Notes under the pieces: model-generated
Told to the model about the DNA's origin: nothing
The model's database searches: none
What the model saw: only the letters and a program-made list of their open reading frames with translations
Assembly: GCA_035709005.1 (NCBI GenBank)
Contig: DASTFB010000080.1
Location: forward strand, 1 to 64,000
Direction of reading: 5' to 3'
Source of the DNA: Candidatus Methylomirabilota bacterium
GTDB lineage: Bacteria; Methylomirabilota; Methylomirabilia; Rokubacteriales; CSP1-6
Length of the DNA: 64,000 bases
Translations under genes and position numbers: made by a program
Part shown: positions 1 through 64,000 of the stretch, one piece after another
Layout of the letters: every line of letters starts with the position of its first letter
How positions within the stretch are numbered: position 1 is the stretch's first letter

Positions 1-1413
1 GTGGCCGGTCTTCTTGACGCGGTTGATGGTCTCCCCGACGTGGACCGGGAGGCGGATGGTGCGGCTCTGGTCTGAGATGGCGCGGGTGATGGCCTGCCGG
101 ATCCACCAGGTGGCGTACGTGGAGAACTTGTAGCCGCGCCGATACTCGAACTTGTCGACGGCCTTCATCAAGCCGATATTGCCTTCCTGGATCAGGTCCA
201 GGAACTGCAGCCCGCGATTCGTGTACTTCTTGGCGATGGAGATCACCAGGCGGAGGTTGGCCTCCACCATTTCCTTCTTGGCCTGGGCCGCCTTCTGCTG
301 GCCCTGCTTGATGACCGCCATCACGCGCTTGAGCTCGTCGGCCCGGGCGTTGGCCCGGCCCTCGGCCGCCTTCACCTCCTGCTGGGCCACCCAGATCTGT
401 TGCTGCTTGAGGGTGGAGAATTTCTTGGCCGCCTTGAGGTGGAGGTCGCTGGCGCCGTTGCTCCCGTCGCCGTTGGCGCCGGGCTCGCGGAACGATACGT
501 AGAGCAGGTTCTGCCGTTCCTCCTTGGACTTGGTGGCGCCGTTGGTCCACAGGTCGATGACTCGCTCGGCCCGCTCGATGTCCTCGACCAGGTCGCGGAG
601 CCGTTGCACGAGCCCGCGCCGCGCCGCGTCCGGGTCCTCGCGGTCGATGATCTGGTTACCGATGTTGAGGCGGCGCAGCTTGTCCAGCACCTTGCGCTGC
701 CGGTCGCCCGCCTGGTTCTCCAGGCGTTTCCAGGCGGGATCCTTGCCCCGCCCGCCCCGAGCCTTGCGCGTCGAGCGGCCCGACGACTTGGTCCGCAGCT
801 TCTTGACCTTGGCGATGAGCTCGTCCCGCTCGCGCAGGAGCCGGTCCACGTTGGAGAAGGCCGCGATCACCTGGCGGGTGAGATCGGCCTCCTTCTCCTC
901 GGTGAACTCCTCTTCGTTGACGTCGACGACCTCCTTGACCGAGATGTCGGTGCGGCGCAGCTGCTCCCGCAGCTCGCGGAAGCGCTCCAGGGCGAGGTTC
1001 GTGCTGAGGATGGCGTTGGCGACCTGGTTCTTGCCTTCCTCGATGCGCTTGGCCAGCGCGATCTCGCCCTCGCGCGTGAGCAGGGCGACCCGCCCCATCT
1101 CGCGCAGGTACAGGCGGACCGGGTCCTCGGTGCGGCCGACCGGACCGGGACTGAGGTCGATGTCCGGCCCGTCTTCGTCCGGCTCCTCGGCGGGGACCGC
1201 GCGCTGGATCTCGGAGGGCAGGCGGGCCGCCTTGGCCGAGTCCACCACCTCGATATCCAGGGAGCCGAACATCAGCATGATGTCGTCGAGCTGGTCGAGG
1301 GACACGATGTCGGAGGGCAGGGCGTCGTTCACCTCGTCGTAGGTGAGGAAGCCCTTCTGCTTGCCCATCGAGATCAGCCGATCCAACTCCTCCAGCTTGG
1401 GCTCTTCACTCAT
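1..1413 (-). CDS. rpoD: RNA polymerase primary sigma factor RpoD (3' end beyond window)
   Basis: Housekeeping sigma-70 factor that directs core RNA polymerase to -35/-10 promoters. Read from the ATG at 1413, 471 codons are visible; region 4 and probably part of region 3 lie before base 1. An acidic region 1.1-like start ([13 protein letters not shown]) is followed by region 1.2 ([14 protein letters not shown], near residue 100), a long non-conserved segment and region 2 with the promoter-melting motif [19 protein letters not shown] and then [11 protein letters not shown]. The start overlaps the end of dnaG by 8 bp, giving the order rpsU-mutS2-dnaG-rpoD, which is the classical macromolecular-synthesis operon with mutS2 added. 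Identification is secure; only the C-terminus is unseen. Confidence 0.97.
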
Positions 1414-3280
1414 GCGTCTGCGCTCCTTGGGGACCGGCGGTCCCGAGTTCGAGCGACTGGGCGACCCCCCCCGCTAGCTCGTACACGACTTTGCTCTCCT
1501 GGTGCAGGGCGACGAACTCCTCGCGCGGCGTGTCGGCGCCCCCGGCGGCCGTCTGGCCTTCGCTGATGCTGCGGGTGATCTGCCGCTGGCGTCGCAGGCG
1601 ATGCTCCCGCTCCAGGTGCGCCGCGAACTGGTCGATCAGGGCCTGGCTGTCGTCTACGCCATCACGCTCCACGACGAGCAGGGCCGATAACAGATTGGCG
1701 GCGCTCTCGTCGGACAGGTCCGCAAGCAGGGCCTCGGGGGTGGCGTCGGGGCGGCTCTTGAGGGCGGCCACGATCGCCCGCAGGCCGGCGTGTCGCAGGT
1801 CCTCGTCTTCGATGCGGGGCAGCAGGACGGCTCGGGCGCCGAGCGAGCCGAGCAGCAGCGCGATCAGGTCGCGCTCCCGGGCGATGGGCTCGACGGTCGT
1901 GGCGGCGGCTGGCGGCGGCGTCGCCGGCCGCCGGAGCGCCGTCTGGAGCTTCTGCGCCTCGATCCAGAGCTGGGCCGGGTCGACCCCGAGCTTGATTCCG
2001 GCCTCCCGCGACAAGAGGACGGCCTCCTCCGTGTCGGCGACCTTGGCCAGCATGAGCGCGACCCGGGCGAAGGCGTTGGCTCGCGCGCGCGGACCACTGG
2101 CGCCGTCCGGATCAGCGATGGCCCGCTCCAGCGCGTAACCGAGCAGGCTCCGGGCCGACTCCACGCACTCGCGGAACGCCGCGGCGCCGTGCGCGCGCAG
2201 GAAGCTGTCCGGGTCGTAGCCGGTCGGCAGCAGCGCGGCCTTGAGGCGGAACGGGCTGCCGGTCTCCAGGGCGCCGGTACGGGTCACCCCCCAGGCCAGC
2301 CCCGAGCTCGTCGGCTCGAGCAGCTCGGCCGCGCGCTCGGCCGCTTTCTGGCCAGCGGCGTCGGCGTCGAAGAAGGTCACGACCTCTTCGCACAGGCGCC
2401 GCAGGATCCCGAGCTGGGCCGGCGTGAACGCGGTGCCCAGCGCGGCCACGGTCTCGGTGAAGCCGTGCTGATGGGCCATCAGGCAGTCGACGTAGCCCTC
2501 CACCAGCAAGGCGCGATTGCGCTCGCGGATGGAGGCGCGGGCCAGATCGGCGGCGTAGAGGAGATTGCCCTTGGTGTAGATCGGCGTCTCGGGGGAGTTG
2601 AGATACTTCGGGGTCTCGTCACCGAAGGCGCGTCCGCCGAATGCCACCACGCGTCCCTGCGCGTCGCGGATGGCGAAGATCAGGCGCCCCCGGAAACGGT
2701 CGTAGTGGCCGCCGCCGGCCTCGCGCCGTACGGCCAGGCCGGCAGTCTCCAGCGCCTCGGCCGGGACGCCTTCGCCGCGCATGAACCCGAGCAGGTTGTC
2801 CCAGCCCTCGGGGGCGTACCCCAGCCGGAAGCGTCGGGCCACCTCGAGATCGATGCCGCGCTGCTCGAGGTACCGGCGGGCTCGATCGCCGCCCGCTCGG
2901 TGGAGCGCGTCGGCGAAGCACTGGGCGGCCAGCTCCATGACCCGGTAGAGCTCCTCCCGTCCCGAGTCTTGCCGGGCGGTGCGATCCTCGGGCAACGTCA
3001 CCCCGGCCGTCTTGGCGAGCGCGCGGACGGCCTCGGGGAAGGTCAGGCGGTCCATTTTCATGAGGAACCCGAAGACGTCCCCGCCCACGCCACAGCCGAA
3101 GCAGTGAAAGATCCCCCGCTTGGGGTTGACCATGAACGAGGGCGTCTTCTCGGCGTGGAACGGGCACAGCCCCTTCCAGTTGGCGCCCGCCTTGCGCAGG
3201 TTCACGAACCGCCCGGCGAGGTCCACGATGTCGGCGCTGGCGCGGATCTCGTCGAGGAGGGCGGGAGAGTAGCTGGCCAT
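1406..3280 (-). CDS. dnaG: DNA primase DnaG
   Basis: Synthesises RNA primers for lagging-strand replication and works with the DnaB helicase encoded further along this window. The protein is 624 aa, normal for the family. The N-terminal CHC2 zinc finger ([11 protein letters not shown] then FHCFGCG, residues about 40-65) is followed by the TOPRIM catalytic core with [16 protein letters not shown] and the metal-binding [10 protein letters not shown], then a helical C-terminal helicase-binding region that is low in conservation. The frame stays open upstream for 220 codons, but the start chosen is [15 protein letters not shown], which matches the usual DnaG N-terminus; its ATG shares one base with the mutS2 stop (TGATG), suggesting translational coupling. 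Confidence 0.96.
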
Positions 3281-5742
3281 CAATTGATCCTGAGAGTAGC
3301 GACGGTGGCGCCGGCCCCGCCCTCCGCGGGTTCCCCGTCTCGATACGACTCCACCAGCGGATGGGCGGCCAGCAGGTCGCGGACGCTCTTGCGCAGGGCT
3401 CCGGTGCCCTTGCCGTGTACGAGGCGCACGGTCGGCAGGCCGGCCATGAAGGCGTCGTCCAGATATTGCTCCACGAGGTCGCGCGCCTCGTCCGTCCTCT
3501 TGCCGATCAGCATCAGCTCGGTCGCGACTGCGCGCGCCGGGGGGGTGGCGACCCCCCTCGGGACCACGAGGTTGGCGGCGTCGGCTGCGTTGCGCGTTTC
3601 CATCGATCCGTGGGGGCGATTGGGGCGAGGGAAACGGGTCCCAAGTGGGGTCGCCACCCCCCCGGCGCTCCCGGTTGCGGTCGTCCCGACGCTGAGCGGA
3701 CGAAGGGCGGTGAGGGGGACGCGGATGGTGATCGCGCCGCTTCGGACGGTCGCCATGTCGCCGGCGACGGCGACCAGCTCGCCTTTGAGGCCGAGATGGT
3801 CGGCGGCGACGGCTGCACCAGGCTCGAGCGAGGCGCCGGTGTCGGCGGGAGCCGGCGGGTCGGGCATGGCCTTGACCGTGGCCTCGCGCAGGCGCCGGCG
3901 GCTGGCGTCCAGGTCGCGCCGTGAGCGCTCGGAGCGCTTGAGCCGTTCCCATTCAGCGCTGATGGCCCGACGGATGTCTCCGAGCAACCGGCTCGCCTCC
4001 TCCTTGGCCCGAGCGACGGTATCCCGCGCCTTGCGCTCGGCGGCGGCCTCGGCGTCGCGGGCGGCGGCCAACCGGGCGGCCGTTTCCTGCTCGCGACGTT
4101 CGATGGCGATCACCCGCTCGGCCTCGCACCGAGTGTACTCGTCCAGCCAGCGGAGCAGCTCGCTCAGCCGCGTGGCGTGCAGCGAGCGGTGGCTCTCGGC
4201 CCGGGCGATCAGCTCGGGGGCCAGGCCGAGGCGGGCCGCGATGGTCAACGCCAGGCTCTGTCCCGGGCGGTCGTAGCGGAGACGAAACGTGGGGGCCAGG
4301 GACGCGGCGTCGAACTCGACGGAGGCATTCCGCGCACGGGGATGAGTGCTGGCGAACGCCTTGAGGGGCTCCAGGTGGGTGGTGGCCATGACGAGCGCTC
4401 CGCGCTCGACCAGGGATTCCAGAATCGCCTCGGCCAGGGCCGCCCCCTCGTCCGGGTCGGTGCCTGCTCCCAGCTCATCCAGCAGGACGAGCGAGCTCTC
4501 ATCCGCCTCGGCCAGGATTTCCCGGACCTGCTTGACGAAGGCGGAGAACGTCGACAGGTTCTCGGCCACGCTCTGATCGTCCCCGATGATCGCGTGCAGC
4601 CGCGTGAAGACCGGCAGGCAGGAGCCGTCCTCGGCGGGGATGTGGCAACCGCTCTGGGCCATCAGCGCGTGCAACGCCAACGTCTTGAGGGCGATGGTCT
4701 TGCCGCCGGCGTTGGGTCCGGTGATCACGACGACGGGGCGGTCAGGGGTGAGCTCGAGGTCGGCGGGCACGACGGGGCGGTCGGGATGCTCCCAGCTCTG
4801 GGCCAGGAGCAGCGGATGTCGGGCCCCCTTGATGTGGACCCGGCGCTCCCCGCTGACGCGCGGCATGGTGGCGCCCATCCGATCGGCGAGGCGGGCGCGG
4901 GCGAACACGAGATCCAGTCTGGCGACCGTCTGGACCAGCTGCTCGAGGTCGTCCAGTCGCGCGCGGACCGCATCGGTGAGCTCGGCCAGGATGCGAGCCG
5001 TCTCCGCTTCTTCGTCCCGGGCGAGCTGGACGAGGTCGTTGTTGGACTCCACGACGTCCCCGGGTTCCATGAATACCGTCTGCCCGCTCTGGGAACGGTC
5101 GTGGACGATGCCGTGAACGCGGCCCCGGGCCTCGGCTCGAACCGGCAGCACGTAGCGGCCGTGACGCACCGTGACAAAGCGGTCGGCATAGAGCCGCTCG
5201 GCATCCGGCCCGGCCAGCATGCGCTCGAGCTCACCGAGCAGCCGCTGGCGTCGATCGCGAATCTCCCGCCGCACCTGACCGAGCCTGGGGCTGGCACCGT
5301 CGTTGACGCCGCCATCGTCATCCAGGGCCCGCTGCAGCTGGCCATGGAGCGGCCCCGTGGCGGGCAGGGAGGTGGCGAGCGCCGCTAGCTCGGGGGCGAG
5401 GGTCCCGGTGGTCCGTCCCCAGGCGACCAGTCGGGGGCCGGCCTCCAGGGTCATGCGCAGGCTGACCAGCTCGAGGCCCTCCAGGATGCTGCCGGGGATC
5501 CGGCAACGCTCCAGGGTCTGGCGGACATCGGGGACCGTATCGAGGGGAGGGGAGCCGGTCAGGGGCAGGACGCGACGAGCCTGGGCAGTAGACTCGAGCT
5601 CGGCTTGCACGGCGGGCGCATCGAAGAGTGGCGAGAGGGACCCGGCCAGGTCCCGCCCCATGAACGTCAGCGCCTCACTGGCGAGCAAGGCGCCCACGGC
5701 TTCCCATTCGATGCCCCGGCTCCAGATGCAGCCCGCCTCCAT
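3280..5742 (-). CDS. mutS2: MutS2 family ATPase/endonuclease with an in-frame repeat insertion
   Basis: MutS2 suppresses recombination and, in other bacteria, rescues collided ribosomes through its Smr nuclease. The 820-aa product has the MutS core and clamp helices, the ABC ATPase with Walker A GPNAGGKT (about residue 340) and Walker B LVLLDELGAGTDPDEG, a long charged coiled coil, a KOW-like segment and a C-terminal Smr domain with LVHGKGTGALR. About 43 residues between the KOW-like part and Smr (roughly 692-735) are encoded by a palindromic repeat at 3539-3663 and have no counterpart that I know in the family. The start at 5742 has GAGGCGAGA upstream; a GTG at 5778 would add 12 residues but has no Shine-Dalgarno sequence. 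Confidence 0.93.
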   Translation of the reverse strand: MEAGCIWSRGIEWEAVGALLASEALTFMGRDLAGSLSPLFDAPAVQAELESTAQARRVLPLTGSPPLDTVPDVRQTLERCRIPGSILEGLELVSLRMTLEAGPRLVAWGRTTGTLAPELAALATSLPATGPLHGQLQRALDDDGGVNDGASPRLGQVRREIRDRRQRLLGELERMLAGPDAERLYADRFVTVRHGRYVLPVRAEARGRVHGIVHDRSQSGQTVFMEPGDVVESNNDLVQLARDEEAETARILAELTDAVRARLDDLEQLVQTVARLDLVFARARLADRMGATMPRVSGERRVHIKGARHPLLLAQSWEHPDRPVVPADLELTPDRPVVVITGPNAGGKTIALKTLALHALMAQSGCHIPAEDGSCLPVFTRLHAIIGDDQSVAENLSTFSAFVKQVREILAEADESSLVLLDELGAGTDPDEGAALAEAILESLVERGALVMATTHLEPLKAFASTHPRARNASVEFDAASLAPTFRLRYDRPGQSLALTIAARLGLAPELIARAESHRSLHATRLSELLRWLDEYTRCEAERVIAIERREQETAARLAAARDAEAAAERKARDTVARAKEEASRLLGDIRRAISAEWERLKRSERSRRDLDASRRRLREATVKAMPDPPAPADTGASLEPGAAVAADHLGLKGELVAVAGDMATVRSGAITIRVPLTALRPLSVGTTATGSAGGVATPLGTRFPRPNRPHGSMETRNAADAANLVVPRGVATPPARAVATELMLIGKRTDEARDLVEQYLDDAFMAGLPTVRLVHGKGTGALRKSVRDLLAAHPLVESYRDGEPAEGGAGATVATLRIN
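3539..3663. repeat. Palindromic repeat element, copy 1 (inside mutS2)
   Basis: The 125-bp segment is bounded by perfect 17-bp inverted repeats (GGGGGGGTGGCGACCCC at 3539-3555 and its complement at 3647-3663). It contains TCCATCGAT and GAGGGAAACGGGTC, both found in the same order and spacing range in the intergenic copy at 42390-42503. It keeps the mutS2 reading frame open and adds about 43 residues. Confidence 0.8.
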
Positions 5743-5815
5743 CGCGTCTCGCCTCGTTCGCTTACCGCCCGAAGCCACGGGAGTGCCGGCGTCTGAGTCG
5801 GCGGTGCTGCCGGGT

Positions 5816-6010
5816 TTAATCGTTCAGCCGCTCGCGGCGCTTGGCCTTCTTGCGTGCAGCGAGCGCCTTGCGCTTCCGCCGGACGCTCGGCTTTTCATAG
5901 TGCTGCCGCTTCTTGAATTCGGACAGGAGCCCGGCCTTCTCACACTGCTTCTTGAAGCGCTTGAGAGCGCTCTCGAAGGACTCGTCGGGCTCGACGATCA
6001 CCTTGGTCAC
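5816..6010 (-). CDS. rpsU: Small ribosomal subunit protein bS21
   Basis: Small basic 30S protein that helps base-pairing of mRNA with the 16S 3' end. From the GTG at 6010 the product is 64 aa ([19 protein letters not shown]...), containing the family signature [12 protein letters not shown] and ending in a lysine/arginine-rich tail. The frame continues 10 codons upstream, but the GTG has GGGGGGAG a few bases before it and gives the standard N-terminus TKVIV. It is the first gene of the rpsU-mutS2-dnaG-rpoD series, 73 bp from mutS2. Confidence 0.95.
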
Positions 6011-6085
6011 TCGACTCCCCCCCTCCGCGACGGCGACCACCAGCTGGCTAAACGAAAACTATATACCATCGGTCGCCCCCACGCG

Positions 6086-6622
6086 CTACTTCAAGGAAGC
6101 CGTGATCAGCTCCAGGACCCGCTCGGCGGCGAGCCTCTCGGCCTCGGCCACCACGGGGAGCTCGTCCGGCTGGAACGCCTCCAGCACATGATCGGGGATG
6201 GCCTCCTTGCGCTCGGGCCGGCCCACGCCGACCTTCACCCGCCGGACGTTCTCCGTGCCGAGCGCCTCGAGGACGGACCGCACGCCGTTGTGGCCGCCGT
6301 GACTGCCCTTGAGGCGGACGCGGACGGTCCCCATGGGCAGGTCGATATCGTCGTAGACGAGGATGAGGTCGCCGGCGTCGGCCCCGTGACGGCGAAGCGC
6401 CGCGGCCACGACCGGCCCGCTCAGGTTCATGAAGGTTTGGGGCTTGACCAGGGTGACCGGCTCGCCACGCCACTGGCCCCGGGCGATCAGCGTCGGGCCC
6501 TCCCGGCGCCAGGCCCGTCGAAACTGCTGGGCCAGCAGGTCGAGCACGCGGTGGCCGACGTTGTGTCGCGTGGCCCGGTACTCGGGACCCGGGTTCCCCA
6601 GACCGACGACCACGACGCCCAC
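6086..6622 (-). CDS. pth: Peptidyl-tRNA hydrolase
   Basis: Cleaves peptidyl-tRNA released by stalled or drop-off translation, recycling tRNA. The protein is 178 aa, slightly short but complete. Family motifs are all present: GLGNPGPEY near the start, RHNVGH with the catalytic histidine (about residue 20), FMNLSG with the substrate-binding asparagine (about 66), DDIDLP with the catalytic-pair aspartate (about 92) and GGHNGVRS (about 110). It lies 15 bp after rplY in the ispE-tRNA-prs-rplY-pth order, so it is probably cotranscribed with those genes. Confidence 0.97.
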   Translation of the reverse strand: MGVVVVGLGNPGPEYRATRHNVGHRVLDLLAQQFRRAWRREGPTLIARGQWRGEPVTLVKPQTFMNLSGPVVAAALRRHGADAGDLILVYDDIDLPMGTVRVRLKGSHGGHNGVRSVLEALGTENVRRVKVGVGRPERKEAIPDHVLEAFQPDELPVVAEAERLAAERVLELITASLK

Positions 6623-6637
6623 CGCTGGCGCGAGCGC

Positions 6638-7306
6638 CTACTTCTTGGCCTTCTCGGCCGGCTCTTCCTCCTTCGGTTTGCGCTCGGTCAGGACCTCGGG
6701 CTCCGCCGTCACCGCCGGCGCCGCCACCTCCGCCACGACCTCTTCCGCCATCGGCGGGGATACCGTCACCACGGCCTGGTCGGGGGCGTTCAGCAGGCGG
6801 ACCCCCTCCGGCGCCTGGAGGTCGCCCACGGTCAGCACGTCGCCGATCATGAGCGCCGACACATCCGCGTCGATCCGCTGGGGGATCATGGTCGGCAGGC
6901 AAGAGACCTCGAGCTCGTGCAGCACGATGTTCAGGATGCCCTTCTGATCCTTGACGCCGGCTGCCTCCCCCACCGGGTGGACGGCGACCCGCACCGTGAT
7001 GGCCCGGTCGGCCCGCACTTCCTGCAGGTCGACATGGAGCAGCCCCTCGCTCACGGGGTCGAACTGCATATCCCGGATGATGGCCATCCGGGTCCCGGCC
7101 TCGCCCTCGAAGCTCAGCGTCAGCAGCTGGGTGGACCCCTGATGCCCCTGGATGATGCGCAGCACGGCCCGGGGATCGACGGTGACGGCTTCCGGCTGGG
7201 CTCCCCCGTAGAGGACGGCTGGAATGACACCGCTCCGCCGTAGCTGCTTGGCCCGCTGCTTGCCGGTGCCTTCCCGGCGTCGGATCGTGAGCACTTGCGT
7301 CGGCAT
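6638..7306 (-). CDS. rplY: Large ribosomal subunit protein bL25, long CTC/TL5 form
   Basis: 5S rRNA-binding protein of the 50S subunit, often linked to general stress in the CTC form. The 222-aa product has the N-terminal L25 beta-barrel (RREGTGKQRAKQLRRSGVIPAVLYGG), the TL5 C-terminal domain (PTMIPQRIDADVSALMIGD) and a variable tail rich in Glu, Lys and Ala that is probably disordered. The ATG at 7306 is preceded by GAAGGAG at good spacing. It follows prs by 11 bp, a common linkage. Confidence 0.95.
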   Translation of the reverse strand: MPTQVLTIRRREGTGKQRAKQLRRSGVIPAVLYGGAQPEAVTVDPRAVLRIIQGHQGSTQLLTLSFEGEAGTRMAIIRDMQFDPVSEGLLHVDLQEVRADRAITVRVAVHPVGEAAGVKDQKGILNIVLHELEVSCLPTMIPQRIDADVSALMIGDVLTVGDLQAPEGVRLLNAPDQAVVTVSPPMAEEVVAEVAAPAVTAEPEVLTERKPKEEEPAEKAKK

Positions 7307-7317
7307 GAATCGCTCCT

Positions 7318-8256
7318 TCAGATGAACAGGGTCGACACAGATTCCTCGTCGTGGATGCGACGAATGGCCTCGCCCAGGATGGGGGCCACCGTGAGCACGG
7401 TCAGGTGCGGCAGTCGCTTGTGCTCGGGGACGGGGATCGAGTTGGTGACCACGACCTCCTCGAGCGGCGCGGCCTGGAGGCGATCGAGCGCGGGGCCCGA
7501 GAGCACCGCGTGGACTCCGCAGGCGAGGATGCGCCGGGCCCCCTCGCGCTCCAGCGCGCCCACCGCCTGGGTCAGGGTGCCCGCCGTGTCGATCATGTCG
7601 TCGATGACGACCGTGTCCTTGTCGCGCACATCGCCGATGAGGTACATGGCGATGGCCTGATTGGGCCCCTCGCGCCGCTTGTCGATGATGGCGAGCCCGG
7701 CCCGCAGGCGCTTGGCGATGGCCCGGGCCCGCTCGACCCCGCCGGCGTCGGGCGACACGATGACCGCGTCGCGAAGATCCTTCTTGCCGAGGTAGTCGAC
7801 GATGACCGGTGCCGCGAACAGGTGATCGACCGGGATGTTGAAGAAGCCCTGGATCTGTCCGGCATGGAGGTCGAGAGCCAGCACCCGGTCCACCCCGGCG
7901 GCCGTGAGCAGGTCGGCGACCAGCTTGGCCGTGATGGGCACCCGGGGCTGCACCTTGCGATCCTGTCGCCCGTAGCCGTAGTAGGGCAGCACGGCCGTAA
8001 TGCGCCGGGCCGAGGCCCGCTTGAGCGCGTCGATCAACACCAGGAGCTCCATCAGGTTGTCGTTCACGGGCGGGCACGTGGGCTGTACGACGAACACGTC
8101 GGTGCCCCGGACGTTCTCGTTGACCTGCACGAAGACCTCGCCGTCGGAAAACCGGGAGACCTCCACATCGCCCAGCGGCAGATGCAGATAGCGGGCGATC
8201 TCCTGGGCCAGAGAGGGATTGGCGTTGCCTGTGAACAGCTTGAGGTCGTAGGTCAT
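7318..8256 (-). CDS. prs: Ribose-phosphate pyrophosphokinase
   Basis: Makes PRPP from ribose-5-phosphate and ATP for nucleotide, histidine and NAD synthesis. The 312-aa protein has ATP-binding and flexible-loop residues (FSDGEVFVQVNENVRG, LPYYGYGRQDRK), the metal-binding histidine region LDLHAGQIQGFF and the PRPP-binding loop VVIDDMIDTAGTLTQA. The frame reads upstream through the tRNA, but the ATG at 8256 (MTYDLKLFTGNANPSLAQ) is the normal start. It lies 19 bp downstream of the tRNA-Gln 3' end. Confidence 0.97.
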   Translation of the reverse strand: MTYDLKLFTGNANPSLAQEIARYLHLPLGDVEVSRFSDGEVFVQVNENVRGTDVFVVQPTCPPVNDNLMELLVLIDALKRASARRITAVLPYYGYGRQDRKVQPRVPITAKLVADLLTAAGVDRVLALDLHAGQIQGFFNIPVDHLFAAPVIVDYLGKKDLRDAVIVSPDAGGVERARAIAKRLRAGLAIIDKRREGPNQAIAMYLIGDVRDKDTVVIDDMIDTAGTLTQAVGALEREGARRILACGVHAVLSGPALDRLQAAPLEEVVVTNSIPVPEHKRLPHLTVLTVAPILGEAIRRIHDEESVSTLFI

Positions 8257-8275
8257 CGCGTCTCTCGCTTGGCGT

Positions 8276-8350
8276 TGGTTGGGGCGGGAGGATTCGAACC
8301 TCCGTATACGGGATCCAAAGTCCCGCGCCTTACCGCTTGGCCACGCCCCA
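8276..8350 (-). tRNA. tRNA-Gln (anticodon UUG)
   Basis: The minus strand from 8350 folds into a full cloverleaf. The 7-bp acceptor stem is TGGGGCG paired with CGCCCCA. The anticodon arm is CGGGA-CTTTGGA-TCCCG with UUG at positions 34-36, and the T arm is GGAGGTTCGAATCCTCC. Discriminator A and an encoded CCA (8278-8276) follow. The weak U1-A72 pair is typical of tRNA-Gln. It sits between ispE and prs, a position conserved in several proteobacterial lineages. Confidence 0.95.
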
Positions 8351-8365
8351 GCATCCCGTCCGCCC

Positions 8366-9286
8366 TCATCGTGCACCGCTCCGTATCTGGACTGCCGGCC
8401 CCCGTGTCGTCCGCACCGCCCAGCACGCCCAGGACGGCCGGGTCACGCGCGCCCGAATCTGGCGGGCATGCTCGTACGAGCGCGCCACCCCGAACACCGT
8501 CGGTCCACTGCCCGACATGGCCGCGCCCAGCGCCCCGGCCGCGAGCAGCGCCGCCCGCATGCGCCCGATCTCGGGGGCGCAGGGGGCCACCGCCGCCTCG
8601 AGCCCATTGTAAAGGCTCGCGGCCACCCGGGTCGCGCGGCGACTGCCCAGCGCCAGCACCATCACCCGGGCTCGATGGCCGTCCGAGTAAATCGCCGGCG
8701 TGACGCGGCCATAGACCTCGGCGGTGCTCGAGCCGTGTCGGGGATTGACGAGCACGAGGCCCAATCCCCCGGTCGCGACCGGCGCGAGGACCTCGCCCCG
8801 TCCGGTGGCCAGCGCCCCGCCGCCCTGCAGAAAGAACGGGACGTCCATGCCCAGACCGACGGCGACTTCTTCGAGCCTGGCCCGGGGCCAGCGCAGACCC
8901 CACAGGCGGTTCAGCCCGACCAGCACCGCCGCCGCGTCGGCCGATCCCCCACCCAGCCCGGCCGCCACCGGGATTCGCTTGTCCAGCGCCACGCGCACAC
9001 CCCGGTCGATGCCCGCGGCGGCTCGCAGGGCCAGGGCGGCCCGCACAGCGAGATTCGTGGCGTCTGCCGGCACGCTTGCACCGCTCACGCGCAAGTCGAC
9101 GGCGTCGGACTCCTCGAGGGTCAGCCGGTCGGTCAGGTCGACGGTCTGCATGACCGTCGCGATCTCGTGGTAGCCGTCGTCACGCTTGCCCAGGACCTCC
9201 AGGACCAGGTTCACCTTGGCTGCGGCGCTGAGCACATAACGGCGACCGCCTCCCGACCCCTTCGACAAGGCAGCCGAGCGTACCAC
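8366..9286 (-). CDS. ispE: 4-diphosphocytidyl-2-C-methyl-D-erythritol kinase
   Basis: Phosphorylates CDP-ME in the MEP isoprenoid pathway. The product of up to 306 aa is a GHMP kinase: N-terminal AAAKVNLVLEVLGKRDDGYHEI, the ATP loop PVAAGLGGGSADAAAVL (about residues 106-122) and the C-terminal AMSGSGPTVFGV. The 5' end is uncertain: a GTG at 9286 gives about 18 residues before the conserved start, and GTG at the YVLSAAAKVNL position is an alternative. It ends 16 bp from the tRNA-Gln. Confidence 0.95.
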   Translation of the reverse strand: MVRSAALSKGSGGGRRYVLSAAAKVNLVLEVLGKRDDGYHEIATVMQTVDLTDRLTLEESDAVDLRVSGASVPADATNLAVRAALALRAAAGIDRGVRVALDKRIPVAAGLGGGSADAAAVLVGLNRLWGLRWPRARLEEVAVGLGMDVPFFLQGGGALATGRGEVLAPVATGGLGLVLVNPRHGSSTAEVYGRVTPAIYSDGHRARVMVLALGSRRATRVAASLYNGLEAAVAPCAPEIGRMRAALLAAGALGAAMSGSGPTVFGVARSYEHARQIRARVTRPSWACWAVRTTRGPAVQIRSGAR

Positions 9287-9339
9287 GCACCCCCGGTAGC
9301 GTCAACGTAAGCGCCCGATTTCTCGAAGGTCTGGAACGG

Positions 9340-10110
9340 TCAGCGCAGGTGCTCGACGCGGGCGCCGGGAGGCAGCGTCTGCCGGAAGCGCTCGGCGTCG
9401 ATGCCTCCGTCGAACACGGGGTCCCGGTAGCGCACCGAGCCCGTCAGGTACTCATTGGCGGCGCTCAGGTCGAAGCCGCGCAGCCGCCCATCGCCGTCGC
9501 GCAGGTAGGTGACCAGGGCCTCGTAGCGCCCTCCCGTGATCTCCAGGCGGCGGATCACCCCGCTCTGAAAGTCCATCCAGACGCGCTGCCGGTGATCGGT
9601 GCCGATGAGCTCGAGCGAGGGGCCGTGCTCGTCGGCCGGGAGCAGCGAGGCCACCCGGAGGTCCCTGGGCGGGACGGCGCGCGCGGCCAGGACGCCCACC
9701 AGGTCGTCGGGGCTGAAGGGTAGGCCGAGCAGGCGTGCGGCGGTGTCGGCGGTGGCCGGCCCGATCAGGGCACGGTGGTCGGCCGCGTTGTAGGCGACGA
9801 GCTGGCTGTCGTGGATGGTCATCACGAGCAGGGGTTGGCCGAAGGGGGACAGGGCCTCGAGCCTCAGCGAGGCCGGGGCCTTGGCCAGGACGATCGCGGT
9901 GAGGGCGTGCCGCTCCTTGCGACGCTGCAGGTGGATGTCGGCGACCGTTCGCAGATCCGAGAACTCCCGCCAACGCGCCGTCAGCAGATCGATGGCCCGG
10001 TGCACCTCCGGGTCGATGGGAGCCCGGAGCGGCGGCAGGGCCCGGGCACAGCCGGCGAGCAGGACGAGAGCGAGGACGAGGGCGCTACGGAGTTGCCTTC
10101 GAGGGCTCAC
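9340..10110 (-). CDS. LolB/DUF4292-like outer-membrane lipoprotein
   Basis: Predicted lipoprotein of about 256 aa. The N-terminus SPRRQLRSALVLALVLLAGC is a signal peptide ending in lipobox LLAGC. The mature part has the alternating beta-strand pattern of LolA/LolB-fold proteins (DLRTVADIHLQRR, LRLEALSPFGQPLLVMTI, LLGLPFSPDDLVGVL), which bind acyl chains or carry lipoproteins. The start used is GTG at 10110, inside the end of the TPR gene (26-bp overlap), because it gives a proper signal sequence. Coupling to the TPR gene suggests a joint envelope function. LolB itself or a DUF4292 relative are both possible. Confidence 0.75.
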   Translation of the reverse strand: MSPRRQLRSALVLALVLLAGCARALPPLRAPIDPEVHRAIDLLTARWREFSDLRTVADIHLQRRKERHALTAIVLAKAPASLRLEALSPFGQPLLVMTIHDSQLVAYNAADHRALIGPATADTAARLLGLPFSPDDLVGVLAARAVPPRDLRVASLLPADEHGPSLELIGTDHRQRVWMDFQSGVIRRLEITGGRYEALVTYLRDGDGRLRGFDLSAANEYLTGSVRYRDPVFDGGIDAERFRQTLPPGARVEHLR

Positions 10111-12280
10111 CCTTGAGTCGCCCCAGACGCTGCCGGAGCTCGTCCACCTTCTTCTTGATGCCGGCGGCGGTCGGGTCCAGCTGCAGTGACCGTTCCCACG
10201 CCGCCAGCGCATCGTCGTGCCGGCCGGCCTTGACGTAGGCGTCGCCCAGGTGATCGAAGATGACCGGGTCGGGTTCCTTGGTCTTCTGTACCGCGCGCTC
10301 GAGCTCGCGCAGCGCCTCGGCATAGCGACCTTGCTGGTAGTACGCCCAGCCCAGGCTGTCGATGAAGTAGCCGTTGTCGGGCTCCAGATCCAGGGCCTTG
10401 GTGATGAGCTCGACCGCCTCGTCGAGGTTCTCGCCGCGCTCGGCGTACATGTAGCCGACGTAGTTGTAGGCTTCGGCGTGCTTGGGGTCGATCGCGATCA
10501 CCCGGCGAAACGCCCCCACGGCCTCCTTGAAGCGCTGCTGCTTCTCGAGGACGACGCCCAGCTGGAAGTGCAGGTCCTTGCTCTTGTCGTCGAGGATGAG
10601 GCCTTCCTGCAGGATCTCGGCGGCGCGATCGTACTGCTTGTCCCGGAAATAGGCGCTGCCCAGGTACAGGAACAGCTCGGCCCGCTTGGGCTCCAGGTTC
10701 ACGGCCTCCCGCAGCACCGCGATGGCCTCGTCGTACCGCTTGGCGCGCCCATGCAGGAAGCCGAGCTGTACCCGGGCGTCGATCGAGCGGGGGTCGAGCC
10801 GGAGGATGCGCTCGAGCTCGGTCCTCGCGTCGTCGTCATGGCCGCCCTCCATCAGGCTGGCCGCGAGGAAGTAGCGCGCCCGGAGGTTGTTCGTTTCCAG
10901 CAACACCGCGCGCCGGAAGGCCTCGACAGCTTTGTCCCAGAGCTTCTGCTCGTAGTACACGGCTCCCAGCTTGGTCCACAGCCGGGCATCCCTGGGGGCG
11001 ACCTCGGTCAACGACTCGATCTCGCTCTGGGCTTCCGCGAACCGGCCCAGCCGGATCAGCAGATCGCCCAGCCGCTCGACGAAAGTCGGGTTGTCCGGAT
11101 TCGACTGGACCGCGTGCCGGTAGGCTGCGACTGCCTCGTCCGGCTGGCGCTTGGCCTCGTAGGCGTAGCCGAGGGCGGTCCAGGCGCCGTCGTGATCGGG
11201 GTCGAGCTCGACGGCCCGGGACAGACGGGTGATGGCCTCGTCGAGCTGATCGGTCTCGATGGCCAGGCGGCCCAGCAGAAAGTGCGCCTGGGCCAGACGC
11301 GGGTGCCGCTCGATGAGACGCTGCAGCACTTCTCGGGCCCGATCGTACGCCTTGCGCTCGACGTGGTAGCGGGCGAGGGTGAGATAGGGCTCCTGGGCCT
11401 CGGGGTTCAGCGCGATGACGCGTTCGAGCTCGGCCTCGGCCTCCGCATACCGGCGCTGTCCCCGGTGGAGCTCGGCCAGGGTCAGGTGACCCGCCGGGTC
11501 GTCGGGGGCGATCTCCACGGCCTTGCGGGCGGCGGCCAGGGCTTGCTCGGGCTCTTCGATGCGCGCCAGCCAATGGGCCAGCTCCCGCCACAGGAACGCG
11601 GAGCGCTCGTCGCGCTTGATCGCTTCCTGAATCGCCGCCACTGCTTCCTTGAAGCGGCCGGCCTGGGCGTGCAGCTGGGCGATCGAGTAGTGATAGTACG
11701 CCTCGGCGGCCGGGGTCAGCGGCTGCGCGGCCGCTTGACGCGGAGTCGGTCGCTCGAACTGGGTGGCGAGCTTCCCCATGTTGGCGCAGGCGGGAAGCGC
11801 GCCCGCGAGAGTGAGCACCGCCAGTAGCCCCCCCATCGAGGCCTGGCGTGCCCGGACCAGCAGCCGGCGGGCCGCCGAACGCGCCTGCTCGTCGGCGATC
11901 GTCGCCACGGCGGTGTCGATCTCCTGCGCCTCGTCCCGGCTGAGGGCCCGGCGTCGGGGCGGGCGCGCCGTGGGCGGCGTGACCGTCGCCGGCAGTGGGC
12001 CGAGGCTCACGCGCAGGCTCCGCACGTCGGAGAAGCGCGCGCTCAGGCGGGCGCTCAACTCCGGCGCGCGTAGCGTCAGTTCGTGGAGCCACGGGGAGTT
12101 GTCGGCCACGATCTCCAGGCAGCCGTTGACCAGCCGCCACGGGCGCGCATGCCGGGCTACTTCCCGGCCGGCGATCTCCGGCCAGGCTCGGCGCATCCGG
12201 TCGAGGGCCAGGGGCCCTTCGAGCTCGGGCATTGCGCTCGTCAGCAGGTCAGCGATGGGCCGCGGCCTGGTCGACTTCAC
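10085..12280 (-). CDS. DUF721 (DciA-like) domain continuous with a TPR lipoprotein
   Basis: One uninterrupted 731-codon frame holds two things normally encoded apart. Residues 1-100 (IADLLTSAMPELEGPLALDRM, WPEIAGREVARHARPW, NGCLEIVADNSPWLHEL) are a DUF721/DciA domain, a cytoplasmic helicase-loading family. At residue 149 a new methionine begins a lipoprotein signal (GGLLAVLTLAGALPAC), followed by about 14 tetratricopeptide repeats up to the C-terminus, the kind of scaffold found in the periplasm. The TPR part alone (10085-11836) is 583 aa. It is likely also initiated internally at 11836, because a lipoprotein signal cannot work from the middle of a protein, though no clear Shine-Dalgarno precedes it. 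The downstream lipoprotein gene overlaps the end. Confidence 0.8.
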   Translation of the reverse strand: MKSTRPRPIADLLTSAMPELEGPLALDRMRRAWPEIAGREVARHARPWRLVNGCLEIVADNSPWLHELTLRAPELSARLSARFSDVRSLRVSLGPLPATVTPPTARPPRRRALSRDEAQEIDTAVATIADEQARSAARRLLVRARQASMGGLLAVLTLAGALPACANMGKLATQFERPTPRQAAAQPLTPAAEAYYHYSIAQLHAQAGRFKEAVAAIQEAIKRDERSAFLWRELAHWLARIEEPEQALAAARKAVEIAPDDPAGHLTLAELHRGQRRYAEAEAELERVIALNPEAQEPYLTLARYHVERKAYDRAREVLQRLIERHPRLAQAHFLLGRLAIETDQLDEAITRLSRAVELDPDHDGAWTALGYAYEAKRQPDEAVAAYRHAVQSNPDNPTFVERLGDLLIRLGRFAEAQSEIESLTEVAPRDARLWTKLGAVYYEQKLWDKAVEAFRRAVLLETNNLRARYFLAASLMEGGHDDDARTELERILRLDPRSIDARVQLGFLHGRAKRYDEAIAVLREAVNLEPKRAELFLYLGSAYFRDKQYDRAAEILQEGLILDDKSKDLHFQLGVVLEKQQRFKEAVGAFRRVIAIDPKHAEAYNYVGYMYAERGENLDEAVELITKALDLEPDNGYFIDSLGWAYYQQGRYAEALRELERAVQKTKEPDPVIFDHLGDAYVKAGRHDDALAAWERSLQLDPTAAGIKKKVDELRQRLGRLKGEPSKATP

Positions 12281-12343
12281 CGGTCGTTATCATACCCCCG
12301 CCTTCGAGGGCCAGACCAGGATCTTGGGCTCTGTGCCGTCGAA

Positions 12344-12372
12344 TTGACTCGCCTCGGACCGGCCTTTATAGT
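12344..12372 (+). promoter_or_regulatory. Sigma-70 promoter for the rlmD-like gene
   Basis: TTGACT (12344-12349), a 17-bp spacer and TATAGT (12367-12372). Transcription should begin near 12379, which favours the ATG at 12402 over the GTG at 12390 as the start codon. Confidence 0.65.
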
Positions 12373-12401
12373 GACCCCGCATTAATTAAGTGGCCTCGGA
12401 C

Positions 12402-13769
12402 ATGGTAAAACCGCGCCGCGGAGACGTGATCGATCTGGCCATCGACGATCTCGCCTTCGGCGGGGAGGCGGTCGGTCGGGTCAACGGCTACGTGGTCTTC
12501 GTCCGTAACGCCGTGCCGGGTGACCGGCTCCGGGTGCGCATCACCGAGACCCGCGCCCGCTATGCGCGAGGCCAGGTCGAGGCCGTGGTAGAAGCGTCCC
12601 CCCACCGGGTCGAGCCGCCCTGTCCCTACTTCGGTCGGTGCGGAGGCTGCCGGCTCCAGCACATCGCTTACCCGTCCCAGCTCGCCTTCAAGGAGAAGCA
12701 GGTCCACGACTGTCTGACCCGCCTGGGCGCCGCGGGTCGCTTCGAGCTGCGCCCGATCCTGCCCGCTCCGGAGGCGTATGCCTATCGCAACAAGATGGAA
12801 TTCACGGTGGCGCCGGGCGGCGCCGGACCGGTGATCGGGCTTCACGAGGCCGACCGATATGACGTGGTGCTGGACATCGAGCGGTGCCTGCTGCAGTCCG
12901 AGACCATGAACGCGCTTCTGGACGAGGTCCGCGCCCAGGTGCGCGCCCGCGGCCTCAGCGTCTGGGAGCAAGCGTCCGAGCGTGGTCTGCTGCGCTACGT
13001 GACGCTGCGCGAGGGCCGCCACACCGCGGACGCCATGGTCAACCTCGTGGCCGGGGCACCCGATGTCGAGCAGTTGGGGCCGGTGGCCGAGGGGTTGAAG
13101 GCCCGGGTGCCGTCCACGACCAGCGTCGTCTTGAACGTGAACGCCAAGAAGGCCGCGGTGGCCATCGGCACCGAGGAGCATGTCCTGCTCGGGCGGGACC
13201 ACATCACGGAGTCCCTGGCCGGGCTGACGTTCCAGGTATCGGCGAGCTCGTTCTTTCAGACCAACACGGTGCAGGCCGAGCGGCTGTTCGCGCTCGTGGC
13301 CGAGGCCTGCGCGCTAGGCGGCGGGGAGACGGTGGTGGACCTCTACTCGGGCACCGGGGCCATCAGCCTGCTGCTGGCCCGGCGCTGCCGCCACATCTAC
13401 GGCATCGAGGTTTCGGCGGCGGCCGTGGCCGACGCCGTGAGGAATGCCCACGCCAACGGCATCGCGAACGCGACGTTCCTGGCCGGCGAGGTGCGCCACG
13501 CGCTGCCCACGCTGCTGGGCGAGGGAGTCCGCGCGGATGTCGCCGTGGCCGACCCCCCCCGCGCCGGCTTCCACCCCAAGGCGCTGACCGCCCTGGTCAC
13601 GCTGGCGCCCGCGCGCATCGTCTATGTCTCCTGTAATCCCGCCACGCTGGCTCGCGACGTCGGTGATCTCCTCCGTCACGGCTACCGGCTGCAGTGGGTG
13701 CAGCCGGTGGATATGTTCCCGCAGACGCCCCACATCGAGGCCGTCGCCCGTCTCGACCGGCCGGCCTGA
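12402..13769 (+). CDS. rlmD: 23S rRNA (uracil-5-)-methyltransferase, RlmD/RumA type
   Basis: SAM-dependent methyltransferase that makes 5-methyluridine in 23S rRNA (or tRNA in some paralogues). The 455-aa product has an N-terminal TRAM domain (KPRRGDVIDLAIDDLAFGGEAV written from residue 3), a 4Fe-4S site (CPYFGRCGGC plus a later ERCLL), the QTNTVQAE motif, the SAM motif VVDLYSGTGAISLLLA and the catalytic VSCNPATLARD near residue 412. RlmC, RlmD and TrmA paralogues cannot be told apart from sequence alone; the iron-sulfur cysteines favour RlmC/RlmD. A GTG at 12390 is an alternative start. Its 3' half overlaps the opposite-strand VanZ frame. Confidence 0.9.
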   Translation: MVKPRRGDVIDLAIDDLAFGGEAVGRVNGYVVFVRNAVPGDRLRVRITETRARYARGQVEAVVEASPHRVEPPCPYFGRCGGCRLQHIAYPSQLAFKEKQVHDCLTRLGAAGRFELRPILPAPEAYAYRNKMEFTVAPGGAGPVIGLHEADRYDVVLDIERCLLQSETMNALLDEVRAQVRARGLSVWEQASERGLLRYVTLREGRHTADAMVNLVAGAPDVEQLGPVAEGLKARVPSTTSVVLNVNAKKAAVAIGTEEHVLLGRDHITESLAGLTFQVSASSFFQTNTVQAERLFALVAEACALGGGETVVDLYSGTGAISLLLARRCRHIYGIEVSAAAVADAVRNAHANGIANATFLAGEVRHALPTLLGEGVRADVAVADPPRAGFHPKALTALVTLAPARIVYVSCNPATLARDVGDLLRHGYRLQWVQPVDMFPQTPHIEAVARLDRPA

Positions 13770-14243
13770 GCCGGGAGCGCCGCCGAGGGCGAGCCACAGC
13801 ACCACGGCCGTCGCCACGTGGGCGGCCCGCGGCCGGGCCGCCAGGGCGACGAGCACGGCGGCCAGCGCGCCGGCCCCGTCGAGGGCGACGTCGCCCAGGC
13901 TCGCCGTGCGGGTGAACACCACGGTCTGGTGGACCTCGTCGAGGCACGCCCAGCCCAGGCCGGTGGCCAGGGCCGTCCACGCGGCGGTACGGGGGGACCA
14001 TCGAGCTCCCACCGTCAGAGCGCGGAACCACAGGAACGTCAGGATGGCGTACTCGGCGACGTGGGCTCCCTTGCGGGCGAGCCCGTGCAGGACGTCGAGC
14101 TCCGGGGGGCTGGCCCACGGCACGAGCCACCGCAGCAGCGGAAGGAGCATCCGACCGGAGTATTCCACGCTGCCGGCGTCGGTCGAGAGGAGGAAGACCA
14201 CTCCCATCCAGACGAGAGGTGGCAGCCAGTGAACCGGTCTCAT
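13314..14243 (-). CDS. VanZ-like membrane protein with antisense extension
   Basis: The first 155 residues form a VanZ-like protein: four hydrophobic helices with HGLARKGAHVAEYAILTFLW and CLDEVHQTVVFTRTASLGDV, the conserved glutamate/histidine patches of the family, whose biochemical role is unclear outside teicoplanin resistance. No stop codon occurs at the expected end (about 13780). The frame runs another 455 bases antisense to the 3' half of rlmD, adding about 150 low-complexity residues with no recognisable domain. The true C-terminus may be shortened by processing, or the tail may be tolerated. It is divergent from mrfA. Confidence 0.65.
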   Translation of the reverse strand: MRPVHWLPPLVWMGVVFLLSTDAGSVEYSGRMLLPLLRWLVPWASPPELDVLHGLARKGAHVAEYAILTFLWFRALTVGARWSPRTAAWTALATGLGWACLDEVHQTVVFTRTASLGDVALDGAGALAAVLVALAARPRAAHVATAVVLWLALGGAPGSGRPVETGDGLDVGRLREHIHRLHPLQPVAVTEEITDVASQRGGITGDIDDARGRQRDQGGQRLGVEAGAGGVGHGDIRADSLAQQRGQRVAHLAGQERRVRDAVGVGIPHGVGHGRRRNLDAVDVAAAPGQQQADGPGARVEVHHRLPAA

Positions 14244-14279
14244 GCGTTCAGTCTACCGTGGGCGTGGTAGAGTGACGCG

Positions 14280-16625
14280 ATGCTCGGCGAGATCCTCGAC
14301 GATCTCTTGACGTCGCCGTCGACCGGGCCGTGCATCACGACGTTCCGTCACTTCCCCTCGCGACCCGCCGTCCTCGTCCCCTTTCCCTCGTCGCTCGATC
14401 CGCGGGTCGCCGAGGCGCTGCGGGACCGCGGGATCACCGAGCTCTATTCGCACCAGGCGCGCGCCTGGGATCTGGTGGCGAAGGGCGAGCACGTCGTGGT
14501 CGTGACCCCGACCGCTTCCGGCAAGACGCTCTGCTACAACCTGCCGGTGCTGCAGACGCTGCTGGCCCAGCCCGACGCCCGCGTGCTCTACCTCTTCCCC
14601 ACCAAGGCGCTGGCGCAGGACCAGCTGGCCGAGCTCGAGGAGCTGGCCCGTAGCCTGCCCGAGCTCCGGATGTTCACGTACGACGGCGACACGCCGCAGG
14701 ACGCCCGGCGCGCCGTGCGCGCGCGCGCCAATCTGGTCTTGACCAACCCCGACATGCTGCATTCGGGAATCTTGCCCCATCACACGAAGTGGGCCATCCT
14801 CTTCCAGAATCTGCGGTTCGTCGTCATCGACGAGCTCCACGCCTATCGGGGCGTGTTCGGCAGCCACGTGGCGAACGTCATCCGGCGGCTCAAGCGCCTG
14901 TGCCGCCATTACGGATCCACGCCCCAGTTCGTCATGGCCTCGGCTACGATCGCCAATCCGCGCGAGCTGGCCGAGCGGCTCACTGGCGAGGCCGTAGCGG
15001 AGGTCTCCGAGAACGGGGCGCCCCGTGGCGACAAGCTCTTCCTCTGCTACAACCCGCCGGTGGTGAACGCGGAGCTCGGCATTCGCGCGCCCTACCTGGG
15101 CGAGGCGGCCCGGCTGGCGGTTCGGTTCCTCAGGGAGCGGATTCCGACCATCGTCTTCGCGCAAAGCCGCCTGGCCACCGAGGTCATGCTCGGGGCGATC
15201 AAGACCGGCGTGGCCGACCGGACGGGCGATGCCGGCATCGTCCGTGGCTACCGGGGCGGCTACCTGCCCGGCCGACGCCGGGCGGTCGAGCAAGGCCTGC
15301 GCGCGGGCGAGGTGCTGGGCGTCGTCTCCACCAACGCCCTGGAGCTGGGGGTGGACATCGGCCATCTCGACGTGGCCGTCCTGGCCGGGTACCCGGGCAC
15401 CATCGCCTCACTCTGGCAGCAGGCGGGACGCGCCGGCCGCCGGGCTGGCTCTTCGGCGGCGGTCTTCGTGGCGACCAGCGCCCCGCTCGACCAGTTCATG
15501 GTCGCCCACCCCGATTACCTGTTCGGCACACCGCCGGAGCATGCCCGGGTCAATGCCGACAACCCGTTCATTCTGGTCAACCACCTCAAGTGCGCGGCCT
15601 TCGAGCTGCCCTTCGGCGGCGACGAGCGGTTCGGCGAGCTGGACGTGCGTCGCTACCTCGCCGCCCTGGAGGACGAAGGAGTCCTGCACCAGGCGGGCGG
15701 GCGCTGGCACTGGGCATCCGAGACGTACCCGGCCGACCACATCTCGCTCCGCACCGTGACCAGCGACAACTTCGTGGTGATCGACACCACGGCGCGGGAC
15801 GACAAGCAGACGAAGCGGCGGCAGATCATCGCCGAGGTCGACTGGGGCAGCGCCTTCGCCACCATCCACGCCAAGGCCATCTACCTGGTGGAGAGCGAGC
15901 CCTACGAGGTGCAGGAGCTGCACTACCGCGAGGACGAAGAGAAGGTCGCCTACGTCAAGCGGGTCCACGTCGACTACTTCACGGACGCGATCAGCGCCAG
16001 GGGCGTGTGGATTCTCCGCCGCCTGGCCGATCGCGAGCACCCCGCCTACGTCGCCGAGCAGGGGGAGGTGCTGGTGGCCGAGAAGGTGGTCGGCTTCAAG
16101 AAGATCAAGATGGGGACGCTGGAGAACGTGGGATCCGGCGAGGTGGAGTTGCCCCAGCAGGAGAAGCAGACCACGAGCGCCTGGATCACCCTGCCCGAGG
16201 AGACGCTGGCCCGGGTCAGCGCCTCGCGCGAGGAGCTGATCGACGGCTTGCGGGCCGTCACCTACCTGTTGCACCACCTGGCCCCCATCTTCCTGCTCTG
16301 CGACATCCGCGACCTCGGCTCGTGGCTGGGCGACACCACGCCGGCCGAGACGGGCGCGGTGGCCACGCGCGAGAGCACCAAGCGGCGGCTCCTGGGCGCC
16401 GAGCGCTTCCAGCCCACCATCTACCTCTACGACGCCCACGCCGGTGGCATCGGTTTGGCCGAGCGGGTGTTCGACGTTCTGCCCATGCTCCTGCAGCGAG
16501 GGCTCGACATCCTTCAGGCCTGCCCCTGCCGCTGGGGCTGCCCTTCCTGTGTCGGTCCGGTCAACGAGGTGGGGCGCCGGGCCAAGGTGACGGCGGCGGC
16601 GCTGCTCGGTGAGCTCACTCGCTGA
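14280..16625 (+). CDS. mrfA: MrfA/YprA-type DEAD/DEAH-box DNA helicase
   Basis: Superfamily 2 helicase of 781 aa. The N-terminal half has Q-motif-like YSHQARAWDL, Walker A TPTASGKT (about residue 80), the DExH box VIDELHAYRG and motif III ASATIAN. The second RecA domain carries STNALELGVDIG and QQAGRAGRR. The C-terminal DUF1998 region ends with the four-cysteine motif CPCRWGCPSC. This is the layout of Bacillus subtilis MrfA, which repairs mitomycin C damage together with the nuclease MrfB. The next gene, overlapping by 17 bp, is an MrfB-like exonuclease, supporting the assignment. Confidence 0.88.
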   Translation: MLGEILDDLLTSPSTGPCITTFRHFPSRPAVLVPFPSSLDPRVAEALRDRGITELYSHQARAWDLVAKGEHVVVVTPTASGKTLCYNLPVLQTLLAQPDARVLYLFPTKALAQDQLAELEELARSLPELRMFTYDGDTPQDARRAVRARANLVLTNPDMLHSGILPHHTKWAILFQNLRFVVIDELHAYRGVFGSHVANVIRRLKRLCRHYGSTPQFVMASATIANPRELAERLTGEAVAEVSENGAPRGDKLFLCYNPPVVNAELGIRAPYLGEAARLAVRFLRERIPTIVFAQSRLATEVMLGAIKTGVADRTGDAGIVRGYRGGYLPGRRRAVEQGLRAGEVLGVVSTNALELGVDIGHLDVAVLAGYPGTIASLWQQAGRAGRRAGSSAAVFVATSAPLDQFMVAHPDYLFGTPPEHARVNADNPFILVNHLKCAAFELPFGGDERFGELDVRRYLAALEDEGVLHQAGGRWHWASETYPADHISLRTVTSDNFVVIDTTARDDKQTKRRQIIAEVDWGSAFATIHAKAIYLVESEPYEVQELHYREDEEKVAYVKRVHVDYFTDAISARGVWILRRLADREHPAYVAEQGEVLVAEKVVGFKKIKMGTLENVGSGEVELPQQEKQTTSAWITLPEETLARVSASREELIDGLRAVTYLLHHLAPIFLLCDIRDLGSWLGDTTPAETGAVATRESTKRRLLGAERFQPTIYLYDAHAGGIGLAERVFDVLPMLLQRGLDILQACPCRWGCPSCVGPVNEVGRRAKVTAAALLGELTR

Positions 16626-17841
16626 AGCTTCCGGCCGGGCGGGCCTCGACGAGCTCCGCCGGATCATCCGGCGGATCGAAGCCTCCCGGCCCTTGCGGGC
16701 CACGCCCGAGCCCCTCGAGCACGTCGTGGGCGGCGAGCTGGTCGACACTCCGGCCGGACGGCTGGTCACGGTCCGGCGAGAGTTCCCGCTCACGCATCAC
16801 CACGGGCGGTGGGCCCTGGCTCACGCGCTGGAGGCCTCGCCGGTCGTCCTGCGCCTGATCGGTCGAGCCGAGGAGGCGCCGGCCCAGGCCCGCAACCTGC
16901 TATTCCTCGATACGGAGACGACGGGGCTCGCCGGGGGCACCGGGACCTACGCGTTCCTGGTGGGCGTGGGCTATGAGGAGGCGGACCGGTTCATCGTCGT
17001 GCAGTTTTTCATGCGCGACTTCGACGAGGAGCCGGCCCTGCTGACCGCCCTGGAACCGCTGCTCCAGCGCGCCAGCGGCATCGTGACGTACAACGGCAGC
17101 GGTTTCGACGTGCCGCTGCTGGAAACACGCTTCGTGATGGCCCGGCGACGGTGGCCGGCGACGCTGGGCCACCTGGATCTTCTGCGCCCGTGCCGACGGG
17201 TGTGGGCGCCGCGGCTGGCCGACTGCCGGCTCCACACGCTCGAGCGCGAGGTGCTGGGTCTCGTCCGCGAGGACGACGTCCCCGGGGCCCTCATCCCCAC
17301 CCTTTACTTCGAGTTCCTCAAATCCCGCCGCGCCGCGCCGCTGGCCCGGGTGTTCTCGCACAACCGGGCCGACATCCTGTCGCTGGCCGGACTGCTCGGC
17401 TGGTTCACCCGGGCCCTGGCCGATGATCCCGGTCTCGACGCGCGGCCGGAAGAGCTGGCCGGGCTGGGCCGGCTGTGGGAGCGGCAGGACCGGGAGCGGA
17501 GCGCCGGATACTATCGCGCCGCGCTGGATGCCGGCCTGGACGGCCCGCAGGCGCGCTGGGTGCGCCTGCGTCTGGCGCTGTGGGAGAAGCGCCTGGCCCG
17601 CTGGGATGCGGCCTGCGCGCTCTGGAAGGCGGTGGCCGGCGCCGACCGGTTCGATCCGGAGCCCTGGCAGGAGCTGGCCAAGTACCACGAGCACCGGCGC
17701 CGTGACTTTGCGACCGCCCGGCGTGTGGTGCTGGAGGCGCTCGACCAGGCCCGGCGGGCCTGCGCCGCGCCGGCGCTCATCCAGGACCTCATGCACCGGC
17801 TGAGCCGCCTGGAGCGGCGGCTCGGCGCCGTGGAGGCCTGA
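16609..17841 (+). CDS. mrfB: MrfB/YprB-like ribonuclease H-fold exonuclease
   Basis: Predicted metal-dependent 3'-5' exonuclease of 410 aa. The RNase H-like (DEDD) fold shows LFLDTETTGLAGG (about residues 97-109), VTYNGSGFDVPLLETR and a late HNRADILSLAGLL, supplying the acidic catalytic residues. The C-terminal 130 residues are helical, with TPR-like pairs (ERSAGYYRAALDAG, RWDAACALWKAV). The GTG start lies inside the end of mrfA, so the two should be translated together and act in one repair pathway. It ends 10 bp from the convergent ABC ATPase gene. Confidence 0.85.
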   Translation: MSSLAEASGRAGLDELRRIIRRIEASRPLRATPEPLEHVVGGELVDTPAGRLVTVRREFPLTHHHGRWALAHALEASPVVLRLIGRAEEAPAQARNLLFLDTETTGLAGGTGTYAFLVGVGYEEADRFIVVQFFMRDFDEEPALLTALEPLLQRASGIVTYNGSGFDVPLLETRFVMARRRWPATLGHLDLLRPCRRVWAPRLADCRLHTLEREVLGLVREDDVPGALIPTLYFEFLKSRRAAPLARVFSHNRADILSLAGLLGWFTRALADDPGLDARPEELAGLGRLWERQDRERSAGYYRAALDAGLDGPQARWVRLRLALWEKRLARWDAACALWKAVAGADRFDPEPWQELAKYHEHRRRDFATARRVVLEALDQARRACAAPALIQDLMHRLSRLERRLGAVEA

Positions 17842-17851
17842 GCCCACCGGG

Positions 17852-18898
17852 TCAGGTCAGCGGAAAGGTCACCACGTGGAGCACGTGGGCCTCGGGACGC
17901 ACGCGCTGGCCCGTGGTGAACGCCGCCGCCGAAGGCTGCGAGGAGTGCACGCGGCGGCCCGAGGCCAGCCCCAGGCAGTAGAGCGTCTCCGGCCCGCGGA
18001 AGTAGCGCCGCAAGATGACGGCCTGGCCGTCCGGGGCCGGTACGAACGTGATGTCGTCGGGGCGGATCATCACGCTCACCTGCTCCCCCGGCTCCCGATC
18101 TTCCACGTTTCGGAACACGCCGACCTCGGTGACGATGCCCTCCGAGGTCACCAGCCCGGGCAGGAAATCGGCGGCGCCGACGAACTCGGCCACGAAGGGC
18201 GATGCCGGATGGTGATAGATCGCTTCCGGCGACGCCAGCTGCTCGAGTCGTCCCTGGTCGAGGACGCCCACGACGTCGGCGATCGTGAAGGCCTCCTCCT
18301 GGTCGTGGGTGACGAAGACGGCGGTGGCGCCTGTCGCCCGCAGCACCTTTTCCACCTCGTCGCGCATCTGGGCGCGGAGGTCGGCGTCGAGGTTGGAGAA
18401 GGGCTCATCGAGCAGGACGAGGGTGGGGGCGGGGGCCAGGGCCCGGGCGACGGCCACTCGCTGCTGCTGGCCGCCGCTGAGCTCGTGGGGGTAGCGTCGC
18501 GCGAAGTCGGCCAGGCCGACCAGGTCGAGCACGCTGCGCACGCGCTCACGCCGTCGCTCGCGGGGCAGGGCGTGCAGGCCGAAGCCGACGTTGGCCTCCA
18601 CCGTGAGGTGGGGGAACAGCGCGTAGTCCTGGAAGACCACTCCCACGCCTCGCCCTTCCGGCGGGACCGCGATCCCCCGCTCCGCGTCCGCCATCAACCG
18701 GCCGGCGATGATCACCTGTCCCGCGTCGGGGCTCTCGAACCCGGCGATGAGCCGGAGCGTGGTGGTCTTGCCGCAGCCCGAAGGGCCGAGCAGGGCGAGG
18801 ATCTGCCCCGGCTCGACGGCGAGCGTCAGGCCGTCAACCGCCGGCGGGCGGTCGGCGCCGAAGCGCTTGGTCAGGCGGGCCAGGGTGAGAAGCGCCAC
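17852..18898 (-). CDS. ABC transporter ATP-binding protein (FbpC/PotA type)
   Basis: ATPase subunit of an importer for ferric iron, spermidine/putrescine or sulfate-like substrates. The 348-aa protein has Walker A LGPSGCGKTT (about residue 38), Q-loop FQDYALFPHL, signature LSGGQQQRVAVARAL, Walker B LVLLDEPFSNLD and switch FVTHDQEEA. A C-terminal TOBE domain (VSVMIRPDDITF) is typical of this branch. No permease or binding-protein gene adjoins it, so it may energise a transporter encoded elsewhere. The start is GTG. Confidence 0.9.
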   Translation of the reverse strand: MALLTLARLTKRFGADRPPAVDGLTLAVEPGQILALLGPSGCGKTTTLRLIAGFESPDAGQVIIAGRLMADAERGIAVPPEGRGVGVVFQDYALFPHLTVEANVGFGLHALPRERRRERVRSVLDLVGLADFARRYPHELSGGQQQRVAVARALAPAPTLVLLDEPFSNLDADLRAQMRDEVEKVLRATGATAVFVTHDQEEAFTIADVVGVLDQGRLEQLASPEAIYHHPASPFVAEFVGAADFLPGLVTSEGIVTEVGVFRNVEDREPGEQVSVMIRPDDITFVPAPDGQAVILRRYFRGPETLYCLGLASGRRVHSSQPSAAAFTTGQRVRPEAHVLHVVTFPLT

Positions 18899-18935
18899 TG
18901 AGGCTCATTCTAATCGCAGTGGCCTGCCCGCGGGC

Positions 18936-19895
18936 TCACGACACCGGGGTGAGGGGTGGCTTGCCCTCCAGCACGGCCAGGCAGTTGCGGACTGCGAGGA
19001 CGGCCATGGCCAACCGCGTGTCGTGCGAGGCGCTGGCGATGTGCGGAGCCAGCACCACGTTGCGCAGCGGCAAGAGACCGGGGTGGATCTTGGGCTCTTC
19101 CTCGAACACGTCGAGGCCGGCCCCGGCGATCCAGCCTTCGGCCAGCGCCCGTGCCAGCGCCGCCTCGTCCACGATGGGGCCACGGGCGGCGTTGACCAGG
19201 ATGGCCGTCTTCTTCATCCGGCGCAGCGCCGGCTCGTCGATCAGGTGCCGCGTCTCGGGCAGGAACGGGGTGTGGACGGTGACGAAGTCGGACTCCGCCA
19301 GCAGCGTGTGCCGGTCGGTGTGGGTGGCGTTCAGCTCGCGCTCGATCGCGGGGTCCGCGCGCAGGGCGTCGTGATAGAGGATGTGCATCCCGAAGCCGCC
19401 GGCCCGACGCGCGACGGCGCGCCCGATGCGGCCGAAGCCCAGGACGCCGAGCGTCTTGCCGTACACGTCCAGCCCCCAGAGCAGATCCCACTTCCACGCC
19501 TTCCACAGGCCGGAGCGGGCGTACTGGTCGGCCTCGACCACACGCCGGGCGGCGGCCATGAGCAGGGCCCAGGCGAAGTCGGCCGTGGTCTCCGTCAGCA
19601 CGTCGGGGGTGTTGGTGACGATGACGCCGCGCCGTCGGGCCGCGGCCAGATCGATGTTGTTGTAGCCCACGGCGACGTTCGCGACCACCTTGAGATCCGG
19701 ACTGGGGGCCAGGACCTCGTCGTCGATGGTCGAGATGATGTGGCAGATGAGGCCGGCCTTGCCCCTGAGGCGCCGGATCAGCTCGTCCTTTGAGAAGGGC
19801 TGGTCCTCGGGGTTGTAGTCAACCGTAAAATCGGCCGGGATCAGCCGCCGGGCCTCCTCGGGCAAAACGTTTGATATCAAAATACTTTTCGCCAT
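18936..19895 (-). CDS. D-2-hydroxyacid dehydrogenase (glyoxylate/hydroxypyruvate reductase type)
   Basis: NAD(P)H-dependent reductase of 319 aa that interconverts 2-oxo acids and D-2-hydroxy acids, most likely glyoxylate or hydroxypyruvate. The dinucleotide fold carries LGVLGFGRIGRAVARR (about residues 150-165). The catalytic arginine is in VNAARGPIVDE, the glutamate in AGLDVFEEEP and the histidine in LAPHIASAS. The closest named group is GyaR/GhrB. It is transcribed divergently from groES, sharing a 100-bp intergenic region. Confidence 0.9.
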   Translation of the reverse strand: MAKSILISNVLPEEARRLIPADFTVDYNPEDQPFSKDELIRRLRGKAGLICHIISTIDDEVLAPSPDLKVVANVAVGYNNIDLAAARRRGVIVTNTPDVLTETTADFAWALLMAAARRVVEADQYARSGLWKAWKWDLLWGLDVYGKTLGVLGFGRIGRAVARRAGGFGMHILYHDALRADPAIERELNATHTDRHTLLAESDFVTVHTPFLPETRHLIDEPALRRMKKTAILVNAARGPIVDEAALARALAEGWIAGAGLDVFEEEPKIHPGLLPLRNVVLAPHIASASHDTRLAMAVLAVRNCLAVLEGKPPLTPVS

Positions 19896-19917
19896 TGGTC
19901 GTCCTCAAATTTTTGAC

Positions 19918-19946
19918 TTGATCCGCTCCCGAGGCGCGGCTATATT
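19918..19946 (+). promoter_or_regulatory. groESL promoter
   Basis: TTGATC (19918-19923), 17-bp spacer, TATATT (19941-19946). The -10 hexamer overlaps the CIRCE operator, so a bound repressor would block polymerase. An alternative -35, TTGACT at 19913, would leave a 22-bp spacer. Confidence 0.65.
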
Positions 19947-19971
19947 AGCACTCGCTTTCGGGGAGTGCTAA
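19945..19971. promoter_or_regulatory. CIRCE operator (HrcA site)
   Basis: Perfect inverted repeat TTAGCACTC, nine bases, GAGTGCTAA: the complete CIRCE consensus bound by the heat-shock repressor HrcA. It lies just upstream of groES, so groES-groEL should be derepressed on heat shock. Confidence 0.97.
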
Positions 19972-20065
19972 TAGATATCCGGAGGCCATCGTGGCAACAG
20001 CCAAGCGTACAGCCGGGAAGGCAGCCAGTACAGTCCAGCACCAGAACAAGGAGGCGAAGAGGGTT

Positions 20066-20353
20066 ATGAAGATTCGTCCGCTGCATGACCGCATCCTGGT
20101 GGAGCGGGTCGAGGAGCAGGAGGTCCGCCGGGGCGGAATCATCATCCCCGACACGGCCAAGGAGAAGCCCCAGGAGGGCAAGGTCGTGGCCGTCGGCAAC
20201 GGCAAGGTGTCGGAGGACGGCAAGAAGATCCCGCTCGACGTCAAGGCCGGGGACAAGATCCTGTTCGGCAAGTATTCGGGCTCGGAAGTGAAGATCGACG
20301 ACAAAGAATACCTGATCCTTCGCGAGGAGGACGTCCTCGCCATTTTGGAGTAA
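20066..20353 (+). CDS. groES: Co-chaperonin GroES
   Basis: Ten-kilodalton lid of the GroEL chaperonin. From ATG 20066 the product is 95 aa, the standard length, starting [16 protein letters not shown]. It has the mobile loop [22 protein letters not shown] and ends [14 protein letters not shown]. An in-frame GTG at 19991, preceded by GGAGG five bases upstream, would add a basic 25-residue leader ([20 protein letters not shown]...); the ATG also has GGAGG, but 12 bases upstream. CIRCE-controlled and followed by groEL after 25 bp. Confidence 0.95.
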
Positions 20354-20375
20354 CCATCCCCAAGGAGGGACGTGA

Positions 20376-22001
<1,626 letters not shown>

Positions 22002-22027
22002 GCGTGAGGAGGGGAGTCCGTGGTTGA

Positions 22028-22088
22028 GCCCGCGCGATGCGCGGGCGGCGGCCCGGGCCGGGCAACCGGCCCGGGCCGTATCGTTTTT
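22028..22088 (+). terminator. Rho-independent terminator of groESL
   Basis: A 12-bp perfect stem (GGCCCGGGCCGG at 22050-22061 paired with 22066-22077) capped by GCAA is followed by GTATCGTTTTT. A smaller hairpin, GCCCGCGCGATGCGCGGGC, sits just before it. Confidence 0.85.
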
Positions 22089-22100
22089 GGGACCTTGACC

Positions 22101-22129
22101 TTGCTGCCTGAAGGGATGTTTGATAGCCT
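22101..22129 (+). promoter_or_regulatory. Candidate promoter of the rpsF operon
   Basis: TTGCTG (22101-22106), 17-bp spacer, TAGCCT (22124-22129), directly after the groEL terminator and 20 bp before rpsF. The match to consensus is weak; position is the main support. Confidence 0.35.
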
Positions 22130-22148
22130 AAGGCGCTTTTGAGAGGGG

Positions 22149-22499
22149 GTGAGAAGTCTGCGGGCGTACGAAATTCTCGTGATCATGGATCCTCGGCCCA
22201 CCGACGAGGAAGTCGCGGCCATGCTGGTGCAGCTCGGTGAGCAGATCAAGGGGCTGGGGGCCGAGGTCACCAACGTCGAAAACTGGGGTAAGCGCCGCCT
22301 CGCCTACGACATCCGGAAGCAGCGGGAGGGCACCTACGGGGTGCTCACGGTCAGCGCGGAGCCGGCGACGATCAAGGAATTCGAGCGGCAGCTGCGCCTC
22401 AACGAGAACGTCCTGCGTTTCCTCTCGACTCGCGTGCCCATCCGGAAGCGGGCTCGGTCGGCGAAGCCCACGCAGGAGGTCCTCGAGGAGGTCGGCTGA
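22149..22499 (+). CDS. rpsF: Small ribosomal subunit protein bS6
   Basis: 30S protein that binds 16S rRNA as a heterodimer with bS18. The 116-aa product has the signature YEILVIMDPRPTDEEVAAM and GKRRLAYDIRKQREGTYGVL. The GTG start gives three residues before RAYEIL; a CTG at 22158 is the only near alternative. First gene of the rpsF-ssb-rpsR-rplI-dnaB operon; its stop shares bases with the ssb start (TGATG). Confidence 0.95.
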   Translation: MRSLRAYEILVIMDPRPTDEEVAAMLVQLGEQIKGLGAEVTNVENWGKRRLAYDIRKQREGTYGVLTVSAEPATIKEFERQLRLNENVLRFLSTRVPIRKRARSAKPTQEVLEEVG

Positions 22500-22915
22500 T
22501 GGCGAGCCTCAACAAAGTTCTCCTGATCGGCAACCTGACTCGTCCCCCGGAGTTGCGTTACACGCCGAGCGGAACCGCCGTGTCTGACCTCCGCATGGCC
22601 GTCAACCGCAACTACACGACGCAGAGCGGCGAGAAGCGCGAGGACGCCTGCTTCGTCACCGTCGTGGTGTGGGGCAAGCAGGCGGAGAGCTGCAGCGAGT
22701 ACCTCGACAAGGGCAGTCAGATCTTCGTCGAGGGGCGGCTGCAGACACGGGACTGGGAGGGCAAGGATGGTCAGAAGCGCACGGTCACCGAGGTCGTGGC
22801 CGAGCGCGTGCAGTTCATGTCCCGGACGAAGGGCGCCCCGGCCGCCGCCGTGCCCGCCGCGGCGCCGGCCTTCGCCGAGGAGCCTGCCGGAAACGACGAC
22901 GACGTGCCGTTCTGA
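22499..22915 (+). CDS. ssb: Single-stranded DNA-binding protein
   Basis: Coats single-stranded DNA in replication and repair. The 138-aa protein has an N-terminal OB fold (NKVLLIGNLTRPPELRYTPS, FVTVVVWGKQAESC, IFVEGRLQTRDWEGKDG), an Ala/Pro-rich linker and the conserved acidic tip DDDVPF that recruits partner proteins. It is translationally coupled to rpsF and precedes rpsR, a standard arrangement. Confidence 0.97.
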   Translation: MASLNKVLLIGNLTRPPELRYTPSGTAVSDLRMAVNRNYTTQSGEKREDACFVTVVVWGKQAESCSEYLDKGSQIFVEGRLQTRDWEGKDGQKRTVTEVVAERVQFMSRTKGAPAAAVPAAAPAFAEEPAGNDDDVPF

Positions 22916-22945
22916 GCCTTCGGAGAAGGCTGGAGGAGAGACGCG

Positions 22946-23194
22946 ATTCCGACGCCACAAAAGCCCGTCAAGCGCCGCCGTTTCGGCCGGCGCAAGGTCT
23001 GCAAGTTCTGCGTCGAGAAAGTGGACCTGGTCGATTACAAGGACGTGCGCCGGCTGAGGAGCTACATCAGCGAGCGGGGCAAGATCATTCCCCGGCGCAT
23101 CTCGGGTAGCTGCGCCCGGCACCAGCGCCAGCTCACGCACGCGGTCCGGCGGGCCCGCACCGTGGCCCTGCTGCCCTACCTCGCCACCGACTAG
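22946..23194 (+). CDS. rpsR: Small ribosomal subunit protein bS18, probable AUU start
   Basis: Partner of bS6 on the 30S platform. The frame reads [21 protein letters not shown]...[46 protein letters not shown] (broken here), 82 aa and clearly bS18, with the zinc-type cysteine pair CKFC. From the ssb stop (22915) to the conserved start there is no in-frame ATG, GTG, TTG or CTG. ATT at 22946 is the only near-cognate initiator at a proper distance from GGAGGAGAG (22932-22940). AUU initiation is known for infC but unusual for rpsR. The first in-frame GTG would remove 25 conserved residues. Confidence 0.9.
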
Positions 23195-23205
23195 GCCGGC
23201 CGCAC

Positions 23206-23649
23206 ATGAAGGTCATCCTCCTCGACGACGTGGCCAAGCTCGGGCGCCGGGGCGAAGTCCGCGACGTTTCCGACGGCTACGCCCGCAACTTTCTTATTCC
23301 CAAGAAGCTGGCCCTCACCGCCACGCCCGGCAACCTCAAGAACCTGACCCAGATCAGGACGCAGCAGGACACGAAGGCCCAGCGCATCAAGGGCGACGCC
23401 GAGGCGCTGGGCGCCCGGATCGAGGGGCTCGTCTTCGAGGTGACGCGGCAGGCGTCGGAGGAAGGCAAGCTGTTCGGCTCGGTCACGGCCCAGGACCTCG
23501 TCGATTTTCTCGCGGGCCAGGACGTGAAGGTCGAGCGGCGTCGCATCCAGCTCGACGAGCCGATCAAGGCGCTGGGGGAAACCACCGTGCCGGTTCGGCT
23601 GCATCCCGAGGTGACCGCGCAGCTTCGTGTGAACGTCGTCCGCGAGTAA
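23206..23649 (+). CDS. rplI: Large ribosomal subunit protein bL9
   Basis: 50S protein that bridges neighbouring ribosomes. The 147-aa product starts MKVILLDDVAKLGRRGEV with the family signature DGYARNFLIPKKLA, then a long connecting helix and the C-terminal domain (LFGSVTAQDLVDFL). It begins 11 bp after rpsR. The rplI-dnaB spacing (176 bp) is larger than elsewhere in the operon and may hold an internal control region. Confidence 0.96.
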   Translation: MKVILLDDVAKLGRRGEVRDVSDGYARNFLIPKKLALTATPGNLKNLTQIRTQQDTKAQRIKGDAEALGARIEGLVFEVTRQASEEGKLFGSVTAQDLVDFLAGQDVKVERRRIQLDEPIKALGETTVPVRLHPEVTAQLRVNVVRE

Positions 23650-23691
23650 CGTCCGCGCGCGCCGCAACGTCGGCGCGCCCGAGACCCTGCT

Positions 23692-23744
23692 GTATCCACC
23701 GGTGTCCACTTGCTGCCCCCTGCCTATCCCCATCGTTGTCCACC
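23692..23744. promoter_or_regulatory. Cluster of DnaA-box-like sequences before dnaB
   Basis: Three same-strand matches lie within 53 bp: GTATCCACC, GTGTCCACT and TTGTCCACC (23736-23744). All share TCCAC with the DnaA box TTATCCACA, and the last differs from TTGTCCACA at one base. A TTGACG at about 23771 lacks a good -10. The cluster could link dnaB expression to DnaA or be chance. Confidence 0.25.
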
Positions 23745-23825
23745 GGCGCGGCACATTTTGCAGAATTTTGTTGACGACGAGCGGGCGTCCGCTTGAGGAT
23801 CAGCGCGAATGTTTTTCAGTGAGGC

Positions 23826-26141
23826 GTGCCGATAAGTCCGCTGGAAGTTCCCTCGCGGATTCCCCCCCATAACCTCGACGCCGAGCGCGCCGTCCTGGGG
23901 GCCGTGCTGCTCGAAGGCCGGGAGACGTTGCCGCGGGTCATCGAGCTCCTGCGCCGCACCGACTTCTATACGGAAGCGCATCGGACCATCTACGAGACGA
24001 TGCTCCGGCTGTTCGACCGCGGGGAGCCGGTCGACCTCATCACGCTGAGCGAAGAGCTGCGGCGGATCGCTGCCCTGGAGGCCGTCGGCGGCCCCGCCGC
24101 CCTGGCGCTCCTGGTCGAGCACGCCTCCATCGCCGCCCACCTCGGGTCCTACGCCACCATCGTGCGCGACATGGCCGTGCTGCGTGAGCTCATCCAGACG
24201 TCGACGCAGATCATCACCCAGGCCTTCGACGCCAAGGAGGACGTGCAGAGCCTGGTCGATGATGCCGAGCGCCGGATCTTCGGGCTCGCCGAGCGCCGGC
24301 TGGAGGGCAGCGCCCTGCCCGTCGGCAGGATCCTCAAGAACACCTTCGAGTACATCGAACGGCTCTACGAGCGGAAGGAGCACGTCACCGGCGTGGCCAC
24401 GGGCTTCGAGAAGCTCGACCTGGAGACGTCGGGTCTGCAGCCCTCGGACTTCGTGATCATCGCCGGCCGCCCGAGCATGGGCAAGACCGCATTCTGTCTC
24501 AACATCGCCCAGCACGTGGGGATCGTGCTCGGCGGCAAGGTCCTGTTCCTCAGCCTGGAGATGTCCGCGCCCCAGCTGGTGCAGCGGATGCTCTGCTCGG
24601 AGGCGAAGGTGGACTCCCAGGGTGTGCGCACGGGACGGCTCTCGGCCTCCGACTGGCACCGCCTCACCGCAGCGGCCGGGCGCCTGAGCGAGGCGGCGAT
24701 CTTTATCGATGACTCGCCAGGGCTGACCGTGCTCGAGGCTCGGGCCAAGGCGCGGCGCATGAAGGCCGAGCACGGCCTGGACCTGCTCGTGATCGATTAC
24801 CTGCAGCTCATGCGGGGGCGGGCCTCGATGGAGAGCCGGCAGCAGGAGATCTCGGAGATTTCCCGATCGCTCAAGGCGCTGGCCAAGGAGCTCAACGTGC
24901 CGGTGGTCGCGCTGTCTCAGCTCTCGCGGGCGGTGGAGTCACGGGCCACCCGGGATTTCCGGCCCCAGCTGAGCGACCTGAGAGAGTGCGTGACCGGGGA
25001 CACGCTCGTACTCCTGGCCGACGGGCAGCGGCGTCCGATCGGCGAGCTCGTGGGCGCGACGCCCGAGGTCCTGGCGATGCACGGGACCGGGAGCATCGCT
25101 CCGGCCAAGAGCGAGCGAATCTGGAAGGTCGGCGTCCGCCCGGTATTCCTGATCAGGCTGGCGAGCGGGCGGATGCTGCGAGCCACCGCACAGCACCGTC
25201 TGTTTTCCGGGCAGGGGTGGGTGACCGTCAGCGGGCTGGCAGTGGGCGACCGCCTCGCTGTCGCTCGTCGACTGCCCGAGCCCGCTGCGCGGGATGCGTG
25301 GCGCGACCTTCGAGTGGCCCTGATGGGTCAGCTGTTCAGCGGGAACTTCGGGCAACGCTCCCATCAGAAGCGGATTCCTCGGGCCGCGTTCATGCTCTCG
25401 AACCGGCAGATCGCCCTGCTGCTTCGCCGCCTGTGGGCCACCCACGGCACCATCGCGGTACGCCGCCACTCGCGGGGCAGCCATGGCGTCTCCTACAGCA
25501 CCAACAGGCCGGGCGCTTCGACCAACAAACCAGGCTACCGCCCTTCGTTCTTTGTCCCCGTATCGGGGGCGTCGCAGTTGCGGCGATTCCTCGATACCGT
25601 CGGCGCCTTTGGCCCCCGTCGCGCTCAGGCGGAGCGTCTCAAGGGCTGGTTAGCGGCTCGGAAGGCCAACACGAATGTCGACACGGTGCCGCTCGGGGAC
25701 GTCGACCGCGTCAGGGCACTGACGCGCGAGAAAGGCCTCTCTACTGGACGAATGGCAGCGCTTCGCGGCACCGCGTACAGAGGAGGGGTACTGCGGTCGC
25801 GCGCGACGGACGACCTCTTCTGGGATCGGATCGTCGCGATTTCGCCTGACGGGGAAGCCGAGGTGTTCGACCTGACGGTCCCCGGTCCGGCCTCCTGGCT
25901 CGCGGACGGAATCGTCAGCCATAATAGCGGCGCGCTCGAGCAGGACGCCGACCTCATTCTCTTCCTCTATCGTCCCTCGGTCTACAAGGAGGACCTGCCT
26001 CCCGACGAGGCCAACATCACCGAGCTCATCATCGGGAAGCAGCGTAATGGCCCGGTGGGCACGGTGAAGGTCGTCTTCCTGCCCCAGTACGCCCGCTTCG
26101 AGAACGTCGCGGATCTGCACCGCCAGCCGCAGCCGTTCTGA
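23826..26141 (+). CDS. dnaB: Replicative DNA helicase DnaB with intein
   Basis: Hexameric 5'-3' helicase of the replication fork. The precursor is 771 aa; removing the 313-residue intein leaves 458 aa, the normal size. The N-terminal domain (PPHNLDAERAVLGAVLL) is followed by a linker and the RecA-like motor with Walker A GRPSMGKTAF (about residue 215), LFLSLEMSA, DYLQLM and SQLSRAVE. The intein splits LSDLRE from SGALEQDADL, the site usually called DnaB-b. The rest of the motor (LIIGKQRNGPVGTVKVVFLPQYARFEN, broken) follows it. The start is GTG 23826 with GAGG upstream. Confidence 0.95.
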   Translation: MPISPLEVPSRIPPHNLDAERAVLGAVLLEGRETLPRVIELLRRTDFYTEAHRTIYETMLRLFDRGEPVDLITLSEELRRIAALEAVGGPAALALLVEHASIAAHLGSYATIVRDMAVLRELIQTSTQIITQAFDAKEDVQSLVDDAERRIFGLAERRLEGSALPVGRILKNTFEYIERLYERKEHVTGVATGFEKLDLETSGLQPSDFVIIAGRPSMGKTAFCLNIAQHVGIVLGGKVLFLSLEMSAPQLVQRMLCSEAKVDSQGVRTGRLSASDWHRLTAAAGRLSEAAIFIDDSPGLTVLEARAKARRMKAEHGLDLLVIDYLQLMRGRASMESRQQEISEISRSLKALAKELNVPVVALSQLSRAVESRATRDFRPQLSDLRECVTGDTLVLLADGQRRPIGELVGATPEVLAMHGTGSIAPAKSERIWKVGVRPVFLIRLASGRMLRATAQHRLFSGQGWVTVSGLAVGDRLAVARRLPEPAARDAWRDLRVALMGQLFSGNFGQRSHQKRIPRAAFMLSNRQIALLLRRLWATHGTIAVRRHSRGSHGVSYSTNRPGASTNKPGYRPSFFVPVSGASQLRRFLDTVGAFGPRRAQAERLKGWLAARKANTNVDTVPLGDVDRVRALTREKGLSTGRMAALRGTAYRGGVLRSRATDDLFWDRIVAISPDGEAEVFDLTVPGPASWLADGIVSHNSGALEQDADLILFLYRPSVYKEDLPPDEANITELIIGKQRNGPVGTVKVVFLPQYARFENVADLHRQPQPF
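24987..25925 (+). mobile_element. DnaB intein with degenerate LAGLIDADG endonuclease
   Basis: A 313-residue protein intron. It begins CVTGDTLVLLADGQ (Cys1) and has block B ATAQHRLFSGQGWV (TxxH). It ends VFDLTVPGPASWLADG then IVSHN before Ser+1, so all residues needed for self-splicing are present. The central part aligns in position with a LAGLIDADG homing endonuclease, but the two catalytic motifs read LMGQLFSGN and LRRLWATHGTI. The expected aspartates are lost, so it can probably splice but not cut DNA. Confidence 0.9.
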
Positions 26142-26282
26142 GCCGCGACCGGCGTCTCAGCGCAGTAAAAAGGCCAGGAACTTTCACTGTCTGCTTCCCG
26201 GGTACCCCACTGGAAGCGTTTAGTTTTCAGCTGGTTGCCTCAAAAAGCCGGGGTGGCTCACACGCTGGAACGGCTCTTGCCA

Positions 26283-26323
26283 ATGGATAGCCTCCGAGCG
26301 GTCATGCTCAGGAGGCTATCCAT
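26283..26323 (+). promoter_or_regulatory. Hairpin covering the ribosome-binding site of the zinc-ribbon gene
   Basis: ATGGATAGCCTCC (26283-26295) pairs perfectly with 26311-26323. GAGC/GCTC extends the stem inwards to a 6-nt loop with one bulged A. The stem contains the Shine-Dalgarno AGGAGG and the first two bases of the ATG at 26322, so translation would be blocked while it is folded. Confidence 0.7.
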
Positions 26324-26507
26324 GAGTTGCGGGTGCCGTGTAGACGTTGCGTATCAGTTCCACCAGCTCGCCTGCATGGAGTGCGGCGCCGCCTGTTGCC
26401 CGGCGTGTGGCGTCCAGCTCGAATCGGTGACGTACTGCGAGCGATGCGCTCGGTCGTTGCTGGGTTACGCTCCCATCCGCCCCGAAGGGCGGTTCGATCT
26501 GCACTGA
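26322..26507 (+). CDS. Small cysteine-rich zinc-ribbon protein
   Basis: A 61-aa protein with eight cysteines and two histidines: CGCR near the start, CMECGAACCPACG and YCERCARSL. This resembles a zinc-ribbon or B-box-like fold, with no catalytic domain. The frame is open 29 codons further upstream, but ATG 26322 has AGGAGG six bases before it. It stands alone between dnaB and the AlkA gene. I do not recognise the family; the cysteine spacing suggests metal binding, and the RBS hairpin suggests regulated translation. Confidence 0.65.
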   Translation: MSCGCRVDVAYQFHQLACMECGAACCPACGVQLESVTYCERCARSLLGYAPIRPEGRFDLH

Positions 26508-26526
26508 AGCAGGCCCGGACATTCCT

Positions 26527-26562
26527 CCGGCGCCGGGGTCCTCGGTGAGGCCCCGGCGCCGG
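26527..26562 (+). terminator. Strong GC hairpin after the zinc-ribbon gene
   Basis: CCGGCGCCGGGG pairs perfectly with 26551-26562 across a 12-nt loop. No T-tract follows, so it is a possible but not typical terminator. Confidence 0.4.
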
Positions 26563-26631
26563 CCCCCGACCCGCGGCCCCGTCAACTCGCCGTCGACGCT
26601 CTGATACACTTGATCCCCGCGTGATTCGCGA

Positions 26632-27552
26632 ATGAACATCACCCTGAATCCCGACGGCCCCCTCGACGTGCGCGCCACGCTGGCCCGCTATCGGATCTGG
26701 GGGGAGGACCCGGCCAATCGCGTCGCCGGGGAGGAGTTCCGTCGTGTGTTGCGACGCGATGGCCAGCTGGTCCCCTATACGGTTCGCAGCCGGGGCACCG
26801 TGGACCAGCCCCGGCTCGAGATCGAGGCGCCGGAGCCCGACCTGGACGACGTCGCCGCGGCCATCGTCCGCGAGGTCCGCACGGTCTTCGGTCTGGACTT
26901 CGATCTGCCCGGGTTCTATCGGATGGCCAAGGCGGATCCCGTGCTGTCCGGGCTCATCGAGCCGCTCTACGGACTACGCCCGACGCTCGCCCCCTCCGGG
27001 CTGGAGATGCTCGTCGGCTCCATCTGCGCGCAGCAAGTCAACCTGACGTTCGCCTTCGCGCTCCGCGCCCGTCTCGTGCGTCGGTACGGCGAGCGCGTGA
27101 CGATCGGCGACGACGCAGTGTGGGCGTTCCCGGAGCCGGGAGTGCTGGCCCGGGCGCGCGTGTCCGCGCTGAGGACCATGCAGTTCTCGCAGACGAAGGC
27201 TCTGGCCATCCGCGGCGTGGCGGACGCCATCGCGTCGGGGGCCCTGGACCTCGAGGCGCTGGGCCGGGCCGCCGACGGCGAGATCATCGCCCGCCTCACC
27301 GCGCTGCACGGTGTGGGCCGCTGGACGGTGGACTGGTACCTGGCCCGTTGCCTGGGGCGGGGCAGCGCGTGCGCCGCCGGCGATCTCGGGGTGCGCAAGG
27401 CGGTCGCGCGCTACTACGGGCGTGGCCGCATGGCGAGCGAAGGCGCTATTCGCCGCCGGGTCCGGGCCTGGGGGGCGTACCAGAACCTCGCCATCCACTA
27501 CTTGCTGGCCGGCCTGCGGATGGAGCGCGCCTCGACAGGTGGCGGGTCGTGA
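26632..27552 (+). CDS. DNA-3-methyladenine glycosylase II (AlkA-like, HhH-GPD)
   Basis: Base-excision repair glycosylase removing alkylated purines. The 306-aa protein has an AlkA-type N-terminal domain and the helix-hairpin-helix LTALHGVGRWTVDWYLAR (about residues 221-238). The GPD loop AAGDLGVRKAV carries the catalytic aspartate near residue 250. SICAQQVNLTFA is the conserved entry helix. It may be used against endogenous or soil methylating agents. The stop overlaps the GTG of the DUF971 gene. Confidence 0.88.
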   Translation: MNITLNPDGPLDVRATLARYRIWGEDPANRVAGEEFRRVLRRDGQLVPYTVRSRGTVDQPRLEIEAPEPDLDDVAAAIVREVRTVFGLDFDLPGFYRMAKADPVLSGLIEPLYGLRPTLAPSGLEMLVGSICAQQVNLTFAFALRARLVRRYGERVTIGDDAVWAFPEPGVLARARVSALRTMQFSQTKALAIRGVADAIASGALDLEALGRAADGEIIARLTALHGVGRWTVDWYLARCLGRGSACAAGDLGVRKAVARYYGRGRMASEGAIRRRVRAWGAYQNLAIHYLLAGLRMERASTGGGS

Positions 27553-27875
27553 ACCGCCGGGTGCTCCTGCCCCTCGTCGGGCAACCCGATCCCAACACGC
27601 CGAAGGACGTTCACCTGGTGGGGCGCTACGCCGTCGGCGTTACGTGGGCGGACGACCACGGATCCATCTATCCGTTCGAGGGACTGCGCCGTAGCTGCCC
27701 GTGCGGCGCCTGTGCCGCGGGGGCGCCGCTGACGACGGCGATGGCCTGGCCGACGGAGATCACCCGCACCGAACGTGGTCTCCGGGTCCTCTGGAGCGAT
27801 GCTCACGAGAGCCTGTACCCGTATCCAGAGCTCCGGGCGGGCTGCCGGTGCGCGACCTGCACGGGCGGACACTGA
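27549..27875 (+). CDS. DUF971 family protein
   Basis: A 108-aa protein with the DUF971 fold: repeated strands VTWADDHGSIYPFEGLRRSCPCGAC... and VLWSDAHESLYPYPELRAGCRC..., each ending in a CxCxxC-like cluster. DUF971 occurs as the N-terminal domain of gamma-butyrobetaine hydroxylase and as a stand-alone protein often encoded beside iron-sulfur carrier genes. The clusters suggest metal or Fe-S binding, but the role is unproven. GTG start overlaps the glycosylase stop, and its own stop overlaps the transporter start (TGATG), so the three are coupled. Confidence 0.85.
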   Translation: MNRRVLLPLVGQPDPNTPKDVHLVGRYAVGVTWADDHGSIYPFEGLRRSCPCGACAAGAPLTTAMAWPTEITRTERGLRVLWSDAHESLYPYPELRAGCRCATCTGGH

Positions 27876-29287
27876 TGGAGGAGGCTCGCCGCCGACGGGC
27901 GCTGGCCGGCATCGTCCTCTCGATCTTCCTGGCGGCTCTGGAGTCGACGGTGGTGGCCACGGCGATGCCCAAGGTCGTGGAGCATCTGGGGGGCATCCAT
28001 ATCTACTCGTGGGTGTTCTCGGGCTTCCTGCTCACGTCGACGGTGGCCATGCCCCTGTGGGGGCGGCTGTCGGATCTGTTCGGACGCCGCTCCACCTACC
28101 TGGCCGGCCTCATGATCTTCCTGCTCGGCTCCGCATTGTCGGGAGCGTCCCGCACCATGGGCGAGCTCATTGCGTTCCGGGCCCTCCAGGGCCTGGGCGC
28201 CGGCTCGCTGCTGACGATCGGCATGACGATCGTCGCCGACCTCTTCGGCCTCGAGCGCCGGGCCCGGCTGCAGGGCTATCTCTCGGGGGTGTGGGGCGTC
28301 GCCTCGCTGCTGGGACCGCTGGTCGGCGGACTGCTGGCCGATCATGCGTCGTGGCGCTGGGTCTTCTACGTCAACCTGCCATTCGGAGTCGTGGCGATGG
28401 CGCTGCTCGGGACCGCCCTCGGTGGACAGACGGCGGTACGCCGGCGCCCGACGATCGATTACGCGGGCGTGGCCCTCTTCACGTTGGGGGTGTCGGCGTT
28501 GCTGCTGGGCCTGGTGGAGGTCGGTCGGACGGTCACGTGGGCTCGTCCCGGGGTCGTCGGCTTCCTGGTCACGGGCGTGGTGGCGCTCGCCGTGTTCGTC
28601 CACGTCGAGCGGCGGGCTCGGGATCCCATCGTCCCGCTGCGCCTCTTCGAGAACCGGGTGGTGATCGCGGCCACGATCACGGGGTTCCTGGCCGGGATGG
28701 CCATGTTCGGGGCGATCTCGTTCGTGCCGCTGTTCTTGCAGGGAGTCGTCGGCACTTCGGCGACGCAGGCCGGCTTCGTGTTGACGCCCTTCGTGCTCGG
28801 GTGGGTGGCGATGTCGGTCATCAGCGCCCGACTGGTGCTGAGGGTCGGTTACCGGGTCGTGGTGATGACCGGCATGACGTTGCTGGTGGCGGCCTTCGCG
28901 TTGCTGGCTCGGTGGGACGCCAGCCTCACCGCGGGGGCCGCCATGCGGAGCATGCTGCTGGGCGGGCTGGGAATGGGAATGAACATGGTTCCCATGCTGA
29001 TCGCCGTCCAGAGCGCCGTGCCCAGGTCGGAGCTGGGGATCGCGACGTCGATGACGCAGTTCTTTCGCGCCGTCGGCGGCGCCCTCGGCCTCAGCCTGAT
29101 GGGTGCCGTCATGGCCCGACGGCTGGCCGCGGGCCTGGCGCTGGAGGGCGCGCTCCACGGAGTGTTCGTGGTGGGACTCGTGGTGTGCGCGGCGGCCTTG
29201 GCCTCGGCGTTCCTGGTGCCGCCCGGGCGCGCCCGGGACCTGGCCCGGGCCGACGTGCGGAGCGAGCCGACCCGTGCGGGAGGATGA
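27875..29287 (+). CDS. MFS drug-efflux transporter, DHA2 (14-TM) family
   Basis: Proton-driven exporter of 470 aa with 14 predicted membrane helices. Motif A is present as LWGRLSDLFGRRSTYL in loop 2-3. Motif C-like GVWGVASLLGPLVGGLL in helix 5 marks exporters, and SWRWVFYVNLPFG is typical of the EmrB/QacA group. Substrate unknown. It is translationally coupled to DUF971 and followed 2 bp later by a hypothetical gene. Confidence 0.88.
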   Translation: MEEARRRRALAGIVLSIFLAALESTVVATAMPKVVEHLGGIHIYSWVFSGFLLTSTVAMPLWGRLSDLFGRRSTYLAGLMIFLLGSALSGASRTMGELIAFRALQGLGAGSLLTIGMTIVADLFGLERRARLQGYLSGVWGVASLLGPLVGGLLADHASWRWVFYVNLPFGVVAMALLGTALGGQTAVRRRPTIDYAGVALFTLGVSALLLGLVEVGRTVTWARPGVVGFLVTGVVALAVFVHVERRARDPIVPLRLFENRVVIAATITGFLAGMAMFGAISFVPLFLQGVVGTSATQAGFVLTPFVLGWVAMSVISARLVLRVGYRVVVMTGMTLLVAAFALLARWDASLTAGAAMRSMLLGGLGMGMNMVPMLIAVQSAVPRSELGIATSMTQFFRAVGGALGLSLMGAVMARRLAAGLALEGALHGVFVVGLVVCAAALASAFLVPPGRARDLARADVRSEPTRAGG

Positions 29288-29289
29288 CG

Positions 29290-29796
29290 ATGGCCAACGA
29301 CGTGCCCTTGCTCGAGCGCCTCGCCCAGATGCCGGCAGTCCCCGCCACCGCGGCGGCGGCGCTGGTGGCCGAGCTGCCCAAGGCCCAGACCGACCCCGTG
29401 ATCGGTCCGCTGTTCGGGATCGACGAGGACGGCGATCCTGCCGTCAGCGCCTTCGTGCCGGCGGTGCTCCAGCAATTCCAGGAACGCCAGGATCTCACGT
29501 GCTATGAAGCGCTGCTGGAAGGGCTGACCGGCATCTGGAATGCGGCCGTGCGGGCCGCCGTGGTGACCCGGCTGCGCGAGGCCGGCCTGCCCCCCGACGA
29601 CCTCTTGCTCCGGCTGCAGAAGCTGTCGCCCACACTGGGGTTCGCCAAGGAGCGCGCGGAATGGGCGCGGCACTGGCTCAGCGATCCGTTCACCCAGGAC
29701 GCCTTGCTGGTCCAGCAGTGCGTGGTGCGCCTTCTGCTGGCCCTGCGCTGCATGGCCGAAGCCCGGGCCGTCGAGCTGACCGCGCGTAGCGACTGA
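29290..29796 (+). CDS. Hypothetical protein
   Basis: A 168-aa, mostly helical, acidic protein without signal peptide or membrane segment that I can see (MANDVPLLERLAQMPAVPAT...). No recognised domain. GGGAGG precedes the ATG by six bases; an ATG two codons upstream overlaps the transporter stop. Thirteen bases separate it from the AhpD-like selenoprotein gene, so the two are likely cotranscribed. Confidence 0.7.
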   Translation: MANDVPLLERLAQMPAVPATAAAALVAELPKAQTDPVIGPLFGIDEDGDPAVSAFVPAVLQQFQERQDLTCYEALLEGLTGIWNAAVRAAVVTRLREAGLPPDDLLLRLQKLSPTLGFAKERAEWARHWLSDPFTQDALLVQQCVVRLLLALRCMAEARAVELTARSD

Positions 29797-29809
29797 GAGG
29801 AGGGGCCCG

Positions 29810-30157
29810 ATGCACGTGCACGAGCGCAACAAGGAGAAGAAGCGCCTGAACGGCCTCATTCTCCGCTCGCCGATGAAGGTGTACACGGCCTTCCGCGAGA
29901 TCGGGGAGAAGGTCTTCGCCGACGGCGCCCTGTCCAAGAAGCACAAGGAGCTGACGGCTCTGGCGGTGGCGGTGTCGCAGAACTGCTTCGACTGAATCGA
30001 TCATCGAGTCGAGGAGGTCCTCGACCAGGGCGCGAGCGAGGCGGAGATCGCCGAGACGCTCGATATCGGGTTGCTCATGGGCGGCACGCTGTCGGTGAAA
30101 TCGGTCCGCCATGCCGTGGCCGTGCTGGAGCAGTTTCGGGAGGCCCGCCGGGGCTAG
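29810..30157 (+). CDS. AhpD/CMD-family peroxidase-like protein, probable selenoprotein (UGA at 29993-29995)
   Basis: A 115-residue product if the UGA is read as selenocysteine (Sec62). Before it, KKHKELTALAVAVSQNCFD is the carboxymuconolactone decarboxylase/AhpD core helix; after it, the same frame continues IDHRVEEVLDQGASEAEIAE, then LLMGGTLSVKSVRHAVAVLEQF, to a TAG at 30155. The UGA replaces the second cysteine of the family CxxC redox pair, giving CFDU. A 7-bp hairpin starts 12 nt after the UGA. Proteins of this family act as small thiol-dependent peroxidases. The alternative is a nonsense mutation of TGC/TGT, but the intact downstream frame argues against a decaying gene. A histidine sits at Sec+3 rather than the usual +4. 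Confidence 0.8.
30008..30025 (+). promoter_or_regulatory. Bacterial SECIS-like hairpin
   Basis: GTCGAGG (30008-30014), loop AGGT, CCTCGAC (30019-30025): a perfect 7-bp stem 12 nt after the in-frame UGA, with the loop about 20 nt away. Bacterial SECIS elements recognised by SelB lie at this distance and expose G and U in a small loop, as in Escherichia coli fdhF, which also contains AGGUC. Confidence 0.7.
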
Positions 30158-30166
30158 GGCAGAGGC

Positions 30167-32072
<1,906 letters not shown>

Positions 32073-32080
<8 letters not shown>

Positions 32081-32378
32081 GTTCTACGCGCCCGTCGACC
32101 CCGCGCTGCTCCGGCGGGAGCGCGCGCGAGCGCGCGAGCTCCGGCAGAGCCAGTGGTGGAAGCGGCGCATCGCCGCCGGCCTCTGCTATTACTGCCGACG
32201 TCAGGTCGGTCGCGGCGCGCTCACGATGGATCACCTGGTGCCGCTGGGCCGCGGCGGCCGCAGCGTGCGCGGCAACGTCGTCCCGGCCTGCAAGGACTGC
32301 AACACCCGGAAGCAGTCGCTCCTGCCCGTCGAATGGCAGGACTACCTCGCCGCGCTGGCCCGATCCACCCAGGACTGA
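32073..32378 (+). CDS. HNH endonuclease domain protein
   Basis: A 101-aa protein with a compact HNH motif: CYYCRR, then TMDHLVPLGRGGRSVRGNVVP with the catalytic His and Asn, and CKDCNTRK, the two CxxC pairs binding a structural zinc. The N-terminus is basic and helical. Such small HNH proteins are nicking or DNA-processing nucleases of unknown cellular role. The ATG overlaps the ABC-F stop region, implying coexpression. Confidence 0.85.
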
Positions 32379-32415
32379 GCCCTCCCGGGCGCCGGGCTGT
32401 ATCGAACTTCGCGCA

Positions 32416-32444
32416 TTGACGGGCCTCCGCGAGCCGGATGGAAT
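32416..32444 (+). promoter_or_regulatory. Candidate promoter of the ComEA-like gene
   Basis: TTGACG (32416-32421), 17-bp spacer, TGGAAT (32439-32444). A perfect palindrome, GCACGCTCGCGAGCGTGC, follows in the leader at 32447-32464. Confidence 0.45.
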
Positions 32445-32497
32445 GAGCACGCTCGCGAGCGTGCGCCGTTCACACCAAAGACGCGGAGGACCGATCA

Positions 32498-32824
32498 ATG
32501 CACCTTCAGCTTCGTTCCACGTTGTTGATCGCGCTCATCACGTCGTTCCTGTCCACGGCGGGGCCCTGCCTGGCCGGACCCCCGGCGCCGGCGGCGGCGA
32601 AGGCGCCCGGCAAAGCTCAGACGGAGCCGGCCCGGGTCAACATCAACACCGCCGGCGTCCACGAGCTCATGACGCTGTCCGGCGTCGGCCGCGCCATCGC
32701 CGAGAGAATCGTGCAGCACCGGCAGACCCAGGGCCGATTCCAGGCGCCGGAGGATCTGCGCAAGGTTCGCGGTGTCGGAGGCGGACTGTTCGAGCGTAAC
32801 CGCGATCGCATCGTCGTAAAGTGA
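32498..32824 (+). CDS. Secreted ComEA-like helix-hairpin-helix protein
   Basis: A 108-aa protein with a signal peptide (LRSTLLIALITSFLSTAGPCLA), an Ala/Pro-rich spacer and a ComEA-type double helix-hairpin-helix: VNINTAGVHELMTLSGVGRA and DLRKVRGVGGGLFERN. In competent bacteria ComEA captures DNA at the cell surface; similar small proteins are widespread in non-competent bacteria, so DNA binding is likely but uptake is not shown. No other com genes are nearby. GGAGG lies about 8 bases before the ATG. Confidence 0.85.
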   Translation: MHLQLRSTLLIALITSFLSTAGPCLAGPPAPAAAKAPGKAQTEPARVNINTAGVHELMTLSGVGRAIAERIVQHRQTQGRFQAPEDLRKVRGVGGGLFERNRDRIVVK

Positions 32825-32843
32825 GCGCCGAGGGCGTTTCTTC

Positions 32844-32872
32844 TTGGGGGCGCTTGTGCCCTGGAGTACGAT
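32844..32872 (+). promoter_or_regulatory. Weak candidate promoter for the structured RNA
   Basis: TTGGGG (32844-32849), 17-bp spacer, TACGAT (32867-32872), about 150 bp before the structured RNA. No better promoter is seen in the interval 32825-33020, which holds no convincing gene. Confidence 0.25.
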
Positions 32873-33041
32873 GTGGGCAAGTCAGCCGGAGCGGCCAACA
32901 GCGCTCCTTCGAGCGTCCCCGCCGACAATTCCGCCGGCGGCTGACGTGGCTGGGCCCCGGGCCGGGAGTCGGCATCCGGTTCGGGGTCGGTGGGACTGGG
33001 CCCGCGTGGCGCCCTTGCCGAGATAGGAGGTGATCCAGCCG

Positions 33042-33083
33042 ATGTGTACCCCTGCGGTGATCTGTGAGGTGGATGCCTCCTAG
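33042..33083 (+). CDS. Possible 13-codon leader peptide
   Basis: MCTPAVICEVDAS starts seven bases after an extended, perfect Shine-Dalgarno (AGGAGGTGAT) and ends at TAG inside the first hairpin. It contains two cysteines. It could be a regulatory leader peptide or a by-product of the anti-16S sequence; nothing else supports coding. Confidence 0.3.
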   Translation: MCTPAVICEVDAS

Positions 33084-33137
33084 GCAAGTTCCACGCTAGC
33101 TCGAGGTGGATCGCCTGGGAGATCCAGGCACCACCGG

Positions 33138-33214
33138 CCCCGACGATCCCGTCTCACCAACGGGGCGACGCTCCGTCCGAACCGGCGTCGCAAGCATCGT
33201 CGGGGCTTTGTTTT
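33138..33214 (+). terminator. Branched Rho-independent terminator
   Basis: A 10-bp outer helix (33138-33147 with 33196-33205) encloses two hairpins and is followed by CTTTGTTTT. It overlaps the stop codon of the convergent cold-shock gene and probably also ends that transcript. Confidence 0.6.
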
Positions 33215-33413
33215 AGAGCTTGCGGACGTTCGCGGCCTGCAGCCCCTTGGGACCCCGGGTCACCTCGAACTCGACCTTGTCGCCTTCGGCCAGGCTCTTG
33301 AACCCCTGCCCCTGGATGGCGCTGTAGTGGACGAACACGTCCTCACCGCCGTCGACCTGGATGAAGCCGTATCCCTTCGCGTCGTTGAACCACTTCACCG
33401 TGCCTTGAGCCAT
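33213..33413 (-). CDS. Cold-shock protein, CspA family (copy 1)
   Basis: A 66-aa nucleic-acid chaperone with one cold-shock OB fold. RNP1 is KGYGFIQ, RNP2 is VFVHYSAI, and the ending is [13 protein letters not shown]. It binds single-stranded RNA and melts structures at low temperature or during growth transitions. The start [11 protein letters not shown] has AAGGAAC upstream. It is the second of two tandem copies (89% identical by eye); a terminator stands between them, so its expression depends on readthrough or a hidden promoter. Confidence 0.95.
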
Positions 33414-33446
33414 GCTGTCGTTCCTTTCGACGGGGTGTCGGACAAG

Positions 33447-33479
33447 AAAAAACGTCGCAGGACCAGGTCCTCGCGACGT
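33447..33479 (-). terminator. Terminator between the two cold-shock genes
   Basis: On the minus strand ACGTCGC and GCGACGT pair, with an inner AGGA/TCCT helix and one bulged G, followed by TTTTTT. It ends the copy-2 transcript 34 bp before the copy-1 start. Confidence 0.85.
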
Positions 33480-33510
33480 CACTCCTTTTCAGACCCGATC
33501 GGCCGGGACG

Positions 33511-33544
33511 CCACCCGGGTCCGGCTCGAGCCGGACCCGGGTGG
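33511..33544. repeat. 34-bp perfect palindrome
   Basis: CCACCCGGGTCCGGCTC followed directly by its complement, centred on CTCGAG, with no loop. It lies just after the copy-2 stop codon; as RNA it would form a very stable hairpin that could protect the 3' end or bind a dimeric protein as DNA. Confidence 0.85.
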
Positions 33545-33561
33545 TCTGTGGGGCGGGAGCC

Positions 33562-33762
33562 CTAGACTTTCCGGACGTTGCTGGCCTGAAGACCCTTCGG
33601 GCCGCGCGTCACCTCGAACTCGACGACGTCCCCCTCCGCCAGGCTCTTGAAGCCCTGCGACTGGATGGCGCTGTAGTGAACGAAGACGTCCTCGCCGCCC
33701 TCCTGCGTGATGAACCCGTAGCCCTTCGCATCGTTGAACCACTTCACTCGACCTTGTGCCAT
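33562..33762 (-). CDS. Cold-shock protein, CspA family (copy 2)
   Basis: A 66-aa cold-shock domain protein, [20 protein letters not shown]..., with RNP1 KGYGFIT and RNP2 VFVHYSAI, differing from copy 1 at few positions. AAGGAGA lies about 11 bases before the ATG. A long, hairpin-rich leader (33763-33922) with an internal terminator precedes it, indicating control after transcription starts, as is usual for cspA mRNAs. Confidence 0.95.
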
Positions 33763-33922
33763 ACCGCTGATTCTCCTTGGGGTCTTCAGCCCCGTGTGCT
33801 CCCGCCATACCGGCGGGGTTTGCCCCTTGCGGGGCAAAAGAAAACGCCGTGCGATGCGGGTCTCGCACGGCGTGGCTTGTTCACTATCGCTACCGACGCA
33901 TCCGTTTTGAACCAGAAAAACG
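33763..33922 (-). promoter_or_regulatory. Structured leader with attenuator upstream of cold-shock copy 2
   Basis: Minus strand, from the likely start near 33922: a terminator-like hairpin, ACGCCGTGCGA/TCGCACGGCGT (33844-33873), then TTTTCTTTT; then TTTGCCCC/GGGGCAAA capped by GCAA (33819-33838); then CCCGCC/GGCGGG and GGGG/CCCC hairpins before the Shine-Dalgarno. The first hairpin would end transcription unless prevented. Confidence 0.65.
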
Positions 33923-33928
33923 GCGCCA

Positions 33929-33957
33929 GTCTTACACGGAGCCTTCGGGAACGTCAA
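33929..33957 (-). promoter_or_regulatory. Promoter of cold-shock copy 2
   Basis: On the minus strand: TTGACG (33957-33952), 17-bp spacer, TAAGAC (33934-33929). The -35 overlaps the stop codon of the upstream gene. Confidence 0.65.
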
Positions 33958-34985
33958 CCTGATTCTACGGTCCGGGTGACGGGACGGGAGCCGTTCCGGG
34001 TCCCGAGCCAGCCTGGCACAGCCACCGAGAAGCGTCCTGCGGTCCCACCCGCCACGATCACGTGAATCTCCTCGATTGACGCGAACTTCGGGATCAGCTC
34101 GTCCGGCGGCGGGGCCGGGTGGCGGTAGCGCAGGTTGGTGCCTTCGCCATGGTCGGCGTCGGGTAAGAGCTCTCCGTAGGGCCGGCGGACGCGCTCGTAG
34201 AGGTGCTGCCGCAGATCGGCCTTCGTCCAGCCGTCCGCGGCGAAGGTGAGGGCGTGCTCGGGGCCCACCACGAGCAGGGTGTGGGAGTAGAGCGGGAAGT
34301 GCTTGCTGTTCCAGAGGCCTACCATCGACCAGCCCAACGACCCCGCCAGCGCCCGCGCCGTGCGGCTGGCGTGGTCCGAAATCCCGTGCGGCGCCTCGCC
34401 GGCGAAGAGCGTGACCGCGCTTGCCCCGGAGGCGATCCCCCGTTCCACGTGATAGGCCGGCCAGGGGCTCGCCTCCTCGTGCTCGCCGATGCAGTAGGTA
34501 TAGCGGCCGGGATGGCCGAACGTGGACATCGAGGTCTGCCCGGGCCTGGCGCCGCCGATGTTGATCATCAGCAGCCGCAACGCCCGCCCGATGGTGGCAT
34601 TGGCCCGATAGCCGGGACCGAATACGCCGAACGAGCAGTTCAGCCCGATCCGTTGACGGACCGGGCCGTTCACGATGATGAGCGGAGCCGAAAAGTGCGT
34701 CGAGCACGCCAGCCCGTGGAGGTTGAAGCTCGGATCGCAGGCCGCCTCGGCGGCGGCGATCACCACCGGCAGATACTCGGGCCGGCAGCCCGCCATGACG
34801 GCGTTGACGGCGACTTTTTCGACGGTGAGCCGGCCGTAGTTGGGAGGCATCTCGCCCAGCAGTTCGCCCGCCGGCCGCCGCGTCGACGCCAGCATCTGGT
34901 CGACGCGTCGACGCGTCGGCGGCACCACCGGTAAGCCGTCCGTGACACCACGCTCGAACCACTCCTCGAAGTCGTCGCTGCTCAT
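33954..34985 (-). CDS. Conserved hypothetical protein, about 343 aa
   Basis: From ATG 34985 the protein starts [20 protein letters not shown] and contains [58 protein letters not shown] and [20 protein letters not shown] recall this pattern from uncharacterised proteins of environmental GC-rich bacteria but know no function. Several conserved Cys, His and Glu residues ([21 protein letters not shown]) could form an active or metal site. No signal peptide. The frame is open to 35099, but the extra residues look unlike protein; no Shine-Dalgarno was found at either start. Confidence 0.7.
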
Positions 34986-35296
34986 GAGCGGGCGACGGAA
35001 TGCTATACCGGCGCGATGTTGCCCGCTACCGCCGGGGACGGCCCGCGTGGTGTGCTCAAATTCTGCCCGCTCGCGGTCTCGGCTCGGGGCCAGTTCCACT
35101 CGTGACAGTCGGCGTCACAGATGGTGCCATCCGGGCGGAGTTCCCGTGGGTGGCCGGAGACGGCTTCGCTCCCCCCTCGCCGGGAGCCTGGTGAGGCCGC
35201 GGCTGGGTCGGGAACTGGGCTCGGGCCGGGACAGCCAACCCCGTGAAAAGCTTTTCCTTTTGCCACCCTCCGGACGGGCCGGCACGGACCGGCTCT
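34986..35296. other. Intergenic region without a recognisable gene
   Basis: Between the 34985 start codon and the first mreB-side terminator I see only short frames lacking ribosome-binding sites. A TATAGC at about 35003 (minus strand) could be a -10 for the hypothetical gene but has no good -35. A trans-acting RNA ending at the 35297 terminator is possible. Confidence 0.4.
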
Positions 35297-35325
35297 AAAC
35301 CCCTGTCAAACCAGGGTTTTTCTTT
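35297..35325 (+). terminator. Terminator-like hairpin upstream of mreB
   Basis: AAACCCCTG and CAGGGTTT pair across TCAAAC with one bulged C, followed by TTTTTCTTT. There is no plus-strand gene just upstream, so it may end a small RNA or be a leader element. Confidence 0.6.
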
Positions 35326-35353
35326 AGCCTTGGCATAGACTGTGCTACTGTAA

Positions 35354-35388
35354 GCCCGCTCCCGCGGGGGGAAGCGGGCGTGCTTTTT
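35354..35388 (+). terminator. Second terminator-like hairpin, in the mreB leader
   Basis: GCCCGCT (35354-35360) and AGCGGGC (35373-35379) form a 7-bp stem, followed by GTGCTTTTTATT, 35 bp before the mreB start. If transcription begins upstream of it, this is an attenuator for the whole shape operon. Confidence 0.55.
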
Positions 35389-35411
35389 ATTAACAGTTGC
35401 AGTCAGCCTGA

Positions 35412-36455
<1,044 letters not shown>

Positions 36456-36482
36456 GGCGCGCGCCGGGCGGGAGGTGCTGGC

Positions 36483-37322
36483 GTGAGGATCCGGATGCTG
36501 GCGCTGCTCGGCCTGGTCATCGCCGTCTGCCTGGTGCTGCTCACCGTGCAGACGCGCGGCTACGCCGGCCCGGCCGCCGACCTCATCGCCCTGGTCATGA
36601 CGCCGGTCCAGAAGACGCTGACGGCCGTCCACCGCGTGTCCTTCGGCGTCTGGACCACCTACCGCGACTGGAGGAACGTCCACACCGACAACATGCGCCT
36701 GCGCGAGGAGAACCGGCGCCTGCGCGTGGAGGCGCTGGTCGTGACGGAGACGCTGCAGGAGAACATGCGGCTGCGTCGCCTGCTCGACCTGCGGGCCCGG
36801 CTCCCCATGGATGCGCTGCCCGGTGAGATCATCGCACGCGAGTGGGGCGGCTGGGTCCGCGCGCTCACCATCAATCGGGGCCGGGCCGACGAGATCCGCA
36901 AGCACACGGCCGTGATCTCGCCCGACGGGCTGGTCGGCCGCATCGTGGAAGTGCGCCCGGGGACGTCCGTGGTGCAGGTTCTCTCCGATCCCGCGTCCAC
37001 GGTGGGAGCCCACGTGCTGCGCACCCGCACGCCCGGTATCGTCGAGGGCGAGCCGCGCGGCACCGTCCGCTTCAAGTACATGGCGCGCGACGGCGCCCTC
37101 GCCGTGGGGGACCTCGTGGTCACCGCCGGGCAAGGCGGTCTCTTTCCCCGCGGGGTGCCGATCGGGCGGGTCCAGAATCTCGACCAGAAGGCGTCGGCGC
37201 TCTTCCATCACGCGATTCTGGAGCCCGTCGTGGACCTGGCCCGCATCAACGAAGTGCTTCTGGTGACCGGCAACTCGGCCTCCGACATCACCTCGCTCTT
37301 CGCGGCGCCGAGCGGAGGCTAG
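36483..37322 (+). CDS. mreC: Rod-shape protein MreC
   Basis: Periplasmic scaffold that activates the elongasome synthases PBP2 and RodA. The 279-aa product has one N-terminal membrane helix (MLALLGLVIAVCLVLLTVQT), a coiled coil (NMRLREENRRLRVEALVVTE) and two beta-barrel domains with AREWGGWVRALTINRGRADEI and TSVVQVLSDPASTVGAHVLR. GTG start with GGGAGG upstream; the next gene starts 1 bp after its stop. Confidence 0.93.
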   Translation: MRIRMLALLGLVIAVCLVLLTVQTRGYAGPAADLIALVMTPVQKTLTAVHRVSFGVWTTYRDWRNVHTDNMRLREENRRLRVEALVVTETLQENMRLRRLLDLRARLPMDALPGEIIAREWGGWVRALTINRGRADEIRKHTAVISPDGLVGRIVEVRPGTSVVQVLSDPASTVGAHVLRTRTPGIVEGEPRGTVRFKYMARDGALAVGDLVVTAGQGGLFPRGVPIGRVQNLDQKASALFHHAILEPVVDLARINEVLLVTGNSASDITSLFAAPSGG

Positions 37323-37323
37323 C

Positions 37324-37809
37324 GTGCGCGGGTGGCTGGCCTTGTCGATCTTCGGTGGCGGCGTCGCGCAGGCGACGATCGCGCCGGCCCTGCAGGTGGG
37401 GGATGTCATCCCCGACATTCCGCTGATCGTGGTCGTGCTGCTGGCCCTGCGGCGTGGCCCCGAGTTCGGCTGCCTGGGCGGATTCGCGGCCGGGCTGCTC
37501 CAGGACGCCGTGGGCGGCGGTCTGCTCGGCGTGCAGGCCTGCACGAAGGCCCTGGTGGGCTTCGCCATCGGCGCCCTCGGGGGGCGGTTGTGGGTGACCC
37601 AGCCCCTGGTCCAGGTGCCGGGTCTGGTTCTGCTCAGCGTCGCCGAGGGCCTCGCCAGGTTCTTGCTCCTCAAGCTCTTCCACTTTCCGGCCCCGTTCGG
37701 GCAGCTCATGACCTACGTGGTGTTGCCGCAGGCGCTGTACAACGGCTTCCTGGGCGCCGTCTTCGTCTTCGGCCTGGCCTGGGCCGAGGCCAGGCGAGGT
37801 GACGCGTGA
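37324..37809 (+). CDS. mreD: Rod-shape protein MreD
   Basis: Integral membrane component of the elongasome. The 161-aa protein has about five hydrophobic helices, with DIPLIVVVLLALRRGPEFGC and GFAAGLLQDAVGGGLLGVQA, the usual conserved core of MreD. Low overall similarity is normal for the family; position between mreC and the PBP2 gene makes the assignment firm. Overlaps mrdA by 4 bp. Confidence 0.9.
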   Translation: MRGWLALSIFGGGVAQATIAPALQVGDVIPDIPLIVVVLLALRRGPEFGCLGGFAAGLLQDAVGGGLLGVQACTKALVGFAIGALGGRLWVTQPLVQVPGLVLLSVAEGLARFLLLKLFHFPAPFGQLMTYVVLPQALYNGFLGAVFVFGLAWAEARRGDA

Positions 37810-39635
37810 GACGTCGACCCGGCCCCTACTCGCGCGGCGGGACGCTGGCCGATGGCGCGGACGTCGGCAAGCGACGGGTGGTGGCCCTGGCCTCGGTGAC
37901 GCTGATCGCCTTCTGCGTGATCATCGGTCAGCTCTGGTATTTACAGGTATTGGAGGGCGGTCGCTTTCTGGATGCCTCCGACAAGAACCGGATCCGTGTC
38001 CGGCCGATCGCCGCCCCGCGGGGCATCCTGTACGACCGGCACGGAGTTCCCCTCGTCGACAATCGACCGGCGTTCACACTGTCGCTCATTCCTCACGAAC
38101 TGCCCCGGGACCACCAGGAGCGGGACGCCGTCCTGGGCCGGGTCGGGGCCCTGCTACGCATCCCCTTCGCCGAGCTCGCCGAATCGGTCGCGCGGGTGCC
38201 GGCCGATTCCTTCCTGCCCGTGCGTGTGCGCCGCGGCCTCACGCTGGAGGACATGGCCAAGGTCGAGGAGTGGAAGCTGGAGCTGCCCGGCGTCATCGTC
38301 GAGGTCGAGCCCCAGCGAGCCTACATGTCCAGCCGCTTCGCCGCCCACCTGCTGGGGTACGTGCGCGAAGCCAACGACGAGCAGCTCCGTCAAGGTCGCT
38401 ACCGTCGCGGTGACATGGTCGGTCAGAGCGGCCTGGAGCGGCTCCTGGACGAGCATCTGCGAGGCCGCGACGGGGGCGAGCGCATCGAGGTCGATGTCAT
38501 GGGGCGCCCGGTTCGCCTCATCCAGCAGACCGACCCGGTGCCGGGAGCCCAGGTCGTCACGACCATCGACCGCCGGATCCAGGAGGCCGCCGAGACGGCG
38601 ATGGAAGATCGGGCCGGCGCGGTGGTCGTGATGGACCCGCGCACCGGGGACGTGCTGGCGATGGTGTCCACGCCGGCGTTCGAGATCGACCGTTTCACCG
38701 GCACCATCGATCGGGCGGCCTGGCTGCGGGTCGTCAAGGATCCCGAGCACCCGCTGCTGAATCGGGTGCTGCAGAGCCAGTACGCGCCCGGGTCCATCTT
38801 CAAGATCGTGGTGGCGGCGGCCGGGCTGCAGGAGCGCGTGCTTACCCCGGTGGACCGCGGGTACTGCAACGGCGTGTTCCAGCTGGGCCGGGGCACCTTC
38901 CGGGACTGGAAGCAGGGCGGGCACGGCTTCGTCAACCTCAAGCGGGCCCTGGCCGAATCCTGCAACATCTTCTTCTACGAGGCGGGCCTCAAGATCGGAG
39001 GGCCCACCATCGTGAAGTATGCGCGGGCCTTCGGCCTGGGCCAGTCCACCGGCGTGGATCTGGGCGGCGAGCGGTTCGGTGTGCTGCCCAAGCCCAAGAC
39101 CAGGCGCGGCCGGGAGATCTGGCAGCCGGGCGACGTCGTCAACATCTCCATCGGGCAGGGCCAGCTGGCGGTCACTCCGCTGCAGGTGGCCAGGTTCATG
39201 GCGGCGGTGGCCAACGGCGGCGTCCTGTGGAAGCCGCGCCTGGTGCAGCGTATCGAGCGGCCCGACCGGGGTGTCCTCTGGGCGGACAACGGCCAGGTGA
39301 TGGGGCACGTGGAGTTGTCGCCGCTGATCTGGGCCTTCCTCCGCCAGAGCCTGCTGGCGGTCGTCCAGGACGGCACCGGCGTGCCCGCGCGCATCCCCGG
39401 CCTGGAGATCGCCGGCAAGACGGGCACTTCACAGATGATGGCCCACTCCCGGTCGGACCGGGGCCAGGACCACGCGTGGTTCGCCGCGTTCGCGCCGGCG
39501 GGCAACCCCGAGGTCGTGGTCGTGGTGCTCGTCGAGCGCGGCGGCCGGGGGAGCCAGGTGGCGGCGCCGATCGCCCGCAAGATCCTCAACGCCATCTTCT
39601 TCGAGAAGGTGGCCGCGCTGGAGCTCGCGGGGTGA
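37806..39635 (+). CDS. mrdA: Penicillin-binding protein 2 (elongasome transpeptidase)
   Basis: Crosslinks peptidoglycan during side-wall growth. The 609-aa protein has an N-terminal membrane anchor (VVALASVTLIAFCVIIGQLW), a dimerisation domain with RPIAAPRGILYDRHG, and a transpeptidase domain. The active-site motifs are SIFK (about residues 330-333), SCN in AESCNIFFYEAG and KTGT in GKTGTSQM. Starts 4 bp before the mreD stop and ends overlapping rodA, as expected for a tightly coupled synthase pair. Confidence 0.95.
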   Translation: MRRRPGPYSRGGTLADGADVGKRRVVALASVTLIAFCVIIGQLWYLQVLEGGRFLDASDKNRIRVRPIAAPRGILYDRHGVPLVDNRPAFTLSLIPHELPRDHQERDAVLGRVGALLRIPFAELAESVARVPADSFLPVRVRRGLTLEDMAKVEEWKLELPGVIVEVEPQRAYMSSRFAAHLLGYVREANDEQLRQGRYRRGDMVGQSGLERLLDEHLRGRDGGERIEVDVMGRPVRLIQQTDPVPGAQVVTTIDRRIQEAAETAMEDRAGAVVVMDPRTGDVLAMVSTPAFEIDRFTGTIDRAAWLRVVKDPEHPLLNRVLQSQYAPGSIFKIVVAAAGLQERVLTPVDRGYCNGVFQLGRGTFRDWKQGGHGFVNLKRALAESCNIFFYEAGLKIGGPTIVKYARAFGLGQSTGVDLGGERFGVLPKPKTRRGREIWQPGDVVNISIGQGQLAVTPLQVARFMAAVANGGVLWKPRLVQRIERPDRGVLWADNGQVMGHVELSPLIWAFLRQSLLAVVQDGTGVPARIPGLEIAGKTGTSQMMAHSRSDRGQDHAWFAAFAPAGNPEVVVVVLVERGGRGSQVAAPIARKILNAIFFEKVAALELAG

Positions 39636-40759
39636 GCAACCCCGGCTTCGGGAGCGCCTATTCGGTCACGGTGGGGATCGATCGCCGCCTGCTCCAGAAC
39701 GTCGACTGGCTCCTGCTCGCCGCTGCCGCCGGGCTCCTGGCCATGAGCGCGACCACGCTCACCAGCCTCAACATCGGGCGGACGAGCGGCGGGGTCGCCT
39801 TCCGCCAGCTGCTCTGGATCGGGATCGGGACCATGGCGATGCTCGTCGTGGCCAGCATCGACTATCGCAGGCTGGTGCGCATGGCGCCCCTGCTCTACGT
39901 CGCGGGCATCGGGGGGCTCGTCACCGTTCTGGTGGTGGGCCGTACCGTCTCGGGGGCGCGCCGGTGGATCTCGCTCGGCACGTTTTCCGTGCAGCCCTCG
40001 GAGTTCTTCAAGATCTGCTTTCTCATCACGCTGGTGTGGTTTCTCACGTCGCGCTGGGCGCAGCCGGTGAGTCCGGCCGTCCTGGTGGCGGCGGCGCCGA
40101 TCGTCGCCGTGCCGTTCCTCATCATCGTCCGGCAGCCGGACCTGGGCACGGCGCTCATGCTCTATCCCCTGCTGATGGCCCTCTTGATCGCCGCGGGGAC
40201 GCGGCTCCGGCTCCTGGGCGGGTTCGTGCTGGCCTGCCTGGCGACCCTGCCGGTGGCCTGGTTCGCGCTACGGGACTATCAGCGGGAACGAATCATGGTG
40301 TACCTGGATCCGTTCCGTGATCCGCTGGGGAGCGCGTACAACGTGATCCAGGCCAAGATTGCCATCGGGTCGGGTCAGCTCCTGGGCAAGGGAATCGCCG
40401 GCGCCACACAGAGCCGGCTGGCCTTCTTGCCGGAGCGCCACACGGACTTCATTTTCGCCGTATTCGCCGAGATGTGGGGGTTCGTCGGTTGTCTGGTGCT
40501 GCTGGCCTGCTACGGATTGCTCCTGCTGCGCGGCTTCGAGATCGCCGCCGCCGCGCGAGAACCGGTGGGAAGGCTCGTGGCCCTGGGCGCCACGTCGCTG
40601 CTGGGGATCCAGATGCTCATCAACGTGGGGATGGTGACGGGCCTGCTGCCCGTCGTCGGCATCCCCTTGCCGTTCATGAGCTACGGGGGATCTTCCATGC
40701 TCGTTTCCATGACGACCCTTGGCCTGTTGCTCTCGGTCCGGATGCGGCAGTTCCAATGA
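39632..40759 (+). CDS. rodA: Peptidoglycan glycosyltransferase RodA (SEDS)
   Basis: Polymerises lipid II for rod elongation together with PBP2. The 375-aa protein has about ten membrane helices and the SEDS signatures SGARRWISLGTFSVQPSEFFK, QPDLGTALML and GIPLPFMSYGGSSML (first motif split here as SGARRWISLG and TFSVQPSEFFK). The catalytic aspartate is in VRQPDLGTA. GTG start overlaps the mrdA stop by 4 bp. Confidence 0.95.
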   Translation: MSNPGFGSAYSVTVGIDRRLLQNVDWLLLAAAAGLLAMSATTLTSLNIGRTSGGVAFRQLLWIGIGTMAMLVVASIDYRRLVRMAPLLYVAGIGGLVTVLVVGRTVSGARRWISLGTFSVQPSEFFKICFLITLVWFLTSRWAQPVSPAVLVAAAPIVAVPFLIIVRQPDLGTALMLYPLLMALLIAAGTRLRLLGGFVLACLATLPVAWFALRDYQRERIMVYLDPFRDPLGSAYNVIQAKIAIGSGQLLGKGIAGATQSRLAFLPERHTDFIFAVFAEMWGFVGCLVLLACYGLLLLRGFEIAAAAREPVGRLVALGATSLLGIQMLINVGMVTGLLPVVGIPLPFMSYGGSSMLVSMTTLGLLLSVRMRQFQ

Positions 40760-40814
40760 GGCATGACGAGCTCTCCTGCTCCGCGGGAGGCCGGCGTGCC
40801 GGCGAGGTGCTGCC

Positions 40815-42350
40815 GTGGGCAAACGGATTCTCGTCAATGCCGGGATCACCGAAACGCGCGTGGCCGTGCAGGAAGGCAATCTCCTCACCGAGATCTATCT
40901 GGAGCGCCACGCCCGCCGCTCGATCGTCGGGAGCGTTTATAAGGGTGTCGTAACGAACGTCCTGCCCGGCATGCAGGCCGCGTTCGTCGATATCGGTCTC
41001 ACCAAGGACGCCTTCCTCTACGCCGGCGACTACGCGGCGCCGGGGGTCGAGGACGGTCGCGACCTGGAGCTGGAGGAGGAGACCGACACCGCCGAGGCCG
41101 AGGTGGCCGACGGCGACGTGGCCGACGAAGCCTCCCGCCGGGCCCCCCGCACCCCCATCGAGGAGAGCCTACGCAAGGGCCAGGAGGTGCTGGTCCAGGT
41201 CTCCAAGGAGTCGCTGGGGAGCAAGGGCGCGCGCATCACCTCCTTCATCTCGTTGCCCGGACGCTACCTGGTCTACATGCCGCTGGCCCATCACATCGGG
41301 GTGTCCCGCCGGATCCGTGACGACCAGGAGCGGGACCGGCTGCGGGCCATCGTGCGGAGCCTGAATCCTCCGCCGGGTGGATTCATCGTGCGCACCAATG
41401 CCGAGGGCAAGGGGGAAGCCGAGCTCGCCGCCGATGTCGAGTTCCTGGCCCGTCTGTGGTCGCAGATCCAGAGCCGCGCCCAGCAGGCCACGGCCCCGGC
41501 GGCCCTGCACGAGGAGATGGACCTGACCTTTCGCGTCGTGCGTGATCTGCTGTCCCCCGAGGTCGACGAGTTCATCGTCGACAGCCGGGAGGTCTACGCG
41601 AAGTGCCTGGACTACGTGCGCTCGCTGGTCCCCGGGCTGGCCGGGCGCGTCATCCTGCACGAGGGGCGCACGCCGCTGTTCGAGGCGCACGGGGTGGAGA
41701 AGGACATCGAGCGGGCGCTGCGCCGGCGGGTCTGGCTCAAGTCCGGCGGCTACATCGTCATCGACCACACCGAGGCGCTGGTGTCCATCGACGTCAATAC
41801 CGGCAAGTACGTGGGCAAGCGCGATTTCGAGCAGACCGTGTTGAAGATCAACCTCGAGTCGGTGGCCGAGATCGTGCGGCAGATCCGGTTGCGCGACCTG
41901 GGCGGCATCATCATCATCGACTTCATCGACATGGAGGTGCCCGAGCACCGCGAGCAGGTGTACCGAGCGCTGAAGCGGGCGCTGGCCGAGGACAAGGCTC
42001 GGACCAACGTGCTGGAGATCTCCGCGCTCGGCCTCGTCGAGATGACCCGTAAGCGGGTGCGTCAGGACCTCCGGTCGCTGCTCACCATGCCGTGCCCGAC
42101 GTGCCGGGGCAGCGCGGTCATCCGGTCGGACGCCACGCTGGCCGCCGAGATCTTCCGGGCGGTGCAGGCCAAGGCGGCCGAGTCCACCGGCCGCGAGATC
42201 GTGGTCCGGGTCCACCCCGACATGGCCGCCTATTTCGAGGGCGACGGGCGGGACGGGTTGGCCCGACTCTCGGCCGCGCTCGACCTCAAGGTCGGCGTCC
42301 AGGCGGCGACGGGGTTGCACCGCGAGGAGTATCAGATCCAGACGCGGTAG
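40815..42350 (+). CDS. rng: Ribonuclease G (RNase E/G family)
   Basis: Endoribonuclease that processes rRNA and decays mRNA. The 511-aa protein starts with an S1-like domain (GSVYKGVVTNVLPGMQAAFVDI begins at residue about 39). It holds the catalytic core VSIDVNTGKYVGKR and IIIIDFIDMEVPEHREQV, whose aspartates bind Mg, and the zinc-link motif CPTCRG. It lacks the long RNase E scaffold tail, hence RNase G. An acidic insertion (LELEEETDTAEAEVADGDVA) interrupts the S1 domain. Start is GTG; it closes the mre-rod series, as in many bacteria. Confidence 0.93.
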   Translation: MGKRILVNAGITETRVAVQEGNLLTEIYLERHARRSIVGSVYKGVVTNVLPGMQAAFVDIGLTKDAFLYAGDYAAPGVEDGRDLELEEETDTAEAEVADGDVADEASRRAPRTPIEESLRKGQEVLVQVSKESLGSKGARITSFISLPGRYLVYMPLAHHIGVSRRIRDDQERDRLRAIVRSLNPPPGGFIVRTNAEGKGEAELAADVEFLARLWSQIQSRAQQATAPAALHEEMDLTFRVVRDLLSPEVDEFIVDSREVYAKCLDYVRSLVPGLAGRVILHEGRTPLFEAHGVEKDIERALRRRVWLKSGGYIVIDHTEALVSIDVNTGKYVGKRDFEQTVLKINLESVAEIVRQIRLRDLGGIIIIDFIDMEVPEHREQVYRALKRALAEDKARTNVLEISALGLVEMTRKRVRQDLRSLLTMPCPTCRGSAVIRSDATLAAEIFRAVQAKAAESTGREIVVRVHPDMAAYFEGDGRDGLARLSAALDLKVGVQAATGLHREEYQIQTR

Positions 42351-42389
42351 CTCGCGGCCGCGGTCGGCAGTGCGCGCGGCCGGCGGATA

Positions 42390-42503
42390 GGGTGAGACGC
42401 CCGGCGACCACGAGCGCGGCGGCGCTCACCGGGTCGCGCGATTCCATCGATAGGCTACGCCCGGTCACAGTAAGAGGGAAACGGGTCGGCGGGGGTCTCA
42501 CCC
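42390..42503. repeat. Palindromic repeat element, copy 2 (intergenic)
   Basis: A 114-bp element with perfect terminal inverted repeats GGGTGAGAC (42390-42398) and GTCTCACCC (42495-42503). The interior shares CGACCACGAG-like, TTCCATCGAT and GAGGGAAACGGGTC segments, in order, with the copy inside mutS2. The two copies differ in the end sequences, but each pair of ends remains complementary. Confidence 0.8.
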
Positions 42504-42541
42504 CACCCGCCGGCTGCGGTCACACCGGCCGGCGGCGAGAC

Positions 42542-42563
42542 CGGGTCGGTGGGGGTCTCATCC
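42542..42563. repeat. Partial third copy of the palindromic element end
   Basis: CGGGTCGGTGGGGGTCTCA repeats the right end of copy 2 (CGGGTCGGCGGGGGTCTCA at 42483-42500) about 59 bp downstream, as if the end had been duplicated. The rest of 42351-42638 holds no gene. Confidence 0.6.
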
Positions 42564-42638
42564 ACGGCAGCCCGTGCCGGCCCGCGAACACGGCGCGGCG
42601 GTGACACCGCGTCTGGATGGCGTGGTAGCATCCGGGCG

Positions 42639-43691
42639 ATGCAGGAGTTGCCGGTGCTGCCCACCAGTGTTTGTGGCTCCCATGCGTTGCCTTCCTGGGT
42701 GTTCCTCGTGCGCGAGGCCCAGGAGGCCGGGCGGTTGGGGCCGGTGGATCTGCGGGAGGCCTATGACGACGCGGTCCGGGTCGCCATGCGGGATCAGCTC
42801 GAGGCGGGAATCGACGTCATCTCCGACGGCGAGATGCGCCGCGTCACCTTCATCCGCGGCTTCTACGAGCGCCTCACCGGGCTCGAGCCCCTTCCGGTCC
42901 CTCGCCGGCTCGGCCCGCTGAACTACGACTCGCACTGCCCCTACCAGGTCGTGGGCCGCGTGGAGGCCCCCGACGGTCTCGGTATCGTGGACGAGTTCCG
43001 GTTCGCCCGGGCCCACACCGATCGCCGGCTCCGCGTGGCCGTGCCCGGCCCCATGACGCTGCTGATGCCGCTGCGGCGAGCCGCGCCCTACACCACCGAG
43101 GAGAGCCTGGTGGCCGACCTGTCCGCGATCGTCAACCGGGAGATCCGCGGCCTGGTCGCGGCCGGCTGCGACTTCGTCCAGGTGGACGAGCCGAACTACG
43201 TCATGACCGCAGGCAAGCACCGCATCGTCAAGGCCGGACCCGGACCGATGCTGCAAGCGCTGGCCGCCGCGGTGGACGGAATCGGAATCAAGCTGGCCCT
43301 GCACGTATGCTTCGGCAACGCCCACAACCACGCCTTCGCGACCCCCCGGCGCTACGCTCCGCTGTTCCCCCACATCCTCGAGGCGCCGGTCCAGCAGTTC
43401 GTCTTCGAGTACGCCAGCCGGGAGATGGCGGAGATCGAGCTGTGGAGCGTGCACGGCACCGATAAGGAAGTGGCGGCCGGGGTGATCGACGTCAAGGCCT
43501 TCCGCGTGGAATCGCCGGAAGAGGTGGCGGCCCGCGTCCGAGTGGCCCTCAAGCACGTGCCGCCCGAGCGGCTGTGGCTCGTCCCCGACTGCGGGCTGTG
43601 GGAAACGCCGCGCTGGGTCGCGGTGTCCAAGCTGCGCTCGCTGGTGGAGGCGGCTCGCCTGCTGCGGCGGGAGCTGTCGGGCAAGCCCTGA
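42639..43691 (+). CDS. MetE C-terminal-like methyltransferase (methionine synthase II family)
   Basis: A 350-aa single-domain TIM-barrel protein related to the catalytic half of cobalamin-independent methionine synthase. The zinc ligands are HVCFG (HxC) and PDCGLWETPRW (C), with a Glu-rich strand between. The conserved ISDGEMRR (about residue 65) and FVQVDEPNY are present. It could make methionine from homocysteine using a corrinoid protein or another methyl donor, or act on other thiols; the N-terminal folate-binding half of MetE is absent. The ATG at 42639 gives the natural start although the frame is open 30 codons earlier. Confidence 0.8.
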   Translation: MQELPVLPTSVCGSHALPSWVFLVREAQEAGRLGPVDLREAYDDAVRVAMRDQLEAGIDVISDGEMRRVTFIRGFYERLTGLEPLPVPRRLGPLNYDSHCPYQVVGRVEAPDGLGIVDEFRFARAHTDRRLRVAVPGPMTLLMPLRRAAPYTTEESLVADLSAIVNREIRGLVAAGCDFVQVDEPNYVMTAGKHRIVKAGPGPMLQALAAAVDGIGIKLALHVCFGNAHNHAFATPRRYAPLFPHILEAPVQQFVFEYASREMAEIELWSVHGTDKEVAAGVIDVKAFRVESPEEVAARVRVALKHVPPERLWLVPDCGLWETPRWVAVSKLRSLVEAARLLRRELSGKP

Positions 43692-43692
43692 G

Positions 43693-44124
43693 GTGACGCG
43701 CCCGCGTCCCTCCCGGCTGAGCAGCGGGCGGATCCTGAAGGAGCTGCGGGTCGCCGCCCGCCGCGGCGACCGGACCGCCCTGGCCGTGGCCCTCGACCAG
43801 ATGCGCACGCTGGCGTTTTCGCCTCGGTACTGGGAGAAGTATCTGCTCCTGCTGCGCAATCCGCTGGCGCGCGTGGTCGACCTCCTCGTCATCAAGCAGG
43901 GCGACCGGATCGCGCACCAGAAGGGCTGGAAGCAGCTCGGAGGGGGGCTTCGCCCCCCGTCCATGAAGTTGGAGGGGGCAGCGGCCGCTCCCTCCAAACC
44001 TCCCCGTTCGCGTGACGCGCGACAACGCTCGCGCGGGCGAAGCCCGCGCTCGAAGCGCCCGACCGCGGCGCGGCGGAGCCGCCCGGCTGGCGGGGCCGAA
44101 CAGCCGCTCCTCTTCGAGCTGTAG
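43693..44124 (+). CDS. Hypothetical protein with hairpin-repeat C-terminal half
   Basis: A 143-aa protein of unknown function starting 1 bp after the MetE-like gene (GTG). Residues 1-80 (LKELRVAARRGDRTALAVAL, FSPRYWEKYLLLLRNPLARV) look like a normal helical protein. Residues about 83-136 are Arg/Ser/Pro-rich and come from DNA filled with palindromes. The last residues, AEQPLLFEL, look like a genuine C-terminus, so the middle appears inserted in frame. Confidence 0.55.
   Translation: MTRPRPSRLSSGRILKELRVAARRGDRTALAVALDQMRTLAFSPRYWEKYLLLLRNPLARVVDLLVIKQGDRIAHQKGWKQLGGGLRPPSMKLEGAAAAPSKPPRSRDARQRSRGRSPRSKRPTAARRSRPAGGAEQPLLFEL
43939..44095. repeat. Hairpin-rich repeat tract inside the hypothetical gene
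   Basis: Successive inverted repeats: GGGGGGC/GCCCCCC around TTC (about 43942-43958), TTGGAGGG/CCCTCCAA (about 43969-43998), GCGCGGGC/GCCCGCGC around GAA (about 44032-44052), followed by further short GC palindromes. None is needed for coding, yet the frame is kept. Confidence 0.65.
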
Positions 44125-44139
44125 CTGGGCGCGCGTTCT

Positions 44140-44184
44140 TTGACAGGCGCGGCGGCCCGGAGCAGAATACCCGTGCCGGGTATT
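44140..44184 (+). promoter_or_regulatory. csoR-copA promoter and CsoR operator
   Basis: TTGACA (44140-44145), 17-bp spacer, CAGAAT (44163-44168). The inverted repeat AATACCCG-TGC-CGGGTATT (44166-44184) overlaps the -10 and start point and matches the TACCC/GGGTA operators known for CsoR-family copper sensors. Confidence 0.8.
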
Positions 44185-44200
44185 GGGTCCGGGGGGGCCA

Positions 44201-44482
44201 ATGATCGACGAGACGACGAAGGCCAAGGCGCTGGGCCGGCTCCGCCGCATCGAGGGGCAGGTCCAGGGGCTGCAGCGCATGATCGGCAACAGCGAGTCCT
44301 GCGTGGACATTCTCCTGCAGATCTCCGCGGTGCAGGGGGCCCTGGAGCAGGTGCGGAAGCTGCTGCTGGGCCGCCACATCGAGTCCTGTGTCTCCGAGGC
44401 CGTCCGCGCGGGATCCCGCGGGGATCGGCAGCGGAAGATCGACGAGCTGATCGAGGTGTTCGCGCGGTTCGGAGGCCGGTGA
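44201..44482 (+). CDS. csoR: Copper-sensing repressor CsoR
   Basis: All-helical DUF156 repressor of 93 aa that leaves DNA when it binds Cu(I). The three copper ligands of the family appear as Cys in SESCVD and as His and Cys in GRHIESC. Other conserved parts are [18 protein letters not shown] and [11 protein letters not shown]. Its own operator lies at the promoter, implying autoregulation, and its stop shares bases with the copA start (TGATG). Confidence 0.93.
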
Positions 44483-46809
44483 TGCCGACGCTGGAGCGCG
44501 CCACCCTGCCGGTGCGCGGCATGCATTGCGCGGCCTGCGTGGGCAAGGTCGAGGGGGCGCTGCGCGCGGTGCCCGGCGTCGGCGAGGCCTCGGTGAATCT
44601 GGCCACCGAGCGCGCCACCGTCGCCTTCGATCCGGGCGCCGTCGACCTGGCCGCGCTGCAGGCTGCGGTGGCGTCCGCCGGCTACGAGCTCCTGGAGCCG
44701 ACCGAAGCCGGCCCGGTGGCCCTGGACCGGGAGCAAGCCGAGCGGGAGCGTGAGCAGGCGGCGCTGCGCCGTCGTTTCATCGTGGGGGCGGTGCTCTCCG
44801 CGCCCGTGATCGTCGGCAGCATGACCGAGCTGTTCCCGTGGGGGCCGGGCTGGCTTCGCGATCCCTGGGTGCTGCTGGCGCTCGCCACCCCGGTGCAGTT
44901 CTGGGTGGGCGCCCCCTTCCACCGAGGGCTCCTGCGAGACCTTCGCTACCGCTCCGCCAGCATGTCGACCCTGGTCTCGCTGGGGACCAACGCGGCCTAC
45001 CTCTTCAGCCTCGCCGTCACCGTCTGGCCCCACGCCTTCATGGGCCTGGGCGCCATGACCTACTACGAGACGAGCGCCGTCGTGATCACCCTCGTCGTGC
45101 TGGGCCGGTGGCTGGAGGCCCGCGCCCGCGGGCGGACGTCGGAAGCGATCCGCCGGCTGGTGAGCCTGGCGCCCCGCACGGCTCGCCTGGTGCGAGAGAG
45201 CCAGGAGCTCGACGTGCCGACGGACGCTGTCGTCGTCGGGGACCTGATTCGGATCCGTCCCGGCGAGCGGATCCCCGTCGACGGGGTCGTGGTCGAGGGC
45301 GCCTCGGCGGTGGACGAGTCCATGCTGACCGGTGAGAGCCTGCCCGTGGAGAAGGCGCCGCAGTCCCGGGTCGTGGCCGGCACCGTGAACCGCGCCGGGA
45401 GCTTCGTCTTCCGGGCTACCGCCGTGGGCAGCGAGACGACGCTCGCCCGGATCATCCGCCTGGTAGAGGATGCGCAAGGGTCGCGGGCGCCGATCCAGCG
45501 TCTGGCCGACCGCGTCGCCGCGGTCTTCGTGCCGATCGTGCTCGGCGTGGCGGGGCTCACGTTCGCCGGGTGGCTGCTCGTCGGCCCGGAGCCCGCCCTG
45601 GTCCTGGCCCTGACGACCGCGGTGTCCGTGCTCGTGATCGCCTGTCCTTGCGCGATGGGGCTGGCCACCCCGACGGCGATCATGGTGGCCACCGGCAAGG
45701 GGGCCGAGCACGGCCTGCTCATCAAGAGCGCGGCAGCCCTGGAGCTCCTGCACAAGGTCGATGTCGTCGTCTTCGACAAGACGGGCACGCTGACCATCGG
45801 GCGCCCCGAGATCACCGACGTGATCCCGGTCACGGGCAACGGCGACGTCGCCATCGACGATGTGCTGGGACTGGCCGCGGCCGCCGAGCAGGCCTCCGAG
45901 CATCCCCTCGGGGAGGCCATCGTGCGGCGGGCCAAGGAACGAGGCGTGGCGTTGCCGCCGGTGACCGAGTTCACCAGCCTGGCCGGTCAGGGTGTGGACG
46001 CTCTCACCACCGAGGGGCGCATCTTGCTCGGCAACCGCCTGCTCATGGAGAGCCGCGGGATCGTGGCGCCGGAAGCCAGCGGCCCGGCGCGGGGCGAGGC
46101 GAGCCCGGACGACGAGCAGGCCCGGGCGCTGCAGGCCGAGGGCAAGACGGTCATCTTTCTCGCGTACGCCGGACGCCTGGTCGCCCGACTCGCCGCCGCC
46201 GACGTGCTGAAGTCCGATGCCGCGGCGACGGTGCGGCGACTGAAGGCCCTGGGCGTGACCGTCATCATGTTGACCGGCGACAACCGGCAGACCGGTGCGG
46301 CGATCGCCCGGAAGGCCGGCATCGAGCGCGTCCTGGCCGAGGTGCTACCGGAGGACAAGTCCCGCGAGATCCGGCGGCTGCAGGAGCAGGGATACCTCGT
46401 CGCCATGGTGGGCGACGGCGTCAACGACGCTCCCGCGCTGGCGGTGGCCGACGTGGGCATCGCCATGGGGACCGGGACCGACGTCGCCATCGAAGCGGCG
46501 GACGTGACGGTGATGCGGGGCAAGCTCGCTCACGTGGTGGCCGCGATCGAGCTGTCCCGCCGCACGATCCGCATCGTCAAGGAAAACCTGGTGTGGGCGT
46601 TCGGCTACAACGTCGTCCTCATCCCCCTGGCGGCCGGAGTCCTCTACCCGCTGGGCGGGGGGTTGCTCTCGCCGATCCTGGCCGGAGCGGCGATGGCGTT
46701 GTCGTCCGTGTCCGTCGTCGCCAACAGCCTCCGGCTCCGGCGCTGGGCGCCGCGGGCCGGAGTCGACGTGGAGGAGAAGGTATGGCCGTCGATCCCGTCT
46801 GCAAGATGA
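44482..46809 (+). CDS. copA: Cu(I)-exporting P-type ATPase CopA
   Basis: Inner-membrane copper pump of 775 aa. One N-terminal heavy-metal domain carries GMHCAAC (about residues 13-19). Membrane helices follow, with TGES in the actuator domain, the transport-site motif ACPCAMG (about 390), the phosphorylation site DKTGTLT (about 431), an HP motif in SEHPLGEA and the hinge [10 protein letters not shown] (about 643). The CPC motif and CsoR partner indicate monovalent copper. The YHS gene overlaps its end by 28 bp. Confidence 0.95.
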
Positions 46810-46931
46810 CCGTCGAGCCCGCCAAGGCCGCCGCGCAGTCGGCCTACAAGGGGCAGATCTACTACTTCTGTGCGGTGGGCTGCAAGCAGAAGTTCGATCG
46901 GGAGCCCGAACGCTACACCGGTCAGCAGTGA
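46782..46931 (+). CDS. YHS-domain protein, 49 aa
   Basis: A single YHS/TRASH-like metal-binding unit: [16 protein letters not shown], then [17 protein letters not shown], with three cysteines (CKM, FCAVGC). Such domains occur fused to, or encoded next to, copper ATPases and are thought to bind copper or silver ions. The ATG lies in the end of copA in another frame, so it is translated from the same mRNA; its stop overlaps the DUF2889 start. Confidence 0.88.
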
Positions 46932-47821
46932 GCGCAACCCAGCTGCAGCCGCGTCTCCTGGCCGGACGTGACACGTACCAGCGCCGGGTGGAGGCGTGGA
47001 CCGACAACCTCGAGGCCGAGGCCCTGACCCACACGGTCAGGATCGCCGACGACGACCGCGCCGTGGAGCTCGAGGTCCTCGCCCTGCCCTCGCCGGCCTA
47101 CGAGATCCGGAATGCCTCGTGTCGGGTTCTGGCCGGGGATGTCGGCCCCGACGTCGTTCTGGGCATGGCGTCCCTGGCCGGAGTCAGGATGGTGGCCGGG
47201 TTCACGCGCCGAGTCGCTGAGGCCACGGGCGGCGGCGCCGGCGCGCCTCTGGCGGTGGACGCGGCCATCGAGGTCGCGCGGCTGGCCCGTCAGACGACCA
47301 GATTGCCTCGCGCGCAGGCGGAGCGGGCGGGGACCGGCGCCTGGGAGTGCTGGCAGCTCGACATGGCCGGGTGGGTCGACCTGCCCGAGTCCTGCTTCAC
47401 CTACAGCCAGGCCGGCCGCGCGGTCTTCGGAACCCGCACGGTCACCGCGACGGCCGAGCCCGACCTCTACAGCCCCCGGCCCGGCCAGCGGCGCGTATTC
47501 GTGAGGCGGAAGTTGGCGAGCCTGGCGCGCCTCGAGGGCCGTCTCCGGCTTTTCCACTCCATGCACGACAACGTGCACGGCTTCGAGCTGACGTGCGAGG
47601 TCGATGCCGCCTCCGGCACGATCGTCCAGGCCGAGCACATCACTTCCCGGCTGCCGTACGCGGGCGTCTGCACGGAGCCCCAGGCGCGGCTGCGCGCGCT
47701 GGTGGGCGAGCGCGTGGACGAGGGGCTGCGCAAGCGCCTCGGCACGCTCGTGGGCGGCCCGTCGGGCTGCAGCCAGCTCTACGACCTCACGGCCGACTTG
47801 CTCAAGCTCCTGGCAGCCTGA
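46928..47821 (+). CDS. DUF2889 family protein
   Basis: A 297-aa cytoplasmic-looking protein ending with GGPSGCSQLYDLTADLLKLL, the typical DUF2889 C-terminus. Central strands include LEGRLRLFHSMHDNVHGFEL. The function of DUF2889 is unknown. GTG start overlaps the YHS stop by 4 bp, so it is cotranscribed with copper genes, though no metal-binding motif stands out. It ends 13 bp from the convergent formiminotransferase. Confidence 0.75.
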   Translation: MSATQLQPRLLAGRDTYQRRVEAWTDNLEAEALTHTVRIADDDRAVELEVLALPSPAYEIRNASCRVLAGDVGPDVVLGMASLAGVRMVAGFTRRVAEATGGGAGAPLAVDAAIEVARLARQTTRLPRAQAERAGTGAWECWQLDMAGWVDLPESCFTYSQAGRAVFGTRTVTATAEPDLYSPRPGQRRVFVRRKLASLARLEGRLRLFHSMHDNVHGFELTCEVDAASGTIVQAEHITSRLPYAGVCTEPQARLRALVGERVDEGLRKRLGTLVGGPSGCSQLYDLTADLLKLLAA

Positions 47822-47834
47822 GCGGGCTGGCTGC

Positions 47835-48749
47835 TCAAGCGCCGGCGGGTCCCCGCTCCGGCAGGTGCGTGTCCAGGAAGAGCTCGGGCGAGAAATCGGG
47901 CAACCCCACGCTGGCCGGCGTGCGTCCGGCGAAGGCGGCCCGGGGGGCGACGCCCACCAGCTCGGCTCGGAGGAGCCCGATGCCGCGCCGGGCCGCTTCG
48001 GCGCGGACTCGGTCGAAGGCCACCGGGATCGGCGTCACCCGGTGATCGAGCAAGTTCATCGACACCTGAGCCACCCCACGGGTGATCAGCCGCACCCCGA
48101 GCGCCTGCACGGCAGGCAGTCCGCCACCCGACTCGCGCACCGACGCGGCGATGGCCCGCGCCGCGGCGACGTCGTCGCCGTCGAGCCAGACGTTGAAGGC
48201 GATCAGGATGTCCCGGGCGCCCACGATCACCGCGCCGGGGCCGGGATCGAAGCGGGCCGGTCCGGCGTCGGGCTCGTCGCCGGCGCGTAGGCGTTCGGCC
48301 AGCGCCTCGTAGCCGCGGCCGCGCACGTCGGGCAGGCGCCGCCGGGCCGCCCGGGTGGCGGCGTGCCCGTAATAGAAGACGGGCACATGGTGGCGCTCCG
48401 CGATGGCGCGCCCGACCCGGCGGGCCAGGGCCACGGCCTCGTCCATCGTGGCGTCGACCAGCGGCACGAACGGCACGACGTCCAGGGCTCCCAGACGGGG
48501 ATGCTCGCCGCGATGGTGCCGCAGGTCGATCGTCTCCATCACCGCGTCGGCCAGGGCCAGCGCGGCGGCCGCCACGGCCTCCGCGCGTCCGAGGAACGAG
48601 TAGACCGAGCGGTGGTGATCGGGGTCCGCATGGATGTTCATGAGCCGGACACCATCGACGTCCCGGATGGCGGCGGCGAAGCGGGCCAGGCGGGCGGGGT
48701 CGCGTCCTTCGCTCACGTTGGGCACGCACTCGATCACGGGCTGGCGCAC
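47835..48749 (-). CDS. Glutamate formiminotransferase (FTCD N-domain type)
   Basis: Transfers the formimino group of formiminoglutamate to tetrahydrofolate in histidine breakdown. The 304-aa protein has the N-terminal CVPNVSEGRD, the histidine region HPRLGALDVVPFVPL (catalytic His near residue 82) and FNVWLDGDD, all typical of FTCD. It lacks the cyclodeaminase domain, as in many bacterial monofunctional forms. No hut genes are adjacent. Start GTG; divergent from the HypE-like gene with only 27 bp between. Confidence 0.9.
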   Translation of the reverse strand: MRQPVIECVPNVSEGRDPARLARFAAAIRDVDGVRLMNIHADPDHHRSVYSFLGRAEAVAAAALALADAVMETIDLRHHRGEHPRLGALDVVPFVPLVDATMDEAVALARRVGRAIAERHHVPVFYYGHAATRAARRRLPDVRGRGYEALAERLRAGDEPDAGPARFDPGPGAVIVGARDILIAFNVWLDGDDVAAARAIAASVRESGGGLPAVQALGVRLITRGVAQVSMNLLDHRVTPIPVAFDRVRAEAARRGIGLLRAELVGVAPRAAFAGRTPASVGLPDFSPELFLDTHLPERGPAGA

Positions 48750-48776
48750 GGCACGGGTATACTACGGGTCACGACG

Positions 48777-49796
48777 ATGAGCGTCCTGCCCGTCGGCAAG
48801 CTCCGGGCCCAGCTGCTGCAGGCGGTGTTCGACCGCCACCCGATCAAGGATCCCCGCGTGGTGGTGGGCCCCCGGGTCGGCGAGGACGCGGCGGTGATCG
48901 ACCTCGGCGACCGCTATCTCGTGGCCACCAGCGATCCCATCACCTTCGCAGCCGCGGACCTGGCCTGGTACGCGCTCCAGGTGAACGCCAACGACGTGGC
49001 CGTCCGCGGCGCGCGTCCCCGATGGTTCCTGGCCACACTGCTGCTCCCCGAGGGGCGCACCAGCGACGACTCGGTGGCCGCGCTCTTCGACGGGCTGGCG
49101 GAGGCGTGCGCCGAGCTGGAGGTGACGCTGGTCGGAGGTCACACCGAGATCACCCACGGCCTGGACCGCCCCATCATCGCCGGCACCATGCTCGGCGAGG
49201 TGGACAAGGATCGGCTGGTCACCACGTCCGGCGCGCGCGTGGGCGACGCGGTGGTGATGACCAAGGGCATCCCGCTGGAAGGGGCCGCCATCATCGCGCG
49301 CGAGCGCGAAGCCGAGGCGCTCGCCGCCGGGGTCCCGGCCGCCGTGGTGACGCGGGCCAAGGCGTTCGTCCGCCGGCCGGGGCTCAGCGTGCTGCCCGAG
49401 GCCCAGCTCGCCTGTGAGCTCGCCCAGGTACACGCCATGCACGATCCGACGGAGGGCGGCCTGGCCACGGCGCTCGTCGAACTGGCCGACGCGGCCGGCG
49501 TCGGGCTGCGGATCGACCGCGAGCGCATCGTCGTGCTGCCCGAGGGCGATCGACTGTGTCGGATGTTCGGTCTCGACCCGCTCGGGACCATCGCATCCGG
49601 CGCGCTGGTGATGACCTTGAGCCCGGCCGACGCGGCGATCGTGATCCACGCCCTGGCCCGGGAGCGGATCGACGCGCACTACATCGGCCAGGTGGTCGCC
49701 CGCGAACGCGGGGTCGTCCTCGTGGAGGGGGGTCGGGAACGGCCGTTGCCCGTCTTCCCCCAGGACGAGATCACCAGGCTGTTCTCAGGAGGCTAG
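48777..49796 (+). CDS. HypE-like AIR-synthase family protein
   Basis: A 339-aa ATP-binding protein of the PurM/HypE/SelD/ThiL fold. It has VVVGPRVGEDAAVIDLGD near the start, NANDVAVRGARPRWF, LVGGHTEITHG and HDPTEGGLATALVELA. HypE activates carbamoyl for NiFe hydrogenase using a C-terminal cysteine; this protein ends DEITRLFSGG and has none, and no hyp or hydrogenase gene is near. The Cys/Sec-Gly-rich start of SelD is also missing. The substrate is therefore unknown. Confidence 0.75.
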   Translation: MSVLPVGKLRAQLLQAVFDRHPIKDPRVVVGPRVGEDAAVIDLGDRYLVATSDPITFAAADLAWYALQVNANDVAVRGARPRWFLATLLLPEGRTSDDSVAALFDGLAEACAELEVTLVGGHTEITHGLDRPIIAGTMLGEVDKDRLVTTSGARVGDAVVMTKGIPLEGAAIIAREREAEALAAGVPAAVVTRAKAFVRRPGLSVLPEAQLACELAQVHAMHDPTEGGLATALVELADAAGVGLRIDRERIVVLPEGDRLCRMFGLDPLGTIASGALVMTLSPADAAIVIHALARERIDAHYIGQVVARERGVVLVEGGRERPLPVFPQDEITRLFSGG

Positions 49797-49798
49797 GT

Positions 49799-51397
49799 AT
49801 GCCTCAACTCGGGTACTCGTTTCGGCCAGTCGCGCTCGGGCGCGAGGGAATGGTGGCTTCGGCCCATCCGTTGGCGACGCTGGCGGGCGTCGATGTTCTT
49901 CGGGCGGGCGGCACCGCCGCCGACGCGGCGGTCGCCACGAACGCCGTGCTCGCCGTCACCCAGCCCAACAGCTGCGGCGTCGGCGGCGACCTCTTCTGCC
50001 TGTACTACGACGCGGCGAGCCGGCGCATCCACTTCCTCAACGGCGCCGGCCGCTCCGGCTCCCGCGCCGGGCTGGAGGAGCTCCGCCGGCGGGGACTGGA
50101 GCAGCTTCCCGTCCTGGGGCCGGCGACGGTCAGCGTGCCCGGCTGCGTGCGTGGCTGGGGCATGCTTCTCGAGCGCTTCGGCACGCGGCCGCTGCCCGAG
50201 CTGCTTGCCCCGGCCATCCACTACGCCGAGCTGGGCTTCGCCGCGAGCTCCATCGTGAGCCAGGCGATCGCCGAGCTGGCGCCGGACAACGAGGATCCCG
50301 AGTGGCACCGCGTGTTCCGGCCGGCCGGTGGCCCGCCCGCGGCGGGCGAGCTGTTCGTTCAGCCCGATCTCGCCCGCACGCTGAAGGCGCTCGCCGTCGA
50401 CGGCCCCGACCTCTTCTACACGGGCCAGGTCGGTCGGGCCATCGCCGGCCGCCTGGAGGCGGAGGGCTTCCTGACCCCCGACGACCTGGCGCGCCATCGC
50501 GGCGAGTGGGGGGAGCCGATCGCCACCCGCTATCGCGAGTACACCATCCACCAGACCCCGCCCCCCACCCAGGGTCTGGCGGCCCTGCTCGCCTTCAACC
50601 TGCTCGAGGGCGTCCCGCTGGCTCGCCGGCGCCTGCACACCGTCGAGCACCTGCACCTGCTCATCGAGGCCGTGAAGCTCGCGTACGCCGACCGCGACCG
50701 CTGGATCGGCGATCCCGAGCACGCTCGGGTGCCCGTGGCCTCACTCCTCGACAAGCCGTACGCGGCGCGGCGTCGGCGGGAGCTCGACCCGAGAAAGGCC
50801 AGCGCCTACGCGCCCGGAGAGCCGGAGGGCGACACCACCGGATTCGTGGTTGCCGACGGCCGGGGAAACCTGGTGGCCGTGATCCAGAGCCTGTTCAACG
50901 CCTTCGGCTCCGGCGTCGTCGTGCCCGGAACAGGGGTGACGCTGCACAATCGCGGCCGGCACTTCCGTGTCGACCCGGCCCACCCCAGCGCCTTCGGCCC
51001 GGGCAAGCGTCCCTTCCACACCCTCATCGCGTCGATCGTCACGCAGGGCGACCGTCCGGTGCTGGGCTTCGCCACCATGGGCGGCAATGGCCAGGCCATG
51101 TTCCACATCCAGGTCCTCACCAACGTCCTCGACTACGGCCTGGACGTGCAGGAAGCCATCGAGCGCCCGCGCTTCCTGATCGGCGCGTTTCTGCCAGGTG
51201 AGCCGAGCGACACCATTCACGTGGAGAACCGGGTCGGGGCCCGTGTGCTGGCCGGGCTGGCCCGCAAGGGTCATCACGTCAAGCCGGCGCCATCGCTCTT
51301 CTACAAGGTCGGCCACGCCCAGGCGATCGCCCTCCGCGACGGCACACTCTGGGGCGGCGCCGACCCCCGCGGCGACGGCATGGCGCTGGGATTCTAG
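49799..51397 (+). CDS. Gamma-glutamyltransferase
   Basis: Ntn-hydrolase that cleaves gamma-glutamyl bonds, as in glutathione breakdown. The 532-aa precursor contains NSCGVGGDLFCLYYD near the start, the self-processing and nucleophile site GDTTGFVVAD (Thr about 346) and the C-terminal substrate loop FATMGGNGQAM. No signal peptide is visible, so it may be cytoplasmic or belong to the cephalosporin-acylase-like branch. AGGAGG precedes the ATG, which lies 2 bp after the HypE-like stop. Confidence 0.88.
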   Translation: MPQLGYSFRPVALGREGMVASAHPLATLAGVDVLRAGGTAADAAVATNAVLAVTQPNSCGVGGDLFCLYYDAASRRIHFLNGAGRSGSRAGLEELRRRGLEQLPVLGPATVSVPGCVRGWGMLLERFGTRPLPELLAPAIHYAELGFAASSIVSQAIAELAPDNEDPEWHRVFRPAGGPPAAGELFVQPDLARTLKALAVDGPDLFYTGQVGRAIAGRLEAEGFLTPDDLARHRGEWGEPIATRYREYTIHQTPPPTQGLAALLAFNLLEGVPLARRRLHTVEHLHLLIEAVKLAYADRDRWIGDPEHARVPVASLLDKPYAARRRRELDPRKASAYAPGEPEGDTTGFVVADGRGNLVAVIQSLFNAFGSGVVVPGTGVTLHNRGRHFRVDPAHPSAFGPGKRPFHTLIASIVTQGDRPVLGFATMGGNGQAMFHIQVLTNVLDYGLDVQEAIERPRFLIGAFLPGEPSDTIHVENRVGARVLAGLARKGHHVKPAPSLFYKVGHAQAIALRDGTLWGGADPRGDGMALGF

Positions 51398-51402
51398 GGC
51401 CC

Positions 51403-51903
51403 ATGCGCGGAACCTCCTGGCTCGTCCTGCTGATCGCGCTGACGGTGGCCGGCGGCCGCGCCGAGGCCGCCGAATGGGGCGGCATCAAGCCGGCCGAAAG
51501 CACGATGGACACCGTGCGGGGGCGTTACGGTCCGCCGTCCAGCTCGAAGGCCGGCAAGGTGGACGGCTACGACACCATGCAGTGGAGCTACGAGAGTCCC
51601 CGGACCCCCAGCGGCATCCAGCGCCTGGTGGTGGACTTCGGGCTGCTCGTCGGCGGCAGCTACCGGCCCCAGGTAGTCCGCACGTTTCGTCTGGAGCCCA
51701 AACCGGATATTTTCACGCGACCCACCGTGCTGGCCGGCTGGGGCGAGCCCGATCGTAGCTCGCCGGTCGGCGAAGAGCCCCTGTGGTTCTTCTACGAGAC
51801 GGGCCTGGTCATCTACTTCGACAAGAAGGGCTGGCAGGTGCAGTCGATGGTCTTCGTGCAGCCCCAGCCGGCTACGGCCGGCCCAGGCGCGCGACAGCCC
51901 TGA
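51403..51903 (+). CDS. Secreted hypothetical protein with BamE/SmpA-like repeats
   Basis: A 166-aa protein with a signal peptide (SWLVLLIALTVAGGRAEAA). The mature part holds two similar units: KPAESTMDTVRGRYGPPSSS and LAGWGEPDRSSPVGEEPLWFFYETGLVIYFDKKG. Unit one resembles the gxs-TxxxVxxxxGxP pattern of BamE/SmpA folds, suggesting a small periplasmic protein of unknown role. It follows the gamma-glutamyltransferase by 5 bp and overlaps the convergent maltokinase end by 32 bp. Confidence 0.65.
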   Translation: MRGTSWLVLLIALTVAGGRAEAAEWGGIKPAESTMDTVRGRYGPPSSSKAGKVDGYDTMQWSYESPRTPSGIQRLVVDFGLLVGGSYRPQVVRTFRLEPKPDIFTRPTVLAGWGEPDRSSPVGEEPLWFFYETGLVIYFDKKGWQVQSMVFVQPQPATAGPGARQP

Positions 51904-53242
51904 GCAGCCCCGCCTTCGGAATGGCCACCCAGGCCGGCCGGTGGTTGGCCTCGTACAGCACCTCGTAGGCGGCCTTCTCCAGCTCCAGCACGGCCAGAGT
52001 CCGCGTGAAGTCATCGTGGGCCGCCGGCACGAACGGCGCCCCGGCGACGGCGCGGCGGTAGGCCGTAGTGACGATGCGGGCGCCCTCGGCCTGCCACGCC
52101 GCCGCCCAGTCCTCGAGCCCGGCAGGCCGATTCGCCATCGCCGCGTAGTCGATCGAGCGCAGGAGACCGGCTACGTCACGCAGCGGGGTGTGCTTACGCC
52201 GTCGCTCGGCCAGCGGCCGCAACGGCTCGCCCTCGAAGTCGATGATCACGAACTCGCCGGTGGCCTCCCGGTACAGCGTCTGCCCCAGGTGCAGATCGCC
52301 GTGGTGCCGAATCTTGTCGATCCCCTCGAGACCTCGCAGACCGCTCTCCAGATCGGCGTCGGGCACCGGCGAGCGAGAGCCCAGGGCGTCGGCCGCCGCG
52401 GCGAGCTGGCGAGCGACGTCGCTAGCCCACGCCGCCACATCGGCGGCGGTGATGCGCTCGGGAGCAAAAGCGGGATCGGTGGCGTCCGAGGCCAGCGCGC
52501 GGTGCAGCGCGCCCGTCACCGTGCCGAGCCGCTCCAGCGCGTCCAGCGTAGGCCCGGCCAGCGCGCGGAGCCGCGCCGGGTCCACCCCTGACGCCCGGCG
52601 CGCAGCCTCATAGAACGCGGCCAGGCCGGCGAGCATCCACTCCCAGCCGTCGCGGGCGCCCGTCACCAGCTCCTGCACCACGGCCAGCGTGGCGCGGGCG
52701 CCGGCCCGCCGGTACTCCAGGTGTCCGGCCAGGCGCGGCGTGTGGGCGAAGTGGGCGCGCTCGGTGAGAAAGCGCGTCATCTCCTCTTCGGGGTTCGGGC
52801 CGTCGGCCAGCCGGCGGAAGTGCTTCATGATGAGCCGGTCGCCGAAGGCCACCGACGTGTTGCTCTGCTCGCCCCCGATGCGGCGCGCCGGCAGCGGCGG
52901 CAGCTCCGCCGGGAACGCCGCAGTGGGGACGCCGCGCAGCTCGCCGTGCTGGCCGCTCACCACCCCGCGGCGGGCGATGAGGTCGAGCAGGGAGCGGCAG
53001 AAGACCGCGTCGTCGAGGCCGTCGGCGACGGCAGCCGCGCCGGCGGCCTCCCCGACCGGCACGGCGTAGCGATCCCGGGTGCCGTCGTCCAGGCCGACGT
53101 CGACGATCACCAGCACGCCGCCGCCGAGCGCGATCGTGTCGGCCACGCCGATCGTGGTGAGGCGGCGCGTCTTGGCGGCGAACCAGCGCTGGCGGGGCAG
53201 CCAGGCGGCCAGGACATCAGATGGCGGTGTCTTCGATGCCAT
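51872..53242 (-). CDS. mak: Maltokinase
   Basis: Phosphorylates maltose to maltose-1-phosphate, feeding GlgE. The 456-aa aminoglycoside-phosphotransferase-like kinase has a N-terminal cap with [37 protein letters not shown] (nucleotide lysine in LIMKHF), and the catalytic HGDLHLGQ with the metal site VIIDFEGEP. Its start overlaps the treS end by 26 bp; the two proteins commonly form a complex or fusion in other bacteria. ATG 53242 was chosen because it gives the standard N-terminus. Confidence 0.9.
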
Positions 53243-54890
53243 AGCGCAGCGGACGTGGCTCCCGGCGTTCCAGGCGGAACCAGTAGAAGCCGTGCGGGCC
53301 CAGGGCCAGGAAGTACGGGGCCTCGCCGATGGGGGGGAATCGCGTGTCGCCGAGGAGCTCCAGGGGGACCGCACCGCGATGGCGGGCCAGGTCGAGGGCC
53401 ACCGGCTGCGAGCGCTCCGACAGATTGGCCACGACCAGGATCGTCTCGTCCTCGTGCTCGCGCAGAAAGGCCAGGATGTTCTGGTTCAGGGGCCGGAGGA
53501 ACTCGATCGACCCCCGCCCGAACGCCCGGCAGCGCTTGCGGGCTGCGATGAGCCGCTTCATCGTGTTGAGCAGCGACGAGGGCGTTCGCTGCTGGGCCGC
53601 CACGTTCACGGCCTGGTAGCCGTAGACGGGATCGGCGATGACGGGCAGGAACAGCTGGCTCTCGTCCGCGGTGGAGAAGCCGGCATTGCGGTCGCCCGAC
53701 CACTGCATGGGCGTGCGTACGCCGTTGCGGTCGCCCAGGTAGATGTTGTCGCCCATCCCGATCTCGTCGCCGTAATAGAGGATGGGACTGCCGGGCAGCG
53801 TGAAGAGCAGACAGGTCAGGAGCTCGATTCGCCGCCGGTCGTTGTCCATCAGGGGCGCCAGGCGCCGGCGGATGCCCAGGTTCAGCTTGGCCTGGGAATC
53901 CCGGGCGTAGGCGTAGTACATGTAGTCCCGCTCTTCGTTGGTCACCATCTCCAGCGTCAGCTCGTCGTGGTTCCGGAGGAACAGGCACCACTGGCAGCTG
54001 GGCGGGATGGCCGGGGTGTGGGTGAAGATGTCCAGGATGGGCAGGCGCTCCTCCCGGCGAATGGCCATGTAGAGCCGGGGCATGAGCGGGAAGTGGAAGG
54101 CCATGTGGAACTCGTCGCCCTCGCCGAAGTAGGGCCGCACGTCCTCCGGCCACTGGTTGGCTTCGGCGAGCAACACCCGGTCGCCGCCGTACTCGCGGTC
54201 GATGACCCGCCGGAACTCCTTGAGGATCTCGTGGGTCTCGGGCAGGTTCTCGCAGTTCGTGCCCTCGCGCTCGATCAGGTAGGGCACGGCGTCGCAGCGA
54301 AAGCCGTCCAGCCCCCGGTCCAGCCAGAACCGCATGATGTCCAGCATGCTGCGGCGCACGGCCGGGTTGTCGTAATTGAGGTCGGGCTGGTGGCTGAAGA
54401 AGCGATGCCAGTAGAACGCCTTCCGCACCGGGTCCCGAGTCCAGTTCGACTTCTCGGTGTCCACGAAGATGATGCGGGCCGCGCCGTAGCGCCGATCCGT
54501 CGGGCTCCAGACGTAGTAGTCGCCGTAGGGGCCGCCGGGCTCCGAGCGGGAGGCCTGGAACCACGGGTGCTGGTCCGACGTGTGGTTCATCACCAGGTCG
54601 GCGATCACGCGCAGGCCGCGCTCGTGAGCGGCGTCGAGGAACTTTTGGAAGTCCTCCAGGCTGCCGTAGGCGGGATGGATGCCGTAGAAGTCGGCGATGT
54701 CGTAGCCGTCGTCGCGCAACGGCGAGGGATACATCGGCAGGATCCACAGGCAATCCACACCGAGCTCCTTGACGTAGTCGAGGCTCTCGGTGAGTCCGGC
54801 GAAGTCGCCGATGCCGTCGCCATTGGCGTCCCGGAACGCCTTGACGTGCACCTCGTAGAAGACGGCGTCTTTGTACCAGTCCCGGCTCAT
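53217..54890 (-). CDS. treS: Trehalose synthase (maltose alpha-D-glucosyltransferase)
   Basis: Interconverts trehalose and maltose. The 557-aa GH13 protein has all four glycoside hydrolase motifs: [14 protein letters not shown], the nucleophile in [20 protein letters not shown] (about residue 199), the acid [11 protein letters not shown] (about 240) and FLRNHDELT (about 306). GTNCEN is typical of TreS rather than other GH13 members. It supplies maltose to the overlapping maltokinase gene. Confidence 0.95.
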
Positions 54891-55099
54891 GGCCTCACGA
54901 AGGATTCTACCGCTCGCGCCGGCGCGGCCCGCAGCGGAACGTTGCCAGATGGATGCCCGGACGCTAAGCTGTCAGCGCCACCTATGAGCCTTCGACACCC
55001 ACTCTCGCCGTTGCCGCCACGACCTCTCGTCGGAGGGACGACGCACGTGAGCCTGGGGCGTGGTGGATCACGCCCTCGGCGGCGGTCCGCAACTCGGCA
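54891..55099. other. Intergenic region between treS and the metallopeptidase gene
   Basis: About 209 bp in which I find no gene, terminator with a T-tract or good promoter. Operon continuity between the metallopeptidase and treS is therefore uncertain. Confidence 0.4.
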
Positions 55100-55951
55100 T
55101 CACCGGTTGCGGGCGCTGAACGTTTCGCACTGCCCGACGTCCCCCGATTCGATTCCCCGCTTGAACCAACCCACGCGCTGCGCCGAGGTGCCGTGGGTGA
55201 AGGACTCGGGCGAGACGTAGCCCCGGCCCTGCCGCTGCAGCCGGTCGTCGCCGATCGCCGCTGCCGCGTTGAGGCCTTCTTCGATGTCACCCTGCTCGAG
55301 GAGTTGTCGTGACTGGTCCGCATGATGCGCCCACACGCCGGCGAAGCAGTCGGCCTGGAGCTCCTGCATCACCGACAGCGCATTGGCCTGGGCAGGGCTC
55401 AGCCGGCGCTGAGCGCCCCGAACCTCCTGGCTGATCCCCAGCAGCGTCTGCACGTGGTGGCCGACCTCGTGCGCGATGACATAGGCCTGGGCGAAGTCTC
55501 CGGGCGCGCCGAACCGGTCCCGCAGGTCACGGAAGAAGCTGAGGTCGAGGTAGAGCTTCTGATCTTCCGGACAATAAAAGGGGCCGACCGCGGCCTGGGC
55601 GAATCCGCACGCTGACTCGACGGCGCCCGAGAACAGCACAAGCCGCGGGTGCTCGTAGACCCGATTCATCCGGCGAAACAGAGCTTCCCACGTGTCCTCG
55701 GTGTCGGCCAGGACCACGGAGACGAAGTCGCGGAGCGGGTCGTCCGTCCGCGGCGTGGCCGGAGGCGCGTTCTGCTCCGGCGCCATCTCGGGCACGCCTT
55801 GCTGCAGGAGCAGGCTGGGGTCGACTCCGAAGAAGAGGGCCAGGAGAAGGAGGACGATCACGCCGATGCCGCCCCCGGCGACGCGGGGTGATACCCGCAT
55901 TCCGCGCCGATCCTCGATGTTCTCGCTGCGCCGCCCGCTCCTCCATCTCAT
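55100..55951 (-). CDS. Neutral zinc metallopeptidase, YpfJ family
   Basis: A 283-aa membrane-anchored protease-like protein: one helix (VIVLLLLALFFGVDPSLLLQ), a Pro-rich linker and the peptidase domain with AYVIAHEVGHHVQTLLG (HExxH zinc site), SACGFAQAAVGPFYCPEDQ and the later ELQADCFAGVWAHH. This is the usual YpfJ layout; substrates are unknown. It sits inside the trehalose cluster in the same orientation without an obvious metabolic link. ATG 55951 (MRWRSGRRSENIEDRRG) is preferred over an upstream GTG at 56047, which overlies the glgE-side spacer. Confidence 0.9.
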   Translation of the reverse strand: MRWRSGRRSENIEDRRGMRVSPRVAGGGIGVIVLLLLALFFGVDPSLLLQQGVPEMAPEQNAPPATPRTDDPLRDFVSVVLADTEDTWEALFRRMNRVYEHPRLVLFSGAVESACGFAQAAVGPFYCPEDQKLYLDLSFFRDLRDRFGAPGDFAQAYVIAHEVGHHVQTLLGISQEVRGAQRRLSPAQANALSVMQELQADCFAGVWAHHADQSRQLLEQGDIEEGLNAAAAIGDDRLQRQGRGYVSPESFTHGTSAQRVGWFKRGIESGDVGQCETFSARNR

Positions 55952-56071
55952 ATCGACTTCACCTCGATGTTCCCGGCCGACCGTCGCGATGGTGGCCGCA
56001 AGTGTCCATCCGCCGCTCACAGAATGCAAGCCGACGACCCTCGACACGGACAGCCGTGGGGCACCCGCCGA

Positions 56072-58027
56072 TCAGCTGCGGTGCAGGGAAAAGATGGCGG
56101 CTGGTTCGCGCGCGGGATCGAGCGTCACGCGCAGCCGGGAACCGCGCACCTCCTGCCAGGTGTCGGTCAACCGCTCGTGGAGCCGGTAGAGGCGGTCGTC
56201 GGTCATGCTCAGCTCGTGGATGGGGATGTCGAGCCACGCCGAGCGGGGGGCGGACGGATCGAGGTTCACCGCCACCAGCACCACGTCCAGGTGGTCCGGC
56301 GTCATCTTGCCGTAGAAGAGCACGTGGGGATCGTCCGACGGGTAGAAGCGCAGATTGCGGTAGAGCTGGAGCGCGCGATGCTCCCGGCGCAAGCGGTTGA
56401 CCGCGGTGATCAGGTCCACGATGTTGCCCGGGGCGTCCCAGTCGCGCGCCTTCAGCTCGTACTTCTCGGAGTTCAGGTACTCTTCCGAGCCCTCGGCGTA
56501 CGGCACGTTCTCGCACAGCTCGTACCCGGAGTAGATGCCGTAGAGCGAGGACAGGGTGGCGGCCAGCACCAGACGCATCTTGAACGCCGGCCGCCCGCCC
56601 CGCTGGAGCGTGGCGTGCAGGATGTCCGGGGTATTGGGCCAGAGGTTGCCCCGGAAGTATTCGGCGACGGGAGGCTGGGTGATCTCGGTCAGGTAGTCGA
56701 TGAGCTCCTGCTTGTCGTTGCGCCAGGTGAAGTACGTGTAGGACTGGGTGAACCCGGCCTTGGCCAGGACCTTCATCATCTTCGGTCGGGTGAACGCTTC
56801 GGCCAGGAAGATGACGTCGGGATGGCGGTCCTGGATGGCCCGGATCAGCCACTCCCAGAACTTCACGGGTTTGGTGTGGGGGTTGTCGACCCGGAACGTC
56901 TTGACCCCGTGGGCGATCCAGTGCTCGAGGGTGCGCCGCATCTCTTCCCACAGCGGCCGGGGATCGGCGGTGGTGAAGTTGACCGGGTAGACGTCCTGGT
57001 ACTTCTTCGGCGGATTCTCGGCGTACTTGATCGTCCCGTCCGGCCGGTGGAAGAACCACTCGGGGTGCTCCCGCGCCCAGGGATGGTCGGGTGAGGCCTG
57101 GATGGCGAAGTCCAAAGCCACCTCGAGGTCGAGGTTGTGGGCGCGCTCCACGAACCGATCGAAGTCCTCGAGCGTCCCCAGCTCGGGATGGACGGCGGTG
57201 TGGCCGCCTTCCGCGGCGCCGATGGCCCAGGGGCTTCCGGGATCGCCGGGCTGGGCGGTCAGCGTATTGTTGCGGCCCTTGCGGTATGTCCGCCCGATCG
57301 GATGGATCGGAGGCAGATAGACGACGTCGAAGCCCATGGCGGCGGCGCGCTCGAGCTGGGCCTCGGCGTCCTTGAAGGTGCCGTGACGGTCGGCGCTGCC
57401 GGAGCGGGGAAAGAACTCGTACCACGCCGCGAAGCGAGCGCGCTCCCGGTCGGCCACGACCTCGAAGACACGCTCCGCCCCGGTCGCCTCCGCCCGGTCC
57501 AGGTGTCGGGCCATGAGCTCGGCCAGCGCGGGCTCGCGGGCGGCGCCGACCGCCGCCGCCTGATCTTCGCGCCAGCCGATCCGCCGGGCCCACGCCTCCA
57601 GAGCCTGGGCGTCAGGCCCACCCGCGCGCCGGGCGGCGGCGGCCACCAGCGCCGCGCCTTCCAGCAGCTCGCTGCCCACGTCCTGCCCGGCCGCCACCCG
57701 CTTGTCGAGGTCGGCCAGCCAGGACTGGAAGGGATCGGGCAGCGCCTCGATGGTGAACAGCCAGCGACCCAGCGCGTCGAGTCTGAAGCCGCCGGCCCAG
57801 CGGTCGTTGTCGACGAAGCTCATAAGACTTTCCCGCCACTCGCGCGCGTGGGCGGGACGGTACTTGAGGAAGGCCACCAGCACGTCGTGGCCGTCCTTGA
57901 AGATGTCGGCCGAGACCTCCACCACGTCGCCCACCTCGCGCTTGACGGGGTAGCGTCCCCCGTCCACCGCGGGCGCGATGCTCTCGATGACGACGGTGCG
58001 GCGGGGGTCGGCCGGGTCGCCGAGCAT
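56072..58027 (-). CDS. glgE: Alpha-1,4-glucan:maltose-1-phosphate maltosyltransferase GlgE
   Basis: Extends alpha-glucan using maltose-1-phosphate. The 651-aa protein has an N-terminal beta-sandwich (VEVSADIFKDGHDVLVAFLK), a helical bundle and a GH13_3 barrel. Its motifs are WYEFFPRSG, IHPIGRTYRKGRNNTL, LDFAIQASPDHPW, the nucleophile in FRVDNPHTKPVKFW (about residue 380) and the acid in FLAEAFTRP (about 407), followed by the phosphate-site-type YFTWRNDKQELIDYL. Its stop is one base from the GT2 gene end region; with TreS and maltokinase it completes the GlgE pathway. Confidence 0.96.
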   Translation of the reverse strand: MLGDPADPRRTVVIESIAPAVDGGRYPVKREVGDVVEVSADIFKDGHDVLVAFLKYRPAHAREWRESLMSFVDNDRWAGGFRLDALGRWLFTIEALPDPFQSWLADLDKRVAAGQDVGSELLEGAALVAAAARRAGGPDAQALEAWARRIGWREDQAAAVGAAREPALAELMARHLDRAEATGAERVFEVVADRERARFAAWYEFFPRSGSADRHGTFKDAEAQLERAAAMGFDVVYLPPIHPIGRTYRKGRNNTLTAQPGDPGSPWAIGAAEGGHTAVHPELGTLEDFDRFVERAHNLDLEVALDFAIQASPDHPWAREHPEWFFHRPDGTIKYAENPPKKYQDVYPVNFTTADPRPLWEEMRRTLEHWIAHGVKTFRVDNPHTKPVKFWEWLIRAIQDRHPDVIFLAEAFTRPKMMKVLAKAGFTQSYTYFTWRNDKQELIDYLTEITQPPVAEYFRGNLWPNTPDILHATLQRGGRPAFKMRLVLAATLSSLYGIYSGYELCENVPYAEGSEEYLNSEKYELKARDWDAPGNIVDLITAVNRLRREHRALQLYRNLRFYPSDDPHVLFYGKMTPDHLDVVLVAVNLDPSAPRSAWLDIPIHELSMTDDRLYRLHERLTDTWQEVRGSRLRVTLDPAREPAAIFSLHRS

Positions 58028-59320
58028 TCAGCGCCACCTCGCCACGAGGTACGGCTTCTGCCGCTCGAAGGCCACGGCCACCGCTTCCAGGGTCGCCTCC
58101 GTCCCGGCCGCGTCCCGGTCGACGGTGGCCCGCACGAAGGCGGCGGTGCGGCCGAGGTAGAGCGGCACCAGCGAGCGGAGCAGGTGGTCGCGGTGGACGA
58201 CCCCGTAGTGGTGGGCGAGGGCGAAGTCGTACACGACCCGGGCCCACAGGTCGTCGGGGAAGCTCAGCCGGGTCCCCGCGCCGCCTTCGATGGCCAGGAC
58301 CTCGCCGAAGGTCTCCGGAGCCAGGATGTCCTCCCAGAGTGGCGCCAGGTCGCGCAGGCCCTGCCGAAAGGCGGCGACCATGCGGTCGACGTCGACCGCC
58401 ATCGGATCGGTGGCCGGCAGCGTCGGCTCGCCCACCGCGGGGACGGGCTCGCTGCCCCGGACCTCCAGCCAGAGGTCCGGATGGCGGTCCATGACGGCGA
58501 AGACGGCGCCCAGGGTCTGGGCCACCATCGTGGGCAGATCGGTCGTGCGCGTGCGCGAGACCACACGGCGGACGCCCAGCCAGGCTTCGCGGACGGCGAA
58601 CCCGTCGGCGATCGCGGTGCCAACGATCCAGAGGTCGGTGACGTCGCGCCCGCTCCACCGCCAGCGCGGGTGGGCCAGCAGGTGGTCCACGAGCCGCGGC
58701 GAGAGCGCCTGGGAGCCGGCCATCGGCTGGTGCAGCCGCCGACCATACAGGGCCCGGATCAGCGGGGCCAGGATCAGATTGGTGATGGTCCCGTCGTAGC
58801 GGTGGCGCGCGTAGGCGGGGATCACGAAGTCGATCTTGTCCTCCCACACGGGCCGGAGCAGCCTGGCGATCCACTCGTCGGTCATGGAGCTCACGTCGGC
58901 CTCGAGCACGACGGCCGCCCGGCCGCCCAGGCGCTGGATCGCCTCCAGCACCAGGCGGAGCGCCTTGCCGCGACCGGGCACGCCGTGGAACGGCACGGCC
59001 GCCCGCTCGGTCATCGGCGCGTCGTGGCGGGCCAGCACGACGGGCAGGCCGACGGCGCCGAGCAGCTCGGGCGTCCGGTCGGAGGACCCGGCATCGGCGT
59101 TGATCAGCACGGCCGCCGCCCCGGGGAAGTGCCGCTCCAGGCCGGCCCGAGCCACCTCGGCGACGGCCGGAACGGTCGCCGCATTGTTGTAGGTGAGCAG
59201 ACAGACGGCGATGTCCGGCGTGCCCACCCGAGCCAGCTGCTCGTCCAGGGGTACGGGCGGGGCTTCGGCGACGGGTTCGGTCGCGGCGGCCGCGGCGTCC
59301 GGGCTCGCGTCGTCGCTCAT
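58028..59320 (-). CDS. Glycosyltransferase family 2/81, GpgS-like
   Basis: A 430-aa GT-A transferase with an acidic, Ala-rich N-terminus, ICVLTYNNA-type start (AVCLLTYNNAATVP), donor site LINADAGSSDRTPELL, VPGRGKALRLVLEAI, the metal motif LEADVSSM and the acceptor region YDGTITNLILAPLIRALYG then LHQPMAGSQALS. The last two resemble glucosyl-3-phosphoglycerate synthase, which makes the compatible solute precursor GPG. It overlaps treT by 4 bp and directly precedes glgE, so a role in solute or glucan priming is likely. The substrate is not proven. Confidence 0.75.
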   Translation of the reverse strand: MSDDASPDAAAAATEPVAEAPPVPLDEQLARVGTPDIAVCLLTYNNAATVPAVAEVARAGLERHFPGAAAVLINADAGSSDRTPELLGAVGLPVVLARHDAPMTERAAVPFHGVPGRGKALRLVLEAIQRLGGRAAVVLEADVSSMTDEWIARLLRPVWEDKIDFVIPAYARHRYDGTITNLILAPLIRALYGRRLHQPMAGSQALSPRLVDHLLAHPRWRWSGRDVTDLWIVGTAIADGFAVREAWLGVRRVVSRTRTTDLPTMVAQTLGAVFAVMDRHPDLWLEVRGSEPVPAVGEPTLPATDPMAVDVDRMVAAFRQGLRDLAPLWEDILAPETFGEVLAIEGGAGTRLSFPDDLWARVVYDFALAHHYGVVHRDHLLRSLVPLYLGRTAAFVRATVDRDAAGTEATLEAVAVAFERQKPYLVARWR

Positions 59321-60504
59321 CGCAGCAAATGGATCATCAGCGCCAGGGAGTCGATGAGGTGGCGGGTGACCAGGAAGCTCCGCCGCACGTGCTCCCGCCC
59401 GGCTGCGCCCATGCGGGCGATCAGCTCGGGATTGTTGAGGAGATGGCGGATGCGGAAGGCGGCCCCCTCCATCGAGTGCACCGTGTAGCCGGTGACCTCG
59501 GTGATGATCTGCTGGGGCAGGCCTCCGGCGAAGCCGCCCACCACCGGCCTGCTCTTCCACATCGCCTCGGCGGCGCCGAGCCCGAACCCTTCCCGCACGG
59601 ACTTCTGGAGCACGATGGTGGCGCCGCGCTGCAGCGCATTGATCTGCAGCGAGGCGTCGGGGGGCAGCTCCAGCACCACGATGTCGGGGTCGTGGTGCGC
59701 AGCCTCCCGGAGCTCGGTCATGACATCGAGGCTTTCCGGCTCGTCGCCCGCGGTGCCGGCGACGACGAGCCGCACGTCGTGATGCTTCTTCACCAGGCGG
59801 TACGCGTTGATCACGCCCAGCGGATCCTGAGCGGGCGCGAAGGCTCCGACCTGCAGGAGGATCGGCTTGTCGGTCTCCACCCGCAGCGCGGCCAGGATGG
59901 AGGCTACCTCGCGCGGCATCAGGTCGCGGTTCTTCTCGGACAGGGGGTCGATAGAGGGATGGATGATGTACTGGGGTACGTCGAGGCGCCGGCCGAACTC
60001 CGGAAGCGCGAAGACGGCCGCGTCGTACTGGGTGAGGAAGGGGCGGATCAGAGACCAGGCCCGGCGCTGAGGGCGCGAGCAGTCGAAGTGGCACCGCCAG
60101 ACCCACCGCCCATTGCTACGGTTGGCCACCAGGCTGACCGGCTGGACGTCGTGGACCAGGACGAGGTCCGCCTCGAGCGAGATCTTCTTGGCGTTGAGGC
60201 GGTTCATCTCGGTCCAGTGCGTCAGGGCCCCGTCGGCCAGCACGCGCTCGGCGCCCTCCAGTGCCGCCTGCATGGCGCGCGTGGTCGCGTAGAAGGCCGG
60301 GTCGCCGCCGGTGATTTCCCAGCGGGTGTCGATCTCGAGGTCGTTGAAGAGCGGGACCGCGGTCCGGAGGAACTCGGCCGAACCGCCCCCGAAGCGCCCG
60401 CCGCTCATGTGCAGCGTGCGGCGTCCGCGCACGCGCTCGGCGAGCTTGTAGATGATGTCGATGACGCCCGGCGGCGCCACCAGCCGATAGTCGTCGAGGG
60501 TCAT
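59317..60504 (-). CDS. treT: Trehalose glycosyltransferring synthase TreT
   Basis: GT4 enzyme joining NDP-glucose and glucose to give trehalose in one step. The 395-aa protein has the TreT/trehalose phosphorylase-like N-domain (HMSGGRFGGGSAEFLRTAVP, LVHDVQPVSLVANR, WRCHFDCS) and the GT4 C-domain with LLQVGAFAPAQDPLGVINAY and the EX7E-type SVREGFGLGAAEAMWKSRPVV. ATG 60504 (MTLDDYRLVAPPG) is preferred; the frame extends to 60642 into the upstream gene. Followed by the GT2 gene with overlap. Confidence 0.88.
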   Translation of the reverse strand: MTLDDYRLVAPPGVIDIIYKLAERVRGRRTLHMSGGRFGGGSAEFLRTAVPLFNDLEIDTRWEITGGDPAFYATTRAMQAALEGAERVLADGALTHWTEMNRLNAKKISLEADLVLVHDVQPVSLVANRSNGRWVWRCHFDCSRPQRRAWSLIRPFLTQYDAAVFALPEFGRRLDVPQYIIHPSIDPLSEKNRDLMPREVASILAALRVETDKPILLQVGAFAPAQDPLGVINAYRLVKKHHDVRLVVAGTAGDEPESLDVMTELREAAHHDPDIVVLELPPDASLQINALQRGATIVLQKSVREGFGLGAAEAMWKSRPVVGGFAGGLPQQIITEVTGYTVHSMEGAAFRIRHLLNNPELIARMGAAGREHVRRSFLVTRHLIDSLALMIHLLR

Positions 60505-60613
60505 TGTAACGGGTGCCGCCTGCCGGCCTTGGACCGAGGGTGGGCTGTTCTGGGTACGGCGTGGCTGCGTGGCTCTCTCGGATTTATTGGAGTCGAAGCG
60601 CAGGCTGCCGGAG

Positions 60614-61275
60614 TCATACTGACTGGCTCTCCAATGCGTCATCGACCAGACTCAGGAGACGGGCCCGCACGCGCTCCAGGCTCGTCATGTAGCCGTCGAT
60701 CCGCTCGACGCGCTCGGCCAGCGCCGGCATGCCGAGGGAGGTGCGCAGCCATTCGGCGAAATCGCCCGAGCGCCGGCCCAGCCGGGCGCGGGCCTCGACC
60801 ATGTGGAAGTAGATGGCGCTGGCGTCCACGCCGGCCAGGCCCTCGCGGAACTCGGCCAGGGTGGTGGCCTGCGGGCCCAGCTCGACCTGCACGATGTGCG
60901 ACTGCTGGAAGTGGAATGCGCGCCCGGCCTCGGCTCGGGGCACGCTGCTGAGACGCCGCAGGTGGTCGTTGATGATGGTGACAAGCTCTTCCCGGAGCGC
61001 CTCGAGGTCCGCGTACTCGAAGGGATCGACGACGGCCAGCCGCTCGGCCAGGGCCTGATCGCGCACCTCCACTGCCACCCAGCGGGCGAAGTCGTTGCCG
61101 TAGGCCGTGGTGAGCGGCCGATGGCGCAGGAAGTACCCGTGCGTGTGATAGAAGACGGCCCCGGCCGGCACCTCCTCCAGCCGGTCCATGAGCTCGCGCT
61201 CGTCCAGAGCCTGCCGATCCAGCGCCTGGCGGATCTCCACGCAGCCGATGAACGTGAAGGCGTTGGGCGCCGTCG

Positions 61276-61279
<4 letters not shown>
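60614..61279 (-). CDS. DUF5752 family protein
   Basis: A 221-aa helical protein with TFIGCVEIRQALDRQALDE, FYHTHGYFLRH, YGNDFARWVAVEVRD and a mirrored second half AIYFHMVEARARLGRRSGDF, suggesting an internal duplication around H-x-H and FARW/FAEW motifs. DUF5752 proteins are often encoded beside TreT and other trehalose genes; their role is unknown. GTG start overlaps the treY stop with GGAGGGG just upstream. Confidence 0.82.

Positions 61280-64000
<2,721 letters not shown>

Follow-up and report, generated by a model that had tools for sequence, protein, structure and literature searches.

A hairpin over the ribosome-binding site of a cysteine-rich microprotein gene overlaps the predicted start of a sigma-54-type promoter in a Methylomirabilota bacterium

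We analysed a stretch of 64,000 nucleotides (the window) from a soil-dwelling Candidatus Methylomirabilota bacterium, a relative of Ca. Rokubacteria (GenBank assembly GCA_035709005.1, contig DASTFB010000080.1) and found that the ribosome-binding site of a small gene is covered by a stable predicted hairpin, that a sigma-54-type promoter element recurrent in the gene family stands directly before this hairpin, and that the predicted start of transcription falls within the hairpin's 5' arm. The cost of opening the ribosome site drops steeply, in computation, once the RNA begins there. We tentatively favour the view that the gene has its own sigma-54 promoter and that the hairpin keeps RNA reading through from the upstream dnaB gene untranslated.

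Results

A stable predicted hairpin covers the Shine-Dalgarno sequence and start codon

The hairpin is real and occupies positions 26283-26323 of the forward strand, with 13 perfect outer pairs, a bulged A and five inner pairs (-30.7 kcal/mol). An inverted-repeat search delimits the outer arms, 26283-26295 (ATGGATAGCCTCC) and 26311-26323 (GGAGGCTATCCAT), which are 13 nt each, 100% complementary and separated by a 15-nt gap; within the gap, fold prediction places an inner stem (26296-26300/26305-26309), a loop (26301-26304) and the bulged A26310. A reading of the DNA made from its sequence only had described a 17-base-pair hairpin that contains AGGAGG and most of the AUG, and this description is borne out: the 41 nt form 18 predicted pairs (17 Watson-Crick and one G-U), and the 3' arm carries the GGAGG of the Shine-Dalgarno sequence (five of the six bases of AGGAGG are paired) and the paired A and U of the start codon. 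The ribosome site is hidden as claimed, by prediction, in RNA that holds both arms. The 81 nt around the hairpin fold with a z score of -6.1, and 0 of 200 shuffles are as stable.

The helix is predicted to be unchanged up to 55 °C and to keep all pairs but one at 85 °C; an RNA thermometer is therefore unlikely and was rejected. Rfam has no match in 26100-26700 at any E value up to 1.

In 455,709 bases of the source genome (the window and 20 further stretches), 35 perfect inverted repeats have arms of at least 11 nt and a loop of 3-25 nt, against eight in a dimer-shuffled control. Four of them have longer arms and six others equal ones, and by a simple pattern test the hairpin at 26283-26323 is the only one of the 35 to carry a Shine-Dalgarno sequence and start codon in an arm. 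No exact second copy of the arm is present elsewhere in the source genome, where the four matches with one mismatch are all single arms; the arm was accordingly rejected as a mobile or regulon element.

The hairpin belongs to a conserved microprotein gene

The gene, at 26322-26507 on the forward strand, was delimited as an open reading frame, by homolog search and by alignment, and encodes a microprotein (P0001) of 61 aa with nine cysteines. Eight of these (C3, C5, C18, C21, C26, C29, C39 and C42) are invariant in an alignment of the window's own sequence with 20 relatives, in the order CxC..CxxC..CxxC..CxxC. Matches occur in 40 of 60 genomes searched (E <= 0.01), in 59 of 95 genomes of the phylum (E <= 1e-8) and in 43 of 57 of the family (E <= 1e-6), the source genome being counted each time; judged by the matches in 40 of 60 genomes, the gene is real. 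Eighteen named contigs with relatives have Ca. Rokubacteria/Rokuibacteriota, Methylomirabilota or NC10 titles, and no relative on a viral contig was confirmed. The sequence-only reading had assigned the protein to no known family, and rightly so: it is conserved, and no Pfam model (best 14.6 bits, cut-off 25) or NCBIfam model exceeds its cut-off. Profile matches to the PDB are weak (best E 0.052), the structure model has low confidence (pLDDT 68.9, pTM 0.50) and its matches to LIM and FYVE domains are weak as well (best E 0.18). The eight invariant cysteines and these matches recall the two-zinc folds of the LIM, FYVE or RING kind; unlike those, the microprotein has a low-confidence model and no sequence family over cut-off, and a fold name was rejected because model and fold search are too weak. 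From its cysteine pattern, the protein may bind zinc.

In L008, L009, L014, L016, L017, L021 and other loci a second microprotein of the CECGMT..YCRWCA type stands in tandem, directly before a gene resembling isocitrate lyase/PEP mutase. The other microprotein copy of the source genome (C31, L110) is of that type; it precedes such a lyase-like gene and has no clear promoter site (p 0.545).

A sigma-54-type promoter element precedes the hairpin and recurs in relatives

Immediately 5' of the hairpin stands CTGGAACGGCTCTTGCC (26265-26281, forward strand), a sigma-54-type promoter with GG at 26267-26268 (-24) and GC at 26279-26280 (-12), ten bases apart, which the sequence-only reading had missed. 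It lies near the sigma-54 consensus TGGCACG-N4-TTGCW, with a score of 13.7 of 15.2 that is equalled by 0 of 200 shuffles. No sigma-70-type promoter was found in 26100-26700. The source genome encodes rpoN (PF04552, best E 1.9e-60; two matches above the cut-off, the second partial), and its sigma-54 presumably uses the site. In a ChIP-chip study of Salmonella sigma-54, the GG and TGC elements are centred on -24 and -12, intergenic sites with TTGA or TTGT at -12 are tabulated, and so is TGGAACGCGTCTTGCAGG within ftsQ, with a low matrix score of 6.2; its authors caution that such intragenic sites are perhaps partly mispredicted (PMC3844500).

The catalogue of homologous genes has 84 rows, a few of which are fragments or list one gene twice (L026, L111). 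Judged by mononucleotide shuffles, 24 rows carry a site at p <= 0.05 and 13 of them at p <= 0.01. Twelve loci, each from a different genome (L008, L009, L010, L012, L014, L017, L018, L022, L026, L051, L056 and L123), have an orthologous gene for an NtrC-type activator that ends 213-355 nt upstream. Eleven of these 12, selected by the activator and not by the site, carry a site scoring at least 12 of 15.2; the site of the twelfth, L018, is degenerate at 10.0. In three of the 11 (L022, L026, L123) the site lies 88 nt 5' of the chosen start codon, which may not be the true one. The two activators tested both have a Sigma54_activat domain; they come from L012 and from L071, which covers the same region of its contig as L010 and supplies the reference activator, itself one of the 12. 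Identity to the reference is 63-80%; the match of G054 is in two parts, 212 aa at 67% and 185 aa at 43%. In a thirteenth locus, L125, the activator match upstream of the gene is broken and more distant (47-54%), and there is no site (9.2). Sites of 12.2, 11.7 and 12.7 follow dnaB without an activator in L015, L027 and L064, as in the window; in L027 and L064 they lie only 24 and 14 nt 5' of the chosen start. A promoter footprint of 14 rows (L009 and L123 dropped as near-duplicates) overstates conservation, since its rows were picked among loci known to carry the site.

The exact pattern YTGGAACGNNYCTTG has 24 matches in 57 family genomes, against 9 for a reversed control. Six of the 24 directly precede the microprotein gene and 18 do not, and a wider regulon of this exact element was rejected.

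Upstream of the gene in L011, L016, L019, L021, L029 and L032 lies another sigma-54-like element, GGCACAGTGnGTGCA or a near variant, often preceded by a CGATAAAAACAATGAGTT-like block some 20-40 nt away; no activator match was found for these six loci in the flanking sequence covered. In L146, at about position 1501 of the minus strand, CTGGAACGCCTCTTGCT is followed by a start codon 28 nt after the 15-base match, and the gene, a possible sigma-54 target, encodes a protein with a CxxCH haem-type motif.

The predicted start lies on the steep part of the opening-cost curve

From sigma-54 geometry, transcription would start at 26290-26294 (forward strand), inside the 5' arm; we set +1 at 26292, 12 nt after the C of the -12 element (26280). 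For RNA beginning at each of five positions from 26142 to 26283, the predicted cost of opening the ribosome site is 16.3 kcal/mol. It is 12.7 kcal/mol for a start at 26290, 8.5 at 26291, 6.3 at 26292, 3.4 at 26293 and 1.8 at 26294. As the start zone lies on the steep part of this curve, two bases would decide how open the message is. A start at 26292 removes nine of the 13 outer pairs and leaves a remnant of about nine pairs, with a cost still above the median of the homologs; from 26290, the nearest purine, the lock would barely be relieved. Since the predicted start falls within the 5' arm, mRNA from the gene's own promoter should lack the full stem.

The upstream dnaB gene is a possible source of read-through RNA

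The gene of the replicative helicase DnaB, with an intein (23826-26141, forward strand; Pfam DnaB_C, DnaB and Intein_splicing), ends 180 nt 5' of the microprotein gene on the same strand, and no terminator-like or intrinsic terminator site was found in 26100-26700. Read-through from dnaB, a possible source of RNA holding both arms, would therefore be plausible. The intein itself spans 25011-25925; L072 and L074 appear to be without it, their DnaB matches coming as abutting pieces of 386 and 71 aa. About 20 nt after the stop codon of the microprotein gene, at 26527-26562, lies a second GC-rich hairpin with 12-nt arms (CCGGCGCCGGGG), which was not scored as a terminator and may be an RNA end. 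Elsewhere in the window, TATTAGCACTC-N9-GAGTGCTAATA at 19943-19973 matches CIRCE, the operator to which the heat-shock repressor HrcA binds.

In L070, L072 and L074, relatives with long contigs, the gene order, taken from tblastn (clusters of open reading frames include antisense frames), is dnaB, activator, microprotein gene or genes, isocitrate lyase/PEP mutase-like gene, APC permease and glycosylase; L071 has the same order without a permease match. The window has the microprotein gene directly after dnaB and then the glycosylase gene; the activator, lyase-like and permease genes of those loci are not in the window. Nor was an ortholog of the activator found in the source assembly (95% complete), whose 30 activator-like matches at E <= 1e-30 reach at best 49% identity, against 63-80% among the orthologs. 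The promoter may therefore be a relic or use another activator.

One relative has an unrelated hairpin in the same place

The sequence-only reading had named relatives with the gene and without the inverted repeat as evidence against itself, and such relatives are the rule. A Shine-Dalgarno sequence is recognisable in 66 of the 78 catalogue rows that have a start codon, and 64 of these 66 lack a perfect repeat of at least 9 bp over the ribosome site; the rows left out were six lacking a start codon and 12 lacking a Shine-Dalgarno sequence, among them L022, L123 and L026, whose true start codons may be located farther 5'. The hairpin is absent from most homologs that have the promoter. The median opening cost of homologs, for RNA from -70, is 2.9 kcal/mol, and three rows reach 9: the source genome (G000) at 16.3, the second gene of L008, which has no such repeat, at 10.5, and G002 at 9.9.

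The two rows with a repeat are those of the source genome and of G002 (L012), which belongs to another genus. The 9-bp stem of G002, TCCTCCTTG/CAAGGAGGA, is unrelated in sequence, and its 5' arm falls between the -12 element and +1, placed as in the source genome. Opening the ribosome site of G002 costs 10.2 kcal/mol in RNA that starts 150 nt before the start codon, 14.6 in RNA that starts at -11 and 3.3 in RNA from +1, and RNA from its own promoter is predicted to lose the 5' strand. The nearer kin of each genome lack such a repeat, which makes two independent gains likely; in a tree of the microproteins the two fall in different groups, with weak support (81/83).

Shuffling of the upstream bases gave p 0.007 for the source genome, the lowest value that the test can return, and 0.020 for G002, which alone is not significant after 20 tests. 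Over all 20 sites (score at least 11.5, L018 added by hand, those without a Shine-Dalgarno sequence or less than 22 nt from the start omitted), Fisher's p is 0.10, and 0.56 for the 18 other than these two. By these values the hairpin is not a feature of the family and the case of G002 is suggestive only; locking of the ribosome site in read-through RNA across the family was rejected. Some leaders without a perfect repeat also open when far-upstream RNA is absent (L103 from 10.6 to 2.8, L058 from 7.5 to 1.7, L014 from 7.2 to 3.1). In L008 and L009 the fold is more stable than in shuffles (z -2.1 and -2.5), but with a main stem that runs from the leader into the coding region.

Discussion

According to the reading that we tentatively favour, RNA reading through from dnaB would hold both arms and fold into the 18-pair helix, burying the Shine-Dalgarno sequence and start codon and leaving the ribosome site silent, while sigma-54 polymerase, starting within the 5' arm, would make a readable mRNA without most of the outer stem. 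Selection would then be what keeps the hairpin. A precedent is the leader of gene e (lysozyme) of phage T4, as well as those of soc, 49 and I-TevI: the long early RNA of gene e hides its ribosome site and is repressed 100-fold, whereas late promoters start past the 5' strand (PMC3014915). The pairing of the ribosome site in RNA begun upstream is predicted likewise for the microprotein gene, and RNA of its own promoter may lose the 5' strand, to a degree that would depend on the exact start. Unlike in T4, the setting is a bacterial chromosome with a sigma-54-type promoter, start point and effect are predicted, and CUCC/GGAG and the inner pairs would stay in an RNA that starts at 26292.

The transposase genes of IS10 and IS50 are protected against outside transcription in a similar way, by a hairpin present only in read-through RNA that hides the ribosome site, as is proposed for the window locus; here, however, no transposon was noted and the arm has no other exact copy in the genome. 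With sigma-54-driven genes of the NtrC type the locus shares the GG-N10-GC element and, in 12 relatives, an activator gene just upstream, but the activator is missing at the window locus and no ortholog of it was found in the assembly; a cognate activator close by is common for such promoters, though not a requirement.

Several other explanations were weighed. The hairpin could be a mutational accident, in which a short template switch copied the start region (GGAGG..AT) inverted just upstream; it may then be neutral or mildly harmful, at a locus that is without the activator, lyase and permease genes of its relatives. Template switching has been reported as an origin of RNA hairpins (PMC8794818). 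The 13 outer pairs are perfect, which is expected of a recent copy, a perfect repeat over the ribosome site is absent from 64 of the 66 rows of homologs, and the three genes found between dnaB and glycosylase in L070, L072 and L074 are missing from the window; against this, both the promoter element and the microprotein are intact, the latter retaining the eight cysteines that are invariant in the family, and a second, unrelated hairpin occupies the same place in G002. We consider an accident somewhat unlikely. It is improbable that the inverted repeat acts as DNA, as an operator bound by a protein over the start region of the promoter. Counted from the predicted start, the dyad covers -9 to +32, which we would expect of a repressor site, but the genome holds only single arms with one mismatch and no second exact copy, other homologs with a similar promoter lack the repeat, except G002, whose stem differs, and the arms correspond to the ribosome site itself, a match that is not required of an operator.

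The sequence-only reading had proposed a dedicated translational switch responding to heat, metal, a protein or an RNA ligand. Such a switch would account for the prediction that the ribosome site is strongly occluded when the RNA has both arms, yet the hairpin is not conserved (two of 66 rows have a perfect repeat of at least 9 bp there, with unrelated stems), Rfam offers no match in 26100-26700, the helix is predicted to be stable to 85 °C, and the predicted mRNA start, inside the 5' arm, removes most of the outer stem; we give this proposal little credence. Acting on the gene's own mRNA, a switch is the least supported of the regulatory readings, although a ligand or protein acting on read-through RNA is conceivable. 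Most improbable is that the hairpin lies within a coding region, with an N-terminal extension (MDSLRAVMLRRLS-) begun at one of the ATGs at 26283 and 26304. Both lie in the reading frame of the gene, which is open back to a TTG at 26235, but translated homologs, with starts chosen by us, begin 2-4 residues before the first CxC, L008, L009, L010, L014, L015, L016, L017 and L021 have no further in-frame upstream start (some others have one), no Shine-Dalgarno sequence is visible by eye before either ATG, and a start at 26283 would precede the predicted +1. A read-through lock of the T4 gene e kind is preferred over a ligand or heat switch because only read-through RNA would keep the full hairpin.

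More doubtfully, the locus may exemplify a promoter-split hairpin in a bacterial chromosomal gene, its 5' arm lying between the -12 element and the sigma-54 start, so that the choice of promoter decides translatability, and such an arrangement may have arisen at least twice in one family. In the full-text literature searched, short of most subscription journals, we found no RpoN/sigma54 case of a ribosome site hidden in read-through RNA and nothing on sigma-54 in Rokubacteria. The analysis links an unnamed family of cysteine-rich microproteins to probable sigma-54 control and to a recurrent gene cluster of Ca. Rokubacteria. If the promoter-split reading is true, a bacterium couples the identity of a promoter to translation through a hairpin strand placed inside that promoter, which would give sigma-54 genes a way to remain silent in busy neighbourhoods.

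Follow-up and report, generated by a model that had tools for sequence, protein, structure and literature searches.

The locus and the gene at 29810-30157

The window, that is, the whole 64,000-nt stretch of DNA that was analysed, belongs to the genome (4.59 Mb in 134 contigs, 95% complete) of an uncultured soil/groundwater bacterium of the Rokubacteria. On its forward strand a frame runs from 29810 to 30157 which, read directly from the sequence, is open throughout apart from a single interruption, a TGA at 29993-29995. With the TGA translated as a residue, the product reads MHVHERN...QNCFDUIDHRVEEV...REARRG. The features of the gene are the following.

29798..29805, + strand: Shine-Dalgarno-like run AGGAGGGG, read from the sequence, immediately 5′ of the start codon
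29810..30157, + strand: gene of a predicted CMD/AhpD-like selenoprotein (115 residues, U62 included), from ATG to TAG
29948..29950, + strand: Glu47 codon, candidate proton-relay Glu, conservation among the aligned orthologues 90% or higher
29984..29986, + strand: Cys59 codon TGC, putative resolving Cys of CxxU, invariant in 44 aligned orthologues
29993..29995, + strand: in-frame TGA, predicted selenocysteine 62, at the second-Cys position of CxxC; TGA in 45/45 orthologues
30002..30004, + strand: codon of His65, which lies at Sec+3 (usually +4 in the family) and is invariant in the clade
30008..30025, + strand: predicted bSECIS hairpin GUCGAGG-AGGU-CCUCGAC within the coding sequence, all 7 pairs kept in all sequences

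The first-pass annotation had described an AhpD/CMD-family frame with one TGA exactly where the second Cys of a CxxC motif belongs (CFDU), followed by 53 family-like codons up to a TAG. Both parts of this description are borne out by the sequence and by a match to the Pfam CMD domain PF02627 (E=2.8e-15; 56.5 bits, cut-off 23), which places the product in the family. The 53 codons 3′ of the TGA resemble the CMD family, the TGA aligns with the second Cys of CxxC in sequence alignments, and distant homologues carry a Cys at the aligned position. The AlphaFold model (pLDDT 94.5) has as its best structural match the CMD protein TM1620 of Thermotoga (TM-score 0.87, 33% identity), suggesting that the gene product is a small all-helical CMD/AhpD-like protein. 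Purine-rich GGAG-type runs are also found upstream of most orthologues. Scanning the window for TGAs within coding-like frames gave six sites, of which 29993 alone combines a CxxU motif with Pfam support for its frame; the other five, judged by eye, look like neighbouring or shadow frames without a redox motif.

In Rokubacteria the usual gene order at this locus is AlkA-like, MFS transporter, 168-residue protein, selenoprotein, PNPOx-like, ABC-F and HNH. The conserved 168-residue protein (29290-29793 in the window), for which no Pfam or NCBIfam match was found, adjoins the locus in most Rokubacteria examined, including those that lack the selenoprotein gene. The PNPOx-like gene, present in most relatives between the selenoprotein and ABC-F genes, is absent from the window, where ABC-F comes directly next (30158-30166). 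Elsewhere in the window, a DnaB-like replicative helicase frame (23826-26141) contains an insertion from CVTGDTLVLLADG to VSHN that is intein-like in look, and two adjacent cold-shock-protein-like stretches lie on the minus strand (33213-33482 and 33562-34962), the latter forming the end of a long frame.

Decoding of the UGA codon and the downstream hairpin

Orthologues were sought in 57 genomes of the family, in 95 Methylomirabilota genomes of the phylum and in about 290 genomes from other phyla. The 95 Methylomirabilota genomes yielded 45 orthologues, counting that of the window, with identities from about 65% upwards, and the named relatives found are all Rokubacteria/Rokuibacteriota MAGs. 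Every one of the 45 has TGA at the codon in question, and no Cys orthologue was found among the 95 genomes. That is, the comparison of homologues for Cys or UGA proposed in the first-pass annotation gave TGA in all close relatives, never TGC or TGT, with the hairpin kept in each. One genome (G045) holds a split, frame-shifted copy scoring 104 bits. Searching for Cys orthologues in the about 290 genomes outside the phylum returned distant homologues only, scoring at most 79 bits versus 184-219 within the clade. One homologue from another phylum (L101, genome G152) also contains a UGA; it has its His at the usual +4, and its hairpin has another sequence but an identical layout (7 bp, a 4-nt loop and a distance of 12 nt), with a folding energy of -6.8 kcal/mol, just short of the -7.5 limit of the bSECIS model described below. 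A second out-of-phylum sequence, L105, was set aside as a UGA form after its flagged TGA proved to be the natural end of a Cys protein.

Two observations could speak for a rival reading, in which the TGA is a true stop, leaving a 61-residue protein and a decayed pseudogene behind it, or an assembly error: translation by the standard code would end at 29995, and the gene has been lost or partly deleted in some relatives. We consider this reading extremely improbable. The presence of the same TGA in 45 assemblies of different species rules out a base-call error. The pN/pS ratio goes from 0.39 over the 50 codons preceding the UGA to 0.29 over the 46 that follow, so that purifying selection on the protein is, as estimated from these alignments, no weaker behind the UGA than in front of it, a pattern that a true stop would not produce. 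Moreover, the orthologues have true stops (TAG, TAA or TGA) at the proper end, and in the AlphaFold model the complete fold needs the C-terminal part beyond the TGA.

The first-pass annotation had also suggested looking for selA, selB, selC and selD, and SelA, SelB, tRNA-Sec and SelD were all found in the genome. The tRNA-Sec scores 68.9 bits (cut-off 47) and has the anticodon UCA, SelA (512 bits) is encoded on the same contig about 1.5 kb downstream of it, and SelB scores 361 bits. SelD (336 bits) has one in-frame TGA of its own, at SCAGU, with a hairpin behind it. Because tRNA-Sec, SelA, SelB and a UGA-containing SelD are encoded, UGA is very probably read as selenocysteine elsewhere in this genome. 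Formate dehydrogenase, considered as an independent Sec gene, gave no support, the one full-length match being without an in-frame stop. Within the window, the frame at 48798-49565 was rejected as a SelD candidate, as this PurM/ThiL/HypE-like sequence does not reach the SelD cut-off and fits ThiL just as well. SelA was also found in 40 of the 45 orthologue-bearing genomes; it was not found in the other five, three of which are 76-81% complete and two (G025 and G052) rated 95-100% complete.

The hairpin had been annotated as a perfect 7-bp stem with an AGGU loop at 30008-30025, 12 nt after the UGA, and each of these details proved exact (GTCGAGG-AGGT-CCTCGAC in DNA letters; minimum free energy -10.7 kcal/mol). 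The bSECIS model asks for a loop of 3-9 nt with a G in its first two positions, an upper stem of 4-16 bp, a UGA-to-loop distance of 16-37 nt and a minimum free energy of at most -7.5 kcal/mol (PMC13188914); with its 4-nt AGGU loop, 7 bp, 19 nt from UGA to loop and -10.7 kcal/mol, the hairpin lies within every one of these limits. A comparable stem follows 12 of the 1303 TGAs in the window (0.9%) by chance. When the region was folded with long flanks its stability was no greater than that of shuffles (z=0.34), which means that the energy of a single sequence proves nothing here, and comparison between orthologues was used instead.

Across the orthologues all stem cells are paired (315/315, 100%), whereas slid controls are only 33-57% paired, and the covariation score of the stem was reached by none of 500 shuffles. 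The pair 30010/30023 occurs in C-G, G-C and U-A forms; mapped on a tree that excludes the hairpin columns, it has undergone three independent changes, all of them compensated. The pair joins the wobble position of a Val codon to the first position of codon 72 (Asp, His, Asn or Gly), and where His or Asn replaces Asp at residue 72, the Val codon has changed to match. Synonymous variation (pS) is 0.127 in the hairpin codons versus 0.460 after them, i.e. 3.6-fold lower, and Val70 is GTC and Leu71 is CTC in 44 of 44 sequences, whereas Val and Leu codons vary elsewhere. Variation in the stem is limited, in that five of the seven pairs are invariant and the covariation comes from one pair, together with U-A/U-G changes at a second one. 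The hairpin also overlies a conserved peptide, RVEEVL, and protein constraint could account for part of its conservation. Taken as a whole, the alignment shows that the hairpin is under selection as an RNA element inside the coding sequence, and a freely varying codon that compensates its partner offers a clean example of such selection.

Comparative data by themselves tell that the UGA is read and not which residue is inserted, which leaves room for one of the standard amino acids (Trp, Cys or Arg) introduced through an altered genetic code or stop-codon leakage. The chance of this is very slight in our judgement: TGA is the working stop of most orthologues, so the code is not generally changed; the full Sec machinery is encoded and a SECIS hairpin lies at the right place; and the UGA occupies the position of the catalytic Cys. 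The earlier proposal that the UGA is decoded as selenocysteine is thus supported by the machinery, the conserved TGA, the selection past the UGA and the covariation in the hairpin, and on this comparative evidence UGA 62 is almost certainly read as selenocysteine in an AhpD-like redox protein. Selenocysteine insertion would then proceed by SelA charging tRNA-Sec, for which it uses selenophosphate made by SelD, and by SelB delivering the tRNA-Sec upon recognition of the hairpin that starts 12 nt after the UGA.

Predicted active site and function

In M. tuberculosis AhpD the catalytic relay consists of Glu118, Cys130, His132, Cys133 and His137 (PMC3141380). The arrangement of the AhpD type, a CxxC or CxxU motif with a Glu 12 residues before the first Cys, is present here (E47, C59, U62), the spacing from Glu47 to Cys59 being the same as that from Glu118 to Cys130. 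The relay His at +4 from the second Cys (His137) has no counterpart at that position in the clade. Instead, the motif C59-F-D-U62-I-D-H65-R66 has its His at Sec+3 and Arg66 at +4, both invariant in the clade, and residue 61 is Asp or Glu. The His at Sec+3 had been pointed out as unusual in the first-pass annotation, and rightly so: it is universal in the clade, whereas none of 24 distant homologues has a His at +3 and nearly all have it at +4. This shift means that the AhpD relay cannot be transferred unchanged. In the AlphaFold model, though, the Sec+3 and +4 positions lie on one helix (residues 60-72), so that His65 may still face the active site.

By analogy with AhpD, Sec62 would replace the nucleophilic second Cys of the CxxC motif (Cys133 in the M. 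tuberculosis enzyme), Cys59 would resolve Sec62 as a selenenyl-sulfide, and Glu47 together with His65, moved to Sec+3, could supply the proton relay. The protein would then act as a peroxidase or as a disulfide reductase/adaptor in antioxidant defence, and this peroxidase/adaptor role, predicted from the motif, is in our view reasonably probable. Functions in the CMD family are diverse, and the selenoprotein might have a non-peroxidase role instead, e.g. as a decarboxylase-type CMD enzyme, a metal- or metalloid-linked protein or a disulfide adaptor acting on a different substrate. Such a role, which we regard as possible though rather doubtful, would fit the closest curated names, which include arsenosugar-associated proteins and arsenite methyltransferase fusions (all below cut-off), and the PNPOx-like protein (flavin- or F420-type) encoded by the next gene in many relatives. 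Against it, the CxxU motif and the upstream Glu at AhpD spacing point to thiol/selenol redox chemistry, and the gamma-CMD decarboxylases lack the CxxC motif (PMC3141380).

Gene loss and relation to known selenoproteins

Sixteen relatives have kept the locus otherwise, with the selenoprotein gene gone. What remains of the gene is its first 24 codons in one of them (G006) and a short piece in another (G003), the other relatives showing little or nothing recognisable, and no Cys version was found at the locus in any of the 16. A good SelA match is present in 15 of these 16 genomes, the match in the remaining one (G017) being a fragment at a contig end. A deleted gene without a Cys copy at the locus, in genomes that retain SelA, shows that the gene has been lost by deletion while selenocysteine use continues.

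The first-pass annotation had called the protein a new selenoprotein, and this stands in part. The clade falls below every curated selenoprotein model; the kind to which it belongs, on the other hand, has already been described. CMD-like selenoproteins with a CxxU motif in PF02627 have been known since the 2005 Sargasso Sea survey (PMC1088965), and CMD-like/AhpD-like CxxU selenoproteins are listed in reviews (PMC9312934, PMC13188914). The Sargasso Sea protein shares with the present one the Pfam domain, a CxxU motif in which Sec takes the place of the second Cys, and a bacterial SECIS element; the present clade, for its part, is confined to Methylomirabilota among the genomes searched, has His at Sec+3 and shows no Cys form. 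The GSU3128 family (NF041047, 'distant AhpD homologue') likewise has an AhpD-like core and Sec in CxxU, but the window protein scores 28.7 bits against a cut-off of 110 and lies outside that equivalog. The best NCBIfam matches, TIGR04169 (arsenosugar biosynthesis-associated peroxidase-like; 45.8 bits, cut-off 120) and the AhpD domain of NF041537 (38.5 bits, cut-off 510), also stay below their cut-offs, the protein here has no methyltransferase domain, and no arsenosugar gene was found among the identified neighbouring genes. The selenium-arsenic family NF045649 gave 24 bits (cut-off 380), and the AhpD-related protein model NF041238 gave no match at E<=1 for the window protein or at E<=0.001 for the clade. 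In all, none of the 44 clade members scanned reached the cut-off of an NCBIfam selenoprotein model. Compared with M. tuberculosis AhpD, TM1620 and Lpg0406, the two-helix CxxC hairpin and the upstream Glu are shared, whereas those proteins have Cys and His at +4 in place of Sec, His at +3 and Arg at +4. What is new, therefore, is an unmodelled Sec-only clade within the known CMD/AhpD CxxU kind, with the His shift and the lack of a Cys form as its own features.

A second AhpD/CMD-like CxxU selenoprotein candidate, AAGCTS-UGA-VPGRF, was observed in several relatives (L145-L147, L149 and L151-L154) and was not found in the window's genome. It has its own strong hairpin, similarly spaced, and lacks a His at both Sec+3 and Sec+4; its best NCBIfam match is GSU3128 (50 bits, cut-off 110).

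Searches of the literature on Rokubacteria and selenocysteine returned nothing relevant. A machine prediction on groundwater MAGs (Deng et al. 2026, as cited in PMC13188914) may already include the group, and one Methylomirabilota MAG has been predicted to encode 63 selenoproteins (PMC13188914). The present clade adds a well-supported Sec family to this uncultured phylum, recently reported as selenoprotein-rich. Annotation pipelines will probably cut such genes at the UGA, as there is no curated model for them.

To our knowledge, hardly any selenoprotein family lacks a Cys form. Sec in 45 of 45 orthologues, together with loss by deletion and not by a change from Sec to Cys, makes the clade a useful test case for the indispensability of selenium. 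We tentatively propose, as a conceivable though not the likelier case, that it is a Sec-obligate AhpD-like clade restricted to Methylomirabilota, in which the active site has been rebuilt around selenium with the His moved from +4 to +3, with reversion to Cys impossible in any lineage and, consequently, with deletion of the whole gene when it is unneeded. If true, the clade would hold a variant of AhpD catalysis that functions with selenocysteine only.
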